Source of the DNA: Gimesia aquarii
GTDB lineage: Bacteria; Planctomycetota; Planctomycetia; Planctomycetales; Planctomycetaceae
NCBI RefSeq assembly: GCF_007748195.1
Contig: NZ_CP037920.1
Location: 2,729,501-2,793,500, forward strand
DNA: 64,000 nucleotides
Direction of reading: 5' to 3'
The notes under the pieces were generated by a model. It saw only the letters and a program-made list of their open reading frames with translations, was not told where the DNA came from and did no database searches. How positions within the stretch are numbered: the first letter of the stretch is position 1; every line of letters begins with the position of its first letter. A program made the translations under genes and the position numbers. Below are positions 1-64,000 of the stretch, piece after piece.

Positions 1-448
1 TTCCCTTCGGTCCGACGTCTCGCACTTGAAGTCTATGCAGGACGATATTTCGAGTCGGTTTTTGCGTATTTCCACTGTCGTCAATGTTAAGCCCGTTGCC
101 CGTCGCACCAGTCAGTACAAGATCACGCAATTCGACGTATGCGGGGCCGCGGAGGTGGATGCCCGAAGTGCCCGCAACAATCTTCGGAGGCTGACGCGAG
201 TCCCGAGCCTGTAAAACGATCGGCTTTTCTTTGGTTCCTCGGAGACCGGCAAACGTCAATCCACCACGATATTCACCTGGGGCAATCAGAATACGAGTTC
301 CGGGCTCTGCCTCATTGACCGCCGTGATTAGTTCCCTGCGATCGGCAACTTCAACCCTCAAACTCTCCTGCCAAGCGTACACTCGTGACTCGAAACAGGA
401 GAAAAATAACACAACACTCAATAACGGACATCCACACACTCGAAACAC
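1..448 (-). CDS. Secreted right-handed beta-helix protein (partial, C-terminus off left edge)
   Basis: The minus strand encodes an open frame of 149 codons running off the left edge. A GTG start at 448 follows a strong Shine-Dalgarno GGAGG (454-458, 5-nt spacing); no in-frame ATG is available. The first 26 residues form a hydrophobic signal peptide (PLLSVVLFFSCF core). The mature part reads like the opening of parallel beta-helix (pectate-lyase-like, DUF1565 type) proteins: a 'VADRRELITAVNEAEPGT' element, then 'ILIAPGEYRGGLTF' and repeating short strands with 'GPAYVELRDLVLTGATGNGL'. Such proteins are usually secreted polysaccharide-binding or lyase proteins. The catalytic part, if any, is not in the window. 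It lies 94 bp downstream of the 543-1688 gene on the same strand and could be co-transcribed. The fold call is by recognition of the repeat style; substrate unknown. Confidence 0.75.
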   Translation of the reverse strand, partial: MFRVCGCPLLSVVLFFSCFESRVYAWQESLRVEVADRRELITAVNEAEPGTRILIAPGEYRGGLTFAGLRGTKEKPIVLQARDSRQPPKIVAGTSGIHLRGPAYVELRDLVLTGATGNGLNIDDSGNTQKPTRNIVLHRLQVRDVGPKG

Positions 449-542
449 TTGGGCCTCCGGTTCAATCTTCACATCGCTGCTTCATCAAAAATGGCAGACT
501 ATGGGACTTGTCTGCAATCAGAGTCTATCACATCCACACATG

Positions 543-1688
543 TTATTCCTGCGTGAAACTCCTGGTCATTTTATCGTCTTGAAATACATTCACACGGGTC
601 CCTGTTTCAAAGTCCAGTTTTGTAAAGATATCTTTTGGCAGTTTTGGATCAAGTTCAACCGTTTCCACACTGTAATCATAGCGCCACGATGTTTGCTGCT
701 TCCCTGTCCGTTTTAAAATCATCGAATTGTATCGTTCAGTATATGCCTTCCTGGGAAACCAGACACCGGGACGGACTTCCTGCCATGCTTCGACAAGGCA
801 CTCCATGTTTGGCAACTCGGTTGAGTCGCGGTAGTAAAAACACAGTTTGCGAATAGGAATCAAATTCCGGTCCCGGGCCAGCCAGAGGTCTCGTCGAGAT
901 TGAGAATTTCCTGTAGGGTCAACAGTCTCAATTCGGACGACTGTGCATTCCAGGCCCTGAACTTTCTCAATGCCACGAACTTGGACTCTGGTTTTGTATT
1001 TACTTTTGAGTTCCGAGTCACCGGTAAACTCCCGCACGGCTTCGATTCCCTTGAGATAGACCGATAGGGGAACGCGAGAGCCGATAAATTCAAACAGCAG
1101 CATATGCGGTCGAGCCAGGTTGATCACTCCGGGTGTTTGATCCGAAATTATACCTTTTTTCCGGATGCGGGGCTGTTTCTCTTCACCTTTGGCATCGTAA
1201 ATATCTTTCCAGAAACTGCGGAAAATTGTTCCATTGAAAACATTCATGTTTTCTTCGGTACCAGTGTTGACCTTAATGTTTGGTAGGGGATGATCACTGC
1301 TCGGGAATGCATATATAGCCCGACTCACAAAAAGTCCTTTGGTCTGAGTCTGGTTGCGAAACATGTTTCCCTGCACTATGAGAGAGAGCTTCGAATTCTG
1401 CCGAATCGGTTTGGGTCCGTCATACGGAAACACATCAGCCTGATCCACCATAGAACGGGCCATGCCAATCTGAAGCTTCTTGTACAAGGCTTCGTTTTCT
1501 TCGATTTCCTGAATCAGGGCCTCTAGCGCTGCCGCCCCCTCGGTCTTACTGGCGGAAGTGGGAACATCGATATCTGTTTTTTCCTGTGCACGACAGATCC
1601 TCCCTGGCAGGAAAAAAACTGCTAGCAGTATCACCGTAATACGACTGCAGGCAACAGTTCGAGTCACCAGCGTTTCTTGTGGCAGCAT
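543..1688 (-). CDS. Secreted LolA/DUF1571-like protein
   Basis: 381-aa protein starting at ATG 1688, which has an excellent AAGGAG 7 nt upstream; a longer frame to 1739 lacks a ribosome site. Residues 1-35 are a signal peptide ending near CRAQ. The middle and C-terminal parts (about 200-375) carry the pattern of planctomycete outer-membrane lipoprotein-sorting-like proteins: 'VQGLECTVVRIETVDPTGNS', then a strand pair describing a substrate-bearing half-barrel ('DLWLARDRNLIPIRKLCFYY', 'EAWQEVRPGVWFPRKAY'), ending in a conserved 'LDPKLPKDIFTKLDF' element. Known relatives (DUF1571 and LolA-like folds) bind hydrophobic ligands in the periplasm, but no function has been shown for this branch. Family assignment is moderate; role is unknown. 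Confidence 0.7.
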   Translation of the reverse strand: MLPQETLVTRTVACSRITVILLAVFFLPGRICRAQEKTDIDVPTSASKTEGAAALEALIQEIEENEALYKKLQIGMARSMVDQADVFPYDGPKPIRQNSKLSLIVQGNMFRNQTQTKGLFVSRAIYAFPSSDHPLPNIKVNTGTEENMNVFNGTIFRSFWKDIYDAKGEEKQPRIRKKGIISDQTPGVINLARPHMLLFEFIGSRVPLSVYLKGIEAVREFTGDSELKSKYKTRVQVRGIEKVQGLECTVVRIETVDPTGNSQSRRDLWLARDRNLIPIRKLCFYYRDSTELPNMECLVEAWQEVRPGVWFPRKAYTERYNSMILKRTGKQQTSWRYDYSVETVELDPKLPKDIFTKLDFETGTRVNVFQDDKMTRSFTQE

Positions 1689-2024
1689 AATCACGCTCCT
1701 TTGAGAGTAAACAATATGCTCAAAACCGTATCGGTTCACTTTTTTAGTATGTCTCCTATCTTACCATAGCGTCTCCCCCCGTGCCTAGAGATGGTTACCA
1801 GCGCAGGTTCGAATGGTTCTGCCCCAGAGATTTTGTTTGTAGCGCAAAAGTGTCTCGTTTACGATAGCGTTCCGGCGAGCTGTAACACTGGCGATAACCT
1901 GAGAGTGAAACGAAATGATCCTGAATGGACAGGCTGACAACTATTATCCAATACAAGTTTCTCGGAAATGGTTATGCTGTCTCATACGTCAAAGCCGACT
2001 ACCTGCCAATGAGGAGTGAAAACA

Positions 2025-2509
2025 ATGGCCGACAACACGAAACCAACCAACCGTATCGATGCAGTGTATGCCTACCTGCGGACTCGGGACTGCAAGGCCG
2101 TCATTGAATTCTACCAGCGCGCTTTTGGAGCCGTTGAAGATTTTCGATTGACAGAGCCAAGCGGGCGTATTGGACACGCCGAACTCAAGTTTGGCGAAGC
2201 AACAATTATGGTATCAGACGAATACCCGGAATACGGAATCCTTGGACCGCAGGATTCTATACCGACAGGGGCGTCAGTGCATCTTCACGTCGAAGATGTG
2301 GACGCGATGACGCAGACGCTGGCGCCACAATTGTCATGGAACCCAAAGATCAATATTACGGCGAACGATCCTCCAAACTGATTGATCCATTCGGCCACGA
2401 ATGCCTGCTTGGTTCACACATTGAAGATGTCTCACCGGAAGAAAAGCAGCGACGCTTCGATGAAATGTTCAAACAAGGCGCGTCTGAAAACAATGATTCG
2501 GCTTCGTGA
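2025..2509 (+). pseudogene. Frameshifted VOC/glyoxalase-family protein
   Basis: ATG 2025 has GAGGAG 8 nt upstream. The first frame gives 'MADNTKPTNRIDAVYAYLRT' and a typical PhnB/YybH-like VOC N-terminus (DCKAVIEFYQRAFGAVEDFR, HAELKFGEATIMVSDE, SVHLHVEDVDAMTQ). Near 2311-2320 the frame switches by -1/+2: the family continuation 'AGATIVMEPKDQYYGERS', 'KLIDPFGHECLLGSHIEDVS' and a natural stop at 2507-2509 lie in the other frame. The residues normally between DAMTQ and AGAT are shortened, so this looks like a small deletion rather than programmed frameshifting. VOC proteins of this group bind metal through His/Glu residues and act as dioxygenase or resistance-type proteins. If the read is correct, the product ends early at 2381 without its second beta-alpha-beta module. 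Confidence 0.8.
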
Positions 2510-2537
2510 AATGTGGGGGCACTGAAGCGGTGTCATT

Positions 2538-2685
2538 AAACGAACCGATAACTCTAATCGAGTGTCACAGTTTCATATTGACCTACAGTTTGGTATAAAT
2601 GAAATTTGTCGGGCTATTATCAAGGTTCCTTCTCTCGTTTCCTACGACTTTTACTTTGGTAGCTTCCCCGGCTTTTAGTTCGCTT
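2538..2685 (+). ncRNA. Structured RNA candidate, copy A
   Basis: A ~148-nt block sharing long stretches with a second block at 2856-3069. The ends pair (CGAAC 2541-2545 with GTTCG 2678-2682, extended by two A-T pairs past a mismatch). An inner helix pairs GTCGGG 2608-2613 with CCCGGC 2667-2672, including a U-G pair where copy B has U-A. A small hairpin TCGT/ACGA (2635-2638/2644-2647) stands where copy B has a longer, unrelated hairpin. No reading frame is conserved. The pairing pattern and variable hairpin suggest selection on RNA structure. No known RNA family was recognised. Transcription direction is assumed to be + from the downstream gene. Confidence 0.5.
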
Positions 2686-2855
2686 ATTATCTTGATGTAT
2701 TAAAAAGTTGATTGTGGTTGCAAGTTTCGAGTGATTCTTCTATCTAGATCTGTCAGGCTTCCTTAAGCTAATTTTGTTACAGAGCTACCAGAATAACATC
2801 CATACTGTAATCGAACCCAAAAATGATGTTGCCAATGTTCGACTACTTTTAGAGT

Positions 2856-3069
2856 GAGGCGAACCGGTAACTCTCCCCGTGTGTCACTGTTCCATCGCTT
2901 GAATTTTCAGAACCTGGAGCAGCAGGGACGTTCCCTGTTGATTCAGAGTTTGGTATAAATGGAGACTGTCGGGCTATTATCAAGGTTCCTTCTATTTTGG
3001 AACCGGTAAGCACTTCGGTGCCCCGGTTAAATCTACTTTGGCAACTTCCCCGACTTTTAAATTCGCCTC
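2856..3069 (+). ncRNA. Structured RNA candidate, copy B, abutting the TerD-domain gene
   Basis: A ~214-nt homologue of the element at 2538-2685. The terminal helix is perfect over 8 bp (GAGGCGAA 2856-2863 with TTCGCCTC 3062-3069). Inner helix GTCGGG 2968-2973 pairs with CCCGAC 3049-3054. Two further hairpins are copy-specific: AACCGG/CCGGTT enclosing GCAC-TTCG-GTGC (3001-3028), a stable UUCG tetraloop, and CAGCAGGGA/TCCCTGTTG (2920-2940). The 3' strand of the terminal helix ends directly before ATG 3070, so either the RNA is a leader that controls translation or the true start lies a little further in. Single-strand blocks such as TTTGGTATAAATG and GGCTATTATCAAGGTTCCTT (20 nt) are identical in both copies. 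Confidence 0.55.
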
Positions 3070-5172
3070 ATGACAACACTCACACAAATAGAAATCTATC
3101 TCACTAAAAGTCTCAAGGTGATTCTACCCGAAGGCCAGGTTAAGGCTGCACCAACGGTTGTTTCCACAGTTGCGAGAAACTTGCAATCACTCGGCTTTGG
3201 TCTGAGTGCACCTCTTTTAGAACGGTTGTCTGTGTTACTCGAGGAAACCGTAATTGAGTGGTATGATGAAGTCCTGCCTGTCCTCAAAAAGATGGTCGGT
3301 GCACATCGTTCATTCGATCCAATGTATCCGAACTTTCCCAAACAGGTTATGGAAGCATCGGATGCTGAGTTGTTTTTCAATGCCATGACACACTACTACG
3401 GGTTTGTGCTGTCGGATTTGTTGGACAACCCGAACCTCGTCGTGTTACCACACTACGAAAAGGAAGCGCGTCCCCTCCTGGAAGAGTTTCATGAACTTCG
3501 CTGGATCGACCTTGGTTCGGAAGAAGATTTCGACTCCATTTTTACAAAGCTGGCTGCGTCCAATGGATCACTGTCTGAATCAGACAAAGAAATTTTGAGT
3601 TGGTTTGCAACCAACCGAGATGTAACAAATCTGATCCCTGAAGCGATTCCACAGAAAGAAACGCTGGCATTTCTGGTAGCAAAACTACCTGATCCTGAGT
3701 GTCTGTTGTCAGCCGTTAAGACGGCGACCGATGTGTTACGAGTAGCCGTAACCATGTCGGAAGGAGATGTCTCACTGGCAGAGCCAACCAAATTTCGCAA
3801 TTTTTCAAAGCGGGAACGTCGATTCCTGTTGCATTGCCTGAATGAAACTGGCAGCTCACGAACGGAAGATATGCTTCGTTGGAAGTCTCGCTGGATTCGG
3901 CTTGGAGAGCGTTTACACCCCGGTGATTACAAAAAACGTTTTCCGGAGGCGTTGAAGTCTTTTGACGTTCTTCGCAACAGTGAGCCATATAAGACATTTA
4001 ATGGGAAGGTTGAGGCTGCCATCTCTAAAGGTAATGCTGAGCCTACGCTCGCTTTATTGACCCAGAGACCAGGAGATTTTGCGCGCCGACTAGATCATGT
4101 CCTGCGATCTCATGCTAATCAGGAAGCGATTCTTGAAGGCTTTTTCTCGGTGATACAGAAAGTTTCAACACCGGTGTTGTTGCAGGCTTGGTCACATTTT
4201 CACAACCGTGATTCAATTGAGAGCAGGGCCTTCTTTCCGAAGGGTAATGCAGCCAAAGTTCAATTCAAAGCAGGATCCCTTTCCCCTCTGGGTGATGGTA
4301 TTGCTGAAAAAGTTTCCCGGGGAATACGAGATGTACTGGTGCAACGATTCAGTAACTTATCTTCCCTTGGAAAAGTTTTTATAGATGAGCGGCTCAAGAA
4401 CCAGTTTGTACCATTCTCTCAGCGTTCCGCCAGCCGCTCGCTACGGGCGATTACCAGAGGATCGAAGTTTGATCTTCCCGATGGTGATACGGTTCGTTTT
4501 TTCTGTTGGTGGAAAAACATCGCGCAAGGGGACGAATGGCACGCACGCGTGGACCTCGACTTGTCAGCTTCACTTTTCGACTCAGCCTGGGAGTTAAAAG
4601 GCGACATTTCCTACTACAACCTCCGAGAAGGACAGTGTTATCACAGCGGTGACATTACCTCCGCTCCACAGGGAGCCTGTGAATTCATTGACATCAACTT
4701 GTCGTCGGTACTTGAGATGAAAGCCCGTTATGTTGTGATGAGCGTGCTCTCGTACAGCCATCAACCATTCATTGCGCTTCCTGAGTGCTTCGGTGGATGG
4801 ATGATGCGGAAGAAGCCCAATTCAGGAGAAATCTTTGAACCTAAAACGGTTCAGGATAAAATGGACATCACTGCGGTAAGCCGTGCTTGTGTTCCTATCA
4901 TCATCGATGCTCAGGAGCGTAAGGCTTATTGGGCTGATCTCGGATTGAAGAGTATCGGTCAAATCAACAATGCTTTGCAGAACTCTGTCGGCTTTACCCA
5001 CATTGGAAGATCCATTGTTGAACTGCAGAAACCAACACTCTGGGAACTATTCCAGATGCATCTAGAAGGACTCGTCGAATCACCCGAAGAGGCCGATACG
5101 ATTTTTGGTTTGCATGAGGGAACGGTGACGGCATTCGACACCAGTGTTATTATGAGTGAGTATCTGGCTTGA
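3070..5172 (+). CDS. TerD-domain protein, large (MXAN_6230/SCO0854-like architecture)
   Basis: 700-aa cytoplasmic protein without signal peptide. The C-terminal third is a clear TerD-like domain: 'DGDTVRFFCWWKN' near residue 470, 'RVDLDLSASLFD' near 495, 'HSGDITSAPQGACEFIDI' and 'GWMMRKKPNSGEIFEPKTV'. TerD domains bind calcium and act in tellurite/stress-response systems. The N-terminal 450 residues are helical and resemble the long N-terminal region of the MXAN_6230/SCO0854 group, but the RING part seen in some members is absent. ATG 3070 has no Shine-Dalgarno and sits against the 3' strand of a predicted RNA helix, so GTG 3118 or another internal start cannot be ruled out. It stands alone with no ter operon partners in the window. 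Role: probably stress-related; partner unknown. Confidence 0.8.
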   Translation: MTTLTQIEIYLTKSLKVILPEGQVKAAPTVVSTVARNLQSLGFGLSAPLLERLSVLLEETVIEWYDEVLPVLKKMVGAHRSFDPMYPNFPKQVMEASDAELFFNAMTHYYGFVLSDLLDNPNLVVLPHYEKEARPLLEEFHELRWIDLGSEEDFDSIFTKLAASNGSLSESDKEILSWFATNRDVTNLIPEAIPQKETLAFLVAKLPDPECLLSAVKTATDVLRVAVTMSEGDVSLAEPTKFRNFSKRERRFLLHCLNETGSSRTEDMLRWKSRWIRLGERLHPGDYKKRFPEALKSFDVLRNSEPYKTFNGKVEAAISKGNAEPTLALLTQRPGDFARRLDHVLRSHANQEAILEGFFSVIQKVSTPVLLQAWSHFHNRDSIESRAFFPKGNAAKVQFKAGSLSPLGDGIAEKVSRGIRDVLVQRFSNLSSLGKVFIDERLKNQFVPFSQRSASRSLRAITRGSKFDLPDGDTVRFFCWWKNIAQGDEWHARVDLDLSASLFDSAWELKGDISYYNLREGQCYHSGDITSAPQGACEFIDINLSSVLEMKARYVVMSVLSYSHQPFIALPECFGGWMMRKKPNSGEIFEPKTVQDKMDITAVSRACVPIIIDAQERKAYWADLGLKSIGQINNALQNSVGFTHIGRSIVELQKPTLWELFQMHLEGLVESPEEADTIFGLHEGTVTAFDTSVIMSEYLA

Positions 5173-5181
5173 ATGAACAGA

Positions 5182-5199
5182 GAGCTCATATATGAGCTC
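5182..5199. repeat. 18-nt perfect palindrome
   Basis: GAGCTCATATATGAGCTC is a perfect palindrome 9 nt after the stop of the TerD-domain gene, in the gap to the convergent gene ending at 5303. It could form a hairpin in either transcript or be a dimeric protein site. No T-run follows, so it is not a standard terminator. Confidence 0.45.
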
Positions 5200-5302
5200 A
5201 CGAACATCTAACTGATCTTGAGTTGCTCAAATATCATGGTGACAGTTGGAATCGAGAACACGCTTAAAGTATGCTCAAATACCTGCTAAATTGTGACAAA
5301 TC

Positions 5303-8300
5303 TCACTTTCCATAGATCGCCCCTTGATGCAGGTGTAGTGTTCCCTTGCCTTCAAGGCCGACGCGAACATATTGGGCACGTGTTCCTTCTGGCAGTTCGA
5401 TGGTCCAGTCTGATTGAACTTTTTCAGCAGTCCAAACTTTTTCAAAGTTGTTGCCATCGCTGGAAATCCAGACCGTTAAGCCTTTGGCACGTTGTGGCAG
5501 CCCTTTACGATTTCGCAACCACAGGTATCGGATTTCTGAGTCTTTCGCCAACCGAATGGTGACGTGCGGAGAGTCTGTATCCAGATCTGAGTGAAATGCA
5601 AAATCGAATGTCTCACGTGGGACGTCGGTCAGGAACAGATGGATGTCCTCATTCCAGCCGGAATTTGAATAGCGACCACTGGTCTTGATTGCAGCGTCGC
5701 GTGAGATTTCCGGGTAGCCATTCAGTTTTCGCAACTTGACTGTCTTTTGTTTTGTGCTGATCCAGCCATCTTTTTCTCGAACAGCGCGAATCTGTCTTTG
5801 CTGTGAAAGATAGGCAACCAGATCGAGAAATTCGATGGGTGCAATGGTCTTAATCAGGCCTTCAGGCATCGAACTGGCTTTGATCGGCTTACGAAGCTCA
5901 ATCTGATCCTTGGGGACTTCGACTTTTTTTCCTTTGGCGATACCGAGTGAAATCATGTCCTCATTTTCGCTTAGAATGAATCCTGTATGAACAATGCCTT
6001 CGTCGGTAACGATAGCGACTGTCTCAAAGCCCTTGGCGATCTTATCATTTGGCATCAAAATAGATGTCATTAGTTCGGTCTTTTTCATCTTCTGACCAAT
6101 GTCGCTGAGATCAGGTCCGAACTTCTTTCCTAGATCGCCAACCATGTGACATGCCGAACAGACCTGCTTGAACACGCCCTCGCCCCGTTTGACATTACCA
6201 CCGCGCATCGATGCCAGTTGTCTGATGGCCGCTTTGCGTTTGCTTTCGGGAGCGTCTTCGGTCTCTGCGATTTCAAGTGGCTTCACTGCCGCTCCTCCCG
6301 GTCCCATCATTTTTTTGTACCGGCTGAGGTATTTTTTCGCAGCTTCCGATGACTTGGAAAGGAATTCTGGTTTCGTTTCGGCTACTTCCCATGCCGGCTT
6401 CAAAGCGTGGAGTGTGTGCTCCAGTGTATAATCAATCCAGTAATCCATTTTCTGATCCGTCGCAGAGAGGGCCAGTTCGGTTGCTTCTTCTGAACCAAAG
6501 AAGCTCAAACCACGAATCGCTTCCAGACGAACACGTGGATGGGGATCTTTGATTGCTTTAGCCAGATAGTCTTTCAGATTCGGCTGACGTTCCATTTCAT
6601 TGGTTAATGTGTGTATCGCAGCAGCCCGGGCACGATACTCGTCCGTCGCGAGGATTCGATCAATCAGTTTGGTATCAACCGATCGAAACGCTTCCTGTAG
6701 CCACATCGCTTCACACAACTGTCTGGGATCGTCAACGCCATCGATCCATTGATTGACGGCCGACAGAACCTGTGTCTGATCACGATCCCAGAGTTCTCGT
6801 CGTGCGCGATAGCGTGTTCGCAATTCGTATGCATTCAACTGTTCCAGCAGTTCTTCGATTGACTTGCCAGCCTGGGTGACTGGTTTCAACAGTGGCTTCT
6901 TGGTATTCACCAGACGATAGACGCGGCCATGTTTGTGGTCACGGTTGGGATCACGCTGGGAGTATTGCATGTGGCCGATCAAGGCATTACACCAGTCGCC
7001 AAACCAGACAGCACCATCGGGGCCAATTTTAGGATCGACGGGGCGGAAGATAATGTCAGTCGACGAAAGCAGGTCGTCGATGCGTTCACCTTCAAAACCA
7101 GCGCCCTCTTTCTGATCACGGATGTTGAAACGCGGGAGACCATGCATATTAATCACACAGGCATAGATGAATTGATTTTGAACGTCATCAGGCAGGTGCC
7201 GTGAGATGAGAAATTCGTTGCCGACAGCAGGTCGCATGCCCTGATTGTCGAAGTTGGGTTCGAGCGTGCGTCGCGTACTGACTTCCAGCCCTGAAAGGGG
7301 GCTGGTCCAGTGCTGTTTGGCGTTGGTCCCATCCCCCACCATGCCGTTGCCCCATTTGTCAAACACCAGACACCACGGGTTACCATAACCCGGCGTTCGA
7401 AAATGACGAAACTTCAGCGTGCGTGGATCGAGTGTGTAACAACCGGCAGTGCCTTTGTTGCGGAAAGCTCCATACGGAGTTTCCAATGTAGTGGACAGTG
7501 AAACTCCTTCAAGCATATGGAGCAGTCCACCGTTTGAATATTCCCACGCGCCTACTGTATGGTGCGTGTCGTCTGTTGCAATTCCATCAATGAGTTCTTC
7601 GACGAGATCGGCCTTGTCGTCGCCGTCTGTATCTTTCAGAAACAGAATGCGGGGCTCATCCACCACCAGCACACCGCCATTCCAGAATTCAAAGCCAGTC
7701 GGGCAGATCAGTTTATCGTAGAACGTAATGCATTTGTCGGCACGACCATCGCTGTTAGTATCTTCAAAGATCAGCAGCTTGTCGCCCGGTTTTGCGGAGC
7801 CTGGCAGCCACTGCGGATAATTAGTCATGCAAGAAACCCATAATCGTCCCTTATTATCGAAGGCAATCTGATTGGGATTCGCCAGTTCGGGGTATTCACG
7901 TTCGGAAGCGAACAGTTCGACTTTGAATCCTTCAGGGACTTTCATCATATCGATTGACTCTTCTGGAGTCGGGTACTTGAGTTCTTTAGGCTCGCGCATT
8001 TCGCGGAAGCGTTCGTCACGACTGCCAAACATGGTCTCGGGGATAAATACTTCCCCCGTCTTCGAATCGTCTGGTTTTTCAGGAACTTTACGGTCTGCGG
8101 CCAGATCCCATACATAATTGTCACGTACGGCGACCATCTTACGAATTTTCTGATACTCTCCGGGAAACGTTTTCAAATCCCAGGTACGACGGCCGCCATA
8201 CACATACCAACCATTCAACATCCGATAGTCCTGTGCGTGGAACCAGGATTTATCGTTGACCCAGTGCCGTACTTTTTCAAATTTTGAGCCGGCTGTGCCT

Positions 8301-9025
8301 ATCGGATGGCTCGATTGAAACAGTTTCGCATCCAGTAACTCGCCAATCAGTCGATCACCTTTTTCGTTGGCGTGCGCACCATTAATCGTAAATTGCTTCC
8401 CGGTATCCTTCGCAAAGGCTTGCTTTGTTTCTGCAAACAGGTCAACAAATTGATGTCCATCTTCTGCCGCCAGTTTTTTGATCGCAGCCGTATACGCGGC
8501 CAGATTCTTGTTATGCTCGACGCCGGAGGGTTGAAGAGGGTTTCCCGTAGATTCAAAGGCAATCGGGCTGATCAGTACGAACCTCGGCTTACGGCCCTCT
8601 TTGGTGAATCGTTCCGTTTGTGTCGTGATGTACTTACGATAATTGGTTACAAACTCATTTAGGATTTCCTGAGAATCGCCGGCAAATGATTCATTAAAGC
8701 CGAAGAAACAGATGAATGTTTGTGGGGAAAACACTTCGAGAGGATCATCGATCTTTGTGTAGTTGCTTGGCCGTTGTTGATTGCCTACTTCATCCGCCGG
8801 CCAGCCGAAATTACGAAAGACAATTTGTTTCTCAGGCAATCGTGTATGCAGTAACGTTTCAAAGTGTCCCCAGAGGTTCATTCGTTCTGCCAGTGAGTTT
8901 CCAACTACAGCGACCCGTTCGTTTTTGCGAAGATCCAGAGGGCCATCCGTCGAGGCAGCAGAAACTATTGATATCGATAATGAAATTCCACAGAGAAAAG
9001 AGAGAACGCAGGTAGGAAATCGCAT
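5303..9025 (-). CDS. Secreted SGNH esterase / PVC dehydrogenase-like propeller / HEAT / cytochrome c fusion
   Basis: 1240-aa multidomain protein. Residues 1-24 are a signal peptide. About 30-235 form an SGNH/GDSL-type hydrolase module (VAVVGNSLAERMN for block I; the catalytic Ser follows GN). About 365-700 match the PVC-type membrane-bound dehydrogenase N-terminal propeller ('MKVPEGFKVELFASE', 'GRLWVSCMTNYPQW', 'GPDGAVWFGDWCNALIGHMQ'). About 730-900 are HEAT-like helical repeats. A single-haem c-type motif CSACH sits at residue 955 inside the planctomycete-specific haem domain ('GEGVFKQVCSACHMVG', 'FGPDLSDIG'). The last ~120 residues look like a discoidin/F5-8-type sugar-binding end. These giants are typical of Planctomycetes and are thought to oxidise or bind polysaccharide-derived substrates in the periplasm; substrate not determined. 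ATG 9025 is chosen because it opens the signal peptide. Confidence 0.9.
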   Translation of the reverse strand: MRFPTCVLSFLCGISLSISIVSAASTDGPLDLRKNERVAVVGNSLAERMNLWGHFETLLHTRLPEKQIVFRNFGWPADEVGNQQRPSNYTKIDDPLEVFSPQTFICFFGFNESFAGDSQEILNEFVTNYRKYITTQTERFTKEGRKPRFVLISPIAFESTGNPLQPSGVEHNKNLAAYTAAIKKLAAEDGHQFVDLFAETKQAFAKDTGKQFTINGAHANEKGDRLIGELLDAKLFQSSHPIGTAGSKFEKVRHWVNDKSWFHAQDYRMLNGWYVYGGRRTWDLKTFPGEYQKIRKMVAVRDNYVWDLAADRKVPEKPDDSKTGEVFIPETMFGSRDERFREMREPKELKYPTPEESIDMMKVPEGFKVELFASEREYPELANPNQIAFDNKGRLWVSCMTNYPQWLPGSAKPGDKLLIFEDTNSDGRADKCITFYDKLICPTGFEFWNGGVLVVDEPRILFLKDTDGDDKADLVEELIDGIATDDTHHTVGAWEYSNGGLLHMLEGVSLSTTLETPYGAFRNKGTAGCYTLDPRTLKFRHFRTPGYGNPWCLVFDKWGNGMVGDGTNAKQHWTSPLSGLEVSTRRTLEPNFDNQGMRPAVGNEFLISRHLPDDVQNQFIYACVINMHGLPRFNIRDQKEGAGFEGERIDDLLSSTDIIFRPVDPKIGPDGAVWFGDWCNALIGHMQYSQRDPNRDHKHGRVYRLVNTKKPLLKPVTQAGKSIEELLEQLNAYELRTRYRARRELWDRDQTQVLSAVNQWIDGVDDPRQLCEAMWLQEAFRSVDTKLIDRILATDEYRARAAAIHTLTNEMERQPNLKDYLAKAIKDPHPRVRLEAIRGLSFFGSEEATELALSATDQKMDYWIDYTLEHTLHALKPAWEVAETKPEFLSKSSEAAKKYLSRYKKMMGPGGAAVKPLEIAETEDAPESKRKAAIRQLASMRGGNVKRGEGVFKQVCSACHMVGDLGKKFGPDLSDIGQKMKKTELMTSILMPNDKIAKGFETVAIVTDEGIVHTGFILSENEDMISLGIAKGKKVEVPKDQIELRKPIKASSMPEGLIKTIAPIEFLDLVAYLSQQRQIRAVREKDGWISTKQKTVKLRKLNGYPEISRDAAIKTSGRYSNSGWNEDIHLFLTDVPRETFDFAFHSDLDTDSPHVTIRLAKDSEIRYLWLRNRKGLPQRAKGLTVWISSDGNNFEKVWTAEKVQSDWTIELPEGTRAQYVRVGLEGKGTLHLHQGAIYGK

Positions 9026-9219
9026 GAAGACTCAGCCTTGATTAATGCAAAGGGAAAGACGAAGCAGAGAAGCGTGGGGTTCAGATACTATACCGCTTCT
9101 CCAGAAGCCCGAAACTCCTTGATGGATTGGGCATTTAAAAAATTATACAGGCCCATCAGAGGCTTGTAAATATACTAAAATGCGCATATTCATATAACAG
9201 AGTTGCTCTCTTAACTTTC

Positions 9220-10002
9220 TTAAGTTTCTAATTTTGTGAGCCCCGTTGGAAATTCTTGTCGGATAATCCATGAACGAACACACGAGACAAAGAGGTCGGG
9301 AGCTTCTGCCGGCCATGCGTGTCCGAGATCAGGAGCGATACCGGACATCCCATTTGACAAAGAAGATTGGAGTGTTGAGAGCGACTGAAGAATGGCGGGG
9401 TGTTCTTGGCTTCCCGCCACTGCAAGGATTCGCGTTGAAATCGATTCGAGTATTTCTTCTGACAATTCAAAACGAGTCACTTCCTGCAGAATACGACGCA
9501 GGGTAGAGGGCGTTGTTTTGGGACCATCTCGCCAGCAATCCATGGCATTTCCTTTCGGGATGTTCATGGATTGCTCTGACAGACGACGAAACCAACGCTG
9601 AGTCGCAATCGGAGAGATCACAGTTCCCATCACTCTCAGCCACCAGCCGTTGGGAATCTGATCTACAGCAAAGCCACTCAAAAACGCGGAGCTTACCAGG
9701 TGTGGAAATCGTATAATCAAATTAATCCCCACATAGCTGCCAAACGATAAGCCAACCATATTAATGGGCCCTAAACCATTCCAATTGGTGGATAGTGTTT
9801 CAACAACGGCATCAGCAGCGTCGGCAAGTGTAGTCAGAGGGACTTCGCGACTTTTCCCATGACCGGGGAGATCAACGACAATTGAATTGAACCCCGGCAT
9901 CGCATTGATGATGTCGTTCCACATATCTCCGGCGTATCCTCCGCCGTGCAGAAAGAGAATGGGAACATCTCCTGTATTACCATGATTATTAATGTATAGC
10001 AT
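9220..10002 (-). CDS. Alpha/beta hydrolase
   Basis: 260-aa single-domain alpha/beta-hydrolase. The oxyanion HGGG is at residues 19-22, the nucleophile elbow GLSFG puts Ser at 86, and the late His is in 'DLGHAWP' near 227; an acid residue lies between ('LAVAGSQEHP' region). The DLPGHGKS motif is typical of the epoxide-hydrolase/esterase/C-C hydrolase branch. No signal peptide, so cytoplasmic. It lies 87 bp downstream of the SnoaL-like gene on the same strand, consistent with a small two-gene unit acting on one small molecule. Substrate cannot be inferred from sequence. Confidence 0.88.
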   Translation of the reverse strand: MLYINNHGNTGDVPILFLHGGGYAGDMWNDIINAMPGFNSIVVDLPGHGKSREVPLTTLADAADAVVETLSTNWNGLGPINMVGLSFGSYVGINLIIRFPHLVSSAFLSGFAVDQIPNGWWLRVMGTVISPIATQRWFRRLSEQSMNIPKGNAMDCWRDGPKTTPSTLRRILQEVTRFELSEEILESISTRILAVAGSQEHPAILQSLSTLQSSLSNGMSGIAPDLGHAWPAEAPDLFVSCVRSWIIRQEFPTGLTKLET

Positions 10003-10089
10003 CGGTGTACCTCTATCGTTGGTGTTCTCTCAATATTGAGAATGTTTTGAATAAATATGAGAATCGTCTCAATTAATTTTGGAGCTTTC

Positions 10090-10545
10090 TTATTTACAGT
10101 GTTTGGAAGCGTTCGTGCCTAGCGTATTCGTATGCGATTTCTCTGATGAATTGTCTGATAAAATCCGCATGCCAGATGTCACAGCAGGCACGTCCCAGAC
10201 TTCGACAACACGACTGCCCTCAAATCGCCAGATCAGCGCGACGTCAAACTCCACTTCTCGTCTACACCAACTGGTTCGGTTGCGCGTATGCATTAATAGC
10301 AGTTCGTCACCTACAGGGTGTGCGTGTATGACTTCAACGTTTAACGAGTAGTTTTGCGTATTGAGCACGCGTTGAAAGAAAAGGTTGAGACCTTCGACGC
10401 CGTGTACTTCACCTCGTTGCTCTGGCAGCTCGGCGTTCTCATAATGCCAAATCAAGTCAGGCGAAAAGCATTCCTTACATGCGTCCAAATTGGAAATATC
10501 AATTTTTGAAAGTGTGTCGAGCATCTCATTTAGCTGGTGTGTCAT
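10090..10545 (-). CDS. SnoaL/NTF2-like protein
   Basis: 151-aa protein read from ATG 10545, which has AGGA 8 nt upstream; a longer frame to 10584 has its GGAGG too far away (17 nt). The body has the SnoaL-like pattern: N-terminal helix 'MLDTLSKIDISNLDACKECF', 'SPDLIWHYEN', then strands 'EVHGVEGLNLFFQRVL', 'DELLLMHTRNRTSW' and 'DVALIWRFEGSRVVEVWDV'. SnoaL-like folds are ketosteroid-isomerase relatives acting as cyclases, isomerases or binding proteins. The last ~20 residues (SEKSHTNTLGTNASKHCK) are not family-like and are partly encoded by a 20-bp direct repeat also present upstream of the gene, so the tail may be acquired. Probably co-transcribed with the downstream alpha/beta hydrolase. Confidence 0.75.
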   Translation of the reverse strand: MTHQLNEMLDTLSKIDISNLDACKECFSPDLIWHYENAELPEQRGEVHGVEGLNLFFQRVLNTQNYSLNVEVIHAHPVGDELLLMHTRNRTSWCRREVEFDVALIWRFEGSRVVEVWDVPAVTSGMRILSDNSSEKSHTNTLGTNASKHCK

Positions 10546-10643
10546 TATAGAAATCCTGTTTCCGAGAATGTTGTTGTAAGTCATAGATTTGACTATGACT
10601 GCCTCCTATACTTCCTACGCCGTTTTGGGAAGCGTTCGTGGCT
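10101..10643. repeat. Pair of ~20-bp direct repeats bracketing the SnoaL-like gene
   Basis: 10101-10121 and 10622-10643 share GGAAGCGTTCGTG with near-identical flanks (GTTTGG... / TTTTGGG... and CCTA / GCTA ends). They lie just inside the 3' end and just upstream of the SnoaL-like gene, about 520 bp apart, in the same orientation. Confidence 0.4.
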
Positions 10644-10754
10644 ACCCTGTTAACACACTGTGGCTATTTCTGGCGGCGTAACAGCAAATAAATAAATGAA
10701 TTAAGTGCATATGTATTTTGAGGGTCGGTGCACTGATGGCTTGTACGACAAGTT

Positions 10755-12089
10755 ATGGACACGGATGAAACCAGGGAAATGGATACTCAAATTCAGACGT
10801 TTATATCAAGGTTTATCAACACATCATCAAGTCGCATTGCTTACCACGGAATTGAGGATACCGATATGTTGCGGATGCTCAAATCGGAGGCGGCACGTCT
10901 GCTGGAAAATGGTGGCCCCGAAAGCGAGGCGATAGCATTACGCGAATATATTTTAAGTTATCGCAGGGAAGCGCACGCGACACGCACATCCAACAAACGC
11001 AACTTGAACGCAGTCAATGTTAATCAGATTGAATTGAACCCGTTCCCCACCGCGTCTTCTCACTTAATCACCGAAATGATTTATACTGCCGTACAACGCT
11101 TTGCGACGGCAAAACAGAAGAAATGTTATTTTGCAGTGCGGGGCGGGATGGGGCAGGCACAGTATGGGCGCTCGCGTCGACCTCCCATTTCGCGGGCGAG
11201 AGTGACCAAACTCATGCAGGCGGCCACCGATTGGGGATTGGCTGGTGCATTAGTGATTGCGTGCGAGGAGAAAACTCCTGAAGCCACCTTAGCGATATTG
11301 TCGCCAGGCTTTGAGCTCTATCGACCGCTGTGCCAGAATGTCATTTCAAAATTTGAGATGATTTGTGCCTTTCCCAATAAATACAAAGTCGACATCGAAC
11401 AAATCAAAACCGGGTTTATGATGTTATGGCAGCAATCCATTTCTCGTCTGCTTGATACCGCACGAGGTTCCGTCAAGTCACAGGAGCTGTTGCTGACGAC
11501 ACCCGTAGCAAGTTTAATTCTATTGATCGCCGGTCGTTGGAAAGGTTGGCTGACTTCACAGATAGTACGTGACTTGCAACGTGAATCTGAGAGTCTCTCG
11601 TCTCATTCAATGGTCGAACGAATCTTCGCTTTGATGCTCTCCTATGGCAATGCCGACGACAAGCTCATCAAATTTTTGGGATCGAGCAAAATGAAAGATG
11701 TCGAGATTGCATCCGTTAACTTGTTTGTGAATCGGAATCGTAAATGGACAGATAGCTTGCTGCGCGATGGAGATGTCAGCAAAGTGGTTGATAAAATGAA
11801 CACGAATCCTCAGCAGGGAATTGCGGATTTGGCACCTGCTTCCATTGCAATCATGGGTGAGCCAGGGCGACAGCTCAGCCCAGGATTATCAATGATGGTG
11901 ATGACTTGGATCGAGCGGGCACTCTTGTATTTCAAGCAGGATCAATGTCCGGAATCGGCTGCAATGATGTTGCGGGCCTGTGAATCACTCGAACGTTACA
12001 AATACAAATGGAGTAGGGACCAACCAGCTACCCAATTCGGAGAGTCATTACATGACGAAATCATGAAAGAACTTCAGATTCGAAAATGA
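10755..12089 (+). CDS. Hypothetical cytoplasmic protein, 444 aa
   Basis: Not recognised. The protein has no signal peptide or confident membrane segment. It is mostly alpha-helical and moderately basic. A glycine-rich patch with basic residues ('CYFAVRGGMGQAQYGRSRRP' near 125-145) is the most distinctive local feature, and a hydrophobic stretch 'TTPVASLILLIAGRWKGW' near 255 could be a buried helix. ATG 10755 is taken; a second ATG at 10779 is possible since neither has a clear ribosome site. It stands between the SnoaL/hydrolase pair and the gluconolactonase and faces away from the former, so it has its own promoter. The frame is long and its codon use fits its neighbours, so it is a real gene; no function is proposed. 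Confidence 0.75.
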   Translation: MDTDETREMDTQIQTFISRFINTSSSRIAYHGIEDTDMLRMLKSEAARLLENGGPESEAIALREYILSYRREAHATRTSNKRNLNAVNVNQIELNPFPTASSHLITEMIYTAVQRFATAKQKKCYFAVRGGMGQAQYGRSRRPPISRARVTKLMQAATDWGLAGALVIACEEKTPEATLAILSPGFELYRPLCQNVISKFEMICAFPNKYKVDIEQIKTGFMMLWQQSISRLLDTARGSVKSQELLLTTPVASLILLIAGRWKGWLTSQIVRDLQRESESLSSHSMVERIFALMLSYGNADDKLIKFLGSSKMKDVEIASVNLFVNRNRKWTDSLLRDGDVSKVVDKMNTNPQQGIADLAPASIAIMGEPGRQLSPGLSMMVMTWIERALLYFKQDQCPESAAMMLRACESLERYKYKWSRDQPATQFGESLHDEIMKELQIRK

Positions 12090-12212
12090 TTCATAAACTG
12101 ACATTAAGCCAAGTGCGGGTGCACGAATTGGAAACTACGAAATCGCCAGATTAAGTTCTCTATTGCGCAACACAACTCCTTAAAAGTAGCTGAATTTTCA
12201 ATAAACTCCACA

Positions 12213-13145
12213 CTAAATTTTGGATTTGCTTCCTAATCGATTGCATAGCTGACCGCGGACTCCAGGTTTCAATGCCCAGAGGTTGCCTTCGTGTGGGTTA
12301 TTGTTGAGATAATCCGGGCTCATTGTGAAGCGTGCTGAAGTGACAAACAGCGTTTCTAAATTGTCTCCGCCGAACGTGCAGCTTGTGGGCCAGGTGCAGG
12401 GCAAGTCGACGACCCGATCAATATTCCCATTGGGGGCATAGCGAACAAGACAGCCTCCGCCAGCGACACGGCAATTCCACAAGAATCCTTCTTCATCCAG
12501 ACAGGAACCATCAGGGCTGCCTCTTTCAAAGGCGGGAGCAAACAGGTTCCGGTCGGAAAGTGTCTTTGTTTTGTCATCGTATCGAAACGCGTAGATCTTA
12601 TTGGCCAGGGAGTCAGCAGTTAAAAATCGACCGTTGTCGGTCCACGCCATGGTGTTGGTGATGCCATAAATATTTTTGGTCAGCCTTTGTAACTCGTCAT
12701 TGGGAGTGACTCGATAATAAGCACCAAGGCTCGCGGTGACCTCCTTGGGACTACCGTTTGAATGTAAATTGTTCTGCATGGTTCCTACCCAATATGAGCC
12801 ATCCGGGGCAACCATGCATTCGTTGATCCGATTGTCGGGTTGGTCGGGTTCTACTTCCAAAAAAGCGCTGAAATGTTCGTCAAAATCCCACCAGCAAAGT
12901 TCTTTCGATAAACTGACAATGGCGCCTTTGTCTTCCCGTAGTCCTAGCGATGTGATGAAATCAGGAGTTGGCCAGACTTTGTGTTTACCTGTAGTCAATT
13001 GGAGCCTGTGAATACATTTACCGACGATGTCAATCCAGATGAGGTTTCCATTACGGTCATCCCAGATGATGCTTTCACCTACGACATCCTGTGAATCGAA
13101 AACAGATTTAACTGATATTTGGTTATCACTCTCTGAGGGAGTCAT
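12213..13145 (-). CDS. SMP-30/gluconolactonase family lactonase
   Basis: 310-aa six-bladed propeller of the SMP-30/gluconolactonase/LRE family. The metal-binding residues appear in order: Glu24 in 'VVGESIIWDD', Asn in 'DNRINECMVAPDGSYWVGTM', Asn in 'YGITNTMAWTDNGRFLTADS', and Asp in 'RGSPDGSCLDEEGFLW'. The family hydrolyses sugar lactones such as gluconolactone or L-arabinonolactone with a divalent metal, giving the sugar acid. No signal peptide is present, so it is likely cytoplasmic. It is 12 bp downstream of a small membrane-protein gene on the same strand, likely one transcript, although the two have no obvious functional link. Confidence 0.88.
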   Translation of the reverse strand: MTPSESDNQISVKSVFDSQDVVGESIIWDDRNGNLIWIDIVGKCIHRLQLTTGKHKVWPTPDFITSLGLREDKGAIVSLSKELCWWDFDEHFSAFLEVEPDQPDNRINECMVAPDGSYWVGTMQNNLHSNGSPKEVTASLGAYYRVTPNDELQRLTKNIYGITNTMAWTDNGRFLTADSLANKIYAFRYDDKTKTLSDRNLFAPAFERGSPDGSCLDEEGFLWNCRVAGGGCLVRYAPNGNIDRVVDLPCTWPTSCTFGGDNLETLFVTSARFTMSPDYLNNNPHEGNLWALKPGVRGQLCNRLGSKSKI

Positions 13146-13157
13146 TTCAATGACAAT

Positions 13158-13640
13158 CTAGTCGACACCAATCCAAGTATACGAGATACGTCCTGTAGAT
13201 TTGTTAAAATAAATATCTTCGGTTTCGGTAGCAAATCGCTCTGAAAACTTGCGGTGAAAATGTTGTGTTTTTCCGATGTCAGGCATTCGTTTAATTTTAT
13301 GTTTGATTATCTGATCAAGAACTTTTTGATCGGCCATGAATGACAAGGTGATCTTACCATAATCACCAAGAATCCATTGTGAAGATTTCAGGTTATGGAC
13401 AATTGAAGGTGGAGGAAATCCGAGTTGTCTTTCGAATACTGCTGATGGGCGTGAACTAACAAAGAAAAAGGCAACAATACAACCGCAATAAACGACAAAC
13501 GTTGTGTTGATCCATCTAGCTTTTCTTTGTTTACCAAATAGGATGAGTACGCAGGTAACAAGCGTAGCAATTCCGGCGAAGGTGATTACAAACAAAACGA
13601 GCAGAAATAGGACATTCAGAAACACCATATTGCAATACAT
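13158..13640 (-). CDS. Small membrane protein, hypothetical
   Basis: 160 residues; not recognised. Two transmembrane segments near the N-terminus (about 5-33 and 44-62, 'FVVYCGCIVAFFFV') are followed by a ~95-residue soluble domain with 'WILGDYGKITLSFMADQKVL' and an aromatic end 'RISYTWIGVD'. Start ATG 13640 or ATG 13628 are both possible. It precedes the lactonase gene by 12 bp. Confidence 0.65.
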   Translation of the reverse strand: MYCNMVFLNVLFLLVLFVITFAGIATLVTCVLILFGKQRKARWINTTFVVYCGCIVAFFFVSSRPSAVFERQLGFPPPSIVHNLKSSQWILGDYGKITLSFMADQKVLDQIIKHKIKRMPDIGKTQHFHRKFSERFATETEDIYFNKSTGRISYTWIGVD

Positions 13641-14258
13641 CCCACTAGATGATAGATTTAAAAAATCATATCAAAGTGGCATATACTGTCAACATCGGCC
13701 CTTTAATAAGTCCTCTACCTAAAAATGATTGGTCGATCAACATGTCTAAGTGCGTGTATGGATCTGTATCAAAATTCTAGGGATTGACGAAATAAGGATC
13801 CACATTTTTTTTTCGTTTAAAAAAACTTGACTGGCTCACTCTAGTTGCAATACTGCAGGCAAGTTGGATCACAAATTGCGATTCATGAAATCTTCATCAA
13901 AAACACATGCGAACCTTGCCAATACATAGAGAGCCTCCCGCCAAGAAAGATTAATTTGAGCTCAATCCTGTGAAGTCAATAAACTCTTTCAGTTCCACTG
14001 GTGCATAACTTAATAGAAAAGAATCCAAACTTATAGGTAGGATTGTTTAGAAGTAATGAGCCAATAGAAATCGTCATAATTGTGAGTCCAAAGATCAGTT
14101 AGCTATTTGTGGACAGAATAAGTGACTGGTTGTTACAGTATTAATATATGTTGAAGTCAGGGAAGACTAAAATCGGTTCCTGATTTCTTTGTTGAATCAT
14201 GTGTGCCAATCTCTGTGTGTGGTGAAAATGACAGAGTAGCAATATTTGAGGAAATAAC
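13641..14258. other. Intergenic region upstream of phosphoketolase
   Basis: 618 bp, AT-rich, between divergent genes. No reading frame, tRNA or riboswitch was recognised. It must hold the promoter of the phosphoketolase-acetate kinase unit; a ribosome site GAGGA precedes ATG 14259 by 7 nt. Confidence 0.5.
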
Positions 14259-16628
14259 ATGTCAGATCCCCTCTCTCCCGAAGAACTAAACCTCATCAAT
14301 GCATACTGGCGGGCAGCAAATTATTTGTCGATCGGCCAGATTTATCTTTTCAAAAATCCGCTGCTGAAAGAGCCGTTACACAAGGAACATGTGAAACCTC
14401 GTTTGCTCGGTCATTGGGGAACAACACCGGGGTTGAATTTTATCTATGCACATCTCAATCGTATTATCAAACAACATGAGCTTAATGTTATGTTTGTTAC
14501 CGGACCCGGGCATGGCGGACCTGGACTTGTGGCGAATACCTACTTAGAGGGTACCTATACCGAACATTATCCCAACATTACACAAGATGAAGCCGGAATG
14601 AAGCGACTATTTAAACAGTTCAGTTTTCCCGGTGGTATTCCCAGCCATGTCGCTCCCGAGACACCGGGGAGTATTCATGAAGGGGGCGAATTAGGTTATG
14701 CCTTGTCGCACGCGTATGGCGCTGCATTCGATAATCCAGGCCTGATTGTTGCCTGTGTGATTGGTGACGGCGAAGCAGAAACAGGTCCGCTTGCTACCAG
14801 CTGGCACTCGAACAAATTTCTGAACCCTGAGCGCGACGGAGTCGTTTTGCCAATCCTGCATTTGAATGGATACAAAATCGCCAATCCGACCGTTCTGGCG
14901 CGTATCAGCCATGAGGAACTGGATCACCTTTTGCGTGGCTATGGCTACAATCCCTATTATGTCGAAGGCCGAGACCCTGAGAAAATGCACCAGCTCATGG
15001 CTGCGACCATGGATCATATTACTCAGGAGATTCGAGACATTGTTACCAAAGCTCGACAGGACCCAGGTTTTATACGTCCCCGCTGGCCGATGATTGTTCT
15101 CCGATCGCCTAAAGGCTGGACTTGTCCCAAGGAAGTCGATGGTTTGCCGGTCGAAGACAGCTGGCGTAGCCATCAGGTGCCCCTGGGGCAGATGCACGAG
15201 AATCCGGAACACTTGAAGTTGCTCGAACAGTGGATGCAGAGTTACAAGCCCGAAGAACTGTTTGACGAGCAGGGTTGTCTCAGAACAGAGATTGCCGATC
15301 TCGCGCCGAGTGGCGAATTGCGAATGGGAGCCAACCCACATGCGAATGGTGGGACTCTTTTAAAACGATTGAGGTTACCAGACTTCCGGGATTATGCCGT
15401 TGAGGTTCCTTATCCAGGAAGTGTGAAAGGGGAAGCAACACGCGTCCAAGGCAAGTTCATTCGCGATGTGATGCAGCTCAATCTTGAATCACGGAATTTT
15501 CGGATCTTCAGTCCAGACGAGAACGCTTCGAATCGCTGGGCCAACGTATTTGAAGTGGCGGGCCGTGGTTTTGTGGGCGAGATCTTACCGACTGATGACC
15601 ACCTTTCACCTGAGGGCCGTGTGATGGAAATGCTTTCAGAACACCAGTGTCAGGGTTGGTTGGAAGGTTATCTATTAACGGGACGACATGGCTTTTTTAA
15701 TTGCTATGAGGCATTTATTCATATTATCGACTCGATGTTCAATCAACACGCTAAATGGCTCAAGGTTTCGAAAGAAATTCCCTGGCGACGTCCTATCGCT
15801 TCGTTGAATTATCTCTTGTCATCACATGTCTGGCGGCAGGACCATAATGGATTCAGTCATCAAGATCCTGGATTTATTGACCATGTCGTTAACAAGAAAG
15901 CCGAGATCATTCGTGTCTATCTACCACCCGATGCGAATTGTCTGCTTTCGATTACTGACCATTGTCTGCGTAGCCGTGATTATGTAAACGTTGTCGTGGC
16001 CGGCAAACAACCTTCGCCTCAATGGCTGTCTATGGAACAAGCCATCAAGCACACTGCAGCAGGAATTAGCATTTGGGACTGGGCGAGCAGTGATCAGGGA
16101 AGTGAACCCGATGTCATTCTGGGATGTTGTGGTGATGTGCCGACGCTCGAAACACTGGCGGCCGTCGATATCATTCGGCAAGAGTTGCCTGAGTTGAAGG
16201 TCCGCGTGATCAATGTTGTCAACTTGATGAAACTCCAATCTCCCCGTGAACATCCCCACGCACTGTCGGATACCGATTTCGATAGCCTGTTCACAACGAA
16301 TAAGCCAATTATTTTTGCGTTCCATGGCTATCCCTGGTTGATCCATCGCTTAACGTATCGCAGAACAAATCACAAAAATCTTCATGTCCGCGGTTACAAG
16401 GAAGAGGGAACGACAACGACACCGTTTGACATGGTTGTGCTGAATGATCTCGATCGCTTTCATCTTGTTCAAGATGTAATCGACCGTGTTTCCAACCTTG
16501 GGGCTAAAGCTGCCTACTTAAAACAAGCGATGCGCGACAAACTGATCGAACACAAGCAGTACATAAGAGAATATGGCGAAGATATGCCGGAAGTTCTCAA
16601 TTGGACGTGGTCGGGAAGGGAAGAGTAA
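14259..16628 (+). CDS. xfp: Xylulose-5-phosphate/fructose-6-phosphate phosphoketolase
   Basis: 789 aa, the normal length for the family. This thiamine-diphosphate enzyme splits xylulose 5-phosphate or fructose 6-phosphate with phosphate to acetyl phosphate plus glyceraldehyde 3-phosphate or erythrose 4-phosphate. Diagnostic motifs are present: '[19 protein letters not shown]', '[19 protein letters not shown]', the ThDP-binding '[20 protein letters not shown]' near residue 168, '[10 protein letters not shown]' and '[12 protein letters not shown]'. The protein is cytoplasmic. The acetate kinase gene begins 9 bp after its stop, so the two are co-expressed and convert acetyl phosphate to acetate with ATP gain. 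ATG 14259 is supported by GAGGA upstream. Confidence 0.97.
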
Positions 16629-16637
16629 GGTTTTTTG

Positions 16638-17831
16638 ATGTCGATTCTTGTTCTGAATTCCGGATCCAGTACGCTCAAATTTGCGCTATTCAACAAACTG
16701 GCTGAAGAAGAACTGGTTCGAGGTACGCTTGACTGGCAAAGTCAATCTGAGGGGGTCACGCTGGCTTACGAATCTCAGAAGATCAGTAAAACAGAGTCTC
16801 GTTTAGATATTTCCAATAATCGTGATGCCGTCGAATGGATTCTGCATGTGTTGGCCGAGATTAATTTGGGAAAGTCAATAAGAGCTGTCGGCCATCGCGT
16901 CGTTCACGGTGGTACTAAATTCTGTCAACCCACTCTGATTAAGGAGAAGGTTCTCCAGTCTTTAAAAGAAGTTTCCGAACTCGCGCCGCTGCACAACCCG
17001 CCTGCTTTAACCACTATTGAAGCAGCGCAAACAATTCTTCCCGAGGCGGTACATGTCGCTGTATTTGATACTGCGTTTTTTGCTGCTTTGCCGCGAAGTG
17101 CTTATCTCTACCCGGTCCCTTACGAATGGTATGAACAATTCGGTATTCGTCGATTTGGTTTTCACGGGATCAGTCACGAATACTGTTCGACTCGCGCTGC
17201 CGAACTGCTGGATCGTCAAAACGACGATTCACTTAAACTGGTGATCTGCCATCTCGGTAACGGCTGCTCTGCGACAGCCATGCTTGGTGGGAGTCCACTG
17301 GCTACAACAATGGGTTTCACACCGTTGGAAGGATTAATGATGGGAACCCGTAGTGGGTCGATTGATCCTGGCATCTTGATTCACCTGATGAAACAGCAGG
17401 GCTTCAATCCAGAACAGCTTGATCAAAGTTTGAATCATCAATCTGGTTTGCTGGGTGTCTCGGATGTTTCCTCTGACTTTCGCCAAATTGAACAAGCAGC
17501 TCAGGAAAAAAATGAACGCGCTCAACTCGCAATCAAGATGTTCGTAGAACGAATTCAATCCACCATTGGTTCGCTTTCGGTTTTACTGGGTGGCATTGAT
17601 GCTTTAATCTTTACCGCCGGCATTGGCGAGCATTCTCCCCTGTTGCGCAGCAGTGTGTGTGACAAACTTCAGTTTCTGGGTCTTGAACTTGATGAAGCCA
17701 AAAATCAAACCGCTCATACTGATACCGATCTCGCAACGAAACAGTCAGCAGGCCGCATTCTACTCATTCAAACACGAGAAGAAAAAATGATCGCACGCGC
17801 AGCTCAACGATTTATCAGGGAACCAAATTGA
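16638..17831 (+). CDS. ackA: Acetate kinase
   Basis: 397-aa acetate kinase of the ASKHA fold: acetyl phosphate + ADP to acetate + ATP. Motifs in order: 'ILVLNSGSSTLKFALF' at the N-terminus, 'VGHRVVHGGTKF', 'RFGFHGISHEYCSTR', 'CHLGNGCSATAMLGG', 'EGLMMGTRSGSIDPG' and 'IFTAGIGEHSPLLR'. ATG 16638 is preferred over the TTG three bases before it. Lying 9 bp after phosphoketolase, it forms the two-gene bifid-type shunt; a phosphotransacetylase is not in the window. Confidence 0.97.
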   Translation: MSILVLNSGSSTLKFALFNKLAEEELVRGTLDWQSQSEGVTLAYESQKISKTESRLDISNNRDAVEWILHVLAEINLGKSIRAVGHRVVHGGTKFCQPTLIKEKVLQSLKEVSELAPLHNPPALTTIEAAQTILPEAVHVAVFDTAFFAALPRSAYLYPVPYEWYEQFGIRRFGFHGISHEYCSTRAAELLDRQNDDSLKLVICHLGNGCSATAMLGGSPLATTMGFTPLEGLMMGTRSGSIDPGILIHLMKQQGFNPEQLDQSLNHQSGLLGVSDVSSDFRQIEQAAQEKNERAQLAIKMFVERIQSTIGSLSVLLGGIDALIFTAGIGEHSPLLRSSVCDKLQFLGLELDEAKNQTAHTDTDLATKQSAGRILLIQTREEKMIARAAQRFIREPN

Positions 17832-17860
17832 TGGCGTGTCGTTTTTTATGAGACGAACTT

Positions 17861-18020
17861 ATGAACCACGAAAGACACAAAATTCACGAAAATTTATGAA
17901 AACCATTAGGGTAAAAAGAATAAGCAGTCTGCTCTAATCGAGTTCCGTGTAGTTTAATCCTGATTCACAAGTATTTCTTTAGAAGGGATGTTTCGTGCTT
18001 TCGTGCATTTCGTGGAAGAA
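17861..18020. repeat. CACGAAA-type imperfect inverted repeat
   Basis: Left arm near 17863-17896 (CCACGAAAGACACAAAATTC followed by ACGAAAA) and right arm near 17990-18016 (TTTCGTGCTTTCGTGCATTT then CGTGG) are mutual reverse complements with iterated ACGAAA units. This style of dispersed intergenic repeat is common in many bacteria. A decayed single arm may also occur at 29793-29820. It lies after acetate kinase and before a convergent gene end. Confidence 0.6.
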
Positions 18021-18085
18021 AAACCCCTACGCTTTTTTATCGAAATATTAACCGTTTTCAATTTGACTATGACAGAATGCCTCGT

Positions 18086-20137
18086 TCAATTTTGTGACTT
18101 TTGAGTTGGTATAAATTTCAGTTTTGCTAACCAGTCCAGTGACTGTGCTTGCCAGGCATCCCACATTGGTCCTTTGTAACCGTTCAGACCATGACCGCCT
18201 GAAGGCAGTTCAAGATATTTTGAAGGCACTTTCTTCGTTTGTAACATTTGAAAGAGCATCTGACTATTCTTGGGTGGCACTGGTTTGTCGTCGAGTGCAT
18301 GGGCTAAAAACATAGGGGGAGTCTGGGCAGTGACTTGCCTTTCATTGGAGAATAGTTCGATCAGTTGCGGCGAGGGATCTGACCCCAGTAGATTCTTGCG
18401 AGATCCTTTGTGAGTATGTTCTCCCATGGTGACGACAGGATAGACCAGGATCACAAAGTCAGGGCGACTGCTTTGACGATCAACAAGTTGTGCTGCCTGT
18501 GGATTTCCAGCGTCAAAATGAGTTCCTGCTGTCGAAGCCAGATGTCCGCCTGCGGAGAAGCCCATAATCCCCACGCGCGCAGGATCGATGCTCCAGCTTT
18601 TTGCATTTGCACGGACCATACGGATCGCTTGTTGCGCATCCAGGAGTGGTACAAAAGGTCGGCCGGCTGGTAGACGATATTCCAAAACGACTCCTGTGAT
18701 ACCTTGACGATTAAGCCATTTGGCGATGCCGTGACCTTCTGCACCCGTCACTAATCCACCATAACCACCGCCGGGGCAGATGATGATCGCAGCACCATTT
18801 CCATTCACTGGTTGATGCACGGTGATTTTTGCATCTGATTTTTCGAATTGATCATTTCCAATGGGAGCACGGTCTTTCCAAAGTGGAATGGCTTTGGGTT
18901 GATGGCTTGTCTTCGTTTCGGGTGTAGAACTTTCTGGCGGTATGAGCAACGTCGATATCACTTGAGCGTAGACACGATGGCCAAAATCGTTGGGGTGATT
19001 CACACCGTTCCCGGTCAAATCCCAGTCCTGTTTTCGTTTCAGAAATTCTGTCCAGATCGAAGTCATGTCAGCCAATGCAATTCCTGGTTGACAAATCTCA
19101 GCGAGCGCCTCTCGATACTGGGGAAAGAGTTCATGTTTCAGTCGAATCCAATCCTTATTACCGAGCATGGAAGCTACGAGAATGAACTCGGCCTGAGGGC
19201 GTTTTTCACGAATCTTTTCTATCACCGCTTTGGTATTGGCTTGATAATCTTTCGCAGATCGACCCGCAGAATCGTTCATGCCAAATGCAATGATGACTAA
19301 GTCGGGATCAGGCTCAACAACCTTATCGATGGCACTTAATACCCAACGTGTGTCTTTGCCACTGACAGAAGGATTTGTAACTCGGACCTTGGTTTGGTAT
19401 TGCTCGCTCAGGTTCTTTTCTAACAGGCCAGGGTACGAAGGCTGAAACGGTGCCTCACCAGCCCAGCCCGAAGCATTACAACCGGCAGAAATACTGTCCC
19501 CAATTACGACGATGGAAACGGGCTGACGATTGCGTAGCTTTTGAATCGTGCGCGGGAGTGCGTTCTCATTAAAATGGGGCACAATCCCTTTCCAATCGAT
19601 GGGATCGTGTGTGTATGTAATACACGTCTGCATGTTGTGATATTCAAGCTTCCCGCCAAAAAAGATTTCCCCGTTGCCATCGCGATGAGTCAATTTGTAT
19701 TTCTGCGTTCCGGCAGGCCGACGCAGGTCGTCTGGTGTCTGTGAGTTAATTCTCGAATTCTTGGGAAGTCTGATTTCTCGTTGTCCTGGATTCCAACGAT
19801 AGTCTCTGCCCTCTTCGTATGTGATGTCTCCCGTCGAATTACTGATTTTAAGAACTTTCTTCATGGGAAACAGAACAGATGCGTTTGCTTCACCTGTTTT
19901 TGGATCTCGGATAAACAGCAACGATTCGCCTTCAATCGTGTCTCCCTGCCAAAATGGCTTCAGAAGCTTTGCTTCATATTTCCACTCAGGTTTTGGATCA
20001 GCAGCCGAGAGCGTTACTGCACTGGATAGAATGAAAAATCCAGTACTCAAAACGTTTATGATGAATTTCTTCACAATCTCATTCGTTGAGTTGCCTTGAA
20101 TCAAAGATCGCTTACTGATCAGAGGATGTCGTTTCAC
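18086..20137 (-). CDS. Secreted SGNH hydrolase - alpha/beta hydrolase fusion esterase
   Basis: 683 aa with two esterase modules. A GTG start at 20137 follows GGAGAG; the signal peptide core is at about 25-46 ending LSAAD. The first catalytic module (about 205-400) is SGNH: 'IVVIGDSISAGCNASGW' (block I Ser), 'IIAFGMND' (block III), and 'NHPNDFGHRVYAQV' (block V Asp-His). The second (about 425-670) is an acetyl-xylan-esterase-like alpha/beta hydrolase: 'IIICPGGGYGGL' oxyanion, 'IMGFSAGGHLAS' nucleophile elbow, 'AHALDDKPVP' acid and 'SGGHGLN' His. Such pairs deacetylate plant or algal polysaccharides in the periplasm. It is 39 bp downstream of the DUF3472-like gene and probably shares its transcript. 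Confidence 0.9.
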   Translation of the reverse strand: MKRHPLISKRSLIQGNSTNEIVKKFIINVLSTGFFILSSAVTLSAADPKPEWKYEAKLLKPFWQGDTIEGESLLFIRDPKTGEANASVLFPMKKVLKISNSTGDITYEEGRDYRWNPGQREIRLPKNSRINSQTPDDLRRPAGTQKYKLTHRDGNGEIFFGGKLEYHNMQTCITYTHDPIDWKGIVPHFNENALPRTIQKLRNRQPVSIVVIGDSISAGCNASGWAGEAPFQPSYPGLLEKNLSEQYQTKVRVTNPSVSGKDTRWVLSAIDKVVEPDPDLVIIAFGMNDSAGRSAKDYQANTKAVIEKIREKRPQAEFILVASMLGNKDWIRLKHELFPQYREALAEICQPGIALADMTSIWTEFLKRKQDWDLTGNGVNHPNDFGHRVYAQVISTLLIPPESSTPETKTSHQPKAIPLWKDRAPIGNDQFEKSDAKITVHQPVNGNGAAIIICPGGGYGGLVTGAEGHGIAKWLNRQGITGVVLEYRLPAGRPFVPLLDAQQAIRMVRANAKSWSIDPARVGIMGFSAGGHLASTAGTHFDAGNPQAAQLVDRQSSRPDFVILVYPVVTMGEHTHKGSRKNLLGSDPSPQLIELFSNERQVTAQTPPMFLAHALDDKPVPPKNSQMLFQMLQTKKVPSKYLELPSGGHGLNGYKGPMWDAWQAQSLDWLAKLKFIPTQKSQN

Positions 20138-20176
20138 AAGTCTCTCCGTGAAAATAAGTGGAATAGTCCTGTTTCT

Positions 20177-21046
20177 TTATATCGATTGTTTGTGATTCAG
20201 CTCTAGTTTCTCACGACGTGTTGTGCGTCCTTCAACTGGATGGCCTACTTCAATCACCACTGAACCATCATTGCCTTCCGCATCTGCGTAATCTGGTACA
20301 TTGGGCGGGTAGATCGCTTCGACAGATTTGACGGTGGCACTCTTTCCGTTCACGCGAAGATTGCCAAACCTGACTGTGAGTTTGGGGATTTCGACAACAG
20401 GTTTGCGTTGACCATAGACTTCAACAAAGCTTGCAATTTTTGGTGAAAGCATCAGGTCGTGACCTTGGAATCGTAGTGCACCAATAAAAATATTCTCATC
20501 TTTCTCGTGAGAATAAACAAATGCGCCAACCCATGTATAAGGCTTATTGTTGATGATCTCCTTGTCCATGCGAACGATTTTGTAGGTAAAGGTTCCCTTG
20601 GTCCATTTGAAGGGACGGCGGATGCTCACAAAATCACCCTCGTGACCGGAGCTTTGGTAGTACCCACCAAGTGAGGGACGAATTGCGTCAATACTTCGCT
20701 CCCCCCACATGGACATCAGAAAGCCAGGTCCAATCTTGCGAAGTTGCTGATTGTGTTTCGTATAGCCGTCAGACTGTGTCTGAATTCCACCGTAAAAGGG
20801 GGTCTTGTTGAGATGACCGAGACCAATCGGAGCGATGTAGAGATTCTTCGTTGGGGAAATATTATCGCTGATCGAAACATCGATACTGTAACTTTCGAAC
20901 GGAACGTTGGTGCCAATATCCCACCACAGATCAACAAGATGCCAGGGCATCCGGGCGTACTGCTTTTCCTGAGCCACAACGGGTGAAGCGATCAGGCATA
21001 CACTCATCATGAAAAGACTAAAACGAATCGTTCTGTTTCGAGACAT
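20177..21046 (-). CDS. Secreted DUF3472-like protein
   Basis: 289 aa; signal peptide 1-25 ending VVAQE. The body resembles DUF3472/DUF5077 secreted proteins: 'HLVDLWWDIGTNVPFESYSI', 'LGHLNKTPFYGGIQTQSDGY', 'GPGFLMSMWGER', 'GDFVSIRRPFKWTKGTFTYK' and 'YTWVGAFVYSHEKDENIFIG'. The fold is expected to be jelly-roll-like and carbohydrate-associated, but no activity is known. It is immediately upstream of the two-domain esterase, suggesting a shared polysaccharide-related role (inference). Confidence 0.65.
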   Translation of the reverse strand: MSRNRTIRFSLFMMSVCLIASPVVAQEKQYARMPWHLVDLWWDIGTNVPFESYSIDVSISDNISPTKNLYIAPIGLGHLNKTPFYGGIQTQSDGYTKHNQQLRKIGPGFLMSMWGERSIDAIRPSLGGYYQSSGHEGDFVSIRRPFKWTKGTFTYKIVRMDKEIINNKPYTWVGAFVYSHEKDENIFIGALRFQGHDLMLSPKIASFVEVYGQRKPVVEIPKLTVRFGNLRVNGKSATVKSVEAIYPPNVPDYADAEGNDGSVVIEVGHPVEGRTTRREKLELNHKQSI

Positions 21047-21216
21047 TATATCAACCTTGTTACTTGAGTTTTCAATTGGTTGGAGTGTGAGTGAACAAGA
21101 TTTAATCTTGCTTGTTATAAATTATGCTACATTGAAAGGTGGCTTGAGAACAACGAAGATTGATGAGTTTTAGGGAGTTCATTTCGAAATGTCGAGGTGA
21201 TCTGGAACAGGATGAT

Positions 21217-21954
21217 CTATTTCATATTTTCATTTTCCTGATTATAGATGACGGGCATTTGTCCCTTCCATTTATTCCATATTTCGTTATCTGTCACCAG
21301 TTCAGCCATAAAATGCCCGACGTTAATTCTGCTGGTTTTGCCGGCATTGAAGATAGCGCTTCTCGTTGGTGATGGGTGAAGCTCGTATTCGGTTACTGTA
21401 TCTTCATTCGTTAAATTGTCTGGTCGGACTGCAGTCCATTCAATAGCCTCACAGTTCTGGCCGATCTTTGTACGTAAATAGTCTGCGGCCTTTTCGTTAT
21501 CGACATGAGGAGGCAGGAGTAGACGTAAAAGCCACAGCACACAATGTTGCGCAAATGAAACAGATTCACCGAGATCTCGGTTAATGTTTCCCGTTGTATT
21601 CATGAGTACAAATTTGACCGGTTTTTCGGGGTGTGTCGCTTGAATGGCTTCGCACAAACGGCGTGTCGCTTCTGTCACCAACAAACGGGGGTGACCATAA
21701 ATCCCCTTGAATGTCAAATTATGACCCAGACAGGAAACAACGGCACGACAGTCTTTAACATGTTCTACGATTTCAGCGTCTGTCAGTTCGAGAATACTTG
21801 CCTGTACTTCTGAAAAATCATCGTGATCCTTGACAACATCATTGAGTAGATTTGTCGTTCGTACGAGGGCTTTCACGTTCTCTCCTCGTTGAAGTAACTG
21901 TTCAACAAGAAGTCGTCCGGTCGCACCCGTGGCGCCAACAATAAGGGTCGTCAT
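21217..21954 (-). CDS. NAD(P)-binding Rossmann-fold protein (atypical SDR)
   Basis: 245 aa. The N-terminal 'TLIVGATGATGRLLVEQLLQ' is the glycine-rich nucleotide-binding loop of the NAD(P)H-binding (PF13460) atypical SDR group. 'DCRAVVSCLGHNL' and 'KFVLMNTTGN' follow in the usual places. No YxxxK catalytic pair is obvious, as in NmrA-like sensors and flavin-reductase-like members. Cytoplasmic. It follows the 22009-22710 gene by 54 bp on the same strand. Confidence 0.85.
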   Translation of the reverse strand: MTTLIVGATGATGRLLVEQLLQRGENVKALVRTTNLLNDVVKDHDDFSEVQASILELTDAEIVEHVKDCRAVVSCLGHNLTFKGIYGHPRLLVTEATRRLCEAIQATHPEKPVKFVLMNTTGNINRDLGESVSFAQHCVLWLLRLLLPPHVDNEKAADYLRTKIGQNCEAIEWTAVRPDNLTNEDTVTEYELHPSPTRSAIFNAGKTSRINVGHFMAELVTDNEIWNKWKGQMPVIYNQENENMK

Positions 21955-22008
21955 TTGATTTCTGCCTTAGGATGAAATAAAGAGATAAAACAAGTCAAAG
22001 TCTGATGT

Positions 22009-22710
22009 TCAAGAGGTCAAAGCGAGACTGACTGAATCTACAACGACATACCCTTCGGGTAGATATGCTTGCCAGACGCGGTAATCACGTCCTGGGCGAA
22101 GTATATCAGGGTCACCGCCTGGGTCCCCCATAGGACGCACATCAAGCGGGAATAAAACGAGAAACAGATTCACGTTTACGTTCGCGAGTACATCTTCTAA
22201 TGGTAATTCGCCATACATGTCCGCCCGATCTGGCCGCGTACCGAGACTTGTCCATTGCGAAGCATCAGGAATCAGTTTAAGTGAATGTTCAGTCCATGTT
22301 TTTTGCACTTTGATGGGCTGGCCTGTGAGCATCCAACCAGAGCAGATTCCCTTTTGTTGACTCTGTATGAGTACGACAACTTGTGAGCCACGCGACAGTA
22401 ATTCCCCGCAAATTCGAATTCTGAATTCAGCGTTTGTGAAATCAGTGGAGCAGTTCTGTTCAATGAAACGATTGGAGCCTCCACTTTCTTTTAATGCCTC
22501 GTTAAGTGGACCTCGTGTCATGATACCACATAAAAGTGATAGATAGCCGGCCCCATGAGGCGGCGCGTGATTATAGTCAATCCACCACGGTCCATATGAA
22601 GTGATGCTTCGATCTTTGTACTCAAGCGCTTTCGGTCCCACAAAGTTATCATGAAAGCCATGCCAACCCCCGGGACCATTATGAAAGTTTTCAGTATAAT
22701 TCTTTTTCAT
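22009..22710 (-). CDS. Hypothetical protein, beta-rich
   Basis: 233 aa from ATG 22710; a longer frame to 22728 is less likely. Not recognised with confidence. It has no signal peptide. Its pattern 'YTENFHNGPGGWHG', 'TDFTNAEFRIRICGELLSRG', 'VVVLIQSQQKGICSGWMLTG' and 'DSVSLAL' resembles a jelly-roll, carbohydrate-binding-type sandwich that lacks an export signal. It is upstream of, and probably co-transcribed with, the Rossmann-fold gene. Confidence 0.65.
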   Translation of the reverse strand: MKKNYTENFHNGPGGWHGFHDNFVGPKALEYKDRSITSYGPWWIDYNHAPPHGAGYLSLLCGIMTRGPLNEALKESGGSNRFIEQNCSTDFTNAEFRIRICGELLSRGSQVVVLIQSQQKGICSGWMLTGQPIKVQKTWTEHSLKLIPDASQWTSLGTRPDRADMYGELPLEDVLANVNVNLFLVLFPLDVRPMGDPGGDPDILRPGRDYRVWQAYLPEGYVVVDSVSLALTS

Positions 22711-23086
22711 ATTGGAGCCTGACTTCACGGCTGTCTTGCCAACCTTTTGAGGGAAGTTGGAATTTGGTCTAATGCAGCTTCCAGATCAGAGAATAAACGA
22801 GTCAATTGAGTTACCAGATCTAAACAAAAAAGCTTGAGAACGTCAGAATATGCAAAGTAAGGAGTCGGAATTTACACGTCAATAGTGAAGTCAACAGCTT
22901 CATTCTTTTTCGAACATTAAGTGGCTTTCATAGTGATCTGTAATTCGGTTCTTGTAGGAACTCGGATAGTAAGGATCCCTTAAATACTTCGTAACATTTA
23001 TTGCTCGACATTGCGATTGATTTTTGAAAGAATGGAATAGAATAAAGGATTTACATCTATTTTCTTTTAAACAAAAGGACATGTCC
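22711..23086. other. Divergent intergenic region
   Basis: About 375 bp between the divergent hypothetical and sulfatase genes. It must contain both promoters. No RNA gene, repeat or further reading frame was seen. Confidence 0.4.
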
Positions 23087-24511
23087 ATGTCAGCCAACAA
23101 ATGGTTGTTTCGATTCTTAGTCTCCTGTATCTCACTTTTGATGCTCAATACTGTTAAGGCTGCGCCACCAAATATCATTTTTGTGCTCAGCGATGATGTG
23201 GCGCAGGGCGATTTGGGCTGTTATGGACAAAAACTAATTGCGACTCCGAATTTGGATCGAATGGCAGAGCAGGGAACACGCTATCTGAGTGCGTATTGCG
23301 GCACCACTGTCTGTGCCCCCAGTCGCAGTTCGTTGATTACCGGGTTGCACAGTGGTCACTGTCCGATTCGTGGCAATTTCGAAGTCCCCCCAGAAGGTCA
23401 ACTACCACTTCCCGCGGAAACAACAACGATTGCTGAAGTACTCAAGTCAGCCGGTTATCAAACCGCTTGCGTTGGCAAATGGGGCATGGGTTTTTTCGAT
23501 ACGACCGGCGATCCGTTAAAACAAGGTTTTGATCACTTCTTTGGTTACAATTGCCAACGCGAAGCGCACTCGTATTTTCCCCGCTATCTATACAATGACC
23601 ATGAAAAAATACTCCTTGCAGGTAACGATGGTAAGAGTATCGGTAAGACGTATTCACAAGAGCTCATCCAAGAAGATGCGATCAATTGGATACGCAAGCA
23701 TCGTTCCCAGCCGTTTTTTCTGTTTTATGCGTTGACGTTGCCACATGGTCGGCATGAGATTAATGATTTAGGGCAATATGTTAACAAACCCTGGTCCAAC
23801 TCTCAAAAAGCATATGCCGCTCAGGTCACTCGCATGGATAGCGACATGGGCGAACTGATGTCAACGTTGAAAGAGTTAGGCATTGCAGAAAACACACTGG
23901 TTTTGTTTAGTGGTGACAACGGCTCCTCCTTCAGCACTGAAAGTAAAATGGGATCTCTATTCAATCAAGCCAGTAATGGATTGCGAGGCTTCAAGCGGGG
24001 GCTTTATGAAGGGGCTCTGCGTCAGGCAGCCATAGCATGGTGGCCTGGTACCGTTCCTGCAGGCCGTGTATCTGATCAGCCATGGGCATTTTGGGATATA
24101 TTGCCTACAGCAGCTGAGCTAGCCAAAATCGAGTTGAAAGAAAATGAACCAACCGACGGAAAATCTCTGGTTGCCTTCTTGAAAGGGGGCGAGGCACCTA
24201 AGCGGGATTATTTCTATTGGGAATTGCATGAGCAAAGACCAATTCAGGCCTGTCGGTTTGGAAAGTGGAAAGCAGTCAAAAACGGACCAAATGCGAAAGT
24301 AGAACTTTACGACCTGAAAAGTGACCCAGGGGAATCAACAGATCTTTCAGCCAAGTATCCAGAAAAAGTTCAACAAGCAGTTCAGATTATGAAACAGGCA
24401 CATACTCCAGACAAGAACTGGCCACTGACGGGAATCCCTGACTTTCGAAAACGCAACAGCAAAGCCGCCTGGAAAGCAACCCGTGATCGTTTGAAGAAAG
24501 CCAGTGACTGA
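23087..24511 (+). CDS. Formylglycine sulfatase (arylsulfatase family)
   Basis: 474 aa. ATG 23087 is chosen because AAGGA lies 7 nt upstream and it directly opens a signal peptide ([18 protein letters not shown]). Type I sulfatase: metal-binding '[20 protein letters not shown]', then the C-x-P-S-R signature '[11 protein letters not shown]' with Cys76 to be oxidised to formylglycine, 'GKWGMGFF' (Lys), 'LPHGRHE' (His) and '[10 protein letters not shown]' (Asp-Asn metal ligands). It hydrolyses sulfate esters, most likely of sulfated polysaccharides, in the periplasm. It requires a formylglycine-generating enzyme encoded elsewhere. Confidence 0.95.
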
Positions 24512-24766
24512 TTAAATATGGTTTTTAAAGTTTCTATTTACCTTAAGAGAAAAAAGTATCATCGAAGGCAAGACTGTTAGCTCATTATGGCCGAAGGTAT
24601 CACCCATAGAAGGAAAGACAAAACGGCTTTGTTACACCTGAATAGTCAAATCATTAAGAAAATGTAATTCTGTATTAATAAAAGTGTCAGTGATGCGAAT
24701 AATAAAGTATAACAAAAGTCTATTGTGAATCTCTCCTCTTCTGATGAAGCAGCCAGGGAACATGTC

Positions 24767-25330
24767 ATGTCAGATGATTTAGTCACAGTCGCCACGCTGA
24801 ATACTCCGACAGAAGCGATCTTGGTTCGCAACTTGCTTGATGCCGAAGGAATTCCTGTGTTTCTATCGGATACGGAAGCGGTAGGCATGGCCTGGTACCT
24901 TGGCTATGCGCTTGGTGGAGTCAAGGTGCAGGTGGCTGAGTCTGATGTGGAACGTGCGTTTGAAGTTCTCGATGATCACGAGCCAGTGACGATTACCGAA
25001 GAAGATTGGAAAATTGTAGAGAGCTTCGAAGAAGAAAGCGAAGATGAGAAAGACGAATGGGAGGATGATGAAGAGGAGCACAACCTTGATGTGCTTGAAG
25101 TAGAATCCACTTCAGAGATAGATGCAATAGTAAATCGTGCTTATAAGTCGGCTTTCTTTGGAGTGATCTTTTTTCCATTGCAATTCTATTCACTGGCTCT
25201 GCTGACAAAGATTCTACTGGGCTCCTATGACCTGAACTCTGAGCAGCAAAAGAAAATGACCATCGGCTATATATTATGTTCTGTGATGCTTACATTTCTG
25301 TTTCTCGTATTCTTTGAATCAAGTCCTTAG
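24767..25330 (+). CDS. DUF2007-domain membrane protein
   Basis: 187 aa from ATG 24767 (AGGGA 7 nt upstream; an earlier GTG at 24725 is less likely). Residues 1-70 are a DUF2007-type putative signal-transducing domain: 'VTVATLNTPTEAILVRNLLD', 'EGIPVFLSD', 'LGGVKVQVAESDVERAFEVL'. A strongly acidic linker (about 83-125, runs of Glu/Asp) leads to two transmembrane helices (about 132-155 and 168-185). DUF2007 proteins are small ligand-sensor-like proteins of unknown ligand. Monocistronic as far as can be seen. Confidence 0.8.
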   Translation: MSDDLVTVATLNTPTEAILVRNLLDAEGIPVFLSDTEAVGMAWYLGYALGGVKVQVAESDVERAFEVLDDHEPVTITEEDWKIVESFEEESEDEKDEWEDDEEEHNLDVLEVESTSEIDAIVNRAYKSAFFGVIFFPLQFYSLALLTKILLGSYDLNSEQQKKMTIGYILCSVMLTFLFLVFFESSP

Positions 25331-25573
25331 CTGTTGAATCGATTCAAATGGTGAATGGGAAAAAGCCTGGGCAAAGATGATCTATATTCATTTGCTGTGA
25401 GACTTTGCTTATGAAAACGGGCATTAATATGCAGATAAAGTACCTGGAAACCGATTCGTAAACATTTTTTCTGTTTGTAAATGCCCCTAACGACCGTTTA
25501 CACTCTTGAGTACACACCTGCTATTTTTGACGAACCCTTTTGATGTGACAGCTACTGTGACAGGTATTAGTTG

Positions 25574-26752
25574 ATGTTTATCACAAAACTGGAATCACTG
25601 CGCGGTATCGCCGCCCTGATGGTTGCTGTTAGCCATTGTTTGATCGTGTTTTCAGTCGATCAAAACGAGATGATCTGGGCTACCAGCCTCCAGGATGCAA
25701 AGGGCACACAGGCATTTCTCACAAGGCTGTTATTAGTACCATTCAACGGCGGGGCGGCTGTGACCATCTTTTTTGTTTTGAGTGGTTATGTTTTAGGTTT
25801 GTCTCTTGATCGTAAATCCAAGAACATCAGATCATATTTTGCGTTTTACATCAAACGGATCTTCCGTATCTATCCAGCATATATCGTCTGCCTCACATTT
25901 ATCATTCTTTCGATCGCTTTGTTTCATACATACACAAAGTATCCCAATACTTCAGTCTGGTTTCAGGCGTGGTATCAAACTGATATTACATTTGAAAATG
26001 CGATGGCAAATTACGCATTACTGGAAACCAATCTCAATCAGGTCGCATGGACTTTAAAAGTCGAACTAATCATATCCCTGCTTTTTCCTTTTGCGTATTT
26101 GGTTAATCGTAATGTGGGGACGAAGTTGAATGTGATATTCCTCTTCCTGTTAGTGATAGTCAGCTTTCTGGCTGGAATTATGCCCTTTGGAAATTTGTAT
26201 TTTTTATATGGGTTTGTGTTCTATATCGGATTGCTCTTGCCACCACTCATTGAAAAACTGAATTTATATGTGGGGCAGGGTGCCTGGAGCACCATATTTA
26301 TTGTGAGTATTGCGTGCTTGTTATGTTCCCGATCGTTATTTTCCAGCAGCAATCTGTTTTGTGCCGTACTGATCGAGGCGATCTTTGCTGCGTTGATTGT
26401 TGCCATTCTTGCTGATGAAAAAACAAACCTCTTTCTGAGCCGTATTTTAGACTTCGAGATCGTCAGAAAGCTCGGGCGATATTCCTATTCTTTTTATATC
26501 TATCACTTCATCATTTTGTATTGGCTCGCCTACAGTCTACTCTTATTTGTGAGTCCGGAGATTACATCCAGCTATCCGCTTTTACTGGGAGTCATTTTGG
26601 CAATCATTTCCGTTACCATCAGCTATTACGTTGCCATGCTTTCCTACTTTGGAGTAGAACGACCCATGATCAAATATGGTGCTGTCACAGCAGAAAAAAT
26701 AGCAGGCTTTGCAAAGAAATCGCATGAGCAGGTAGGGCTAATTCAGAAGTAA
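25574..26752 (+). CDS. Acyltransferase family 3 membrane protein
   Basis: 392 aa with about ten transmembrane helices. The N-terminus 'KLESLRGIAALMVAVSHC' carries the conserved Arg and catalytic-type His of acyltransferase-3 (OafA/NodX/ExoZ) proteins, and 'FVLSGYVLGLSL' is the usual second motif. These enzymes transfer acyl groups such as acetyl to exopolysaccharide, LPS or peptidoglycan sugars at the inner membrane. ATG 25574 is taken; the preceding TTG is not needed. Confidence 0.9.
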   Translation: MFITKLESLRGIAALMVAVSHCLIVFSVDQNEMIWATSLQDAKGTQAFLTRLLLVPFNGGAAVTIFFVLSGYVLGLSLDRKSKNIRSYFAFYIKRIFRIYPAYIVCLTFIILSIALFHTYTKYPNTSVWFQAWYQTDITFENAMANYALLETNLNQVAWTLKVELIISLLFPFAYLVNRNVGTKLNVIFLFLLVIVSFLAGIMPFGNLYFLYGFVFYIGLLLPPLIEKLNLYVGQGAWSTIFIVSIACLLCSRSLFSSSNLFCAVLIEAIFAALIVAILADEKTNLFLSRILDFEIVRKLGRYSYSFYIYHFIILYWLAYSLLLFVSPEITSSYPLLLGVILAIISVTISYYVAMLSYFGVERPMIKYGAVTAEKIAGFAKKSHEQVGLIQK

Positions 26753-26769
26753 GGTCGTCCATCACGACG

Positions 26770-27789
26770 TTATATTGAAGTTGGTTCACAATCTTTCTCT
26801 TCCTTCCACTTATGAACCGCTACTTTTGCATTTTCCAAGTCTCTTTGCAGGATAGCTTGACTTGAGCGATGTAATTGTACGAGATAAACCACCGTCCAGA
26901 CGAACAACGAGCAATAAACAGCTATTGTATTCTGTGGTTCGGGAAATTCAGTCAGTTTGAAGATAAAAAAGACGATTGTTCCTACTGTAAACCACCAACT
27001 AAGAAAATGAACCAATTGTCTGTCGTGTTTGTCAGAACGAACGACGAAACCCTGCTTCGGAACCATACAACAGAATATCAGTGAGATCATAATTGATGTA
27101 GCTGGCGCAAGCAGAAAACGAGGCGATTGTAACTGCCAGGCTACGATAAGTCCCAAAATAGTAGTGACTAAAATGATAGGGACTAAGATCTTAGCCCATC
27201 TTTTGCGTGTAATTAATAGTTCATCGGGTCCGGGTGTTGGAATTTTATCAGGATTGTGGTCCCGAAGTGGTAGTGCAATTTTCGAACAGAACAGATTCCA
27301 ATTTTGTTGAACAGATTCAGGTAAAGTACTCTGAAAGTAGCGAATCAGCCAGAGCTGTTCGTCGTGCTCAAAGTTATCGAGATTGATTGAAATATTATCC
27401 GTTAGGCTCTTTAGTGTAATACCTCCTTTATTGCCCAATTTCCAGTGGACCTGTTTGACATTGGAAAGGTCGATCGCTTTTTTTAAAATCATTCCCTGAT
27501 GAATGATCGTTTTATGTTGAATCGTCAGAGATTCGTATTTGTAAGCGAGAATCATCCAGAGAGAAGCAATGGACAAGAATGAAAAAAGTATTAACATAAA
27601 AACAGCACCGTATAATCTTCGGTCAGGTGGTGCATCAATCCACATACCGTATGCAGAGCCAATACCAGCTAACAGGAAGAAAATGAGGTATAATATTCCC
27701 TGATTGCGATATTTCTTCCTTACCCGGAATTCTCTAAAAGCGATCGCACTCTCTGCAATTTCAGTGAAAAGAGGATCATAGTCGTTCAT
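26770..27789 (-). CDS. Paralogous integral membrane protein 1
   Basis: 339 aa; paralogue of the 28608-29639 protein. Four transmembrane helices in two pairs (about 30-80 and 205-240, then 260-310). Between the pairs is a conserved soluble part: 'ESLTIQHKTIIHQGMILKKA', 'DLSNVKQVHWKL', 'LTLPESVQQNW'-type segment and 'PTPGPDELLITRKRW'. The 'IDLSNVKQVHW' stretch looks like a bacterial PH-domain (bPH2/YdbT-like) strand set. Function unknown. It converges on the acyltransferase gene. Confidence 0.75.
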   Translation of the reverse strand: MNDYDPLFTEIAESAIAFREFRVRKKYRNQGILYLIFFLLAGIGSAYGMWIDAPPDRRLYGAVFMLILFSFLSIASLWMILAYKYESLTIQHKTIIHQGMILKKAIDLSNVKQVHWKLGNKGGITLKSLTDNISINLDNFEHDEQLWLIRYFQSTLPESVQQNWNLFCSKIALPLRDHNPDKIPTPGPDELLITRKRWAKILVPIILVTTILGLIVAWQLQSPRFLLAPATSIMISLIFCCMVPKQGFVVRSDKHDRQLVHFLSWWFTVGTIVFFIFKLTEFPEPQNTIAVYCSLFVWTVVYLVQLHRSSQAILQRDLENAKVAVHKWKEEKDCEPTSI

Positions 27790-28064
27790 TGCCGCTCAGT
27801 ACTTTGTTCAATGAAGTATACCGTTTGAAATAGTTCTATCATTTCAAACGAACTACGAACAGCTCTGGTTCAAAAAGTATAATGATAATTATATTTTTGC
27901 TCTGTCTGGCATCAAATGCATTTTCAGTGAGAAAGGTGATGGGACGGTTTTTTCCTGAATCCGTGCAGAAATTCGATATTGGAGAGGAATATTTCATGCT
28001 CTCATTGAATCATATTATGTGACTTATCTTGAATAGTCACAGCTATGATTCATTGAGGTAAATC

Positions 28065-28580
28065 ATGAACCTGGTCAAAAGCAGCTCCGAATTTCTTGTT
28101 CAATCATATAATCAGATTAGAAATTCTTGTGCATTATCTGGTAGACACATTCTGGCTTTATGTCTTATTCTCCTGTTACTGGGGCTCGTTGGGTGTAGCT
28201 ACTTTTATGATCTGCATCTCGAGGGGGAGTTGCTGTCCGGTCCAGCAAAGACTCCGGTTTCCGGAGCCACAGTAACTTTATATTCAGGGACTCACGATTA
28301 TGGTAGTTGTACCACTGATAAAGAAGGAAAATGGGAGTTGACAGAATCCATTCATGACAGCGCATTCAGAAAAGATAGAGATGGAAAATATCGACTGCAT
28401 GTCAACGCTGGTAGTTCTTTACGCATTCGTATTATCACGAACAAGAAAGCATATATCTTTCCCTGTCCGCGAGTCGCCATTCCTGAGTCCGGTTCAGATA
28501 TCTATGCTTTTGTGCTAACTGTTCTTGAGGTTGAACCGGAACTTCAACAAGGAAATGTAGAAAAGGAGATTGAACCTTAG
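28065..28580 (+). CDS. Lipoprotein with carboxypeptidase-regulatory-like beta-sandwich
   Basis: 171 aa. A long N-region leads to a hydrophobic core and lipobox 'LLLGLVGC', placing the lipidated Cys at residue 44. The mature part opens with 'HLEGELLSGPAKTPVSGATV' and 'TDKEGKWELTE', the pattern of a carboxypeptidase-regulatory/transthyretin-like (CarboxypepD_reg) domain, ending in an acidic tail. Such planctomycete lipoproteins are surface or periplasmic with no known role. It is inserted between the two paralogous membrane-protein genes on the opposite strand. Confidence 0.75.
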   Translation: MNLVKSSSEFLVQSYNQIRNSCALSGRHILALCLILLLLGLVGCSYFYDLHLEGELLSGPAKTPVSGATVTLYSGTHDYGSCTTDKEGKWELTESIHDSAFRKDRDGKYRLHVNAGSSLRIRIITNKKAYIFPCPRVAIPESGSDIYAFVLTVLEVEPELQQGNVEKEIEP

Positions 28581-28607
28581 TCCGTTGCGATACATAACAA
28601 AATTGAT

Positions 28608-29639
28608 TCACGTTTCAATGTTCTGAACGCTTTCAGGACCCGTTTCCCACTGCTGCACCGCTTGTTTTGCTTTTTCTAAGTCTTTCAAATGATCGATACG
28701 ATAAGATCGATATAGTCTCCAGTAGATTACTGGCGTCCAAAGTGCCATCACAATAAATCCAGGAAATTCGCCGAATAAACCTGGGGGATTTAGTAACTCT
28801 AGAATGATAAAGATGATCAAGCAAATACAACTCCACCAAGTGATGAATTTCCATAACTTAACGAATTCTTTGTCCGCACTAATTCGTTGGGTGGGCTCCC
28901 CTTTTTTGTCGGTAGAGTAACGCATCAACAACCAAATTATGATTGTTGGGATGGGGATAAGTAAGTGACGAGGTGATAGAAAAATCCAGGCCGCGATAAT
29001 GCCACCAATGGTAAAAAGAAAAATAAATGGCAGACATAACCAATCCCACCGACGACGTGTTAATAAAATTTCACTTGGTCCAGGATCACGAATGGCCTTC
29101 GGCTTAGGATCGCGCAGTGGAATCGCGATCCGTAGGCAAAACAGATCCCAATTCTGCTGAACGGATTCGGGTAGATGACTTTGGAAATATTGAATCAACC
29201 AGAGTCTTTCTTCTTTCTCTAAGTACATCAGATTAATGGTTCCTGTTTCAATCAATGTCTTTAAGGTCAGTGCACCATGAGAGGTCAGTCTCCAGCGCGC
29301 CTGAATAACATTCGACAGGTTAATCTCTTTTTGGGAAAATACCCCCTTTACGAGAACAGTTTCGTTTTGAATTGTGGTCGAACTAAACTGACAGATAAGG
29401 GTTCCCCAAAGCATCATGCCAGGCATAATCGAACATAACAGCGTAAAGGCAATGACAGCATTTATCTTCTGAGCCGGGTGAGCCACAAGCCACATACTAT
29501 ATGTGAAACCGATTCCCATCAGTGTGAAGATGACTAAGGACAAGAGATAGTCATTGCGATCGCTTTTCTTCGGCCGAAATACTCTGAAACCCTCGTCGTT
29601 TTCAGTGATTTCTGATGTCGTCGGTTCGTTGCCTTTCAC
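28608..29639 (-). CDS. Paralogous integral membrane protein 2
   Basis: 343 aa, clearly homologous over its length to the 26770-27789 product: shared 'PESVQQNW.LFC..IA.PLRD' and 'PGP.E.L.TR.RW' segments and the same helix layout. Both are on the minus strand with a lipoprotein gene between them on the plus strand, suggesting a gene duplication followed by insertion or rearrangement. Function unknown; a PH-like soluble part between helix pairs is likely. Confidence 0.75.
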   Translation of the reverse strand: MKGNEPTTSEITENDEGFRVFRPKKSDRNDYLLSLVIFTLMGIGFTYSMWLVAHPAQKINAVIAFTLLCSIMPGMMLWGTLICQFSSTTIQNETVLVKGVFSQKEINLSNVIQARWRLTSHGALTLKTLIETGTINLMYLEKEERLWLIQYFQSHLPESVQQNWDLFCLRIAIPLRDPKPKAIRDPGPSEILLTRRRWDWLCLPFIFLFTIGGIIAAWIFLSPRHLLIPIPTIIIWLLMRYSTDKKGEPTQRISADKEFVKLWKFITWWSCICLIIFIILELLNPPGLFGEFPGFIVMALWTPVIYWRLYRSYRIDHLKDLEKAKQAVQQWETGPESVQNIET

Positions 29640-29792
29640 TATAGCTCTTTACCTTGTTCGATTTAGAATCAATGGCGAAGAATAGCCTCAAGGTTTTGAA
29701 CGTAAAAAGCAAAATTTAGGATCACATGAAAATCAACTATCACCAAAAAAATGTCAATAGCTCGCTAACCCATTTACTTCTTAAAAAGAAAG

Positions 29793-29820
29793 CGTTTGTG
29801 AGTTTTGTGCTTTTCGTAGT
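29793..29820. repeat. Possible decayed CACGAAA-type repeat arm
   Basis: GTGAGTTTTGTGCTTTTCGT near 29797 resembles one arm of the repeat at 17861-18020. It is degenerate and its partner arm is not seen. Confidence 0.3.
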
Positions 29821-29879
29821 AGTAAAAATACTTAGAGTTAAGATAGTGAGGGAAAAGTGAGAGTAATCGAAATGTAAAC

Positions 29880-32800
29880 TCATTCACCTTTCGGAACGCC
29901 GTTGATCGTCCAATAAATCTCTTCTCGAAACGTTTCACCCTGATCGTCTTCCAATTTGAGTTTTAAATGAACCTGATTCACGGGTTTGAGATCGGGCACT
30001 GTTAATTTCACACTTTTGCCATCCTCAGAAAGTGTCGCTTTTGTCAAGTTTATCTTTTCTTTGCCTGGTCGATCTGTTGTGGGAGAAAACATGTCCGACC
30101 CATAGGCGGGACGCCAGTGGTAGTTCCAGTGTTCGGCGAGATAAGATTCGAGATTAGTTGCTACTGCAGGATCAAGTGGGAAATTGAATTTAATCCGCAA
30201 TCCGTCTGATTCTACCTGACAGTCTGTAACCATCGAAAGCGGTTTGCCTGTATAGCGCAGACGTTGCACACCCTGGTCGAGCAGCCCTCGTCGGCCGCCA
30301 CCGTTCCAGCCATCCAGCCCGACTGCATAAACTTGTCCGTCTGCTGGATTCACACGTGCCCTGTGAATACCAGTGCTAAAATCAAAAGGTAATTTGATGA
30401 TTGCCGCCTGACTGACATCGTTCAAATCTTGTAACATTAAATAATAGAGCCAGCCTTTGCCGAAGCTGGTATGGAGTAACCGACCCGAGAGTGGCCCCCA
30501 CCGCGGGTCATCGATCCACAACTGACCGCCTGAGGAATTGTCAAAACTTTGAGGCATCCAGATGATCGGTTGATCAAATTTTTTCGGCGGAACTACTTTG
30601 CGATGATCAATGCGCCCTCCATCCGGTGCCCAGTTCTTTCCGCCCGAGTGAGTTTGCACATAACCATAAAAACCACCCGGTTTCACCAGACTGATTTTGG
30701 AAGCAGGCATCCAACTCCCTTGATTGTCGCTGACGGTCATGCGGTTGTCAGGTAAAATTCCCATACCGTTTGGTGTGCGAAATCCTGTGCAATATACTTT
30801 TCGTTGTTTTCCGTCCGGAGAGACCTTGATCACTGCACCCGGCAATGCATAGCTTGTGTACTGACCACATTTCGCGTAATAAAAATTACCTTGAGTATCG
30901 GTGTGTAAATCGAAATTGAAAGCATGGAAAAATCGAGAGACATCGGTATCGGCTGAAAAACTTTCATAGAAGTCGGCTTCACCATCGTTGTTCAGATCGT
31001 GCAGACGTGTTAGCCGATCTTTACAGGTGACATAGATAGTGCCGTCTACCACTTTCACACCAAATGGTTCATACAGGCCGCCAGCAAAACGTTTCCATTT
31101 GAGGTTTAATAAATCCTGATCAATTCCAGAGACAGTCCAGATATCACCACCATGAGTAGAAATGACCATGCGGCCATCGGGAAAGAAATCGAGTGCCGAA
31201 GTACGAAACCACGTATTCCAGCGGGTCGATTCAGGAATACTGAGCGTGTCGAGCGCATAAGCGCCGCGTTCTAAACCGGGATAACCGACTGTGTTTAAAA
31301 CTTCAGACCAGTTGGCTGGCCCTCCGGTGATCAATGATTTTGGATCGACAAGCTCATTGGCTTGTTCCACATATTCTTGTAGAGATTCTAAATCGTCAAC
31401 GCCTATTCCGGCAAAGCAAATGACATCGACTATGCGAGACTTATTATCAGCAGGAATATTCAATACTAACCGTTGTTTTTGATCGACGTTCCAGGTAATC
31501 CCGCTCGCATTTCCCACCACAGCTGATGCGGTAAAGTGACCAAGTTGATTCCCTTGTGAACCACCGCTGATGGCGATCGTCTTTGCAGCAGAGCCCTGTT
31601 TCAGATTGGGACGTTTTACATTACCGGCCAATATACCAGAGAAACGTGATTCGCTATTCTCTGGTGTAGCTGTTGCCAGAACTAATGCCTTTCCTGGCCC
31701 GATGCGTAACGTATGACGTACTGATGTTTCTTTGGCAACCGCTTGGGGCAATTCGAGAATTTCACGATCATCAATTTTGTAAGAGAGCACCAGTTGATTG
31801 CCGTGCAGATAATGTCCCCGGTAGTCAAGCCATTTTTGAGGTAGCGGCCCACGCGGTAGCAGATCTTTTTTAGAGTAATCTAGAGAGCCATCATGACCCC
31901 ACTGCCAGCCGGCTAATTCATTCAAAACATCACCCTCTGGGTGCGGAACACCTTCACCGCGGCCTCGGATATGTTGTGTCGCTTTTAAATTGAGAAAGCC
32001 ACCTTTCCAGATGCCCGCTTGATTCATTGAGTGCAGATCGTATGAAATGGTCGTTTCATCATCCAGTTTTACTGTCAAGGCACTGGTTGTGATGCGACCC
32101 AGTTGAGAGGCCAGCGCGGGACCAAAGTCGCGTTCGATCTTGAGATCAAATTCACCCGATCCCGTTCCTTTGGGCAGGCTCTTCAGGTATTCGGGCGTCA
32201 CTTCCTTGTAAGCCGGATTATTTGGTTCCATAAACTCTTCACGAATATAATGCACAACCTGATAGCGTTCTTTGGGGCTGAGATGTTGCATCGGCCCCAT
32301 CAAGCCATTACCTTTGGAAAGTGTGAGAAACATGCGATACGGGTCTGCACCGAATTTCAGAGGCTGAGTGCCAAATGCCCGCGCTGTAGGCAGCGAGGGT
32401 TTGTTTCCATCCATGCCATGACAGTTTTTACACAAACCGTGATAGATGCGTTCTCCAGCTTCAAAATCTCGTTCCTTCATGCGACGCAGGATGCCTGCAT
32501 GGTCCAGATTTTTAGCGTCATCTTTGACGATCAATTCTTCAGCCGATGGTTTCAGTTCAGCAGCGCGTTTTGCACCACCACGGGCCACATTGAAGACATA
32601 GCTGGCTAAATCGTAAAACTCTCCCTGATTTTTCAGCGTTCCAACTAACCCTTCGGGCATCATTGATTTCTTGCCGATCGTTTTTTCATCGATCTCGTTC
32701 TTAGGAATGATGATTTCTTTTTCCAGATTCGTGGCATCGCGTAATACCAATGAATCTTTTCGATCCTGGGCTACCAATCCTGAAACCAGTTTTCCCTCGT

Positions 32801-33155
32801 CTGTGATAATTGTGACCGTTTCGAATCCCTTTTTGATCTTTTTTGAAGGAAAGAGAATGGATTCGATCAGATATTCATCGGTCAGTTCTTTATCAGTCTT
32901 TGTCAGGTCAGGCCCCAGAGGAGACGAATCCTTTCCGCTTTCATGACATTTAATACAAGCGGCGACCGACTTATAAAACACCAGAGCACCCCGCTTGGGA
33001 TTTCCACGACGTCGTGCTTCCTTTGCCAATAGTCCGAGATCAGCCTGTTTGAGTTGTTGTTCCAACTGATTCGTTCGTTGTTGTGCTTCGGCAGGCTTTA
33101 TTAATGATCCAAGTAGAATAAATATTACCCAGACAGAAAACAGAATAAATTTCAT
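29880..33155 (-). CDS. Secreted double cytochrome c / dehydrogenase-like propeller protein
   Basis: 1091 aa from ATG 33155, which opens the signal peptide 'FILFSVWVIFILLGSLIKPA'; a TTG 30 bases earlier is not needed. Two haem c sites: CIKCH at residue ~66 in a PVC haem domain ('GALVFYKSVAACIKCHESG', 'SPLGPDLTK') and CKNCH at ~240 in a classic cytochrome c domain ('GERIYHGLCKNCHGMDG'). A DUF6797-like middle follows (about 330-620). About 640-1000 is a quinoprotein/Sorbosone-dehydrogenase-like propeller ('GRMVISTHGGDIWTVSGID', 'GNFYYAKCGQY', 'RTPNGMGILPDNRMTVSDNQ', 'LLHTSFGKGWLYYL'). The end is Ig-like. Likely periplasmic electron-transferring oxidation of a sugar-type substrate; substrate unknown. 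Confidence 0.92.
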   Translation of the reverse strand: MKFILFSVWVIFILLGSLIKPAEAQQRTNQLEQQLKQADLGLLAKEARRRGNPKRGALVFYKSVAACIKCHESGKDSSPLGPDLTKTDKELTDEYLIESILFPSKKIKKGFETVTIITDEGKLVSGLVAQDRKDSLVLRDATNLEKEIIIPKNEIDEKTIGKKSMMPEGLVGTLKNQGEFYDLASYVFNVARGGAKRAAELKPSAEELIVKDDAKNLDHAGILRRMKERDFEAGERIYHGLCKNCHGMDGNKPSLPTARAFGTQPLKFGADPYRMFLTLSKGNGLMGPMQHLSPKERYQVVHYIREEFMEPNNPAYKEVTPEYLKSLPKGTGSGEFDLKIERDFGPALASQLGRITTSALTVKLDDETTISYDLHSMNQAGIWKGGFLNLKATQHIRGRGEGVPHPEGDVLNELAGWQWGHDGSLDYSKKDLLPRGPLPQKWLDYRGHYLHGNQLVLSYKIDDREILELPQAVAKETSVRHTLRIGPGKALVLATATPENSESRFSGILAGNVKRPNLKQGSAAKTIAISGGSQGNQLGHFTASAVVGNASGITWNVDQKQRLVLNIPADNKSRIVDVICFAGIGVDDLESLQEYVEQANELVDPKSLITGGPANWSEVLNTVGYPGLERGAYALDTLSIPESTRWNTWFRTSALDFFPDGRMVISTHGGDIWTVSGIDQDLLNLKWKRFAGGLYEPFGVKVVDGTIYVTCKDRLTRLHDLNNDGEADFYESFSADTDVSRFFHAFNFDLHTDTQGNFYYAKCGQYTSYALPGAVIKVSPDGKQRKVYCTGFRTPNGMGILPDNRMTVSDNQGSWMPASKISLVKPGGFYGYVQTHSGGKNWAPDGGRIDHRKVVPPKKFDQPIIWMPQSFDNSSGGQLWIDDPRWGPLSGRLLHTSFGKGWLYYLMLQDLNDVSQAAIIKLPFDFSTGIHRARVNPADGQVYAVGLDGWNGGGRRGLLDQGVQRLRYTGKPLSMVTDCQVESDGLRIKFNFPLDPAVATNLESYLAEHWNYHWRPAYGSDMFSPTTDRPGKEKINLTKATLSEDGKSVKLTVPDLKPVNQVHLKLKLEDDQGETFREEIYWTINGVPKGE

Positions 33156-33405
33156 TGAAAGACTTTCATCAGAGGAATTTCGCAATGTATTTATTATGGC
33201 TTATGATTGCTTTATCTTAAAAGACTCTTTTTTTACATACAAGAATCGATGCTTTATAGAAAGAGGGTCACATAAAATTATAAGACCTCTATTGTGAACT
33301 CACTACGTAGACTTAACAATACACATGTATTGAATACTTTGAATATGGAAATAGACTCACGCTATAAATTAACCTTGTTAAGCCATTGAATCGGAATTCC
33401 GAACT

Positions 33406-35061
33406 GTGAATACAGAAATATCACTTCCTCAGAATATCCCCGTGCTCATCGTCGGGGCAGGACCAACTGGTTTATCGCTGGCGGTCGAATTGGCCAGAAG
33501 GCAGATTGATTGTCTGTTGGTCGACCGTCGGCCAGAACCGCTACCTCTGGATCGTGCTACGGTCATTCACAGTCGATCTTTAGAGGTTTTGGAATCGATG
33601 GGTATTCTTGAGTCGTTTCTGCAACGTGGGCACATCATGCACGGTTTCAATCTTTTTGCTTACGGGCAGAAAATTGCGACAGTCAAGTTTGATAGTTTAG
33701 ATTGCCGCCATCCCTATGACCTTAATCTCTCTGAGAATGAAACCGAGGACATTTTAACAAATCGTTTGATTGAACTGGGAGGAGCCGTTACCCGAGGATG
33801 GGAACTGAGCAAGATTGAACAAACTGAAACAGAGGTAAAGGCTTCGTTGCGGGCCACAGATGGAACAGAGCACACAGTTACTTCTAATTGGTTAGTGGGC
33901 GCAGATGGCATTCATAGCAGAGTGCGCGAAGCGATTGGTATCGAAATCGCCGGACACCGTTATCCGGTCCAATGGGGAGTCATCGATGGTCATCTGAAGA
34001 ATTGGCAGCATGAACCTGATTTGGCGGCGATTCAACTGGAAAATCCTGCACTGAATCCGGTCCCACTTCCCGAGGGGCGATGGCGGGTTTATTTTCGTGC
34101 TGATGATAATACAGGATCAGCAGAGATTCTCGAAAGTATTAATCAGGGCCTTGATCAACTCTCTCCCGGCGCATCACTGGTCGAGCCTGATCAGTCGATG
34201 TTGTACCACGCGCATTGTCAATTGAGTGGCCATTACCGTTCTAATCGTGTATTGCTTGCCGGTGATGCTGCCCATGCATGCAGTCCCATCGAAGGGCATG
34301 GGATGAATACGGGAATCCAGGACTCTTTTAACTTGGGATGGAAATTAGCACTTGTCGCAAATGGGAAAGCCAACAAGAATTTACTCGATAGCTATGAGCT
34401 TGAACGCAGACCTGTTGCTGCTGCAGTGGCAGCAACAGGAGACGCTGCAGAAGAACTAAGGGATGTTCCCAACGATCCAACAGCCGTCGAACGTGTGAAA
34501 CGGACCTTTTGCGCCATACTCTGTTCTTCACGTGGTCAAAATCAGGTTGCCCTTGATGAATCCGAATTAGAATTTCATTACCGTGACAGTCCCATAGTGA
34601 GTGGATATCATTCTGCGGGTCGCGAAGCACAACAAAAATGGCTTGGGGTTCTCCCCGGTGATCGAATACCTGACGCTGGACCTCTTGAAATGAGAGCAGA
34701 CAAGACTGAGATAAGACTGAATCAGCTTAGCCAGACTGAAGGGCATGTCCTGTTATGGATGAGTGCTGATCAATCAGATATTCCCGAGAGAGGCGAATTC
34801 GAAACGGCCATGCAGCCAATAGGCGGCTCATTTTGGATTATCTCAACGACACCACCACCCGATACAATTTCACTATCAACTATGATGGATCACTGGTTGT
34901 ACGACATTGATGGTGACGTACACGCGCGGCTTGGTGTCATTGATCCGACACTGTTTGTGATTCGGCCTGACGGTCATGTTGCGTTTCGCTCTGAGCCACC
35001 TGATTTAGCGAATGTTTCCTGCTTTATTGATGAGCTTCTGACTCAAGGTCGGCTCTCTTAA
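33406..35061 (+). CDS. FAD-dependent aromatic-ring monooxygenase
   Basis: 551 aa, GTG start. Group A flavoprotein hydroxylase (PheA/TfdB/MhpA type): 'VLIVGAGPTGLSLAVELARR' FAD loop, 'WLVGADGIHSRVREAIGI' (the DG motif), 'LLAGDAAHACSPIEGHGMNT' (GD motif) and 'GIQDSFNLGWKLA'. The C-terminal ~150 residues form the usual thioredoxin-like dimer domain ('LGVIDPTLFVIRPDGHVAFR'). NAD(P)H and O2 hydroxylate a phenol- or polyketide-type substrate; which one cannot be told. It is not in an aromatic-degradation operon here. Confidence 0.93.
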   Translation: MNTEISLPQNIPVLIVGAGPTGLSLAVELARRQIDCLLVDRRPEPLPLDRATVIHSRSLEVLESMGILESFLQRGHIMHGFNLFAYGQKIATVKFDSLDCRHPYDLNLSENETEDILTNRLIELGGAVTRGWELSKIEQTETEVKASLRATDGTEHTVTSNWLVGADGIHSRVREAIGIEIAGHRYPVQWGVIDGHLKNWQHEPDLAAIQLENPALNPVPLPEGRWRVYFRADDNTGSAEILESINQGLDQLSPGASLVEPDQSMLYHAHCQLSGHYRSNRVLLAGDAAHACSPIEGHGMNTGIQDSFNLGWKLALVANGKANKNLLDSYELERRPVAAAVAATGDAAEELRDVPNDPTAVERVKRTFCAILCSSRGQNQVALDESELEFHYRDSPIVSGYHSAGREAQQKWLGVLPGDRIPDAGPLEMRADKTEIRLNQLSQTEGHVLLWMSADQSDIPERGEFETAMQPIGGSFWIISTTPPPDTISLSTMMDHWLYDIDGDVHARLGVIDPTLFVIRPDGHVAFRSEPPDLANVSCFIDELLTQGRLS

Positions 35062-35132
35062 TGAGAGAATCAACTTCCGGTCATTGTATTCAAGCACCTT
35101 TATTTTGACGTTCATTGTGTGTGAACTGGTTC

Positions 35133-36494
35133 TTATAGAAATCCATTTTGAGCCAAAAATGCATAGGAACTCCAGGGACGGAAAGAATCCGATCGATTGA
35201 ATGAAAGGTCAGGATAACCGGTCGAGCGTATTGCGATATAGGTTGCGATTTTGGGGCTTAATCCGACCAGAGAGATCAAATCATTTTGTAGCCTGAAAGG
35301 GTCTGAGACAGGTGAAAGGTCAATTTGTTGATTGATCATTGCAAGACAAAGGTTTTGAATCTGTCCAAATTGTTCAGGAGGTATGTCTAGATCTCTGATT
35401 CGTTCCAACAAGTGCTCTGCGTGGGGAAAGACAAAAGACAAACTGGAACAAGGTAGAGAGTTCAACTCGACTTTTTCACACATCGTGCGCATCAGTTTCG
35501 TAGCCAATTCGGCTTTCATTGACTGTTGTAAAATGGATCGGACTGACATTTGAAAAGGAGAAAGTGTCCCTACTAAACGTACTCCCTTTTGAAAACGCTT
35601 TTCGAAAGTGGAATTAGCAAAATGCTGTTGTAAAAGTAGTGGGTTTGCAGCCACATCCGTAAACAGTCGAGTTTGAGTGACTAAATCACGGATGTTGCAA
35701 CCTGGTAATGATCGATAAGAGATTGATAATTCAAAACAGTGCTCCAGCGTAAGATGTCGCACCTTCAGAAGCAGTATTTCATCTTCAATTTTCATTAGTT
35801 TTGAATAAACATGATCCTCAAGTGTTTCGACATTCTCTACTAACTCATTTTTGAGAAGTTGGCAGACTTGATGCCAGGGGTAGGGTGGACGGTACGCAAT
35901 CTTCAATCGAATACTTGACCAGATACCAGATTCTTTGTTTGCCTTGTTGCGAATTTGAGTGGGAGTGGAGCCAAAATCTTTTTTAATATGAGCATTGAAA
36001 GTTCTGATACTTTGAAATCCCGCATCAAAGGCGATTCGCGTGAGTGGGAGTGAAGTCTGCTCAATTAATTGTTTCGCCAGGTGTAACCTTCGAGTTTGTG
36101 CCCATGACTTTGGTGGGATTCCCAGATGACGAGTGAATTGCCGCCTGAGATGTCGCGCTGTAATTCCCAGTTGTTGCGCGAGTGAATCAATGCATGCTTC
36201 GTCAAGAAATCCGTTTTCTATCAAATGGAGAGCGCGCCGGATTTGCTCTGGAATATCAGCGGATTGAAAATGGAGTGGAGCCAACTCGGGTTTACAGCGC
36301 TTACAGGCACGAAACCCCTCGCGTTCTGCAGCTGTGGCTGTCAAAAAGAATCGAACATTCTCTCGTTTTGGCGTTTTGGCAGGACAAATCGGACGACAGT
36401 AAATCGAAGTCGACTTCACACCGAGGAAGAATACACCGTCAAATCGTTGGTCACGACTTTGATAGGCTAAATACCAAATATCTTCCTCGTTCAT
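35133..36494 (-). CDS. Ada-type regulator fused to AlkA-type DNA glycosylase, C-terminus abnormal
   Basis: 453 aa from ATG 36494 (GAGG upstream; a TTG at 36545 would overlap the cupin gene's stop). Residues 20-75 are the Ada Zn domain with four cysteines C33, C37, C64, C67; C33 is expected to accept methyl from phosphotriesters. About 80-170 is an AraC-type double HTH ('LAQQLGITARHLRRQFTRHL', 'IAFDAGFQSIRTFNAHIKKD'). About 190-445 is the AlkA N-domain plus HhH-GPD core ('VRLVGTLSPFQMSVRSILQQ', 'LISLVGLSPKIATYIAIRST'). After 'GYPDLSFNRSD' it jumps straight to 'RPWSSYAFL': about 20-25 residues that normally follow the catalytic Asp are missing. Activity of the glycosylase part is therefore doubtful. 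Confidence 0.88.
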   Translation of the reverse strand: MNEEDIWYLAYQSRDQRFDGVFFLGVKSTSIYCRPICPAKTPKRENVRFFLTATAAEREGFRACKRCKPELAPLHFQSADIPEQIRRALHLIENGFLDEACIDSLAQQLGITARHLRRQFTRHLGIPPKSWAQTRRLHLAKQLIEQTSLPLTRIAFDAGFQSIRTFNAHIKKDFGSTPTQIRNKANKESGIWSSIRLKIAYRPPYPWHQVCQLLKNELVENVETLEDHVYSKLMKIEDEILLLKVRHLTLEHCFELSISYRSLPGCNIRDLVTQTRLFTDVAANPLLLQQHFANSTFEKRFQKGVRLVGTLSPFQMSVRSILQQSMKAELATKLMRTMCEKVELNSLPCSSLSFVFPHAEHLLERIRDLDIPPEQFGQIQNLCLAMINQQIDLSPVSDPFRLQNDLISLVGLSPKIATYIAIRSTGYPDLSFNRSDSFRPWSSYAFLAQNGFL

Positions 36495-36541
36495 CGGTCT
36501 AACCTCAGTGTCGCCCGATTGGGTTGTCCGGCTCTGCTGGC

Positions 36542-37075
36542 TCAATCATTCAGGAGGCTGCCAATTGATTGTTCTTTAAAACCCATATTATACTTTAAAT
36601 TATCAGCTTCACCACCGGGTACCCAAATCACAATGGCTTTTACTGGCTCATCGCCGACTACCGAGTGAATAATTTTATCTCCGGCGTGAACAATTCCTAC
36701 TTGACCGGGTTCGATCACGTATTTTTTTCCATTAACAGTATGACCGAGTTTGCCAGAAATGACATAAAAAATTTCTGTGCTTTTATGGACATGTTCCAGA
36801 CCCTGCACTGCTTGTTCTGATTGAGGAACTTTAGGAAGGTACAGTTCTGCAACTTCCACATCAGCATTTCCATAGTTATCGCGTTCAACCAAAGTTTTCA
36901 GAAATGCATCTTTTTTTACCAGCCAGCGAACACCTTTACCAACAGGTTGATATTTCAAACCTGCTTTCGTTGTCGCCGAGTTGCTTTCAGATGCAGGTTC
37001 ATCTCCTTTAAGTAACGGTAGAGTCACCAGACCAGCGAGAACAGTTACCGTAATCAGACTTGAATTCATTCGCAT
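36542..37075 (-). CDS. Secreted cupin-domain protein
   Basis: 177 aa; signal peptide 1-24 (SLITVTVLAGLVTLPLLKG). A single cupin_2 domain: 'GLEHVHKSTEIFYVISGKLG' (His-x-His and Glu metal ligands), 'VIEPGQVGIVHAGDKIIHSV' (second motif with His). Periplasmic cupins may bind metal and sugar-like ligands; function unknown. The next gene on this strand (Ada-AlkA) starts 47 bp beyond its stop, so they may share a transcript, though function does not link them. Confidence 0.85.
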   Translation of the reverse strand: MRMNSSLITVTVLAGLVTLPLLKGDEPASESNSATTKAGLKYQPVGKGVRWLVKKDAFLKTLVERDNYGNADVEVAELYLPKVPQSEQAVQGLEHVHKSTEIFYVISGKLGHTVNGKKYVIEPGQVGIVHAGDKIIHSVVGDEPVKAIVIWVPGGEADNLKYNMGFKEQSIGSLLND

Positions 37076-37482
37076 TTTGAGCTCCTTAACTTAGTACGAA
37101 TTTGTTGGTTAGTTAATGGTAACTATATGCTTCGTACGAACAGGAGACTGGCAGAATTCGGACATCAAAGTGAGGTAGGTTAAAAATGAAAATAGAACTT
37201 GCAGAGATTTTCACTCACAATTGAGTTGAGATTTGAATGATCAGAAAAGAGTCAAATTTGGCGCTTCGATAGAGAGGGCATATGTCCTGTTATCTTAATA
37301 AAACCACACAAGATAGTTACTGCTTGAGAGGGTCTGGTGTTCATTGCGAACAGGACAAATTTGTAATTTATGGTCTACAAAATGAAATTCGTTAAAGCTC
37401 ACTTTTAAAAGATAATTCACATAATCGACTGATCTTCCCGAAATCGATCCACATGAATATTCGGCCGACTTGATTGCAAAAA
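37076..37482. other. Intergenic region, no gene seen
   Basis: About 400 bp upstream of the cupin gene. AT-rich and without coding pattern; the cupin promoter should lie at its left end. The right end meets the inverted-repeat element at 37483. Confidence 0.4.
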
Positions 37483-37606
37483 AGTGCCAGGAACTTCTTG
37501 TTGACCGGTGAAGCGACCTGGATTATCGCTCTCGGAAAACGAAAATCGGTCGCCCCAAGGAAGTACACCATGAAAGTCTTAAATCGGCTCCTGGCACTAT
37601 TTTTTT
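37477..37606. mobile_element. MITE/REP-like element with 10-bp terminal inverted repeats
   Basis: AGTGCCAGGA at 37483-37492 and its exact reverse complement TCCTGGCACT at 37589-37598 bound a ~115-bp core; both are flanked outward by A- or T-runs (AAAAA on the left, TTTTTTT on the right). The core contains CGACC...GGTCG and further short inverted repeats. Size, termini and intergenic position fit a non-autonomous insertion or REP-type unit. No transposase is present in the window. It directly follows the end of the EF-hand gene and its right T-run could also act as a terminator on the plus strand. Confidence 0.5.
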
Positions 37607-37620
37607 AACACACAACAATT

Positions 37621-38280
37621 TTATGTCGCAGGAACCCGAACTTTGGGTTTTTCTGGATTGAGTCTACCTTTGATGCGATAGAGAGCCGCCTTTTGTTCTT
37701 CTGCATCGACGACACCATCTTTATTGGAGTCAAGAGTTAGAAAGAGGCGTTGGAGTTGTCTGGGAACCTCTGTACGACTTACGGCAGTATCTTTATTTTG
37801 ATCTAACATTGTGAAGATATCCGCAGTCAGTCCCAAGCCAGTGACGTTGGAGCGACCACTTAATATTCTGGCACGATCGACGATTGCTAATTGCTCCTGA
37901 CGATTCAGAATCCCATCTCCATTGATATCAGCACTCGTCATGCGAGGAACAAGCTGAGAGGGTACTTCATTCCGTGCGATTACACCATCACGGTTTTGAT
38001 CGATTCGAGCCATCAATTCAGTGAGTTCTTCGATAGCGTCAACTCCGTCATCTCCATTTTGGTTACCACCACCGCGTCGCATTTGATTTCCACCACCGGC
38101 TCCCTGTTGCCCCCGTTGGCATTGACCGCCTCCACGTTGGCCACCTCCGGCACCTTGCTGGGCTCCGCCACCTGGTGGGCCACCACCTCTTGGACCTCGG
38201 CCTCCTCCACGTTGGGCATAAGCATCACTGGCGAAGATCGTCAGCGCAAACATTGTGAGCATAAAACCAGCTTTTCGCAT
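37621..38280 (-). CDS. Secreted EF-hand protein with glycine-rich region
   Basis: 219 aa. Signal peptide 1-22 (ending AYAQ). Residues 23-75 are Gly/Gln/Arg-rich low complexity. Four EF-hand-type calcium loops start at D94 (DQNRDGVIARNE), D118 (DINGDGILNRQE), D160 (DQNKDTAVSRTE) and D184 (DSNKDGVVDAEE); the third lacks the usual Gly at position 6 and may bind weakly. Calcium-binding secreted proteins of this type are abundant in Planctomycetes and thought to serve surface or periplasmic structure. The gene appears monocistronic. Confidence 0.9.
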   Translation of the reverse strand: MRKAGFMLTMFALTIFASDAYAQRGGGRGPRGGGPPGGGAQQGAGGGQRGGGQCQRGQQGAGGGNQMRRGGGNQNGDDGVDAIEELTELMARIDQNRDGVIARNEVPSQLVPRMTSADINGDGILNRQEQLAIVDRARILSGRSNVTGLGLTADIFTMLDQNKDTAVSRTEVPRQLQRLFLTLDSNKDGVVDAEEQKAALYRIKGRLNPEKPKVRVPAT

Positions 38281-38713
38281 CGGTAGGTTCCCCCTTTTTG
38301 GACGACAATTGTTTTACTACGAAATGACAGTTGGCCCACTTAAGTTAAAGAGTGCCTTTGAAACGATGTCGCTTACTGGCAACCTGAACTTTGCTATTGA
38401 GAGTTAAGAAGGTCTGAATGCAATAATAACAACAGGATGATCGATCTGTATGTCTTTGCTGAATCAAGCGTTATGAAATACAGCAATATCGATCACGGAT
38501 ATGTCTCTTATTAGAAACGTATACCTCCATCAGATTGCTACAGATTATTTGAATAAAAAGGGGCTTGATAAAAATATCAATCAGACAAAATGAGATACGC
38601 ATTTGAATACTAATTCATGAATCTACGTCAAATGGTAACTCGAGCGTCCTCGTACAAACTTTCGGCTCAAAAAAGAAGAATATCGAGAAAAGAAATCACA
38701 ACTGCTGTCAATT
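38281..38713. other. Intergenic region upstream of the EF-hand gene
   Basis: 433 bp. The left part must hold the promoter and leader of the minus-strand EF-hand gene. No RNA gene or repeat recognised. Confidence 0.4.
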
Positions 38714-39301
38714 TTATTTTTGTGCTTTGGCGATCGCATCTTTCATGGCTTGCTTCGAATCTACAGCAAATTGCTTCTGCTTTCTACGTACATAAGGATA
38801 AGCCAATTTTGATAGCAACTGGTTGGGGCGAGAGAATGCCAGGATGTCATACCAAACGGAATCATCTTCAGGATGCCATTCCACTTGAAATCGTTCTTCA
38901 CCTGATTCAGCATGTTCCGGCAGCGTTCCATAGGCAACAGCAAATCGATGAACTGGTTCTGTTTCCTCAATGACATAAACTACACGACACGCATTGAGTA
39001 CCCAGAGTCCCAATGCGTGTGCCAGAACACCAACCGTTTGACCGGGCTCAGTGATGGTGTCTAAGCGATGAAGTTCAATCCAATCAAATTGGAACTGATT
39101 CCAGTCAGACACTGCCTGTTTAGCGACCTCAAAAATTGCTTTGCCTTTTCCCAGGCAAACACGGTTGTGATCGACCACAAATCCGGAGGGAGAGTCTTCA
39201 TGCTTTGTGGACCCAACCATCGAATAAGTAAAGTCGAACCCAGCTTGTGATACAATGAAGTCATTGATTTGTTGAGAGCTTGGCTTTTTTAAAAGATACA
39301 T
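38714..39301 (-). CDS. DUF1990 family protein
   Basis: 195 aa; no signal peptide. The DUF1990 pattern is present: 'FDFTYSMVGSTK' near the N-terminus, 'RVCLGKGKAIFEVAKQAVSD', 'GQTVGVLAHALGLWVLNACR', 'FAVAYGTLPEHAESGEERF' and 'VWYDILAFSRPNQLLSKLAY'. Members bind a lipid-like ligand in an NTF2/START-like pocket, but no reaction is established. It follows the amidotransferase gene by 68 bp on the same strand. Confidence 0.85.
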   Translation of the reverse strand: MYLLKKPSSQQINDFIVSQAGFDFTYSMVGSTKHEDSPSGFVVDHNRVCLGKGKAIFEVAKQAVSDWNQFQFDWIELHRLDTITEPGQTVGVLAHALGLWVLNACRVVYVIEETEPVHRFAVAYGTLPEHAESGEERFQVEWHPEDDSVWYDILAFSRPNQLLSKLAYPYVRRKQKQFAVDSKQAMKDAIAKAQK

Positions 39302-39369
39302 TTGCTTTCAAACATAGCAAAAGTTCGGATTCGATTTATAATCATTTTTTCTATTCATGTAGCAGAATA

Positions 39370-40188
39370 TCAAGAGTCAGGTGAGAAGGGCAATACTTTT
39401 GCTCTACCCTCTTCGACGATGAGCAAGGAAGACTCAGGCACTGCCTTCCAATGTTTAGTGAGATCATCCAGCGGCTCAGATACCACAATGATTGCATCAC
39501 TCGGCAAAGCATCATACGTCCCATCAATATCATGTAAGGCACCCAGATGGCAACTGTGATATAGTGTCCGAGATTGTTGGTTGCTGGAGTACCGCACGGC
39601 CCACAATCGTTCTCCATCCGTCGTACAAGCGCTGAAGAAAATGGGCTCCTGAATGCCAGCTGCTGTGCGGGTTTGTTCGACATGCCCGATCATCCTGGCC
39701 AGGGCCGTTGGGGGATCGTCTCTCAGCCCGAATGTGATCGCCAGAAAGAATAAAATCTCTGAATCTGTTGATCCTTCCAGATAAGGAAACAATTCAGGAT
39801 CAATATCAAATAGTAATTGGCGCTTAAGAGAACGAAAATCGGGCACGGAACCGTTATGCTGAAACAACCAGTTTTCGAAGGAGAAGGGGTGGCAGTTGGT
39901 TTTCTGTACCGGGGTTCCGGTTGCGGCACGAATATGTGCCAGAAAGAGCCCCGAACGAACATGCTCTGCCAAATGCAGAAAGTTCGTGTCATTCCAGGCG
40001 GGATGGGTATCACGATAAACGCCTGGTGTGGGATCTTCTCCGTACCAGCCGACCCCAAATCCATCACCATTCAAACTCTCAATATTTTGAGTTGCGTGGC
40101 GGCTTTGGTCAATCAGCGAATGATTTGGACGCGTTAACAAGGCACTCAACTTCAGCGGCGAACCAGAATACGCAAGCCAACGACACAT
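39370..40188 (-). CDS. Class II glutamine amidotransferase (EgtC/YafJ-like)
   Basis: 272 aa. The start is ATG 40188, because Met removal then exposes Cys2 as the N-terminal nucleophile (M-C-R-W-L-A-Y-S-G); a GTG 9 bases earlier would bury it. Motifs: 'NGDGFGVGWYG', 'FLAHIRAATGTPVQKTNCHP', 'WLFQHNGSVPDF' and 'GSTDSEILFFLAI'. The family hydrolyses glutamine or gamma-glutamyl amides; EgtC acts in ergothioneine synthesis, but no egt genes are nearby, so the substrate is open. Cytoplasmic. Confidence 0.92.
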   Translation of the reverse strand: MCRWLAYSGSPLKLSALLTRPNHSLIDQSRHATQNIESLNGDGFGVGWYGEDPTPGVYRDTHPAWNDTNFLHLAEHVRSGLFLAHIRAATGTPVQKTNCHPFSFENWLFQHNGSVPDFRSLKRQLLFDIDPELFPYLEGSTDSEILFFLAITFGLRDDPPTALARMIGHVEQTRTAAGIQEPIFFSACTTDGERLWAVRYSSNQQSRTLYHSCHLGALHDIDGTYDALPSDAIIVVSEPLDDLTKHWKAVPESSLLIVEEGRAKVLPFSPDS

Positions 40189-40261
40189 AAGGAACACTTT
40201 CTGTAAATGTGATTAGAAGATTGTGAGTTTTTGCATTTTTCTACGATCATGAACACGATTC

Positions 40262-40918
40262 TTAGATGACGAGTTCAGGGAGTTCCTCGACTTTTTCTAG
40301 AATGCATGTAGGTGAAGCTTTAGATAACTCAGCATAATCTCCAAAACCCCATAGGACGCCAATTGATCGTAAATTATTTTTATGTGCTGAATTGATGTCG
40401 ATTGACCTGTCACCTATCATGATAGCCTCTTTATCAATGGCATTAGCTTTTCTTAAATCAGCTAATTGAGAACTCTTTGCGATACCAATATCTCCACCAT
40501 TAACAAAAGCAAAATAATCTATTAACTTGAAGTGAGACAATATATTTTCCGCATAGTCTTTACGCTTTGATGTGCAGATCCCGAGAGTGATACCGGCATT
40601 GCGAAGTAGTTCAAGTACAGCAGGGATACCAGGATATAATTTGTTTTCGGAATATCCAACATCTGAATATCTTTCTCGATAGGTAGCGATGAGTTTGTTA
40701 ATTTCTGATGACGTAATTCCAGGTGATAGCTTTAGGAAAGTTTCATCTAGCGGAGGGCCAATTTCCTGTTTTATGAACTTTTCAGGTACAGGCTGCAATC
40801 CGTGCAATTCCAAAGCATGATTAAAACAGCGTGCGATCCCTAAACTAGGGTCACTAATTGTTCCATCTAAATCTAGAATAAGAGTATTACAGTTGAGCTT
40901 CATAATTATGTTTGTCAT
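40262..40918 (-). CDS. HAD-superfamily phosphatase (phosphoglycolate phosphatase-like)
   Basis: 218 aa. Motif I 'LILDLDGTISD' gives nucleophile Asp16 and general acid Asp18; motif II 'LGICTSKRKDYAENIL' (Thr then Ser/Lys), motif IV 'AIMIGDRSIDINSAHKN'. The helical cap after motif I puts it in subfamily I with Gph/PpaX/5'-nucleotidase-like enzymes. A second Met six residues in (40903) is also a possible start. Substrate is probably a small phosphate ester; not resolved. Confidence 0.9.
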   Translation of the reverse strand: MTNIIMKLNCNTLILDLDGTISDPSLGIARCFNHALELHGLQPVPEKFIKQEIGPPLDETFLKLSPGITSSEINKLIATYRERYSDVGYSENKLYPGIPAVLELLRNAGITLGICTSKRKDYAENILSHFKLIDYFAFVNGGDIGIAKSSQLADLRKANAIDKEAIMIGDRSIDINSAHKNNLRSIGVLWGFGDYAELSKASPTCILEKVEELPELVI

Positions 40919-40955
40919 TTACTATTCTGATTTCGGTTTTTGGAAAATTTGTCAT

Positions 40956-41666
40956 TTAAAATTTCTTCGAACTCTCAACCGTTAAATGGTATTCATCTTC
41001 CAATGCAAGAGTTTCTGGTACCCAGCGGATGTCATTGAGCCAGGCTACAATGTATGGCTCTATTTTTTTTGTGTCGCGAAATCGAGCTGCCCATGCAAAC
41101 GCGCCTATCAGCCAGAAGATGCCGGCAAATAACGCAACCAACTCAGCATTAAAGTAGGCGAAGACCAAAAAAGCGATTAACAGTCCAACCAGTCCCACAA
41201 GTCCGAGTTTGCGTTTCATGCTGGCGGCTGCTTGTGCAGACTGAAATTCACTATGGCATTTCTGGCAGAGCAAGAGCGGAAATGCTGTTTCCTGCCAGAA
41301 TTCTTCTGCAGCGGCAGCCACAAGCTTAACTCCACCGTTTAAAGTCGGGCGGATGCCTCCATCGTGGTCCATATGTCGCTCAATTAACACACTTAAAGTG
41401 ATGGGAACTGCAAATGTGGCATCTGCATCTTCACAATGATGGCATAAACCATCAAACGGAGGTTCACCCAGTTCAAGAGTGCGTCGAATTTTTTCAATCG
41501 GACGCATCATTGGATATTTGTCACCAGAAGACTCTTGAAGTGTGATGGTGTCTGGTACCATCACACTTTTATGACAGGAGTGGCATGCTTTTTCTGTACC
41601 TGCCTCATACAATTCGACCCGCACACGTTTACCACAGTCACATTCGACAAAATACTTTTCTGCCAT
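40956..41666 (-). CDS. Membrane protein with zinc-ribbon-like cysteine pairs
   Basis: 236 aa from ATG 41666; an upstream TTG-started extension to 41849 looks like AT-rich intergenic sequence. The N-terminus 'YFVECDCGKRVRVEL', then 'KACHSCHKSVMVPD' has the four-cysteine layout of a zinc ribbon seen at the start of many planctomycete membrane proteins. Further CxxC pairs occur in 'GLCHHCEDADATFAVPI' and 'LLLCQKCHSEFQSA'. Two adjacent transmembrane helices (about 155-200) follow, and the end is soluble. The CHSCH spelling could be mistaken for a haem site, but there is no export signal. Function unknown. Confidence 0.72.
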   Translation of the reverse strand: MAEKYFVECDCGKRVRVELYEAGTEKACHSCHKSVMVPDTITLQESSGDKYPMMRPIEKIRRTLELGEPPFDGLCHHCEDADATFAVPITLSVLIERHMDHDGGIRPTLNGGVKLVAAAAEEFWQETAFPLLLCQKCHSEFQSAQAAASMKRKLGLVGLVGLLIAFLVFAYFNAELVALFAGIFWLIGAFAWAARFRDTKKIEPYIVAWLNDIRWVPETLALEDEYHLTVESSKKF

Positions 41667-42006
41667 CTTGTTCTTTCTTGCAAGTACAACGATATGGCCT
41701 GATTTTATACGTTCCGAAGACCGGCATGAGCTACTGATATATTGCAGAGATGATTCTAATTGAGTGGTCGTTTGTGAGCAATAAATACTCACGGAAATAT
41801 AAATTACAATTAAGGTTATCCCACTATAAACTAATAAATTTTTTCGCAAACATACCTACTAGGCTGATAGGGGGATTGAATAAATTAAGACGATTCTTCA
41901 TTAGACATCAATGGGTTTAGTCTGTTATAGTCAGAATGAAGCGAACCATACCGGTTTCAGCTCTGTTGCTATTTCAGTGCTCTTAATTAAGGAAGTTCAT
42001 CACATC
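41667..42006. other. Divergent intergenic region
   Basis: 340 bp between the zinc-ribbon membrane protein and the second sulfatase. It should contain both promoters. No other feature seen. Confidence 0.4.
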
Positions 42007-43569
42007 ATGAGTCTACTTTTTTTGCGCAGTTTGCGACTGGTTGCTGTCAGTTGTCTGACGTTGTTTTTTCTCTCGATGTCCACTGTCAATGCAACTATTC
42101 AAGCCGAAAAGCAACAGCCTAATATCGTAGTATTTCTAGTAGATGATATGGGTGTGATGGACACTTCGGTTCCTTTTCTGACTGATGCAAAGGGCAAACC
42201 TAAACGATATCCGCTCAATGATTTTTATGTTACCCCCAGTATGGAACGTTTGGCAAAGCAGGGGATTCGGTTCAATAATTTCTATGCAATGAGTGTTTGT
42301 TCGCCCACACGCATTTCCATAATGACAGGGCAGAATGCGGCCCGACATCATGCAACAAATTGGATCAATCCTTCCAAAAATAACCGGGGCCCACAGGGAC
42401 CGCCTGAGTGGAATTGGGAAGGGCTAAAGAAAAACGATATCACATTGGCTCGGCTACTACAAAAAAAAGGCTATCATACGATACACGTGGGGAAAGGCCA
42501 CTTTGGAGCGCGTGATTTTCCTGGGGCGAATCCTAGTAATCTGGGTTTCGATGTTAATATTGCCGGCGCCTCGTTTGGCGCACCTGGCAGTTATTATGGG
42601 ACAAAGAATTATGGCCTTGGCACAAAAAGAGCACATCATGCGGTTCCTCATTTGGATAAATACCACGGTACCGAGACCTTCCTCACTGAAGCACTCACAT
42701 TGGAAACTAAGACAGCACTGGCTGATGTTGTGAAGACGAATAAGCCGTTCTTTCTCTATATGGCACATTACGCAGTCCATGCACCCTTCGATTCTGATCC
42801 GCGTTTCGCCGACCATTATAAAAAATCGGGCAAGCCAGCCCGCGCACAAGCGTTTGCCACCTTGATTGAGGGCATGGATAAATCATTGGGCGACATTCTG
42901 GATCAACTCGATGCACTCGGCGTTTCCGAAAATACGCTCATCTTTTTCCTGGGAGATAATGGCTCTGACGCACCACTGGGACATCAGCACGCTGTTGCCT
43001 GTGCTGCCCCGTTACGTGGTAAAAAAGGCGCACATTATGAAGGGGGGATGCGCGTGCCTTTCATTGCAGCCTGGGCAAAGCCGAATCCAGACAATGCAAA
43101 TCAGAAGCGACTGCCGATTCCCGCAGATATAATCCAGACGCAAACTGCGGCCGTTCAGGACCTGTTCCCAACGATCCTTAAATTTACAGGAGTTGATGTA
43201 CCGGATAACCATATCGTTGATGGAGTACAGCTCGATACATTATTGACGGGCAAGCCTGATACCTCACGGGAAGAAATCTTTCTGATGCACTACCCTCATT
43301 CGCCGCATCGCAGTAATTACTTCACCAGTTACCGAAATGGTGACTGGAAAGTGATCTATCATTATGTCCCTTCGAAAGATTCCGAAGGTTCTCATTATCA
43401 GCTTTATCAGCTCGCAGAAGATCCTTTCGAACAGCATAACCTGGCTACCGCAAAACCTAAACAACTTCGAAAAATGATGCAGGAATTGATAGCGAGTATG
43501 GAAGAGCATCAGGCACTCTATCCTGTGGAAAAAGCGAGCACTAAGCCTTTAAAACCGAAACTGCCCTGA
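42007..43569 (+). CDS. Formylglycine sulfatase 2
   Basis: 520 aa from ATG 42007, which starts the signal peptide 'LRLVAVSCLTLFFLSMSTVN'; an in-frame ATG at 41911 is not favoured. Sulfatase features: 'NIVVFLVDDMGVMDTSVPFL' metal site, C-x-P-T-R signature 'CSPTRISIMTGQNAARHHAT' with Cys98, 'GKGHFGARDF' (Lys-Gly-His variant), 'AHYAVHAPFD' and 'LIFFLGDNGSDAPLG' (Asp-Asn ligands). It is more like iduronate/N-acetylglucosamine-type planctomycete sulfatases than the one at 23087. Acts on sulfated glycans in the periplasm. Confidence 0.95.
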   Translation: MSLLFLRSLRLVAVSCLTLFFLSMSTVNATIQAEKQQPNIVVFLVDDMGVMDTSVPFLTDAKGKPKRYPLNDFYVTPSMERLAKQGIRFNNFYAMSVCSPTRISIMTGQNAARHHATNWINPSKNNRGPQGPPEWNWEGLKKNDITLARLLQKKGYHTIHVGKGHFGARDFPGANPSNLGFDVNIAGASFGAPGSYYGTKNYGLGTKRAHHAVPHLDKYHGTETFLTEALTLETKTALADVVKTNKPFFLYMAHYAVHAPFDSDPRFADHYKKSGKPARAQAFATLIEGMDKSLGDILDQLDALGVSENTLIFFLGDNGSDAPLGHQHAVACAAPLRGKKGAHYEGGMRVPFIAAWAKPNPDNANQKRLPIPADIIQTQTAAVQDLFPTILKFTGVDVPDNHIVDGVQLDTLLTGKPDTSREEIFLMHYPHSPHRSNYFTSYRNGDWKVIYHYVPSKDSEGSHYQLYQLAEDPFEQHNLATAKPKQLRKMMQELIASMEEHQALYPVEKASTKPLKPKLP

Positions 43570-43799
43570 TTATGAAGTGAGTAAATTATTTCGGTGAAAC
43601 TCTGAAAATTCGATTTAAGTAAACTCTTGTTACAAAGTATTTTGTAGCAAAAGTTGAGTGCGTAAGCGTTTTATTTCATCTCAATTTCACCTCGGTCTCC
43701 AGCCATGAGGACTACTCCTGTAACGGTTTTCCGTTAATATGAGTGGTAGGTCCTCAATTTCTTTGAAGTCTTCGATAAATGAATGATGTGGTGAAGATC

Positions 43800-44861
43800 A
43801 TGGCTTTTCAAATTTCCAGGATTAACTGGCTCATTGTTATGATGCTCGTGATACTTTATCCCAAACTTGGTTTGCGCGCGGATGATGGAGAAGCAACTTC
43901 GTCGAATCCAGATTCTGGTGTTGCGTCGAATGTCGCGTTCACTAAAGACAAACCAAAGATGACACAAGTTCGAGAAGCGATTAAACGTAGTGTTCCCTAC
44001 ATTGAAGAAAAGGGACTTTGGTGGATCGAGAAGAAAAAGTGTGTCTCCTGTCACAGAGTCGGTACGATGCTCTGGAGCCTTCGTGAAGCGAAACGAAACG
44101 GTTTTAAGATGAGCGAGAAGCTGGATGAATGGTTCAATTGGGCGACTGATGCCTCTCTCTCCAAAAATGACAAAGGAAAACTGGTTGGTCTGGGAAACAG
44201 GGAAGGTGTGGTTCAGATTCTATTTAGCTTCGATCAAAATAATCCTGATCCTGGTCAAAGTGAAACACGGAAAAAGTTGATTGCCTTATTGAATGAAGGG
44301 CAGCAGCCTGAAGGTTCGTGGAAGCCTGGTGGACAACTCCCATCTCAAAAGCGATCAAAGTCTGAAACAATGAGTGTCACAACTATGTGGCTGACATTGG
44401 CATTGCTCTTGGAGGAGAACAATAAGGACACTCAAGTTGTTGAACAGGCTCTGAAATATATCGAAACAAGTTCTCCTGGAAAAAGCGTTGAATGGTATGT
44501 GCTGAGATTGTTACTCGCAGAAGAAAGAAAAGAGACCGGCTTGCGAGATCAGATTCTGAACAAACTCCTCAGTCAACAAAAACCCGATGGCGGCTGGGGT
44601 TGGATTGTGGATGAAGAAAGTGATGCATTGGGAACAGGAATGGCTCTCTATGCATTACTCCGCGCAGGACTGAAGCGTCAAGATACTGCAATCAAACGTG
44701 CTCAACAGTTTCTTATTAGCACACAACGCAAAGATGGTTCATGGCCGGTACGCGGTACGAAAGAGAAGAAAAAAGATCGTGTGCAAGAAACGGCTGTTTT
44801 TTGGGGCACAACGTGGGCTGTCATCGGGTTGGTAGAGAGTCTTCCACTACAGTCGAAATAG
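43800..44861 (+). CDS. Secreted squalene-cyclase-like repeat protein with CxxCH motif
   Basis: 353 aa from ATG 43800; ATG 43779 is also possible. Signal peptide about 8-27. A single C-V-S-C-H at residues 81-85 ('KKKCVSCHRVGTMLWSLREA') looks like a c-type haem or metal site. The rest is an alpha/alpha-barrel of prenyltransferase/squalene-cyclase repeats: 'GQQPEGSWKPGGQL', 'QQKPDGGWGWIVDEES', 'TQRKDGSWPVRG' (QxxxGxW motif three times). Proteins with this domain pair are known only as planctomycete hypotheticals. The catalytic DxDD of true cyclases is not seen, so it is not a terpene cyclase by sequence. Confidence 0.82.
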   Translation: MAFQISRINWLIVMMLVILYPKLGLRADDGEATSSNPDSGVASNVAFTKDKPKMTQVREAIKRSVPYIEEKGLWWIEKKKCVSCHRVGTMLWSLREAKRNGFKMSEKLDEWFNWATDASLSKNDKGKLVGLGNREGVVQILFSFDQNNPDPGQSETRKKLIALLNEGQQPEGSWKPGGQLPSQKRSKSETMSVTTMWLTLALLLEENNKDTQVVEQALKYIETSSPGKSVEWYVLRLLLAEERKETGLRDQILNKLLSQQKPDGGWGWIVDEESDALGTGMALYALLRAGLKRQDTAIKRAQQFLISTQRKDGSWPVRGTKEKKKDRVQETAVFWGTTWAVIGLVESLPLQSK

Positions 44862-45053
44862 TCTTGTCTATCTTTCGAAGCTATAGATATGCACGTGCAA
44901 TTCATTCCAGCCTGAGCAAACTCTGGAAACAAAGATTACTAAGAAATAATGATCCTGACGCGTTCGAAATGCGTTGATCGTGTATCGAATGTGGATTCAG
45001 AGAATAGAACCCTGAGTCTGAAAGCAGCCAAATTGTTTTCCAGGAGTGAAATT

Positions 45054-45326
45054 ATGAAAAAGCAGTTAGCCAGAATCTCGATTTTGCAGTCCAGTAAGAT
45101 CATTACAGCACTTTATGTCTTGTTTGGGTTCATTTACACCCTTGTTGGGATTCCTATGGTCATCTTAGGAAGTGGTGAGATTCAAATCATTGGGATCATT
45201 TACTCGTTTGGTCCGTTATTAATGGGTATAGTGGGGTTTATCTTTTTTGTCATCTTTGCATGGATTTACAACTTATTAGCCATTTGGCTTGGTGGCATCG
45301 AATTCGAATTTAAGAACATTGAATAA
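45054..45326 (+). CDS. Small membrane protein
   Basis: 90 aa from ATG 45054 (AGGAG 8 nt upstream; a longer frame from 44949 has none). Two hydrophobic helices, about 16-40 and 48-72, with a short loop. The pattern 'LQSSKIITALYVLFGFIYTL' then a second helix ending 'LAIWLGGIEFEFKNIE' matches a common planctomycete small membrane family (DUF3566-like). Function unknown. Confidence 0.7.
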   Translation: MKKQLARISILQSSKIITALYVLFGFIYTLVGIPMVILGSGEIQIIGIIYSFGPLLMGIVGFIFFVIFAWIYNLLAIWLGGIEFEFKNIE

Positions 45327-45403
45327 AAGATTGAATCTTAATTTCAATAATTCGTTTCAGAAACGATTGCGCATTTAAGCATCACGATGGAACTCAGTCT
45401 TAT

Positions 45404-46714
45404 TCAAATCAATTCGTGAATTAATTCACGTTCTTCGACAATATACTGGGGGCGCCCATTCGGGTCAGTGAATGTGATGTTGTTTGCATCAATTCCAAGC
45501 TGGTGATAGACAGTATGGAAGATATGCTGCAACTTCACAGGCCGTTCCTGGGGGAATTCACCGAGGCGGTTGGTTTTACCAATAGCCTGACCATGCTGCA
45601 TGCCACCACCGGCGATAAAGAAGAACCCGGCTCGGTTCCAATGATCACGTCCCGCATTTCGATTGACGCGTGGTGTACGACCAAACTCACCCGACATCAT
45701 AATAATCGTGTCGTCAAGACGCCCAGTACGCTCCAGATCAGTTATTAATGCAGAAAGCGCTTTACCTAAAGGAGGGAGTTGTTTTCTCATACTGTCAAAA
45801 TTCTTGCCATGAGTATCCCAGCTACCAAAATTTAAAGACACACAACGTACACCGGCTTCAAGTAATCGACGGGCTTTCAAAAATGATTCATTGGAACGTG
45901 AATAGCGGTCTCTACTAATCCCATACATTTCTTTGGTTCGGGGATCCTCGTTTTTTGTTTCGAGAGCGTCTGCCAGTTTTCCCGAAGTGATAATTCCCAT
46001 TGCCCGTTCTGTGAAACTGTCAATGGCATTCATGCGCCCACTGGCGTCCATTGCTCGCTTGATCCCGTCCAAGTCCTTTAGTAATTGAGCACGGTCATCC
46101 AGCCGCTCGCGTGTCACTCTGCGATCAAGTATCAAATTACCACGTGCACGGGAATTGGGACGAAATGCGGAGTGCATCGGACCGAGGAAACCGGGCCTCG
46201 TACTACCGCTTAAATCGAGATTTGTAGGTGCAGCTCCTTCTGGTGTTACTTGAGCTGGTCCCAGGATTTTCGACATGACTGAACCTATGCCGGGGCGACC
46301 ACCGATATTTTTCAGTGAGTTCACAGACCAACCCGAATCTGACTGACGTGCGTTGTGTTCATTCTTAAAGTTTTCCACAGAACGAATAATCGAAAACTGA
46401 TTGCCAACTGTTGCCAGCTCAGGCATTAACTCACAAATTTCCAAGCCAGGCGAGTTGGTTTTGATGGGCAGAAATTCCCCCCGGAATTCTGAGGGAGCCT
46501 GTGGCTTGAGATCGAAGGTGTCCATATGAGTGGGGCCACCGTTCAGGAAAATGTTGATGACCGATTTTCCTGTTGCCTTACCGTTTGACTGCGATTCCGC
46601 CCTCAGAAGTTGTGGCAGCGTGAGGCCACCAAAGGTGAGTGCGCCAATTTGAAGAAAACCACGACGAGAGAGACCGTCACAACACTGATATTGATGACCG
46701 GGGAGTATCAACAT
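45404..46714 (-). CDS. DUF1501 domain-containing protein (Tat substrate)
   Basis: 436 aa from ATG 46714, with AAGGAG 5 nt upstream. A twin-arginine-type leader 'LSRRGFLQIGALTFGGLTLP' at about 15-34. DUF1501 body: 'SVINIFLNGGPTHMDTFDLK', 'DSGWSVNSLKNIGGRPGIGS', 'YSRSNESFLKARRLLEAGVR', 'FDSMRKQLPPLGKALSALI' and 'IIMMSGEFGRTPRVNRNAGR'. It has a sulfatase/alkaline-phosphatase-like fold. In Planctomycetes it is usually beside DUF1549/DUF1553 cytochrome genes, but here it stands alone. Function unknown, probably periplasmic. Confidence 0.93.
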   Translation of the reverse strand: MLILPGHQYQCCDGLSRRGFLQIGALTFGGLTLPQLLRAESQSNGKATGKSVINIFLNGGPTHMDTFDLKPQAPSEFRGEFLPIKTNSPGLEICELMPELATVGNQFSIIRSVENFKNEHNARQSDSGWSVNSLKNIGGRPGIGSVMSKILGPAQVTPEGAAPTNLDLSGSTRPGFLGPMHSAFRPNSRARGNLILDRRVTRERLDDRAQLLKDLDGIKRAMDASGRMNAIDSFTERAMGIITSGKLADALETKNEDPRTKEMYGISRDRYSRSNESFLKARRLLEAGVRCVSLNFGSWDTHGKNFDSMRKQLPPLGKALSALITDLERTGRLDDTIIMMSGEFGRTPRVNRNAGRDHWNRAGFFFIAGGGMQHGQAIGKTNRLGEFPQERPVKLQHIFHTVYHQLGIDANNITFTDPNGRPQYIVEERELIHELI

Positions 46715-46753
46715 GAGTTCTCCTTCCAAATTGTGCGTTTTGCATGCTGGAAT

Positions 46754-46774
46754 GAACTCCAGGATAGGGAGTTC
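46754..46774 (-). promoter_or_regulatory. Hairpin in the DUF1501 leader region
   Basis: GAACTCC (46754-46760) pairs with GGAGTTC (46768-46774) across a 7-nt loop, 40-60 nt upstream of the DUF1501 start. It may be a leader structure or protein site. Confidence 0.3.
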
Positions 46775-46966
46775 CTAATGCAGCTTGAATTGTGTGATGA
46801 TTCAGTCGACAAATCAATAGGAGTTTATGTATTCTACCACAATTTGAGCAGAGTGATTGAAGATGAAGATGTCCAAAATGCTTCACTAAACTTAGCTTTG
46901 AATGCATCTTATTAAAGTAAAGCGGTAACAAAGTGCTTCCCTATCCAATGATATGATATCAGCAAA

Positions 46967-47803
46967 TTAATGTTGCCAGCTGAATTCGGGAGAGAATCCT
47001 ATGAGCTTTCGAGCCTTTTCAATGCTGATCACACTTGCCCTTCCAGGTAGTGGATGGCGAATCTCCGTCTTTGGTAAGAATTTCTGAATTAAAGATGCCG
47101 TGTTAGTGTCGAATCGAATATCTTCAGCAGCAATATACATCGCTTCGTGACCGGCTGTAGATGCTTCGAGTGCTTGACAACAAGCCTTTGCGGCGTCACG
47201 TACATCAACATAAGGCCAATGAGTGTATTGCACTAGTGAATCGAGTGTGGGGGTAGGCCAGGGTAACGCATTGTATCCATCAGTCTGAATGACATTCATG
47301 ATGCGTAAACTGACTACTGGTATCCCTGTTCGACGGCTGAATGCAGACATCGTTTCTTCGCCTACTACTTTGGAAAGTCCATATGCTTCGAGGGGTGTAA
47401 GAGGGTGAGTTTCATCAACGGGAACATATTCAGGTTGAAAGGCTGTCGCGTCTTCATGCCATCCGAGGACAAAGACAGATGAAGCAAATACGATTCGCTT
47501 AAGACCATGTATGGCAGCCGCCTCAGCAACGTTCCAGGTACTGACTACATTTGTTCGAAACGTATCCGCTTCGGGTTGTGCGAGCGGCCCTGGTACGGCA
47601 CCAAGATGAATCACGCCGTCTGCACCAGCTAAGGCATCGCAAACAGCAGTACGGTCGGTTAAGTCAACATGCATGAACTGCACGTCATTATTCTCAGCAG
47701 CAGTAACATCAAGCGAGAGTATTTCGTAATTTCCTTTCGACAATGCTTTGATCACTTCGCGTCCCAATCGCCCTGAACCACCGGTGACCAGAACTCGTTT
47801 CAT
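46967..47803 (-). CDS. NAD-dependent epimerase/dehydratase (extended SDR)
   Basis: 278 aa. 'VLVTGGSGRLGREVIKAL' nucleotide loop; 'ALAGADGVIHLGAVPGP'; catalytic Y-x-x-x-K in 'LEAYGLSKVVGEE'; Ser in 'IVFASSVFVLGW'. Extended SDRs of this type act on NDP-sugars or uronates (similar to uronate dehydrogenases and UDP-glucose 4-epimerases). Substrate unclear. It follows the 47831 gene by 27 bp on the same strand. Confidence 0.9.
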   Translation of the reverse strand: MKRVLVTGGSGRLGREVIKALSKGNYEILSLDVTAAENNDVQFMHVDLTDRTAVCDALAGADGVIHLGAVPGPLAQPEADTFRTNVVSTWNVAEAAAIHGLKRIVFASSVFVLGWHEDATAFQPEYVPVDETHPLTPLEAYGLSKVVGEETMSAFSRRTGIPVVSLRIMNVIQTDGYNALPWPTPTLDSLVQYTHWPYVDVRDAAKACCQALEASTAGHEAMYIAAEDIRFDTNTASLIQKFLPKTEIRHPLPGRASVISIEKARKLIGFSPEFSWQH

Positions 47804-47830
47804 TGTTGGTCTTTCTAATGAAGAGAAATT

Positions 47831-48325
47831 TCAGTTGTTGCGAATATTACGTATTTTCGATGTGAGAGATTCCAGGAAACTATCCGCGCCTTGCTCCATG
47901 GCTGATGCATTACCTGTCTCCTGCGAGGCACCATAGAAGAGTGTGCCACCTGTATAATCTTTCCCATACGTTTCCGCACAACTAATGACCTGATAAAACC
48001 CAAGCACGAATTGGACTAGATCTAGTTCTTTGAAGGGGTGCAGGAACAGCGACACAATGTACCCGTTATCAATAGCATATCTGGCATCCAGAGCAGAATG
48101 GCTGTTTGCCTCCATCATAATTTGATATTCAGCGATACTGATGCCTTCCGCTCCGGTGATATAAGCAACAATCCGCATGCGATTTGCTGACTCCTGTGTT
48201 TGGATTCGAACCGGAAATTCTCCTACGTTAAGCTGCCAGTGGCCGGAAGGGGGAATGAACTGGCTTTGTACTTCACTAGACAAACCGTGATCGTCAAACC
48301 AAACATTGATATCATTGTTGTTCAT
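47831..48325 (-). CDS. CesT/YbjN-like small protein divergent from the R-body cluster
   Basis: 164 aa. Not assignable with certainty, but the pattern 'FPVRIQTQESANRMRIVAYI', 'GISIAEYQIMMEANSHSALD', 'ARYAIDNGYIVSLFLHPFKE', 'LDLVQFVLGFYQVISCAETY' follows the order of type-III-chaperone (CesT/Tir chaperone) and YbjN folds: beta sheet, 'N..' helix, Gly-rich strand, long amphipathic helix. It has no signal peptide. It is divergently oriented to the R-body cluster across 598 bp, so a shared control region and a role as a holding chaperone for hydrophobic R-body subunits are attractive but inferred. Confidence 0.55.
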   Translation of the reverse strand: MNNNDINVWFDDHGLSSEVQSQFIPPSGHWQLNVGEFPVRIQTQESANRMRIVAYITGAEGISIAEYQIMMEANSHSALDARYAIDNGYIVSLFLHPFKELDLVQFVLGFYQVISCAETYGKDYTGGTLFYGASQETGNASAMEQGADSFLESLTSKIRNIRNN

Positions 48326-48923
48326 GAGAGAACCTCTGGTGGGAGTTTTATAAACTCAGAAGATACCGTTCACAATTTTGTAATTCAGTGTATAGCACAC
48401 AACGACTATGGCAACTCAATTCTGAATTTACTTGCCTTGTAAATTCACATATGAAATCACATGTTGGTTTATGAGAAATTGATTTCAAAAACTTCCTTGC
48501 TTTCTTCATCTCGGAACTATGGCTGGTGTTCTCAATGAACAAAATCTAATGCGATAGAGATCATCACAATTCATGGCATCATAAGATTGGTCAATCAACA
48601 TTTGAAACCCTCGCGAATCAAATTTGTTTCTGTGGATTCATGCATCAACAAGATGCAAAAAGCATCCAAAAAGATGAGGAGAATGCGTTTTTGTATATTT
48701 TAAGTTGGGTTCATTCCATCTCGAAATCAAGATAAATACTGAATTAATATACATAAATACAAGTTGACATAAGGGTTTATGTGGTCAAAATGGGGCGATT
48801 GCAGGGTATTTATAAATTGGGCGAATTGATTCGTTTTGGTTGTCAATCCTCATTGCCTCTCCATCGCATTTAAAATACTCCTCGGGCCATGAGAATTGAG
48901 AAGATTGAAAATATTATTCTACA
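48326..48923. promoter_or_regulatory. 598-bp divergent control region of the R-body cluster, with an inverted repeat
   Basis: AT-rich intergenic region. At 48764-48788 TTGACATAA is followed, after GGGT, by TTATGTGGTCAA; CATAA/TTATG and TTGA/TCAA pair with a 3-nt bulge. TTGACA is a perfect sigma-70 -35 box, but no good -10 lies 17 nt downstream, so the segment may be an operator. No further gene is visible in the region. Confidence 0.4.
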
Positions 48924-49715
48924 ATGAGTAACCCTCGTTTGACCAAACTTTTTACGTATGCGTCAGCTGGTCTCTACACGCTTTTAAAGGCATTTGAGTA
49001 TGCAGTTGATACAGAACGCTCTGAAATGGAGTTTTCCGTAGAAGTATTTCGTTTGAAGGAATTGCATTTAACCGATGGTGATTTACGCTGGTTAGTATGC
49101 AAAGAATTTGCCGTTCATGGGATCGAAACTACGGTTCCTGCACACAAGCAGCGGCAGTTTATTCTCGATGACTCACTTGTTTTCAACAAACGTTCTTGCC
49201 TTGCGCTGACACTTTCTGGTTATCACGAAACACTTGATGCCAGTTTAAGTTCCTATGACAAACCTGTTGATACCATCGTAACTGGAGATGATCCGAATAA
49301 AAGTCAGGTCACTCAGGAACATTCAGAGTCAAAGAAAATCTTAAGTTTTGGAACTTATCAAAATATTGTCCCAGAGAGATCATCAGAATCATTAAAGCAG
49401 ATGATCCCTTCCTGGCATTCGGAACGTCGTGAGCTGTATTGGAATGGTACTTTGATCAAACGCTATAAAGTTCCGTCTCCTAATCAGGAAACGGTGTTGA
49501 CAGTCTTTGAAGAAGAGAACTGGCCTGTAAGAATTGATGATCCATTACCTTTAAGAGATGGCGTTGTACCAAAACGCAGATTACAGGATACGATTAAAAG
49601 TCTGAATCGTAACCAGCGAAATTCCCTGATCAAATTTCGTGGTGATGGTAGTGGTGAAGGTGTGATGTGGGAAGGTCTGTGCCCAGAGATGTATCCCGAG
49701 AATAATATCCTGTAA
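48924..49715 (+). CDS. Unknown protein with conserved wHTH-like C-terminal domain, first gene of R-body cluster
   Basis: 263 aa, no signal peptide. Not a named family. The last ~85 residues match a C-terminal module common in planctomycete hypotheticals: 'RELYWNGTLIKRYKVPSPNQ', 'EENWPVRIDDPLP', 'RLQDTIKSLNRNQRNSLIKF' and 'FRGDGSGEGVMWE'; the helix-turn-helix-plus-wing layout suggests nucleic-acid binding. The first half ('LRWLVCKEFAVHGIETTVP', 'CLALTLSGYHE') is unique. Position at the head of the cluster makes it a candidate regulator (inference). The ribosome site is weak. Confidence 0.6.
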   Translation: MSNPRLTKLFTYASAGLYTLLKAFEYAVDTERSEMEFSVEVFRLKELHLTDGDLRWLVCKEFAVHGIETTVPAHKQRQFILDDSLVFNKRSCLALTLSGYHETLDASLSSYDKPVDTIVTGDDPNKSQVTQEHSESKKILSFGTYQNIVPERSSESLKQMIPSWHSERRELYWNGTLIKRYKVPSPNQETVLTVFEEENWPVRIDDPLPLRDGVVPKRRLQDTIKSLNRNQRNSLIKFRGDGSGEGVMWEGLCPEMYPENNIL

Positions 49716-49898
49716 ACGACTGCTATAACTAAGAACGCAGGAATGGGTTGCTTGCAGTAGGTTCCCCAAGAGTGACACCGAATTGCCCGTAGTGTAAACA
49801 GGGACAATCGTTGACAATTCCGCCAACGAATTCGTTTTGTAACATGTCACAACAGGTCACGTTACGATCACAGTTAAATACGATTACGGATGAGAACC

Positions 49899-50123
49899 AT
49901 GGCAGAGACCGTTAACAGTCAAGTCGTTGATAGTGTGACGTCTTCAAATCTCAAGGTATTAGGTGATGCTCCCGGGGTCGCTATCGGGATTGTCTATTCC
50001 ACGCTCAGTCAATGTGTGAGTCTGACTATGGCCAGTGCCACATCAACACAACAAGGAATGGATAAAATCGGTGAGACAATTACGACTGTCGGTGTGGTGA
50101 AGATCATGCAACAGATGAAATGA
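49899..50123 (+). CDS. RebB-family R-body protein 1 (diverged)
   Basis: 74 aa from ATG 49899; an ATG 9 nt before is possible. The RebB (PF11747) pattern is clear at the start: 'VNSQVVDSVTSSNLKVLGDA' then 'P...AIG.VYSTLSQCVSLTM' and 'SATSTQQGMDKIGETITTVG'. RebB proteins polymerise into R-bodies, coiled ribbons that unroll on a pH shift in Caedibacter. This copy differs most from the others in the second half and may be a minor or initiating subunit. It lies 184 bp after the wHTH-like gene. Confidence 0.88.
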   Translation: MAETVNSQVVDSVTSSNLKVLGDAPGVAIGIVYSTLSQCVSLTMASATSTQQGMDKIGETITTVGVVKIMQQMK

Positions 50124-50149
50124 AAAACGATTTGAGTGAAAGTTGAGAG

Positions 50150-50521
50150 ATGTCTAATACAGACTTGATTCAATCGATCGCGCATAAAAATGCAGCAGCG
50201 TTCCAGAGTGCACAACAATCGCTTTCCTCGAAGGGAAGTGCTGACTCAGCTCAATCAGTAGGGAAGGCGATGGCCTTTCAAATGGTATCACAGGCAACCG
50301 GGATGTTAGTCGAAGATGCAGCTTCATTTCTTCGAAATGTCATGGAAATTAATTTAGCCATCGTTTCAGTAGCCTCATACGAATATGTAAAGAGCGATGG
50401 TGTGAATGTGATCTGGCTGACCGTGATTAAAGAAGCCTTCAAAGTGATCGAACAGGCAACGGTTGTCTTCACAACCATCTCCAAAGCCGCAGGAGAAACG
50501 TTGAGTCAATTCCCCGCTTGA
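50150..50521 (+). CDS. R-body-associated helical protein 1
   Basis: 123 aa. No named family. It shares a core with the 53530-53973 product: 'QMVSQATGMLVEDAASFLRN' versus 'QSVAQTTAVAIQDAANLMRN'. The N-terminus is Ser/Gln/Ala-rich ('AAAFQSAQQSLSSKGSADSA'), the rest alpha-helical with a hydrophobic segment 'VIWLTVIKEAFKVIEQATVV'. It starts 26 bp after a RebB gene and is surrounded by RebB genes, so it is probably an accessory or cap subunit (inference). Confidence 0.65.
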   Translation: MSNTDLIQSIAHKNAAAFQSAQQSLSSKGSADSAQSVGKAMAFQMVSQATGMLVEDAASFLRNVMEINLAIVSVASYEYVKSDGVNVIWLTVIKEAFKVIEQATVVFTTISKAAGETLSQFPA

Positions 50522-50675
50522 GAAGTCTCTGCGGAATCAGTGTCCCAGTTCAAAACAATATTAGTTCCACCAGACTGCCCTGAAACTGTTTCTAGATCGA
50601 GCTTGTTTTCCTGATACGATCAAATTCAAGTGATAGTTCCTTACCACTGAATTCGTCTCACATCAGGAGAATCTC

Positions 50676-51734
50676 ATGCCGAAGTACAACAAAGTTTTGT
50701 TCATGAGCTACGCAGTTCCCACCTTTTACCCTACTCATTCGGGGCCAGTCGCTCCCGTTGGTGCGGCTCCTTTTGTAAGTCTCTCCAATGCTGATTTGCA
50801 AGATCGGGCACAGAGGTTCGTCAATGTCCTCTATTGGACCAGAGAGAAATTCAAAGACCATTCGGGAATGATTGATGATAAAACATTAAAAATTTTTATG
50901 GCTCCCGAATTTTATTTTCGCAATGCATCTGCAGATGAAGTGGACTCCCGTCGTTTTAATCTCATGACATATTGGGGCTCTTATCCGGCAGAGCTTCGCT
51001 ATGAACTTGCAGAGGCGATTTATGATGCAATTCATGGACAGAATGAATTCAAAGACTGGAGTATTGTTGCGGGGACGATCACCTCTCACCTACCTGGAGA
51101 TGGCGAGTACGTACTTACGGGAGGATTATTGAATACAACCATTTTGATGCGTGGTAAACGAGATAAGATGGATGCATCGGCTCCGTATGTGCTCATGGAG
51201 AAACATTACATTTCGAATATTGACGGACCTGACAAGGACTGGCATGCAAATCTCAACCCTGGGACAATCTTTTCATATGAACTTAATCCCGATCAGTCAT
51301 TAGACAATTTAATTCGTTGGGATGATATGATGTCGGGACTGGAAGTTTGTCTGGACCATTACAAAGGAGTGCTCTTAGACGCATTGACTCTATTATGGAA
51401 TGTGGTCGATCCATCATACCCTCCCTTAGATCTTCAGTTAGTGACATCTTGCGGGATGGACCTAGGGGCTTCAAATGTTGTTGTGAAAAATGGTGCTCTT
51501 GCATTACTCACCGATGGGATGTCTTCCCGAAATTGGCCTAACACCCCGCTCACTCAATTGGGGCGGTTCGATCGAAATAATCTTGCATCTCCCCTTCAAT
51601 TTTACCCACTACCTGAACTGGCCGTTTTGCCTGAAGGCTCTGATTTCCGTGTAACTTACCCGGATTACGAAGGCGAACAGGGGGTCTATGCTTATGAAGC
51701 TGTCGATCTGCTCAAGACAAACTGTCATGGATAG
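50676..51734 (+). CDS. Nitrilase-superfamily (carbon-nitrogen hydrolase) protein within R-body cluster
   Basis: 352 aa, no signal peptide. The three catalytic elements of the nitrilase superfamily are present in order: Glu78 in 'KIFMAPEFYF', Lys176 in 'LMEKHYIS' and Cys225 in 'SGLEVCLDHYKG'. Between them lie the expected strands ('DWSIVAGTI', 'LTGGLLNTTILMRG', the latter as the 'N(S/T)' strand). It is longer than most members, with extra loops at 180-215 and 235-260. Nitrilases, amidases and N-acyltransferases use this fold on nitriles, amides or peptides. It is unexpected among structural R-body genes: it could process subunits or peptides or be a delivered enzyme. AGGAG precedes ATG 50676. 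Confidence 0.85.
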   Translation: MPKYNKVLFMSYAVPTFYPTHSGPVAPVGAAPFVSLSNADLQDRAQRFVNVLYWTREKFKDHSGMIDDKTLKIFMAPEFYFRNASADEVDSRRFNLMTYWGSYPAELRYELAEAIYDAIHGQNEFKDWSIVAGTITSHLPGDGEYVLTGGLLNTTILMRGKRDKMDASAPYVLMEKHYISNIDGPDKDWHANLNPGTIFSYELNPDQSLDNLIRWDDMMSGLEVCLDHYKGVLLDALTLLWNVVDPSYPPLDLQLVTSCGMDLGASNVVVKNGALALLTDGMSSRNWPNTPLTQLGRFDRNNLASPLQFYPLPELAVLPEGSDFRVTYPDYEGEQGVYAYEAVDLLKTNCHG

Positions 51735-51747
51735 GACAATTCAAACA

Positions 51748-51906
51748 ATGCCAGACGAAACTCACTGCCACCAGACTTCCCTGTTTCTATCTGTAGGCAT
51801 GATACAGTTATTTAAGATGATGGTTAGTGATGTATTTGGAGCGAGCCAGAAAGTATTCATAAAGTTACAGGATGTAATTCATACGATTTTTACGACCCGG
51901 GTTTGA
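51748..51906 (+). CDS. Possible small protein between nitrilase and RebB genes
   Basis: 52 aa ('MPDETHCHQTSLFLSVGMIQ' start) with AGGA 10 nt upstream. It has an amphipathic helical part 'LFKMMVSDVFGASQKVFIKL'. It fills the only large gap inside the cluster, but no homology is recognised and it could be chance. Confidence 0.3.
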   Translation: MPDETHCHQTSLFLSVGMIQLFKMMVSDVFGASQKVFIKLQDVIHTIFTTRV

Positions 51907-51960
51907 AGACGATTTCAATGTCACTTTAAATCAAGCAATTCCTCATGAAAGGAGTGAAGG

Positions 51961-52194
51961 ATGGCCAATACCACACCAGAAGTGAATCCTCAGATTACTG
52001 ATGCGATTACTCAGACGAATGTGAAAGTACTCGGAGAAGCCCCTGCGATGGCAATGGGCAGCCTGTACCAGACGATTGGAAATTCAGTGGCAATGGCGGC
52101 TGCCAATGCCGTTTTTGCACAACAGCAGACCTATGTCACTTATCAGGCAGCCAGCACCATGGGTGTATCCAAACTTTTAAGTTTAGAGGTTTAA
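51961..52194 (+). CDS. RebB-family R-body protein 2
   Basis: 77 aa. Textbook RebB: 'VNPQITDAITQTNVKVLGEA', 'PAMAMGSLYQTIGNSVAMAA', 'ANAVFAQQQTYVTYQAASTM', 'GVSKLLS'. It has a strong AAAGGAG ribosome site just upstream. It is nearly identical to the next copy (52289), indicating a recent tandem duplication. Such proteins are Ala/Gln-rich, hydrophobic and assemble into SDS-resistant ribbons. Confidence 0.95.
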   Translation: MANTTPEVNPQITDAITQTNVKVLGEAPAMAMGSLYQTIGNSVAMAAANAVFAQQQTYVTYQAASTMGVSKLLSLEV

Positions 52195-52288
52195 TTGAAC
52201 TCATATGTGAAACAACAGTAGAGCGATCTGTCTCATGGTGAGGCGGGTTTGATCAATTTTGTTTGTTCTTTTCATGAAAGGGCCCCAC

Positions 52289-52546
52289 ATGGCCGACACA
52301 ACACCAGAAGTAAATCCTCAGATTACCGATGCCATTACTCAAACAAATGTGAAAGTTCTTGGCGAAGCTCCCGCGATGGCGATGGGCAGTTTGTATCAGA
52401 CGATTGGCAATTCGGTTGCCATGGCGGCTGCTAACGCCGTTTATGCGCAACAACAGGCTGACGTCACATATCAGGCAGCCAGTACGATGGGGGTTTCCAA
52501 GCTACTGAGTTTGCAGGTTCAGCCGCCACCGCCGAAAACTAATTAA
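52289..52546 (+). CDS. RebB-family R-body protein 3
   Basis: 85 aa from ATG 52289 (AAAGGG 7 nt upstream). It is almost the same as RebB protein 2 over its first ~75 residues, but with 'AVYAQQQADVTYQAASTM' and an added C-terminal tail of eleven residues, QVQPPPPKTN in part. The proline tail is unique in the set and may be a ribbon-end or interaction tag (inference). A strong hairpin follows 10 nt after the stop. Confidence 0.95.
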   Translation: MADTTPEVNPQITDAITQTNVKVLGEAPAMAMGSLYQTIGNSVAMAAANAVYAQQQADVTYQAASTMGVSKLLSLQVQPPPPKTN

Positions 52547-52556
52547 TTTTTTGTTC

Positions 52557-52586
52557 GGAGACCGTTACAGGTTTGTGACGGTCTCC
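52557..52586 (+). promoter_or_regulatory. Strong intercistronic hairpin between RebB genes 3 and 4
   Basis: GGAGACCGT (52557-52565) pairs perfectly with ACGGTCTCC (52578-52586). No T-run follows on either strand, so it is not a terminator; it is more likely an RNA-stability or processing stem that sets different amounts of upstream and downstream subunits. Confidence 0.6.
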
Positions 52587-52638
52587 AAAACCTCTATTAA
52601 CTTAATTAATTCCAGTCAATCAGAAAAAGGGAACTTTC

Positions 52639-52875
52639 ATGCCGAATCAATCTCCAGAAGTAAATCCTCAGATTACCGGTGCTGTCACTCAAACAAATGT
52701 GCAAGTTCTGGGTGCAGCACCAGCCATGTCAATGGGAAACCTGTTCCAGACGATGGGAAATTCTGTTGCCTTGGCAGCTGCCAATTCCGTATATGCGCAG
52801 CAGCAGGGTGATCTCTCTCATCAGGCAACCAGCACGATGGGAGTGACAAAACTATTAAGTGAAGATCCAGAATAA
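52639..52875 (+). CDS. RebB-family R-body protein 4
   Basis: 78 aa. RebB signature: 'VNPQITGAVTQTNVQVLGAA', 'PAMSMGNLFQTMGNSVALAA', 'ANSVYAQQQGDLSHQATSTM', 'GVTKLLS'. AAGGGA lies 7 nt before the ATG. It is closely related to copies 2 and 3 but more diverged, with an acidic end 'SEDPE'. Confidence 0.95.
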   Translation: MPNQSPEVNPQITGAVTQTNVQVLGAAPAMSMGNLFQTMGNSVALAAANSVYAQQQGDLSHQATSTMGVTKLLSEDPE

Positions 52876-52937
52876 TTATTGTGTACCCAACTGTGAAATA
52901 ACAGAGGTAAAGCGTTTACCAAACGAGCTTGAGATTA

Positions 52938-53171
52938 ATGAATAATCAACAGGTGAACTCTCAGATCATAGATGCAATCACACAATCGAACGTTGCTGTG
53001 CTTGGAATGGCTCCCGCAATGGCGATGGGTAATCTGTATCAAACGATGGCGAATTCGGTAGCGATGGCCTCCATCAATGCCGTCTACGCACAACAACAAG
53101 CGAATATCATGCATCAGGCGGCTACGGCCAAGTCGGTTGAGATGTTACTTTCACTACAAAAGGATATGTGA
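52938..53171 (+). CDS. RebB-family R-body protein 5
   Basis: 77 aa from ATG 52938; a TTG 9 nt earlier is not needed. 'VNSQIIDAITQSNVAVLGMA', 'PAMAMGNLYQTMANSVAMAS', 'INAVYAQQQANIMHQAATAK'. It lacks the first few residues of copies 2-4 and ends 'SLQKDM'. Its start has no clear Shine-Dalgarno, so expression may be lower or coupled. Confidence 0.94.
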   Translation: MNNQQVNSQIIDAITQSNVAVLGMAPAMAMGNLYQTMANSVAMASINAVYAQQQANIMHQAATAKSVEMLLSLQKDM

Positions 53172-53234
53172 GGATCTGTACTTATCAACCAGTGATTTCA
53201 ATGAAAATAATTGTCTTTATAGAAAGTTTTACTC

Positions 53235-53471
53235 ATGTCCGAGAATCCTCAAGTGAATCCCGCTATTGTCGAAGCGGTAACGATAAACAACGAAAGACTT
53301 CTGATCGATTCGATTGCGGAGTCACAGGGTGTCGTGAATGAGGCTTTCGCTCACTCTCTCTCTCTGATCATGCACAACTCGGGAACCGAACAATTCGCCA
53401 GTTCACAAACCGCTAACGCTGCCGTGGCCAGTACCTGTGCTGCAATTATTAATGCCTCTCTATCAAAGTGA
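53235..53471 (+). CDS. RebB-like protein 6 (highly diverged)
   Basis: 78 aa. 'VNPAIVEAVTINNERLLIDS' keeps the RebB N-terminal plan, and 'AFAHSLSLIMHNSGTEQFAS' and 'SQTANAAVASTCAAIINASL' the helical spacing, but the 'K/QVLG.AP' core is replaced. It lies in line and 63 bp after copy 5, so it is probably a specialised subunit rather than decay. Confidence 0.8.
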   Translation: MSENPQVNPAIVEAVTINNERLLIDSIAESQGVVNEAFAHSLSLIMHNSGTEQFASSQTANAAVASTCAAIINASLSK

Positions 53472-53529
53472 TTTTTAAAAGCAATCAACACCAGCCGACT
53501 TACAATTATCTTTAAGAGAAGAGACGAAC

Positions 53530-53973
53530 ATGGTTGATTCTAATCGCAACATCGACATGGTTCGGGAAAGTGCCCGGCATACTCAAGATCAAGTCGTTCC
53601 ACCACTCAACATTCATCAGAAGAAACACGGTTCTGGCCACGGAGGTGATGTCCATGATGAGACTTTGGAAAGTGGAAATTTCGGTAAACATAATATACCA
53701 ACCGCCTACGATTACGCTGTTGCTAAAGCGGTACAGTCAGTTGCCCAGACTACGGCGGTAGCCATTCAAGATGCTGCTAATTTGATGCGCAACATCAGCA
53801 CTGAAGAAACCGTCGCGATAGGCGTAGCAATGGCCAAGTGGATCGCAGAGCCAGAAAAAGTCATGTATGAAAAAGTGATCAATAAATCACTCGACACGAT
53901 CAAGGAGACCGCAAAAGCATTCAAGGAGATCGGAGATTCTGCCGTCCATGTGTTGCAACAACTCGATCAGTAA
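53530..53973 (+). CDS. R-body-associated helical protein 2
   Basis: 147 aa; diverged relative of the 50150-50521 product through 'QSVAQTTAVAIQDAANLMRN'. Residues 1-60 are polar and His-rich ('NIHQKKHGSGHGGDVHDETL'), possibly metal- or pH-sensitive; 61-147 are helical ('LDTIKETAKAFKEIGDSAVH'). It follows the last RebB-like gene by 58 bp with AAGAG before the ATG. Confidence 0.65.
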   Translation: MVDSNRNIDMVRESARHTQDQVVPPLNIHQKKHGSGHGGDVHDETLESGNFGKHNIPTAYDYAVAKAVQSVAQTTAVAIQDAANLMRNISTEETVAIGVAMAKWIAEPEKVMYEKVINKSLDTIKETAKAFKEIGDSAVHVLQQLDQ

Positions 53974-54049
53974 TCTCATGCATACTTTCGCAAAAAATGT
54001 TTCTGTAATCATTAAATAGAGCTAAATCAAATAGACAAGAGATGGGGAA

Positions 54050-54538
54050 ATGAATTACGAGAACCCAGACCATATTCTTCAACAGCAAGAGCAATATCAG
54101 GCTGCAGTCAGAAACGCAACGAAACTATTACATTCAGCAGTTCTGGACGCGCAACTGGCTGTTACGAAAAGCTTTCAGATAAAGTCATCAATCCAGGATG
54201 CTGCTACTACACAAGAAAGTCTGATCAATGATTCTTTGAAGAACGATTCTACAGCAATCATTGACATTGTAGATAGTGCCTTTCAGAAAGCAAAAGTGAT
54301 TCTGAATGACGCTTCCATGAGTCTGGAAACTTCTCAGATTCTGGATAGTTCTGCGCAAGCTGTTCCTGAACAGCAAATACCAACATTACCCGGTTTTCCT
54401 GCTACGAAAATAACAACTGAGACTGCGGAAAATGATACAGAAACACCTGAAGACCTGTTGTCTCAAAATATGAAATGGATGGATTCATCTATGCTACAAC
54501 TTTTCGAATCAATGCAGAATCAACCTGAAACGAAATAG
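54050..54538 (+). CDS. Helical/low-complexity protein in R-body cluster
   Basis: 162 aa; not recognised. Residues 1-100 are predicted helical and Gln/Ala/Ser-rich ('ILQQQEQYQAAVRNATKLLH', 'SAVLDAQLAVTKSFQIKSSI'), with spacing like the RebB helices; 101-150 are Thr/Glu-rich and flexible. It could be a coiled-coil cap or linker. A weak GAG site precedes the ATG. Confidence 0.6.
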   Translation: MNYENPDHILQQQEQYQAAVRNATKLLHSAVLDAQLAVTKSFQIKSSIQDAATTQESLINDSLKNDSTAIIDIVDSAFQKAKVILNDASMSLETSQILDSSAQAVPEQQIPTLPGFPATKITTETAENDTETPEDLLSQNMKWMDSSMLQLFESMQNQPETK

Positions 54539-54570
54539 TTTCTGCCCCATGATTCCTCAGGAGGTGAATA

Positions 54571-54852
54571 GTGAATGAAAAAAAGCCAACTCAACCCAGT
54601 CGACTCATTGATTCATTAGGTCAAGAACTGACGGCTTGTAAAGAAAAACCGGATTCACCGGTTAAGGCCAGTGGAGGTCAATGGGCGTTTGAGTATTCCG
54701 GCACAAATGTAAAAAAACTGACGATGAGTGTCACAGTTCAATTGCATTCACCGATACCGATGAGTTTAGAGTTGTATTCAGAACTTAACGAATGTGGTAT
54801 TCAACAATTAAAAAAATGGTTAGACCACTTACCTCTTGAGAAACGCGAATGA
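54571..54852 (+). CDS. Small conserved-looking protein coupled to the methyltransferase
   Basis: 93 aa, GTG start with AGGAGG 6 nt upstream. A basic, polar N-half then 'QWAFEYSGTNVKKLTMSVTV' and 'LYSELNECGIQQLKKWLDHL'. Its stop at 54850-54852 overlaps the methyltransferase start (ATGA), so the two are translated in a coupled way. No family recognised. Confidence 0.65.
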   Translation: MNEKKPTQPSRLIDSLGQELTACKEKPDSPVKASGGQWAFEYSGTNVKKLTMSVTVQLHSPIPMSLELYSELNECGIQQLKKWLDHLPLEKRE

Positions 54853-55538
54853 ACACACTGACGACCCATCCAAACAAACTGCCAGTTGATATCGAACGTG
54901 TTTCTGACTTCTACAAACGAGGAATTGCGAAGTTTGGCGCTCACACAATTCAGGCTGCCTGCTGGTCATCCTCCGATTTAGCGCTTCAGTGCTATCACGC
55001 CATCTCACAATCTCAGATTCAGGATTGGCAACAGATTAAATCCGTGCTGGATTTTGGGTCGGGGCAGGGGCATTTGCTACCGTTTATCAGACAAATGCGT
55101 GGATTTCGCGGCACGTATCTGGGAGTCGAACTACTTCCGGAGTTTCACCATGTCGCTATGCAACTCTATGCAACTGATAAGAGTGCTGAATTTGTCTGCT
55201 CTGATTTTCTTTCTTATGATTTTCAAGATCAGGTTTTTGACTGGGTTATCTCTCTTGGTTCGTTTGGTGTCGCACAACCACAGCAAGTTGAGTCTGATAT
55301 CGCCAACGTCAGAAAAATATCGACACTAGCCCGACGCGGGTTCAGTATTTATCTCAATGATGTCAACAAAATGAATTCTGTTCCTAAAGATCTGGCAGCA
55401 CACGATCTGGGAAAGTTCTCCTCTTTAATTCTTGAGCAACATCCTGACGCACAACTGGATTTCGTTTGGTTTCCAACACCAGAATCATACCAATCCGTGA
55501 TTCATGTTTTACTTAATCAAACGGCCTCTAAAATATAA
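54849..55538 (+). CDS. SAM-dependent methyltransferase, last gene of R-body cluster
   Basis: 229 aa. Class I Rossmann methyltransferase: motif I 'VLDFGSGQGHLL' with D68-F-G-S-G-Q-G74, then 'YLGVELLPEFHHVAMQLY' (acidic loop Glu), 'FVCSDFLSYDFQDQVFDWVI' (motifs II/III). No signal peptide. The ATGA overlap ties it to the 93-aa gene and thus to the cluster. It may modify an R-body subunit or a small molecule; the substrate is not evident. Confidence 0.88.
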   Translation: MNTLTTHPNKLPVDIERVSDFYKRGIAKFGAHTIQAACWSSSDLALQCYHAISQSQIQDWQQIKSVLDFGSGQGHLLPFIRQMRGFRGTYLGVELLPEFHHVAMQLYATDKSAEFVCSDFLSYDFQDQVFDWVISLGSFGVAQPQQVESDIANVRKISTLARRGFSIYLNDVNKMNSVPKDLAAHDLGKFSSLILEQHPDAQLDFVWFPTPESYQSVIHVLLNQTASKI

Positions 55539-55586
55539 AAAGAAGTATCAGCGGCGGAACCAGATACGCTTGGTGTATAAAATCTG

Positions 55587-56633
55587 CTATTCATTAGCTG
55601 AGTGTGGATCATTCAAGCGTTTGAGTGGCACTTTTAGAAAATGAACTCCATTCCGATTCATAAACACCGTACCTATATGAGAGTCATCTATCTGAACTGT
55701 GCGTGCTGAATAGTAACGGGCTGTTACAGGTGTTTTGGGGAGCAGAACAATCGTTTGAGTTGAATCCCATGTTTGTCCATCGTCCATCGATAAATTATAT
55801 CTCAGTCCATAATTCTTGTTGCCGATTCCCCATGTAACAAGGACACGTCCATTCGAGAGAGTGGTGAGATATCGACCTTCGGCATTGTCTCGCTTATCGG
55901 GAATAGCGGGAAAACCATTCGCCACTGACCAATGTTGACCATTGTCTGTGGAACGCAGCAGAACCGGTCCCATAGCCAGTAGCGACTCTGTTGACGTACG
56001 TACAATTTGTTGGAATTCATGTTGGTTTTTATCTGGTCCAACTAAGGGGTATGTTGTGAGCGTTTCAGTCTGTGGTTCGAACAGTCGTGGCGGACCAACA
56101 CGTAGCGGTAATAGCCATCGTCCATTACTCCATGGTAGTACATTGTGGCGAACGGCTCCGAGATGCTTTTCATCGATGGGACCTATCAATTGTTGTTCGC
56201 TCCATGTCTGTCCCTGATCTTCACTGAGCGTGTAGAGTAATGCGCGTTCGTAATACCCGTCATTCTGTTTGTCATCGGCAATATAGTTCCAGGTAACAAG
56301 AATGCGGCCGTCTGGCAGGGTATCGGCTGTGCCGGGATAGACTTCAAACTTCTTTACTTTGCGAATGACTTGGGGACGTTTTGCAGAAGTGGGAATCGGC
56401 TTAGGGGCTAACCAGGTCTTGCCTGCATCTTTTGAACGAGAACACATCAACACATTGTCCCCTTTAAAAACGACGATCAATACTCCGTTCCTGGCACGGC
56501 AGATCGACGGATGGATGTGGCCTTTGATCGGTTTAGAAATGATGGAGACTGGTTTTTCATCTGCCTGGGCGCGGTGATTTATCAAAAGCAATGTCATTGT
56601 GAGGACAGAAGCGAATTTGTGATTGTATAACAT
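55587..56633 (-). CDS. Secreted sialidase/BNR-repeat glycosidase
   Basis: 348 aa; signal peptide 1-24 (VLTMTLLLINHRAQA). Four Asp-box (S-x-D-x-G-x-x-W) repeats: 'SKDAGKTWLAP', 'SEDQGQTWSEQ', 'STDNGQHWSVA' and 'SMDDGQTWDST', the mark of a six-bladed exo-alpha-sialidase-like propeller. No FRIP motif is clear, so it may be an inactive or non-sialic-acid member. Its start is 3 bp from the stop of the ceramidase fusion upstream, so they are co-translated. Confidence 0.9.
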   Translation of the reverse strand: MLYNHKFASVLTMTLLLINHRAQADEKPVSIISKPIKGHIHPSICRARNGVLIVVFKGDNVLMCSRSKDAGKTWLAPKPIPTSAKRPQVIRKVKKFEVYPGTADTLPDGRILVTWNYIADDKQNDGYYERALLYTLSEDQGQTWSEQQLIGPIDEKHLGAVRHNVLPWSNGRWLLPLRVGPPRLFEPQTETLTTYPLVGPDKNQHEFQQIVRTSTESLLAMGPVLLRSTDNGQHWSVANGFPAIPDKRDNAEGRYLTTLSNGRVLVTWGIGNKNYGLRYNLSMDDGQTWDSTQTIVLLPKTPVTARYYSARTVQIDDSHIGTVFMNRNGVHFLKVPLKRLNDPHSANE

Positions 56634-56636
56634 TTC

Positions 56637-59132
56637 TCAATGCGCCTTGTTTTCTGTTGCCGCTTGTCGCAGGAGTGTCAGAGCGGTTTCAACCAGCATT
56701 TCACCACTGCCGGGTTGAACTGCCGAGTTGGTTACTTCATAGCTGCCACCTGCATAAGCCGCCCGGTGTGGGATATAGATTGTCTCAACAGCGTTCGATA
56801 ATTCGACAATGATTGTTGTCGGGAACTGCGAAGCCTGCTTGATTGCCAGACCCAATTCGACGAAGACCTCACCGGGAAGGCAGACGATCGCGACGTCATT
56901 CCCAACCGTCATCACGGTTACGTCAACTGGTAACGTCTCCCCGATGCCGGATAACGAACGACTCAGCCCCCACGTGATATGATCGGTTGTTTTGGCAAGT
57001 GGTTGATGATGACGAAGTTGATCGAGGATTAATTTTTTGTAAGCGGTGACATGGTCAAAAAAGTCCACCTTTCCACCTTGATTGGCAATTTTGAGAAGTT
57101 TTATAGAACGATCGACTTCTTCACGTGTCGCATCCTGTAACGGTAATTTTACAACCTTCGAATGAACTGTCAGATTAGTGTTTTCAACCAGTTTCAAATG
57201 TGAGAGCTGCTTGCTGATTGATTGGCCAAGAGAATGCCCGATAAAGTCCGCCTTATTTCTAACGGGAGTTGCAGGATTGGCATGATTGATATCGCCACAA
57301 CATCCGGTTCCAAAAATCGAAATCAGTTCGGAACCAAATTCATCACGCAACATGCGTTCGATGAAATAAGGATAGTCAGCACTCCACTTCGTCCCACCAA
57401 CTGTGTCGAGATGTAGCGCAAAGTTGCTGAGTACACATCGATGCGTTCCGTCCTCCGGATTCCGTATTGAGAGCAAACCAATTTCGTCATCAATGGGACC
57501 AGCGGCGCGGACGACATCAGGATTACTGAAAGATTGCCAGGTGCGCACACTGCCATCGCGCATTACAAATCGTCGGTTAAATGCAACTTTAGTCTTCTGC
57601 TGTGCAGAACCAGCTTGCAGTATTGAAGGTTTCGCGCTTTGATTGGCTTGTATGATTGCACTTACCGGGCCGTTAATCAGTTTTTCAACATACTTCAACC
57701 GCAGATCCTTCTGCTTCTCTTTACCAAGATACAAATAGAGTTCTTTCATGTAGTCAGGGGCAGTGTGTGAGTGCGTTGCTGCAATCACAATATTTTTCAC
57801 TGGAATCCCCGTTTTCGCGGAAGCAATCTGACGAACTTCTTTTGAGAAATCTGTGGCGATGCCAACTAAATCGCAGACGACGAGTGCGGCTGATGTATCA
57901 TCATCACGAAATACGATGGCTTTAGTTTTGAGAGGATCAATGGTTCCTTCTGCCAGTCGTTCATGGTAGTAACCTGCCATTGGGAAACCTCTGGGGGGCG
58001 TGATGTCGACTTCCGCAACACCGACTCGCAAGCCACTATGTGCATCCTTATCGGGGATCGCTTCACGTCGAATCGCGGCTAACCACATTTTGGCTGCATT
58101 GCGCTGACCAATTCCGGAAAAATGACGACGTGATTTGGCATCACCGCGGTTTTCTCCATTGAGGGTGTCCGTATCTGGTCCCGAGAAAAAGCCGGGTTGT
58201 TTAATCAACCTATCAATGGCGTCACGAATTTGTTTTTCTCCAGCAGAATCATTGTAAACTGTTGGATGAATCGTCGATTTTGCCAGTAACCACGGTGGTT
58301 CAAATCCCCACACCTTTACTGCAGTGTTGCGTATCGACTGCAGGTTCTTGACATATTGCGCGGTCGAAGTCTTTCCCAGGACGTCTGATTCTCCCTGTTG
58401 CCATAAGATAGCTCGAAATCCTCCCAGAGCCTTACCTGCCGAGACCAATCGAGGATGCAGATTTCCATCAGGCATCCATTGCTTCGATGAAGTCGAAGCC
58501 ACGCCGACATTCGCGAAACCTACTGGTACTTGTAGTTCAGCTGCTAGTGCATCTCCCAGGGGGGGCCAGATGGAACCACCGTTGCTTCCATCGGGGGCAG
58601 GCTGAGGATCATTGGCGACGGTCCATGTTTGCTTCGCCCCATTGAAAGCAACCACGCGCTGTTGTGGGTCTGTGACCTTTAGCCGTTCATCGTTGCAGTT
58701 GGTCGCATACGATTGGCCAGCTATGAGAAAGACTTCACCAACTCCCATTGGTTCGACCGCACCAACATTTAAAATATTGTCTTTCTTGCGGCAGCGAACT
58801 TCCAGGCGATACCAGCCACCAGCTTTGATTCTCGCTGTCCCCTCAAACTTTTTACCTTTCCTATTCGGTTTAAAGATTGTCCAGGCAGTGCTCTTTGCTG
58901 ATTTGTCAGCGAGCGGCACAACACGATATTCCCACGTGACACTGTCTATTCCATCTGGAAACCTACCAGAGATCTTAACATCAGCAAATCCAATTCCCGG
59001 AGCAACGCCCGTTCGTTGAATGACCTGTGAGGCTTGTGGATGTTCCAAGTGTAGCAGATCTGCACCGAAGGCAGTGGAAGAAGCCCATTGAAGTAAACCG
59101 ACCAAAATGAAAACACGAGAAGTAAGCTGCAT
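56637..59132 (-). CDS. Secreted sialate-O-acetylesterase-like / neutral ceramidase-like fusion
   Basis: 831 aa; signal peptide 1-23 ending AFGA. About 100-350 is an SGNH carbohydrate esterase (SASA/DUF303): 'VFLIAGQSYATNCNDE' (Ser after GQ), 'AILWQQGESDV'. About 365-820 is a neutral/alkaline non-lysosomal ceramidase N-domain: 'VGVAEVDITPPRGFPMAGYY', 'IVIAATHSHTAPDYM' and 'SIFGTGCCGDINHANPATPV'. The fusion of a sugar-acetyl esterase to a ceramidase-like amidase is planctomycete-typical and suggests use of glycolipid- or glycan-derived acyl/acetyl groups. It is followed within 3 bp by the sialidase gene, together suggesting degradation of acetylated sialoglycan-like material (inference). Confidence 0.9.
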   Translation of the reverse strand: MQLTSRVFILVGLLQWASSTAFGADLLHLEHPQASQVIQRTGVAPGIGFADVKISGRFPDGIDSVTWEYRVVPLADKSAKSTAWTIFKPNRKGKKFEGTARIKAGGWYRLEVRCRKKDNILNVGAVEPMGVGEVFLIAGQSYATNCNDERLKVTDPQQRVVAFNGAKQTWTVANDPQPAPDGSNGGSIWPPLGDALAAELQVPVGFANVGVASTSSKQWMPDGNLHPRLVSAGKALGGFRAILWQQGESDVLGKTSTAQYVKNLQSIRNTAVKVWGFEPPWLLAKSTIHPTVYNDSAGEKQIRDAIDRLIKQPGFFSGPDTDTLNGENRGDAKSRRHFSGIGQRNAAKMWLAAIRREAIPDKDAHSGLRVGVAEVDITPPRGFPMAGYYHERLAEGTIDPLKTKAIVFRDDDTSAALVVCDLVGIATDFSKEVRQIASAKTGIPVKNIVIAATHSHTAPDYMKELYLYLGKEKQKDLRLKYVEKLINGPVSAIIQANQSAKPSILQAGSAQQKTKVAFNRRFVMRDGSVRTWQSFSNPDVVRAAGPIDDEIGLLSIRNPEDGTHRCVLSNFALHLDTVGGTKWSADYPYFIERMLRDEFGSELISIFGTGCCGDINHANPATPVRNKADFIGHSLGQSISKQLSHLKLVENTNLTVHSKVVKLPLQDATREEVDRSIKLLKIANQGGKVDFFDHVTAYKKLILDQLRHHQPLAKTTDHITWGLSRSLSGIGETLPVDVTVMTVGNDVAIVCLPGEVFVELGLAIKQASQFPTTIIVELSNAVETIYIPHRAAYAGGSYEVTNSAVQPGSGEMLVETALTLLRQAATENKAH

Positions 59133-59429
59133 TTGTCTTGTGACCTTATTTACTGGCAGGCGGGAAACGCTTTAGATAGTGTCGTATCTCTATTATGGTT
59201 AGAAACAAGAGAGAGAACAACTTCAGGAATCCAACTTCACTCCAGTCGATAGGTTCTTTTATTCGAATATCTCAAATTCACTTTCTGTAGGTCGTTTCTC
59301 TATCGAGATTAAATTCTGAATATTTAAGAATTGTGCGAACTTTTTTGCTTTACTGCGCATCTCAGTAATCACAAGCACAATTAACATTCTATGTGAAAGT
59401 GGTTTTCTTAATGTGCCCTTTATCAAAAA
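59133..59429. other. Intergenic region upstream of the ceramidase gene
   Basis: About 300 bp, AT-rich. The promoter of the minus-strand ceramidase gene should lie at the left; no coding or repeat pattern seen. Confidence 0.4.
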
Positions 59430-59579
59430 TGAGTTTTGTCAGTAGGAATCAAGAAGAGCAACAATTTGGCAATCAGTTTGCCAATGAGTTGTCCGGACAA
59501 ATTCTGCGCCTATGACACTTCTCATTAAGAGAGCCTTGCAACAAGGTCCGGTGTCATAAACGACGCCGGACCTTTTTTT
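59430..59579 (+). ncRNA. Structured RNA candidate ending in a strong terminator, upstream of the tRNA array
   Basis: Three hairpins in a row: TTGGCAA/TTGCCAA (59466-59484), the palindrome TTGTCCGGACAA (59489-59500), and a terminator stem (59543-59574). CCTTG/CAAGG (59534-59546) can compete with the terminator's first strand. No protein frame fits. It may be a small RNA or a leader that controls read-through into the tRNAs. Confidence 0.45.
59543..59579 (+). terminator. Rho-independent terminator
   Basis: AAGGTCCGG (59543-59551) pairs with CCGGACCTT (59566-59574), extended inside by GTC/GAC, followed by a seven-T run on the plus strand. Confidence 0.85.
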
Positions 59580-59596
59580 ATTCCCCTTGTCATTAT

Positions 59597-59668
59597 GGAT
59601 CGATAGCTTAGATGGTAAAGCGCCTGGTTGAAGCCCAGGAGACACGGGTTCGAGCACCGTTTGATCCA
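59597..59668 (+). tRNA. tRNA-Phe (GAA)
   Basis: Acceptor GGATCGA pairs with TTGATCC (one G-U); anticodon stem CCTGG/CCAGG with loop TTGAAGC, anticodon GAA at 59630-59632. The last T-stem pair (G53-A61) is mismatched, which is abnormal. No encoded CCA. Confidence 0.85.
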
Positions 59669-59696
59669 CTTTGCGCTCAAATTGCGCAAACAATAT

Positions 59697-59768
59697 GGCC
59701 CGTTCGTCTATCGCGTAGGATACCGCTCTTTCAAGGCGGAGAGGTGGGTTCGATTCCCATACGGGTCA
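59697..59768 (+). tRNA. tRNA-Glu (TTC)
   Basis: GGCCCGT/ACGGGTC acceptor (one G-U), anticodon stem CCGCT/GGCGG, loop CTTTCAA with TTC at 59730-59732, T-arm with TTCGATT loop. The spacer before it forms a TTTGCGC/GCGCAAA hairpin, possibly a processing signal. Confidence 0.9.
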
Positions 59769-59781
59769 CTATTTTTTTGTT

Positions 59782-59853
59782 GGTAGTCGAGGGTTGGTCG
59801 CCCAAGTCGTTCTGATAAAGCGGCGGCGCTGAGTTCGATTCTCAGGTCTACCA
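59782..59853 (+). tRNA. tRNA-Ile (GAT), degenerate D-arm
   Basis: GGTAGTC/GTCTACC acceptor with one T-T mismatch; anticodon stem TCGTT/AGCGG with two G-U pairs, loop CTGATAA, anticodon GAT at 59814-59816; T-stem CTGAG/CTCAG is perfect. Position 8 is not T and the D-arm is poor. Confidence 0.7.
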
Positions 59854-59931
59854 TTCACAGGTTTATTCGTAACGATTGACCAAGATCGTCCATAAAACAA
59901 ATTTTTCAAGAACAATTCAAAAGGGAATACT

Positions 59932-60060
59932 ATGAGCGAACAAGAACGCTGGAAACAGATACCCCCGACCGATACTCGAGGTCGTGGTGTAATGGTAGCA
60001 TCACTGATTTTTACTCAGGCGGGTGAGGGTTCAAATCCTTCCGACCTCATTCAACATTGA
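59932..60060 (+). CDS. Short ORF overlapping tRNA-Lys, doubtful
   Basis: 42 codons from ATG 59932 with AAGGG 6 nt upstream ('MSEQERWKQIPPTDTRGRG...'). The last two thirds coincide with the tRNA-Lys(TTT) gene. Only the first ~15 codons are outside it. It may be the truncated head of a gene interrupted by tRNA insertion. Confidence 0.25.
   Translation: MSEQERWKQIPPTDTRGRGVMVASLIFTQAGEGSNPSDLIQH
59978..60049 (+). tRNA. tRNA-Lys (TTT)
   Basis: Perfect 7-bp acceptor GAGGTCG/CGACCTC; anticodon stem (A)CTGA/TCAG(G), loop TTTTTAC, anticodon TTT at 60010-60012; T-loop TTCAAAT. It is one of three homologous Lys-like copies in the array. Confidence 0.85.
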
Positions 60061-60129
60061 TGCGTAGCTCAGTGGTAGAGCAGCGTCCTTATAAGTCGCA
60101 GGTCGTGGGATCGATTCCTGCCGCATCAA
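60058..60129 (+). tRNA. tRNA with anticodon TAT (Ile, AUA-type), derived from the Val-like copy
   Basis: Acceptor TGATGCG/CGCATCA is perfect and identical to the tRNA-Val at 60225. Anticodon stem GCGTC/GTCGC has a T-T mismatch; loop CTTATAA, anticodon TAT at 60090-60092, one base from Val TAC. The T-loop starts with A instead of T (ATCGATT). Function doubtful; could be a mutated copy or an AUA decoder. Confidence 0.6.
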
Positions 60130-60142
60130 TTGAACCTAACAA

Positions 60143-60216
60143 TGGGATTGAGGTTTTGATGGCGGAATCCCTAATTCTTATTCAAGTGGATGAAGATTCA
60201 AACCCTTCCGACCTCA
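60143..60216 (+). pseudogene. Decayed tRNA-Lys-like copy
   Basis: Homologous to the Lys copies at 59978 and 60312. Its start shares TGGGATTGAGGT with the latter; its end shares CTTCCGACCTCATTCAACAT with the former, which makes it chimeric. The anticodon stem CCTAA/TCAAG and the last T-stem pair are mismatched; the loop would give CTT. Confidence 0.7.
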
Positions 60217-60224
60217 TTCAACAT

Positions 60225-60297
60225 TGATGCGTAGCTCAGTGGTTAGAGCGGCGTTCTTACAAGACGCAAGTCGTGGGTTCGAATCCCACCGCATCAA
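60225..60297 (+). tRNA. tRNA-Val (TAC)
   Basis: TGATGCG/CGCATCA acceptor; anticodon stem GCGTT/GACGC (one G-U), loop CTTACAA, TAC at 60258-60260; T-loop TTCGAAT is perfect. No CCA. Confidence 0.9.
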
Positions 60298-60311
60298 CTA
60301 AATCTATCAAT

Positions 60312-60384
60312 GGGATTGAGGTGTTAGCGGCAGCATTCTTGGTTCTTACCCAGGTAGGTGAGGGTTCAAGTCCCTCCAGTCCCA
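60312..60384 (+). tRNA. tRNA-Lys (CTT)
   Basis: GGGATTG/CAGTCCC acceptor (one G-U); anticodon stem CTTGG/CCAGG, loop TTCTTAC, CTT at 34-36; T-arm GAGGG/CCCTC. Discriminator A. Confidence 0.85.
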
Positions 60385-60416
60385 CTTCGAAACAATCGAA
60401 AAGAAATTCAATAGAA

Positions 60417-60491
60417 TGCGGTGGTGCTCGTGTTGGTACGGGCGGTCGGCTGTTAACCGACCTGACGCAGGTTCGATTCCTGTCGCCGCAG
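60417..60491 (+). tRNA. tRNA-Asn (GTT)
   Basis: TGCGGTG/CGCCGCA acceptor with U1-A72 and discriminator G as in bacterial tRNA-Asn; perfect anticodon stem GTCGG/CCGAC, loop CTGTTAA, GTT at 60452-60454. Confidence 0.9.
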
Positions 60492-60502
60492 CTTAACAAT
60501 TC

Positions 60503-60585
60503 GGAAGTCATCCGGCTGGATGAGGGGCCTGTCTCGAAAACAGGTGCGGTTCACCCCGTTGTGGGTTCGAGTCCCACGACTTCCG
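60503..60585 (+). tRNA. tRNA-Ser (CGA)
   Basis: GGAAGTC/GACTTCC acceptor, discriminator G; anticodon stem CCTGT/ACAGG, loop CTCGAAA, CGA at 60535-60537; long variable arm of the class II type. Confidence 0.9.
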
Positions 60586-60596
60586 CTACAAAATTT

Positions 60597-60667
60597 GTGC
60601 TCTTGGCCGAGCGGTTAGGTTCCAGATTTCCAATCTGGCCAGGCGGGTTCGACTCCCGCAGAGCACT
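60597..60667 (+). tRNA. tRNA-Gly (TCC)
   Basis: GTGCTCT/AGAGCAC acceptor, discriminator T as in bacterial Gly; stem CCAGA/TCTGG, loop TTTCCAA, TCC at 60629-60631. It touches the next tRNA without a spacer base. Confidence 0.9.
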
Positions 60668-60738
60668 TTGGGGGTCGGCTAATGGGAGGCTACCTGCCTT
60701 TGAAGCAGGAGGTGAAGGTTCGATTCCTTCTCCCCAAA
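60668..60738 (+). tRNA. tRNA-Gln (TTG)
   Basis: TTGGGGG/TCCCCAA acceptor (one G-U), stem CCTGC/GCAGG, loop CTTTGAA, TTG at 60700-60702; T-arm GAAGG/CCTTC. Last gene of the array; no terminator is obvious after it. Confidence 0.88.
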
Positions 60739-60915
60739 AAATTTGAAAAGAGTCGGAATCCAAGACAAAGCAACGGTGCTAGTAAAGAGTTGGAACGAGA
60801 CTTCGTAACCTTAACAGCACACGTTCGTTACCCGTAATCACACACCAGTAGAAGTATATCTAATAGGTTGAGATGGCGGTTTTATTGCCATTTTAAATTT
60901 TTTGCAAATCTAGTA

Positions 60916-60950
60916 TTGTTCTTATATATAGACTGTCTATAATTAAAGAC
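60916..60950 (+). promoter_or_regulatory. padR promoter with operator palindrome, probably leaderless
   Basis: TTGTTC (60916-60921) and a perfect TATAAT (60938-60943) are 16 bp apart, putting the start of transcription at about the ATG (60951). A TATAGACTGTCTATA palindrome (60927-60941) overlaps the spacer and -10, a fit for self-repression by a PadR dimer. No Shine-Dalgarno precedes the ATG. Confidence 0.65.
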
Positions 60951-61304
60951 ATGCTAAATATTACCGGTGACAAACTACGTGGGCATCTGGAAATGATGGT
61001 GCTTTCCTCCCTTAAACAAGGCGAAGCTCATGGTCTGGAAATCGTTAAGCGATTGGAAGCCGCTGGTTCAGGCGCTTTAAAGCTCAAAGAAGGTTCCCTT
61101 TACCCGGCTCTTTATCGACTTGAGCAGGCTGGCTATGTGAAAGCACAGTGGGAGGGGGAAAGTTCAGGACGACGTGGCGCCAGACGACGACTCTATAATT
61201 TAACGGCTAAGGGGAAACGGAAGCTAACCCAAGGTCAGCAAGAGTGGACTGAATTTGTTACTGTCATGAGCAATATTCTTGGAGTTCCGGTATGGAAGAA
61301 CTGA
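60951..61304 (+). CDS. PadR-family transcriptional regulator
   Basis: 117 aa. The PadR winged helix: 'LRGHLEMMVLSSLKQGEAHG', 'LEIVKRLEAAGSGALKLKEG', 'SLYPALYRLEQAGYVKAQWE', 'GARRRLYNLTAKGKRKL', then a short C-terminal dimer helix. Short (subfamily-1-like) PadR proteins bind palindromic operators and respond to small ligands. Its stop overlaps the next gene by 13 nt, so both are coupled. The likely operator is at 60927-60941. Confidence 0.95.
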   Translation: MLNITGDKLRGHLEMMVLSSLKQGEAHGLEIVKRLEAAGSGALKLKEGSLYPALYRLEQAGYVKAQWEGESSGRRGARRRLYNLTAKGKRKLTQGQQEWTEFVTVMSNILGVPVWKN

Positions 61305-62026
61305 TGATTCATGTCGAGAAAGTTGTCCGACCTCTTCGCATTCCTCTGAAGCAAAAAGGTTTGATTCGCGAAGAGTTGCTGAACCACCTCACAGAGATCT
61401 ATGAAGAAGAACTTCAGGAGCATGACAAATCAGAATTGGCAATGAAGGTCGCTCTGGAGAGGTTTGGTCCCGCAGAGATCATCTCTCGCCATCTTAAGGA
61501 ATCATTACCCTGGTATTTTATGCTGTTTTCGTACTTGCCAATGTTCGCACCTGTTCGATTATGGCCATTGTCAACTTGGGCGATTATCCGGCGAGCTTGG
61601 TTAACAGGAATGCTATTCTGGCTCGCGGTTGGAATTCCATGGTGCGGTGTGCTCATCGCGACTGGGCGCAAATCCATTGAAAGTGCTTCCGCACTCTGGC
61701 TGATATTGAGTATTTTTGGTTTCGTGGAACTGGCAATGGCGATTGGTATTTTCGGAGCGATGCATGGAGCCTACGGTCAGCGCAAATCAATGTGGCGAAC
61801 AATTCTCTTTGCTATAGGTGGCTGTATTGGATTGACTGCTGCAATTGCTCTTTTAAAATATTTTGTTACTCCAGAACTCTCGCCTGGAGTCTTTGTGATC
61901 TCGCTTCTGATGCCACTTTGCATAATGGCAATCTCAGCACTCCCAGGGTTCGCAAAACTGATTCATCAAGATGTTGAGAGTACTAAGCGAGCTGATGAAT
62001 GGAATCAACTCATCGTAGATGAGTGA
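61292..62026 (+). CDS. HAAS/permease-prefix membrane protein partnered with PadR
   Basis: 244 aa. The N-terminal ~70 residues ('LKQKGLIREELLNHLTEIYE', 'AMKVALERFGPAEIISRHLK') match the HAAS/permease-prefix domain, typically encoded next to PadR regulators. Five or six transmembrane helices follow (about 75-225). ATG 61292 (GGAG 8 nt before) overlaps padR; ATG 61304, in a TGATG stop-start overlap, is equally possible. HAAS-containing proteins are thought to be PadR-linked anti-regulator or transport-like partners; function not proven. Confidence 0.85.
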   Translation: MEELMIHVEKVVRPLRIPLKQKGLIREELLNHLTEIYEEELQEHDKSELAMKVALERFGPAEIISRHLKESLPWYFMLFSYLPMFAPVRLWPLSTWAIIRRAWLTGMLFWLAVGIPWCGVLIATGRKSIESASALWLILSIFGFVELAMAIGIFGAMHGAYGQRKSMWRTILFAIGGCIGLTAAIALLKYFVTPELSPGVFVISLLMPLCIMAISALPGFAKLIHQDVESTKRADEWNQLIVDE

Positions 62027-62107
62027 ACCTCGGGGGCTCTGTTTTCTTGTTGCATGATTCAGTTTGACGATCACTGTTGTTTCGCATCAGTTGAATTATG
62101 AATCATA

Positions 62108-63946
62108 TCAGTTTTCAGAAATCACTTCCCGATCAGCGGGTACGAGTTCTTCGATTTGTAAATCTGAGAACCAGGCAGGACCACCTTCGACTGAGAGACG
62201 GACTTCTGGTAGGATTGGTTTCTGTTGCGTATTCACAGTACCGATCAGCTGATCGTCAAAAAAGACCCACCAGTGTCCGTGCTGGTATTCCAGCTCGATA
62301 ACATGATATTGATCTGCGGTATTTTGGATACTGTGGGGAGTTGATGATTCGGAAGAGGGGCTACGATGTTCGGTCAGAATTACCTGTTCTGGAGTAATTC
62401 GGAGAACGGAGTAGGGGCCATTACCTTTCTGATCCTGTTCAATGCCGAAATGGAGTTGGACTGCTGACGCTTTATTGAGACGTACAAACAGCAGTAATTT
62501 ATAGTTTTCAAGAGGTAAGTTACTACGGAGTAATGGTCGGCGGATCATTCCGTTAGTGCCGGCAATCACGATGGCCCCTTCATCATCCTTATCAACAGTC
62601 CAGCTTCCACTGGAAGGTAAGGCCCCCAGTGTCTGACCATTGAATAAGGGCTCGCTCCAACCGCTGGGAACCATGCTGCGTAAGGGAGTTTTGGGTTGCT
62701 TCGGATAGAAAAACAGCAGAACGAGGAGAAGCAAAACAACAATCGAGAGCGTTGCCGTCATGATGTATCGACGCTTGCGGTTCGATGTTACTGGCTGGTC
62801 GACTTCAGTGGTCATCGCCTGAGATTGCAGGTGTGGCCGCTCTAAGATGGTTGTGACAGTATCGGTACTCGACCCAATTCCTGCCTGGAGTGTGGGGCGT
62901 TCCTGTAGTGCGGCATCAATTCGATCTATCAGACAATTGTAATCGTCTAAACGCGCTTCTGGTTTTAATGCGAGCATGTCTTTGACAAGTTGAGTTGTCT
63001 GCTCTGAGATGACATGTGGTCCTGCGCTTAATAATGTCGCTTCCCCGTTTAATTTCTGTGCAATAATTTGTGGTATCGTATTTCCATCAAAGGGAGGACG
63101 GCCTGTCAGCATATGATACATCGTTGCTCCTAAAGCGTAGATATCGGAGCGATGATCAATTTCTTGGCCGTTGATTTGCTCTGGAGACATATAGTGCGGA
63201 CTACCGACAGACGCATTCGCGGCCGTTAATCGAGTCTGTATGTTCTGATCTTGTGTGAGAAATGCCAGTCCGAAGTCAGCAATCTTAATCATGGGGACGC
63301 CTGGGGGCAGTGGAAACCATTCCGGTGGTTCGATCAGTAACAAGTTTGCTGGCTTGATATCTCGATGAACGATGCCGTGTTGTTTCGCATGTGACAACCC
63401 AGAAGCGACTTGGCGAATGATCCCGAGGGTCGTTGCTTCGTCCAGGTACTCTCGCTGCATTATCAGCTTTTCGACATCTTTACCATCAACAAACTCCATT
63501 GCCAGAAATAATCTGTTATCATGCTGGCCAAAATCATAAGCTGCGATGATATTCGGATGCTTGAGCCGGGCGACGGTGACTGCTTCTCTCTCGAAGCGGC
63601 TGGCCATGTTCGGATTACCCATCTGACTGACGAGTACCGTCTTTAGTGCTACGATCCGGTCTAAACTAAGTTGCTTGGCACGGTAAACAACACCCATGCC
63701 TCCTTTTCCCAGCACACCGAGAATTTTATAGTCTGGTATAATTTCCGTCGAGTGGAGCAGTGTTTGAACGATATCGATTTCTACATTATCGAGCAATCCT
63801 TTTTGCAGGATCATTTGTGTGGGATGAGAATTTCCAGCGGCAAATTCTTCAGTTAGATCCTGGGCCATCTCTGTCGATATGAAGTTCAGCTTGGCAGCAA
63901 TGGAAAAGAATTCCCGATCATCTTGCGGTGGCTCTTCAGATGACAT
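62108..63946 (-). CDS. Ser/Thr protein kinase with C-terminal DUF1080-like domain
   Basis: 612 aa. Kinase domain about 73-340: glycine loop 'GKGGMGVVYRA' (81-91), catalytic Lys102, 'HRDIKPANLL' from 194 (catalytic Asp196), DFG at 224-226, 'YMSPEQINGQEIDHRSDIYA'. A single transmembrane helix near 390-412 ('IVVLLLLVLLFFYP'). The outside domain about 430-605 ('SEPLFNGQTLGALPSSGSW', 'YKLLLFVRLNKASAVQLHFG') resembles DUF1080/LamG-type sugar-binding jelly-rolls. Likely a membrane receptor kinase that senses an extracellular ligand. The TAATG overlap couples it to the upstream gene. Confidence 0.93.
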   Translation of the reverse strand: MSSEEPPQDDREFFSIAAKLNFISTEMAQDLTEEFAAGNSHPTQMILQKGLLDNVEIDIVQTLLHSTEIIPDYKILGVLGKGGMGVVYRAKQLSLDRIVALKTVLVSQMGNPNMASRFEREAVTVARLKHPNIIAAYDFGQHDNRLFLAMEFVDGKDVEKLIMQREYLDEATTLGIIRQVASGLSHAKQHGIVHRDIKPANLLLIEPPEWFPLPPGVPMIKIADFGLAFLTQDQNIQTRLTAANASVGSPHYMSPEQINGQEIDHRSDIYALGATMYHMLTGRPPFDGNTIPQIIAQKLNGEATLLSAGPHVISEQTTQLVKDMLALKPEARLDDYNCLIDRIDAALQERPTLQAGIGSSTDTVTTILERPHLQSQAMTTEVDQPVTSNRKRRYIMTATLSIVVLLLLVLLFFYPKQPKTPLRSMVPSGWSEPLFNGQTLGALPSSGSWTVDKDDEGAIVIAGTNGMIRRPLLRSNLPLENYKLLLFVRLNKASAVQLHFGIEQDQKGNGPYSVLRITPEQVILTEHRSPSSESSTPHSIQNTADQYHVIELEYQHGHWWVFFDDQLIGTVNTQQKPILPEVRLSVEGGPAWFSDLQIEELVPADREVISEN

Positions 63947-63999
63947 TATTTGCTCGGTTTGTCTTCAGTAGCTGGTTTATTAGAATTGAGTTTGTCGAG
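63946..63999 (-). CDS. C-terminal end of an upstream gene (partial)
   Basis: An open minus-strand frame enters at the right edge and ends in TAA (63948-63946), overlapping the kinase ATG by one base (TAATG). The last residues read 'LDKLNSNKPATEDKPSK'. A Lys/Asn-rich polar tail is consistent with many proteins; an ECF sigma factor often precedes such kinases in Planctomycetes, but that is only a guess. Confidence 0.5.
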   Translation of the reverse strand, partial: LDKLNSNKPATEDKPSK

Positions 64000-64000
64000 C

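Follow-up and report, generated by a model that had tools for sequence, protein, structure and literature searches.

A planctomycete reb gene block encloses a predicted nitrilase-like enzyme whose closest relatives adjoin reb-like genes in unrelated bacteria

Why does a cluster of reb genes, the determinants of the extending ribbons termed R-bodies, enclose a predicted nitrilase-like enzyme in a planctomycete, and does that enzyme belong to the ribbon system or merely travel with it? The question is raised by a locus in the window, i.e. the entire 64,000-nucleotide stretch of Gimesia aquarii DNA analyzed here, for which a sequence-only reading had described an R-body system with additional enzymatic parts. 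Every gene named in that reading was recovered among the open reading frames of the window, on the + strand between 48924 and 55538 (Table 1). Here the tandem reb genes and their partners form a single run of 13 same-strand genes, with intergenic gaps of -4 to 226 bases. The locus is probably read as one transcript; a scan of it for promoters and terminators returned chance-level results only.

Table 1. Features of the reb locus, in positions of the window
Feature	Coordinates	Strand	Remarks
Whole block	48338..55596	.	7259 bp versus 243 bp in sister genome G002
263-aa protein, possible winged-helix regulator	48924..49715	+	planctomycete-type family
reb1, RebB family, 77 aa	49890..50123	+	PF11747 57.4 bits, 1.6e-15
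123-aa HP1.2-like protein	50150..50521	+	phmmer E 3.9e-9 to Azospirillum 116-aa protein beside reb
352-aa predicted nitrilase-superfamily enzyme	50676..51734	+	putative triad E78, K176, C225
reb2, RebB family, 77 aa	51961..52194	+	PF11747 95.8 bits, 1.6e-27
reb3, RebB family, 85 aa	52289..52546	+	PF11747 95.4 bits, 2.1e-27 (scanned from 52286)
reb4, RebB family, 78 aa	52639..52875	+	PF11747 81.6 bits, 4.3e-23
reb5, RebB family, 80 aa, TTG start	52929..53171	+	PF11747 87.6 bits, 6e-25
reb6, divergent RebB family, 78 aa	53235..53471	+	PF11747 29.2 bits, 1e-6
147-aa HP1.2-like protein	53530..53973	+	matches G326, Azospirillum and Eleftheria reb-locus proteins
162-aa protein, no known family	54050..54538	+	
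93-aa protein, GTG start	54571..54852	+	possible counterpart beside reb in G326
229-aa class I methyltransferase	54849..55538	+	Methyltransf_25 6.4e-10

All six RebB-like genes (49890-53471) belong to the RebB family, as had been supposed: they score 29.2 to 95.8 bits against the 24-bit cut-off of PF11747, and a search of the whole 7.4 Mb genome with this profile (E <=0.001) returned these six genes and no others. The 'VNPQITDAITQTN...VLG.AP' plan ascribed to all of them is complete in reb2 and reb3, but varies in the other four, reb6 being divergent. The alignment displays a comparable gradient in the motifs of primary Rebs, namely QITD, NAV and QQ(Q), as given in the available text of a 2026 survey (PMC13430693): all three are present in reb2 and reb3 and most in reb4 and reb5, with reb1 and reb6 divergent. 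At the DNA level, reb3 (82% identity across 231 bases) and reb4 (75% identity) resemble reb2 as members of repeat family D1; the start of reb3 is most likely 52289 rather than an upstream TTG. Among the nine loci compared, reb1 is closest to a Reb of a Bealeia plasmid, and the best match of reb6 is a gene of the planctomycete metagenome-assembled genome maxbin.317 (G326). We found no PDB relative of reb2 by sequence; it does match the PHROGs family phrog_32040 (function unassigned; 4.3e-18), and RebB-like proteins therefore occur in phage collections. We propose that these genes would direct the formation of ribbons, with the four close paralogues reb2-reb5 as the likely subunits, and that reb1, reb6 and the two HP1.2-like proteins may act in assembly or as minor ribbon parts.

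The HP1.2-like proteins of 123 and 147 aa, previously read as accessory relatives of the Rebs, match a reb-adjoining 115-116-aa protein of Azospirillum and Eleftheria, which on account of its size and place we take for Raymann's HP1.2. Over 80 residues, the 147-aa protein shares 52.5% identity with a G326 reb-locus protein, and it is 43-44% identical to the Azospirillum and Eleftheria proteins. The relation of the HP1.2-like proteins to RebB itself, at an hhalign probability of 69, is weak. The first gene of the run codes for a 263-aa protein whose family has relatives in 8 of 40 genomes, its own included, where a second copy is 41% identical. Its model is good only at about residues 11-110 (whole-protein mean pLDDT 60), and a structure search of the PDB gave nothing at E <=0.001; the weak matches (best E 0.05) are mostly MarR/PadR winged-helix proteins. 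We tentatively regard it as a winged-helix regulator, perhaps of the operon. For the 162-aa protein, described as coiled-like in the sequence-only reading, Pfam, NCBIfam, PADLOC and PHROGs gave no usefully scoring family, and phmmer no match among the compared reb loci. The 93-aa protein has a weak counterpart in G326 (31% over 54 residues; blastp E 0.004 in a single comparison), which phmmer across the compared reb loci missed. Its equation with the 104-aa protein of proteobacterial reb loci was considered and rejected (profile probability 0.1).

The 352-aa protein matches no NCBIfam family and no Pfam family at E <=1, as is also the case for those relatives scanned for Pfam; the CN_hydrolase profile of the nitrilase superfamily accordingly does not detect it, and searches by sequence found no PDB relative. 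Nevertheless, its assignment to that superfamily in the sequence-only reading is upheld by the predicted fold and a conserved Glu-Lys-Cys triad. The AlphaFold2 model (pLDDT 89.2, pTM 0.92) adopts the alpha-beta-beta-alpha arrangement of nitrilases, and a Foldseek search of the PDB with it (best E 2.7e-6) recovered 208 chains at E <=10. The 50 listed are nitrilase-superfamily proteins, all but one by title, and the exception, titled hypothetical, is presumably one as well. E78, K176 and C225, which we take to be catalytic by analogy with known nitrilases, are conserved in 85, 83 and 84, respectively, of 85 aligned rows, two of which are duplicates.

A scan for homologues by short conserved patterns, which was not exhaustive, yielded at least 11 close and at least 67 distant loci. 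Every one of the 11 close homologues (from Paracidovorax, Lysobacter, Dyella and others, at 49-56% identity) has divergent reb-like genes no more than about 4 kb away on its own strand, whereas just one of the 67 distant homologues, that of G326, lies near reb genes. The other 66 lack reb within the flanking DNA compared, some of it on short contigs, and the distant homologues occur in unrelated gene clusters. This bears out the expectation that the enzyme would adjoin reb genes beyond the window. Each of the 11 close loci shares four Reb-like genes, three small genes and the enzyme; ten of them also encode a protein of some 231 aa. The four Reb-like families are kin to each other, and two of them are linked to the RebB profile (probability 93.7, E 1.9e-7). 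PF11747 itself matches at E <=0.001 in only 2 of the 11 genomes; at one locus (L029) two Reb-like proteins score under its cut-off, at 20.3 and 21.4 bits, and the other two give no match. The seeds of our Reb model included the G326 rebs (locus L020) and excluded the 11 close loci; because L068 repeats the seed locus, its reb match does not test that model independently. A genome-wide RebB search, which took in 50 of the 78 enzyme loci, found RebB genes outside the DNA compared around a distant homologue in 4 of 38 genomes.

On a tree of 82 of the 85 rows (both rows from L068 and a poor one from L061 were dropped), 2 changes account for the 14 reb-linked rows, where shuffling required 13.2 on average and none of 500 shuffles was as low, a result of the kind that near-copies favor. 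The clade of the 352-aa enzyme is reb-linked in all of its 12 rows (SH-aLRT 100), and the tree requires at least two separate linkages of enzyme and reb. The association is not obligate on the reb side. In searches centred on enzyme carriers, and hence no random sample, the enzyme occurs in 7 of the 17 genomes of the Paracidovorax cattleyae genus group; these 7 are all among the 10 with Reb-like genes, and the enzyme always lies within about 5 kb of these, leaving three reb-bearing genomes without it; in a Rhodanobacter-type family, 10 of the 13 genomes with a Reb-like match lack the enzyme, three of these matches being strong. Single-sequence searches about 8 kb to each side of six classical reb loci (Eleftheria, Azospirillum, Vibrio, Bealeia, Ruegeria, Burkholderia) recovered no match to the enzyme. 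It does match two Azospirillum plasmid records, and the one stretch examined has no reb match; two scans of viral_contigs found no relative. By these comparisons the enzyme is an accessory of reb loci. Given its absence from the six classical loci, and that four Caedibacter reb genes suffice for R-bodies in E. coli, as stated in the available text of PMC3583457, it appears dispensable for ribbons generally.

On balance, we consider it probable that the locus is a horizontally acquired R-body operon in which the 352-aa enzyme is no passenger but a partner dedicated to the ribbon system. Such an enzyme would most likely carry out a Cys-dependent amide reaction, and its candidate targets would be the Asn- and Gln-rich R-body proteins or a molecule borne or delivered by the ribbon. 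It is possible, though we think it somewhat unlikely, that the enzyme leaves the ribbon untouched and makes or activates a small molecule, the long-sought killing factor or one with an immunity function, delivered by the R-body. Nitrilase-superfamily enzymes act mostly on small amides and nitriles, the PDB matches of the model include formamidase, beta-ureidopropionase and cyanide dihydratase, and the gene shares its run with that of a methyltransferase. Moreover, Caedibacter killing is thought to require an unknown toxin besides the R-body (available text of PMC3583457 and PMC13430693). However, no biosynthetic gene is found among those recurring in the 11 loci, and the methyltransferase is not conserved. 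We also advance, as a tentative and rather unlikely proposal, that nitrilase-fold enzymes of a branch bearing no Pfam or NCBIfam name were recruited to R-body operons on two or more occasions, and that their role there is the covalent processing of the Asn/Gln-rich Reb ribbon, conceivably by deamidation or amide cross-linking, or of its cargo.

It is improbable, in our estimate, that the enzyme and the methyltransferase are both passengers picked up in transfer with no R-body role, a reading that accommodates the classical loci and the many reb-bearing genomes without the enzyme. It suits the methyltransferase well. That gene is real and coupled, as had been claimed, with a Methyltransf_25 match and its first 4 bases shared with the end of the 93-aa gene. 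Nevertheless, its matches to PADLOC mad2 (2.4e-6) and to PHROGs are generic-looking, weak generic matches occur in 4 of 39 other relatives, and none was found in the G326 reb locus, the six classical loci or the 11 proteobacterial loci; we accordingly reject it as a conserved component of R-body loci. For the enzyme, the same reading is countered by its uniformly reb-linked clade, by the separate second linkage in G326, and by locus L031, in which it precedes the rebs, rather than following them as elsewhere, yet remains close.

We hold it to be very unlikely that the locus makes a Reb-type polymer other than an extending R-body, such as a storage, adhesion or shell-like structure. R-body production is unconfirmed in many reb carriers, going by the available text of PMC13430693, and our literature search found no report of ribbons in Planctomycetota; but reb2 and reb3 keep QITD, NAV and QQQ, and reb4 and reb5 most of these motifs.

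As for the origin of the block, the window was compared by blastn with the sister locus (L100), matches of more than 80 bases being listed, and both edges were read. The block is absent from the sister genome, and no reb remnant is present at the matching site of this nearest relative. R-body genes are rare in Planctomycetota (3 of 392 genomes, counting the present one), and the cluster is missing from all 58 other relatives searched (16/16 of the same genus, 20/20 of the same family and 22/22 of the same class). One further planctomycete (G122) has a single partial RebB-like match within a longer protein; in G326, five rebs are accompanied by an HP1.2-like gene and a tandem pair of enzymes from the broad family of the 352-aa protein. 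The available text of the 2026 survey counts one planctomycete taxon with 3 or more reb genes (PMC13430693), which may be this species or that of G326. Of the claim for an R-body system in a bacterium where none is well described, the reb cluster in a planctomycete genome stands, but such genes are no longer unreported in the phylum. We infer that the block was acquired by transfer. No direct repeat joining its edges is present in the window's repeat list, no integrase or transposase was noticed in its gene list, and viral_contigs and plasmid records disclosed no phage or plasmid vehicle, although rebs occur in 17 plasmid records and a viral contig has one 26-residue RebB match within another protein. 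The tRNA array downstream of the locus is ordinary, the sister genome having the same 11 genes. That the cluster is instead ancestral, without recent acquisition, is highly unlikely: the similar rebs of G326 and the lack of visible repeats or mobility genes at the edges would suit it, but it needs many losses because the searched genomes of the same genus, family and class all lack the cluster, and the enzyme is nearest to proteobacterial ones on the tree.

The case documents an R-body gene block in one planctomycete species, absent at the matching site of the nearest relative examined. The new point, as judged from sequence comparison, is a nitrilase-like enzyme inside a reb cluster that appears linked to reb in unrelated bacteria, an adjacency suggestive of a chemical step in R-body biology that has so far been overlooked. 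Were covalent processing to prove true, it would constitute such a step and could explain the unusual insolubility or the triggering of some R-bodies. Which agent kills once an R-body has opened, and why the ribbon is so insoluble, are old open questions, for which a catalytic-looking protein travelling with reb across phyla is a concrete candidate. The three Paracidovorax-group genomes with the same Reb-like genes and no enzyme offer a natural comparison.

Among known systems, the locus approaches the Group 1 of Raymann, to which we assign the Azospirillum and Eleftheria loci from the sizes and order in the available text of PMC3583457: there, tandem rebs are followed by weak Reb relatives and by a protein of the HP1.2 type (115-116 aa), which has its equivalents in the 123- and 147-aa proteins. 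However, the HP1.1-like protein of those loci (355-357 aa) was not found in the window. The 352-aa enzyme is close to HP1.1 (~360 aa) in length but shows no similarity to the proteins we take for it, either in the locus comparison or by profiles (hhalign probability 0.2), and a candidate identity of the two was rejected. The closest enzyme homologues (L022-L032; Paracidovorax, Lysobacter, Dyella, Luteibacter, Rhodanobacter and others) lie beside four Reb-like genes, but their Rebs branch apart and, where scanned, score under the Pfam cut-off, and their partners of 67, 73, 104 and about 231 aa match no protein of the window. Microscopy has revealed R-bodies in Acidovorax (now Paracidovorax) avenae, which is credited with four divergent Rebs (available text of PMC3583457). 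G326 shares reb2-reb6-like genes, an HP1.2-like gene and possibly a p93-like gene with the window; its two enzymes are 22-29% identical to the one studied here by alignment and form a separate branch on the tree, a gene reading like a sigma-54 activator lies upstream, and its locus has no methyltransferase match. With the nitrilase superfamily (BceAmiF, vanin-1, beta-ureidopropionase, Nit2), the 352-aa enzyme shares the predicted fold and triad, but it is only 8-13% identical to these members, lacks a Pfam family and superposes loosely (TM-score relative to the query 0.34-0.46; rmsd across the full alignment 8-14 A). Finally, the operons of Pseudomonas aeruginosa PA14 and Azorhizobium (PMC8322103, PMC5527310, as far as their text was available) combine RebB-family ribbons with non-Reb partners, as does the window. 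The partners named there are a sigma factor, a Crp/Fnr regulator, RcgA and RapA, and the word 'nitrilase' is absent from the available text of PMC8322103; in Azorhizobium, one non-Reb gene, AZC_3784, is essential for the ribbons (PMC8322103, PMC5527310).

The six RebB-like genes of the Gimesia aquarii run all pass the RebB cut-off (Pfam PF11747, 24 bits) in a profile scan, bearing out the sequence-only reading's call of an R-body cluster: the locus is a real reb operon. It lies in a single-contig genome of 7.4 Mb (window C1:2729501-2793500), and a whole-genome search at E up to 0.001 recovered no RebB match elsewhere. Thirteen genes make up the run, which opens with one for a 263-aa protein; reb1 comes next, then genes for a 123-aa protein and a 352-aa enzyme, reb2 to reb6, and genes for three proteins of 147, 162 and 93 aa. 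A methyltransferase gene closes it, its start overlapping the stop of the gene before. At the DNA level, reb2 shares 82% identity with reb3 and 75% with reb4. As reb2 also matches a PHROGs family, RebB-like proteins occur in phage collections.

Features of the window and of two further planctomycete loci
Feature	Location	Strand	Observation
NAD-dependent epimerase gene	window 46967-47803	-	no close relative among the 16 other genomes of the genus (36% identity at best)
reb gene run	window 48924-55538	+	thirteen genes
352-aa enzyme gene	window 50676-51734	+	predicted nitrilase fold
reb2	window 51961-52194	+	matches phrog_32040 (unknown function), 4.3e-18
11 tRNA genes in ~1.1 kb	window 59597-60739	+	include tRNA-Ile(tat); identical 11, in identical order, in sister genome G002
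Gene upstream of the G326 reb cluster	L020 8695-9696		reads from its sequence like a sigma-54-dependent activator
Gene for 226-aa charged protein, planctomycete G122	L021 7054-7734		single partial RebB-like match

The 123-aa and 147-aa proteins form one family with a 115-116-aa protein encoded after the rebs on plasmids of Eleftheria and Azospirillum; Raymann and others place HP1.2 (~110-120 aa) among the conserved reb neighbours (PMC3583457), and no HP1.1-like protein was found within the window. The family of the 263-aa protein has an additional copy in the same genome and matches in 7 of 39 other relatives searched. The N-terminal part of the protein, where the model is better, shows a resemblance to MarR/PadR winged helices that falls short of significance. 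By analogy, a regulatory role would fit its place in the run, since sigma factors and Crp/Fnr proteins hold that place in other reb loci (PMC3583457, PMC8322103, PMC5527310).

The block looks foreign to the genome. Searches of 58 further relatives, 16 belonging to the genus, 20 to the family and 22 to the class, gave no RebB match, and across the phylum such matches are restricted to 3 of 392 genomes, the window's own included; of the two others, only G326 carries several rebs. In the sister genome G002, the neighbouring BNR protein is 93% identical and the flanks align at 93-96%, but they enclose 243 bp as against 7259 bp in the window. The G+C content of the block is slightly lower than that of the rest of the window (43.1% versus 45.7%), and neither repeats nor mobility genes were seen at its edges on reading these along with the repeat and gene lists. 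As blastn finds nothing longer than 80 bases in G002 that matches the slot of the epimerase gene, a further segment immediately to the left of the block may also have been replaced.

The 352-aa protein is matched by none of the models in Pfam, NCBIfam, PADLOC and PHROGs under the thresholds applied. Its AlphaFold2 model, built from 54 sequences (pLDDT 89.2, pTM 0.92), matches 208 PDB chains at E up to 10, of which 77 also pass an E limit of 0.001; the best 50 of the 208 are nitrilase-superfamily proteins, with 8-13% identity and loose superposition. E78, K176 and C225, which we take to correspond to the nitrilase Glu-Lys-Cys triad, are conserved in 85, 83 and 84 of 85 rows, respectively.

A scan by sequence patterns across 84,980 species, each represented by a single genome, returned 78 loci with enzyme homologues. 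Eleven of these, at 49-56% identity, belong to Paracidovorax (four), Luteibacter (two), Lysobacter, Dyella, Rhodanobacter, [Pseudomonas] boreopolis and a Burkholderiales MAG. At all eleven, a Reb model made for this analysis detects reb-like genes; among the other 67 loci it matches only the G326 contig (L068). The eleven share a run of four Reb-like genes, three small genes, one for a protein of ~231 aa (10/11) and the enzyme gene. Their four Reb-like families are kin to each other and two match RebB in profile comparison; at one of these loci, L029, two of the four proteins fall just under the Pfam cut-off and the other two are without a Pfam match. When 50 genomes containing an enzyme homologue were searched for RebB, seven matched, namely G326, four of 38 with distant homologues, whose rebs lie outside the DNA examined around the enzyme, and just two of the eleven, indicating that the Rebs of the close loci are far from the Pfam model. 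Within the Paracidovorax cattleyae genus group (17 genomes), all seven genomes with the enzyme fall among the ten with Reb-like genes, the two lying close together, and three have Rebs alone; in the family of the Rhodanobacter locus (147 genomes), the three with the enzyme likewise fall inside the 13 with Reb-like genes. Paracidovorax avenae is the current NCBI name of Acidovorax avenae, in which R-bodies have been seen and which carries four divergent Rebs (Raymann, PMC3583457).

The enzyme is nevertheless an accessory and not a core part, because it has no match at six other reb loci and its distant homologues occupy other clusters. In one recurrent kind, a phage-tail-collar protein is accompanied by a glycosyltransferase and sometimes also by an FkbM methyltransferase (among members scanned, L039, L042, L045, L051, L052, L054, L058, L064, L082 and L085, from Comamonadaceae, Nannocystis, Massilia and others). 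In a second (L037, L038, L040, L041, L043, L046, L047 and L056), a protein of ~767 aa (its size in L040) with no Pfam family adjoins the enzyme. On a tree of 82 rows, the 14 reb-linked rows need two changes, against a shuffle mean of 13.2 with none of 500 shuffles as few, a contrast inflated by near-copies. The clade of the window enzyme (SH-aLRT 100) consists of 12 rows, every one of them reb-linked, and the two G326 enzymes fall in a different part of the tree. This placement suggests at least two separate arrivals of the broad enzyme family at reb loci, as read from a quickly built tree with a single support measure and some long branches.

We propose that the Reb subunits would assemble in the cytoplasm into a coiled ribbon that a trigger causes to extend, and that the enzyme might catalyze a Cys-dependent amide reaction, with either the ribbon proteins or a delivered molecule as its substrate. 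Enzymatic ribbon processing is an attractive reading, as Asn and Gln look abundant in the Reb proteins, and R-bodies are described as withstanding SDS, urea and guanidinium with no role for disulphides (PMC13430693). Conversely, Caedibacter reb genes alone yield ribbons in E. coli (PMC3583457).

The only paper found in the open-licence literature on RebB in Planctomycetota, PMC13430693, counts one taxon of the phylum and, by its own statement, ignores non-Reb neighbours such as HP1.1. Hence, of the earlier proposal of an R-body system where none is well described, the operon stands but its novelty does not: it adds another case of a known kind to a phylum for which one is already on record. 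That literature yielded no paper joining R-bodies with a nitrilase or with Gimesia, though reports elsewhere are possible. The suggestion of extra enzymatic parts survives, for the 352-aa enzyme and in accessory form, as what is new relative to the described systems: a partner of predicted nitrilase fold, reb-linked in two separate branches.
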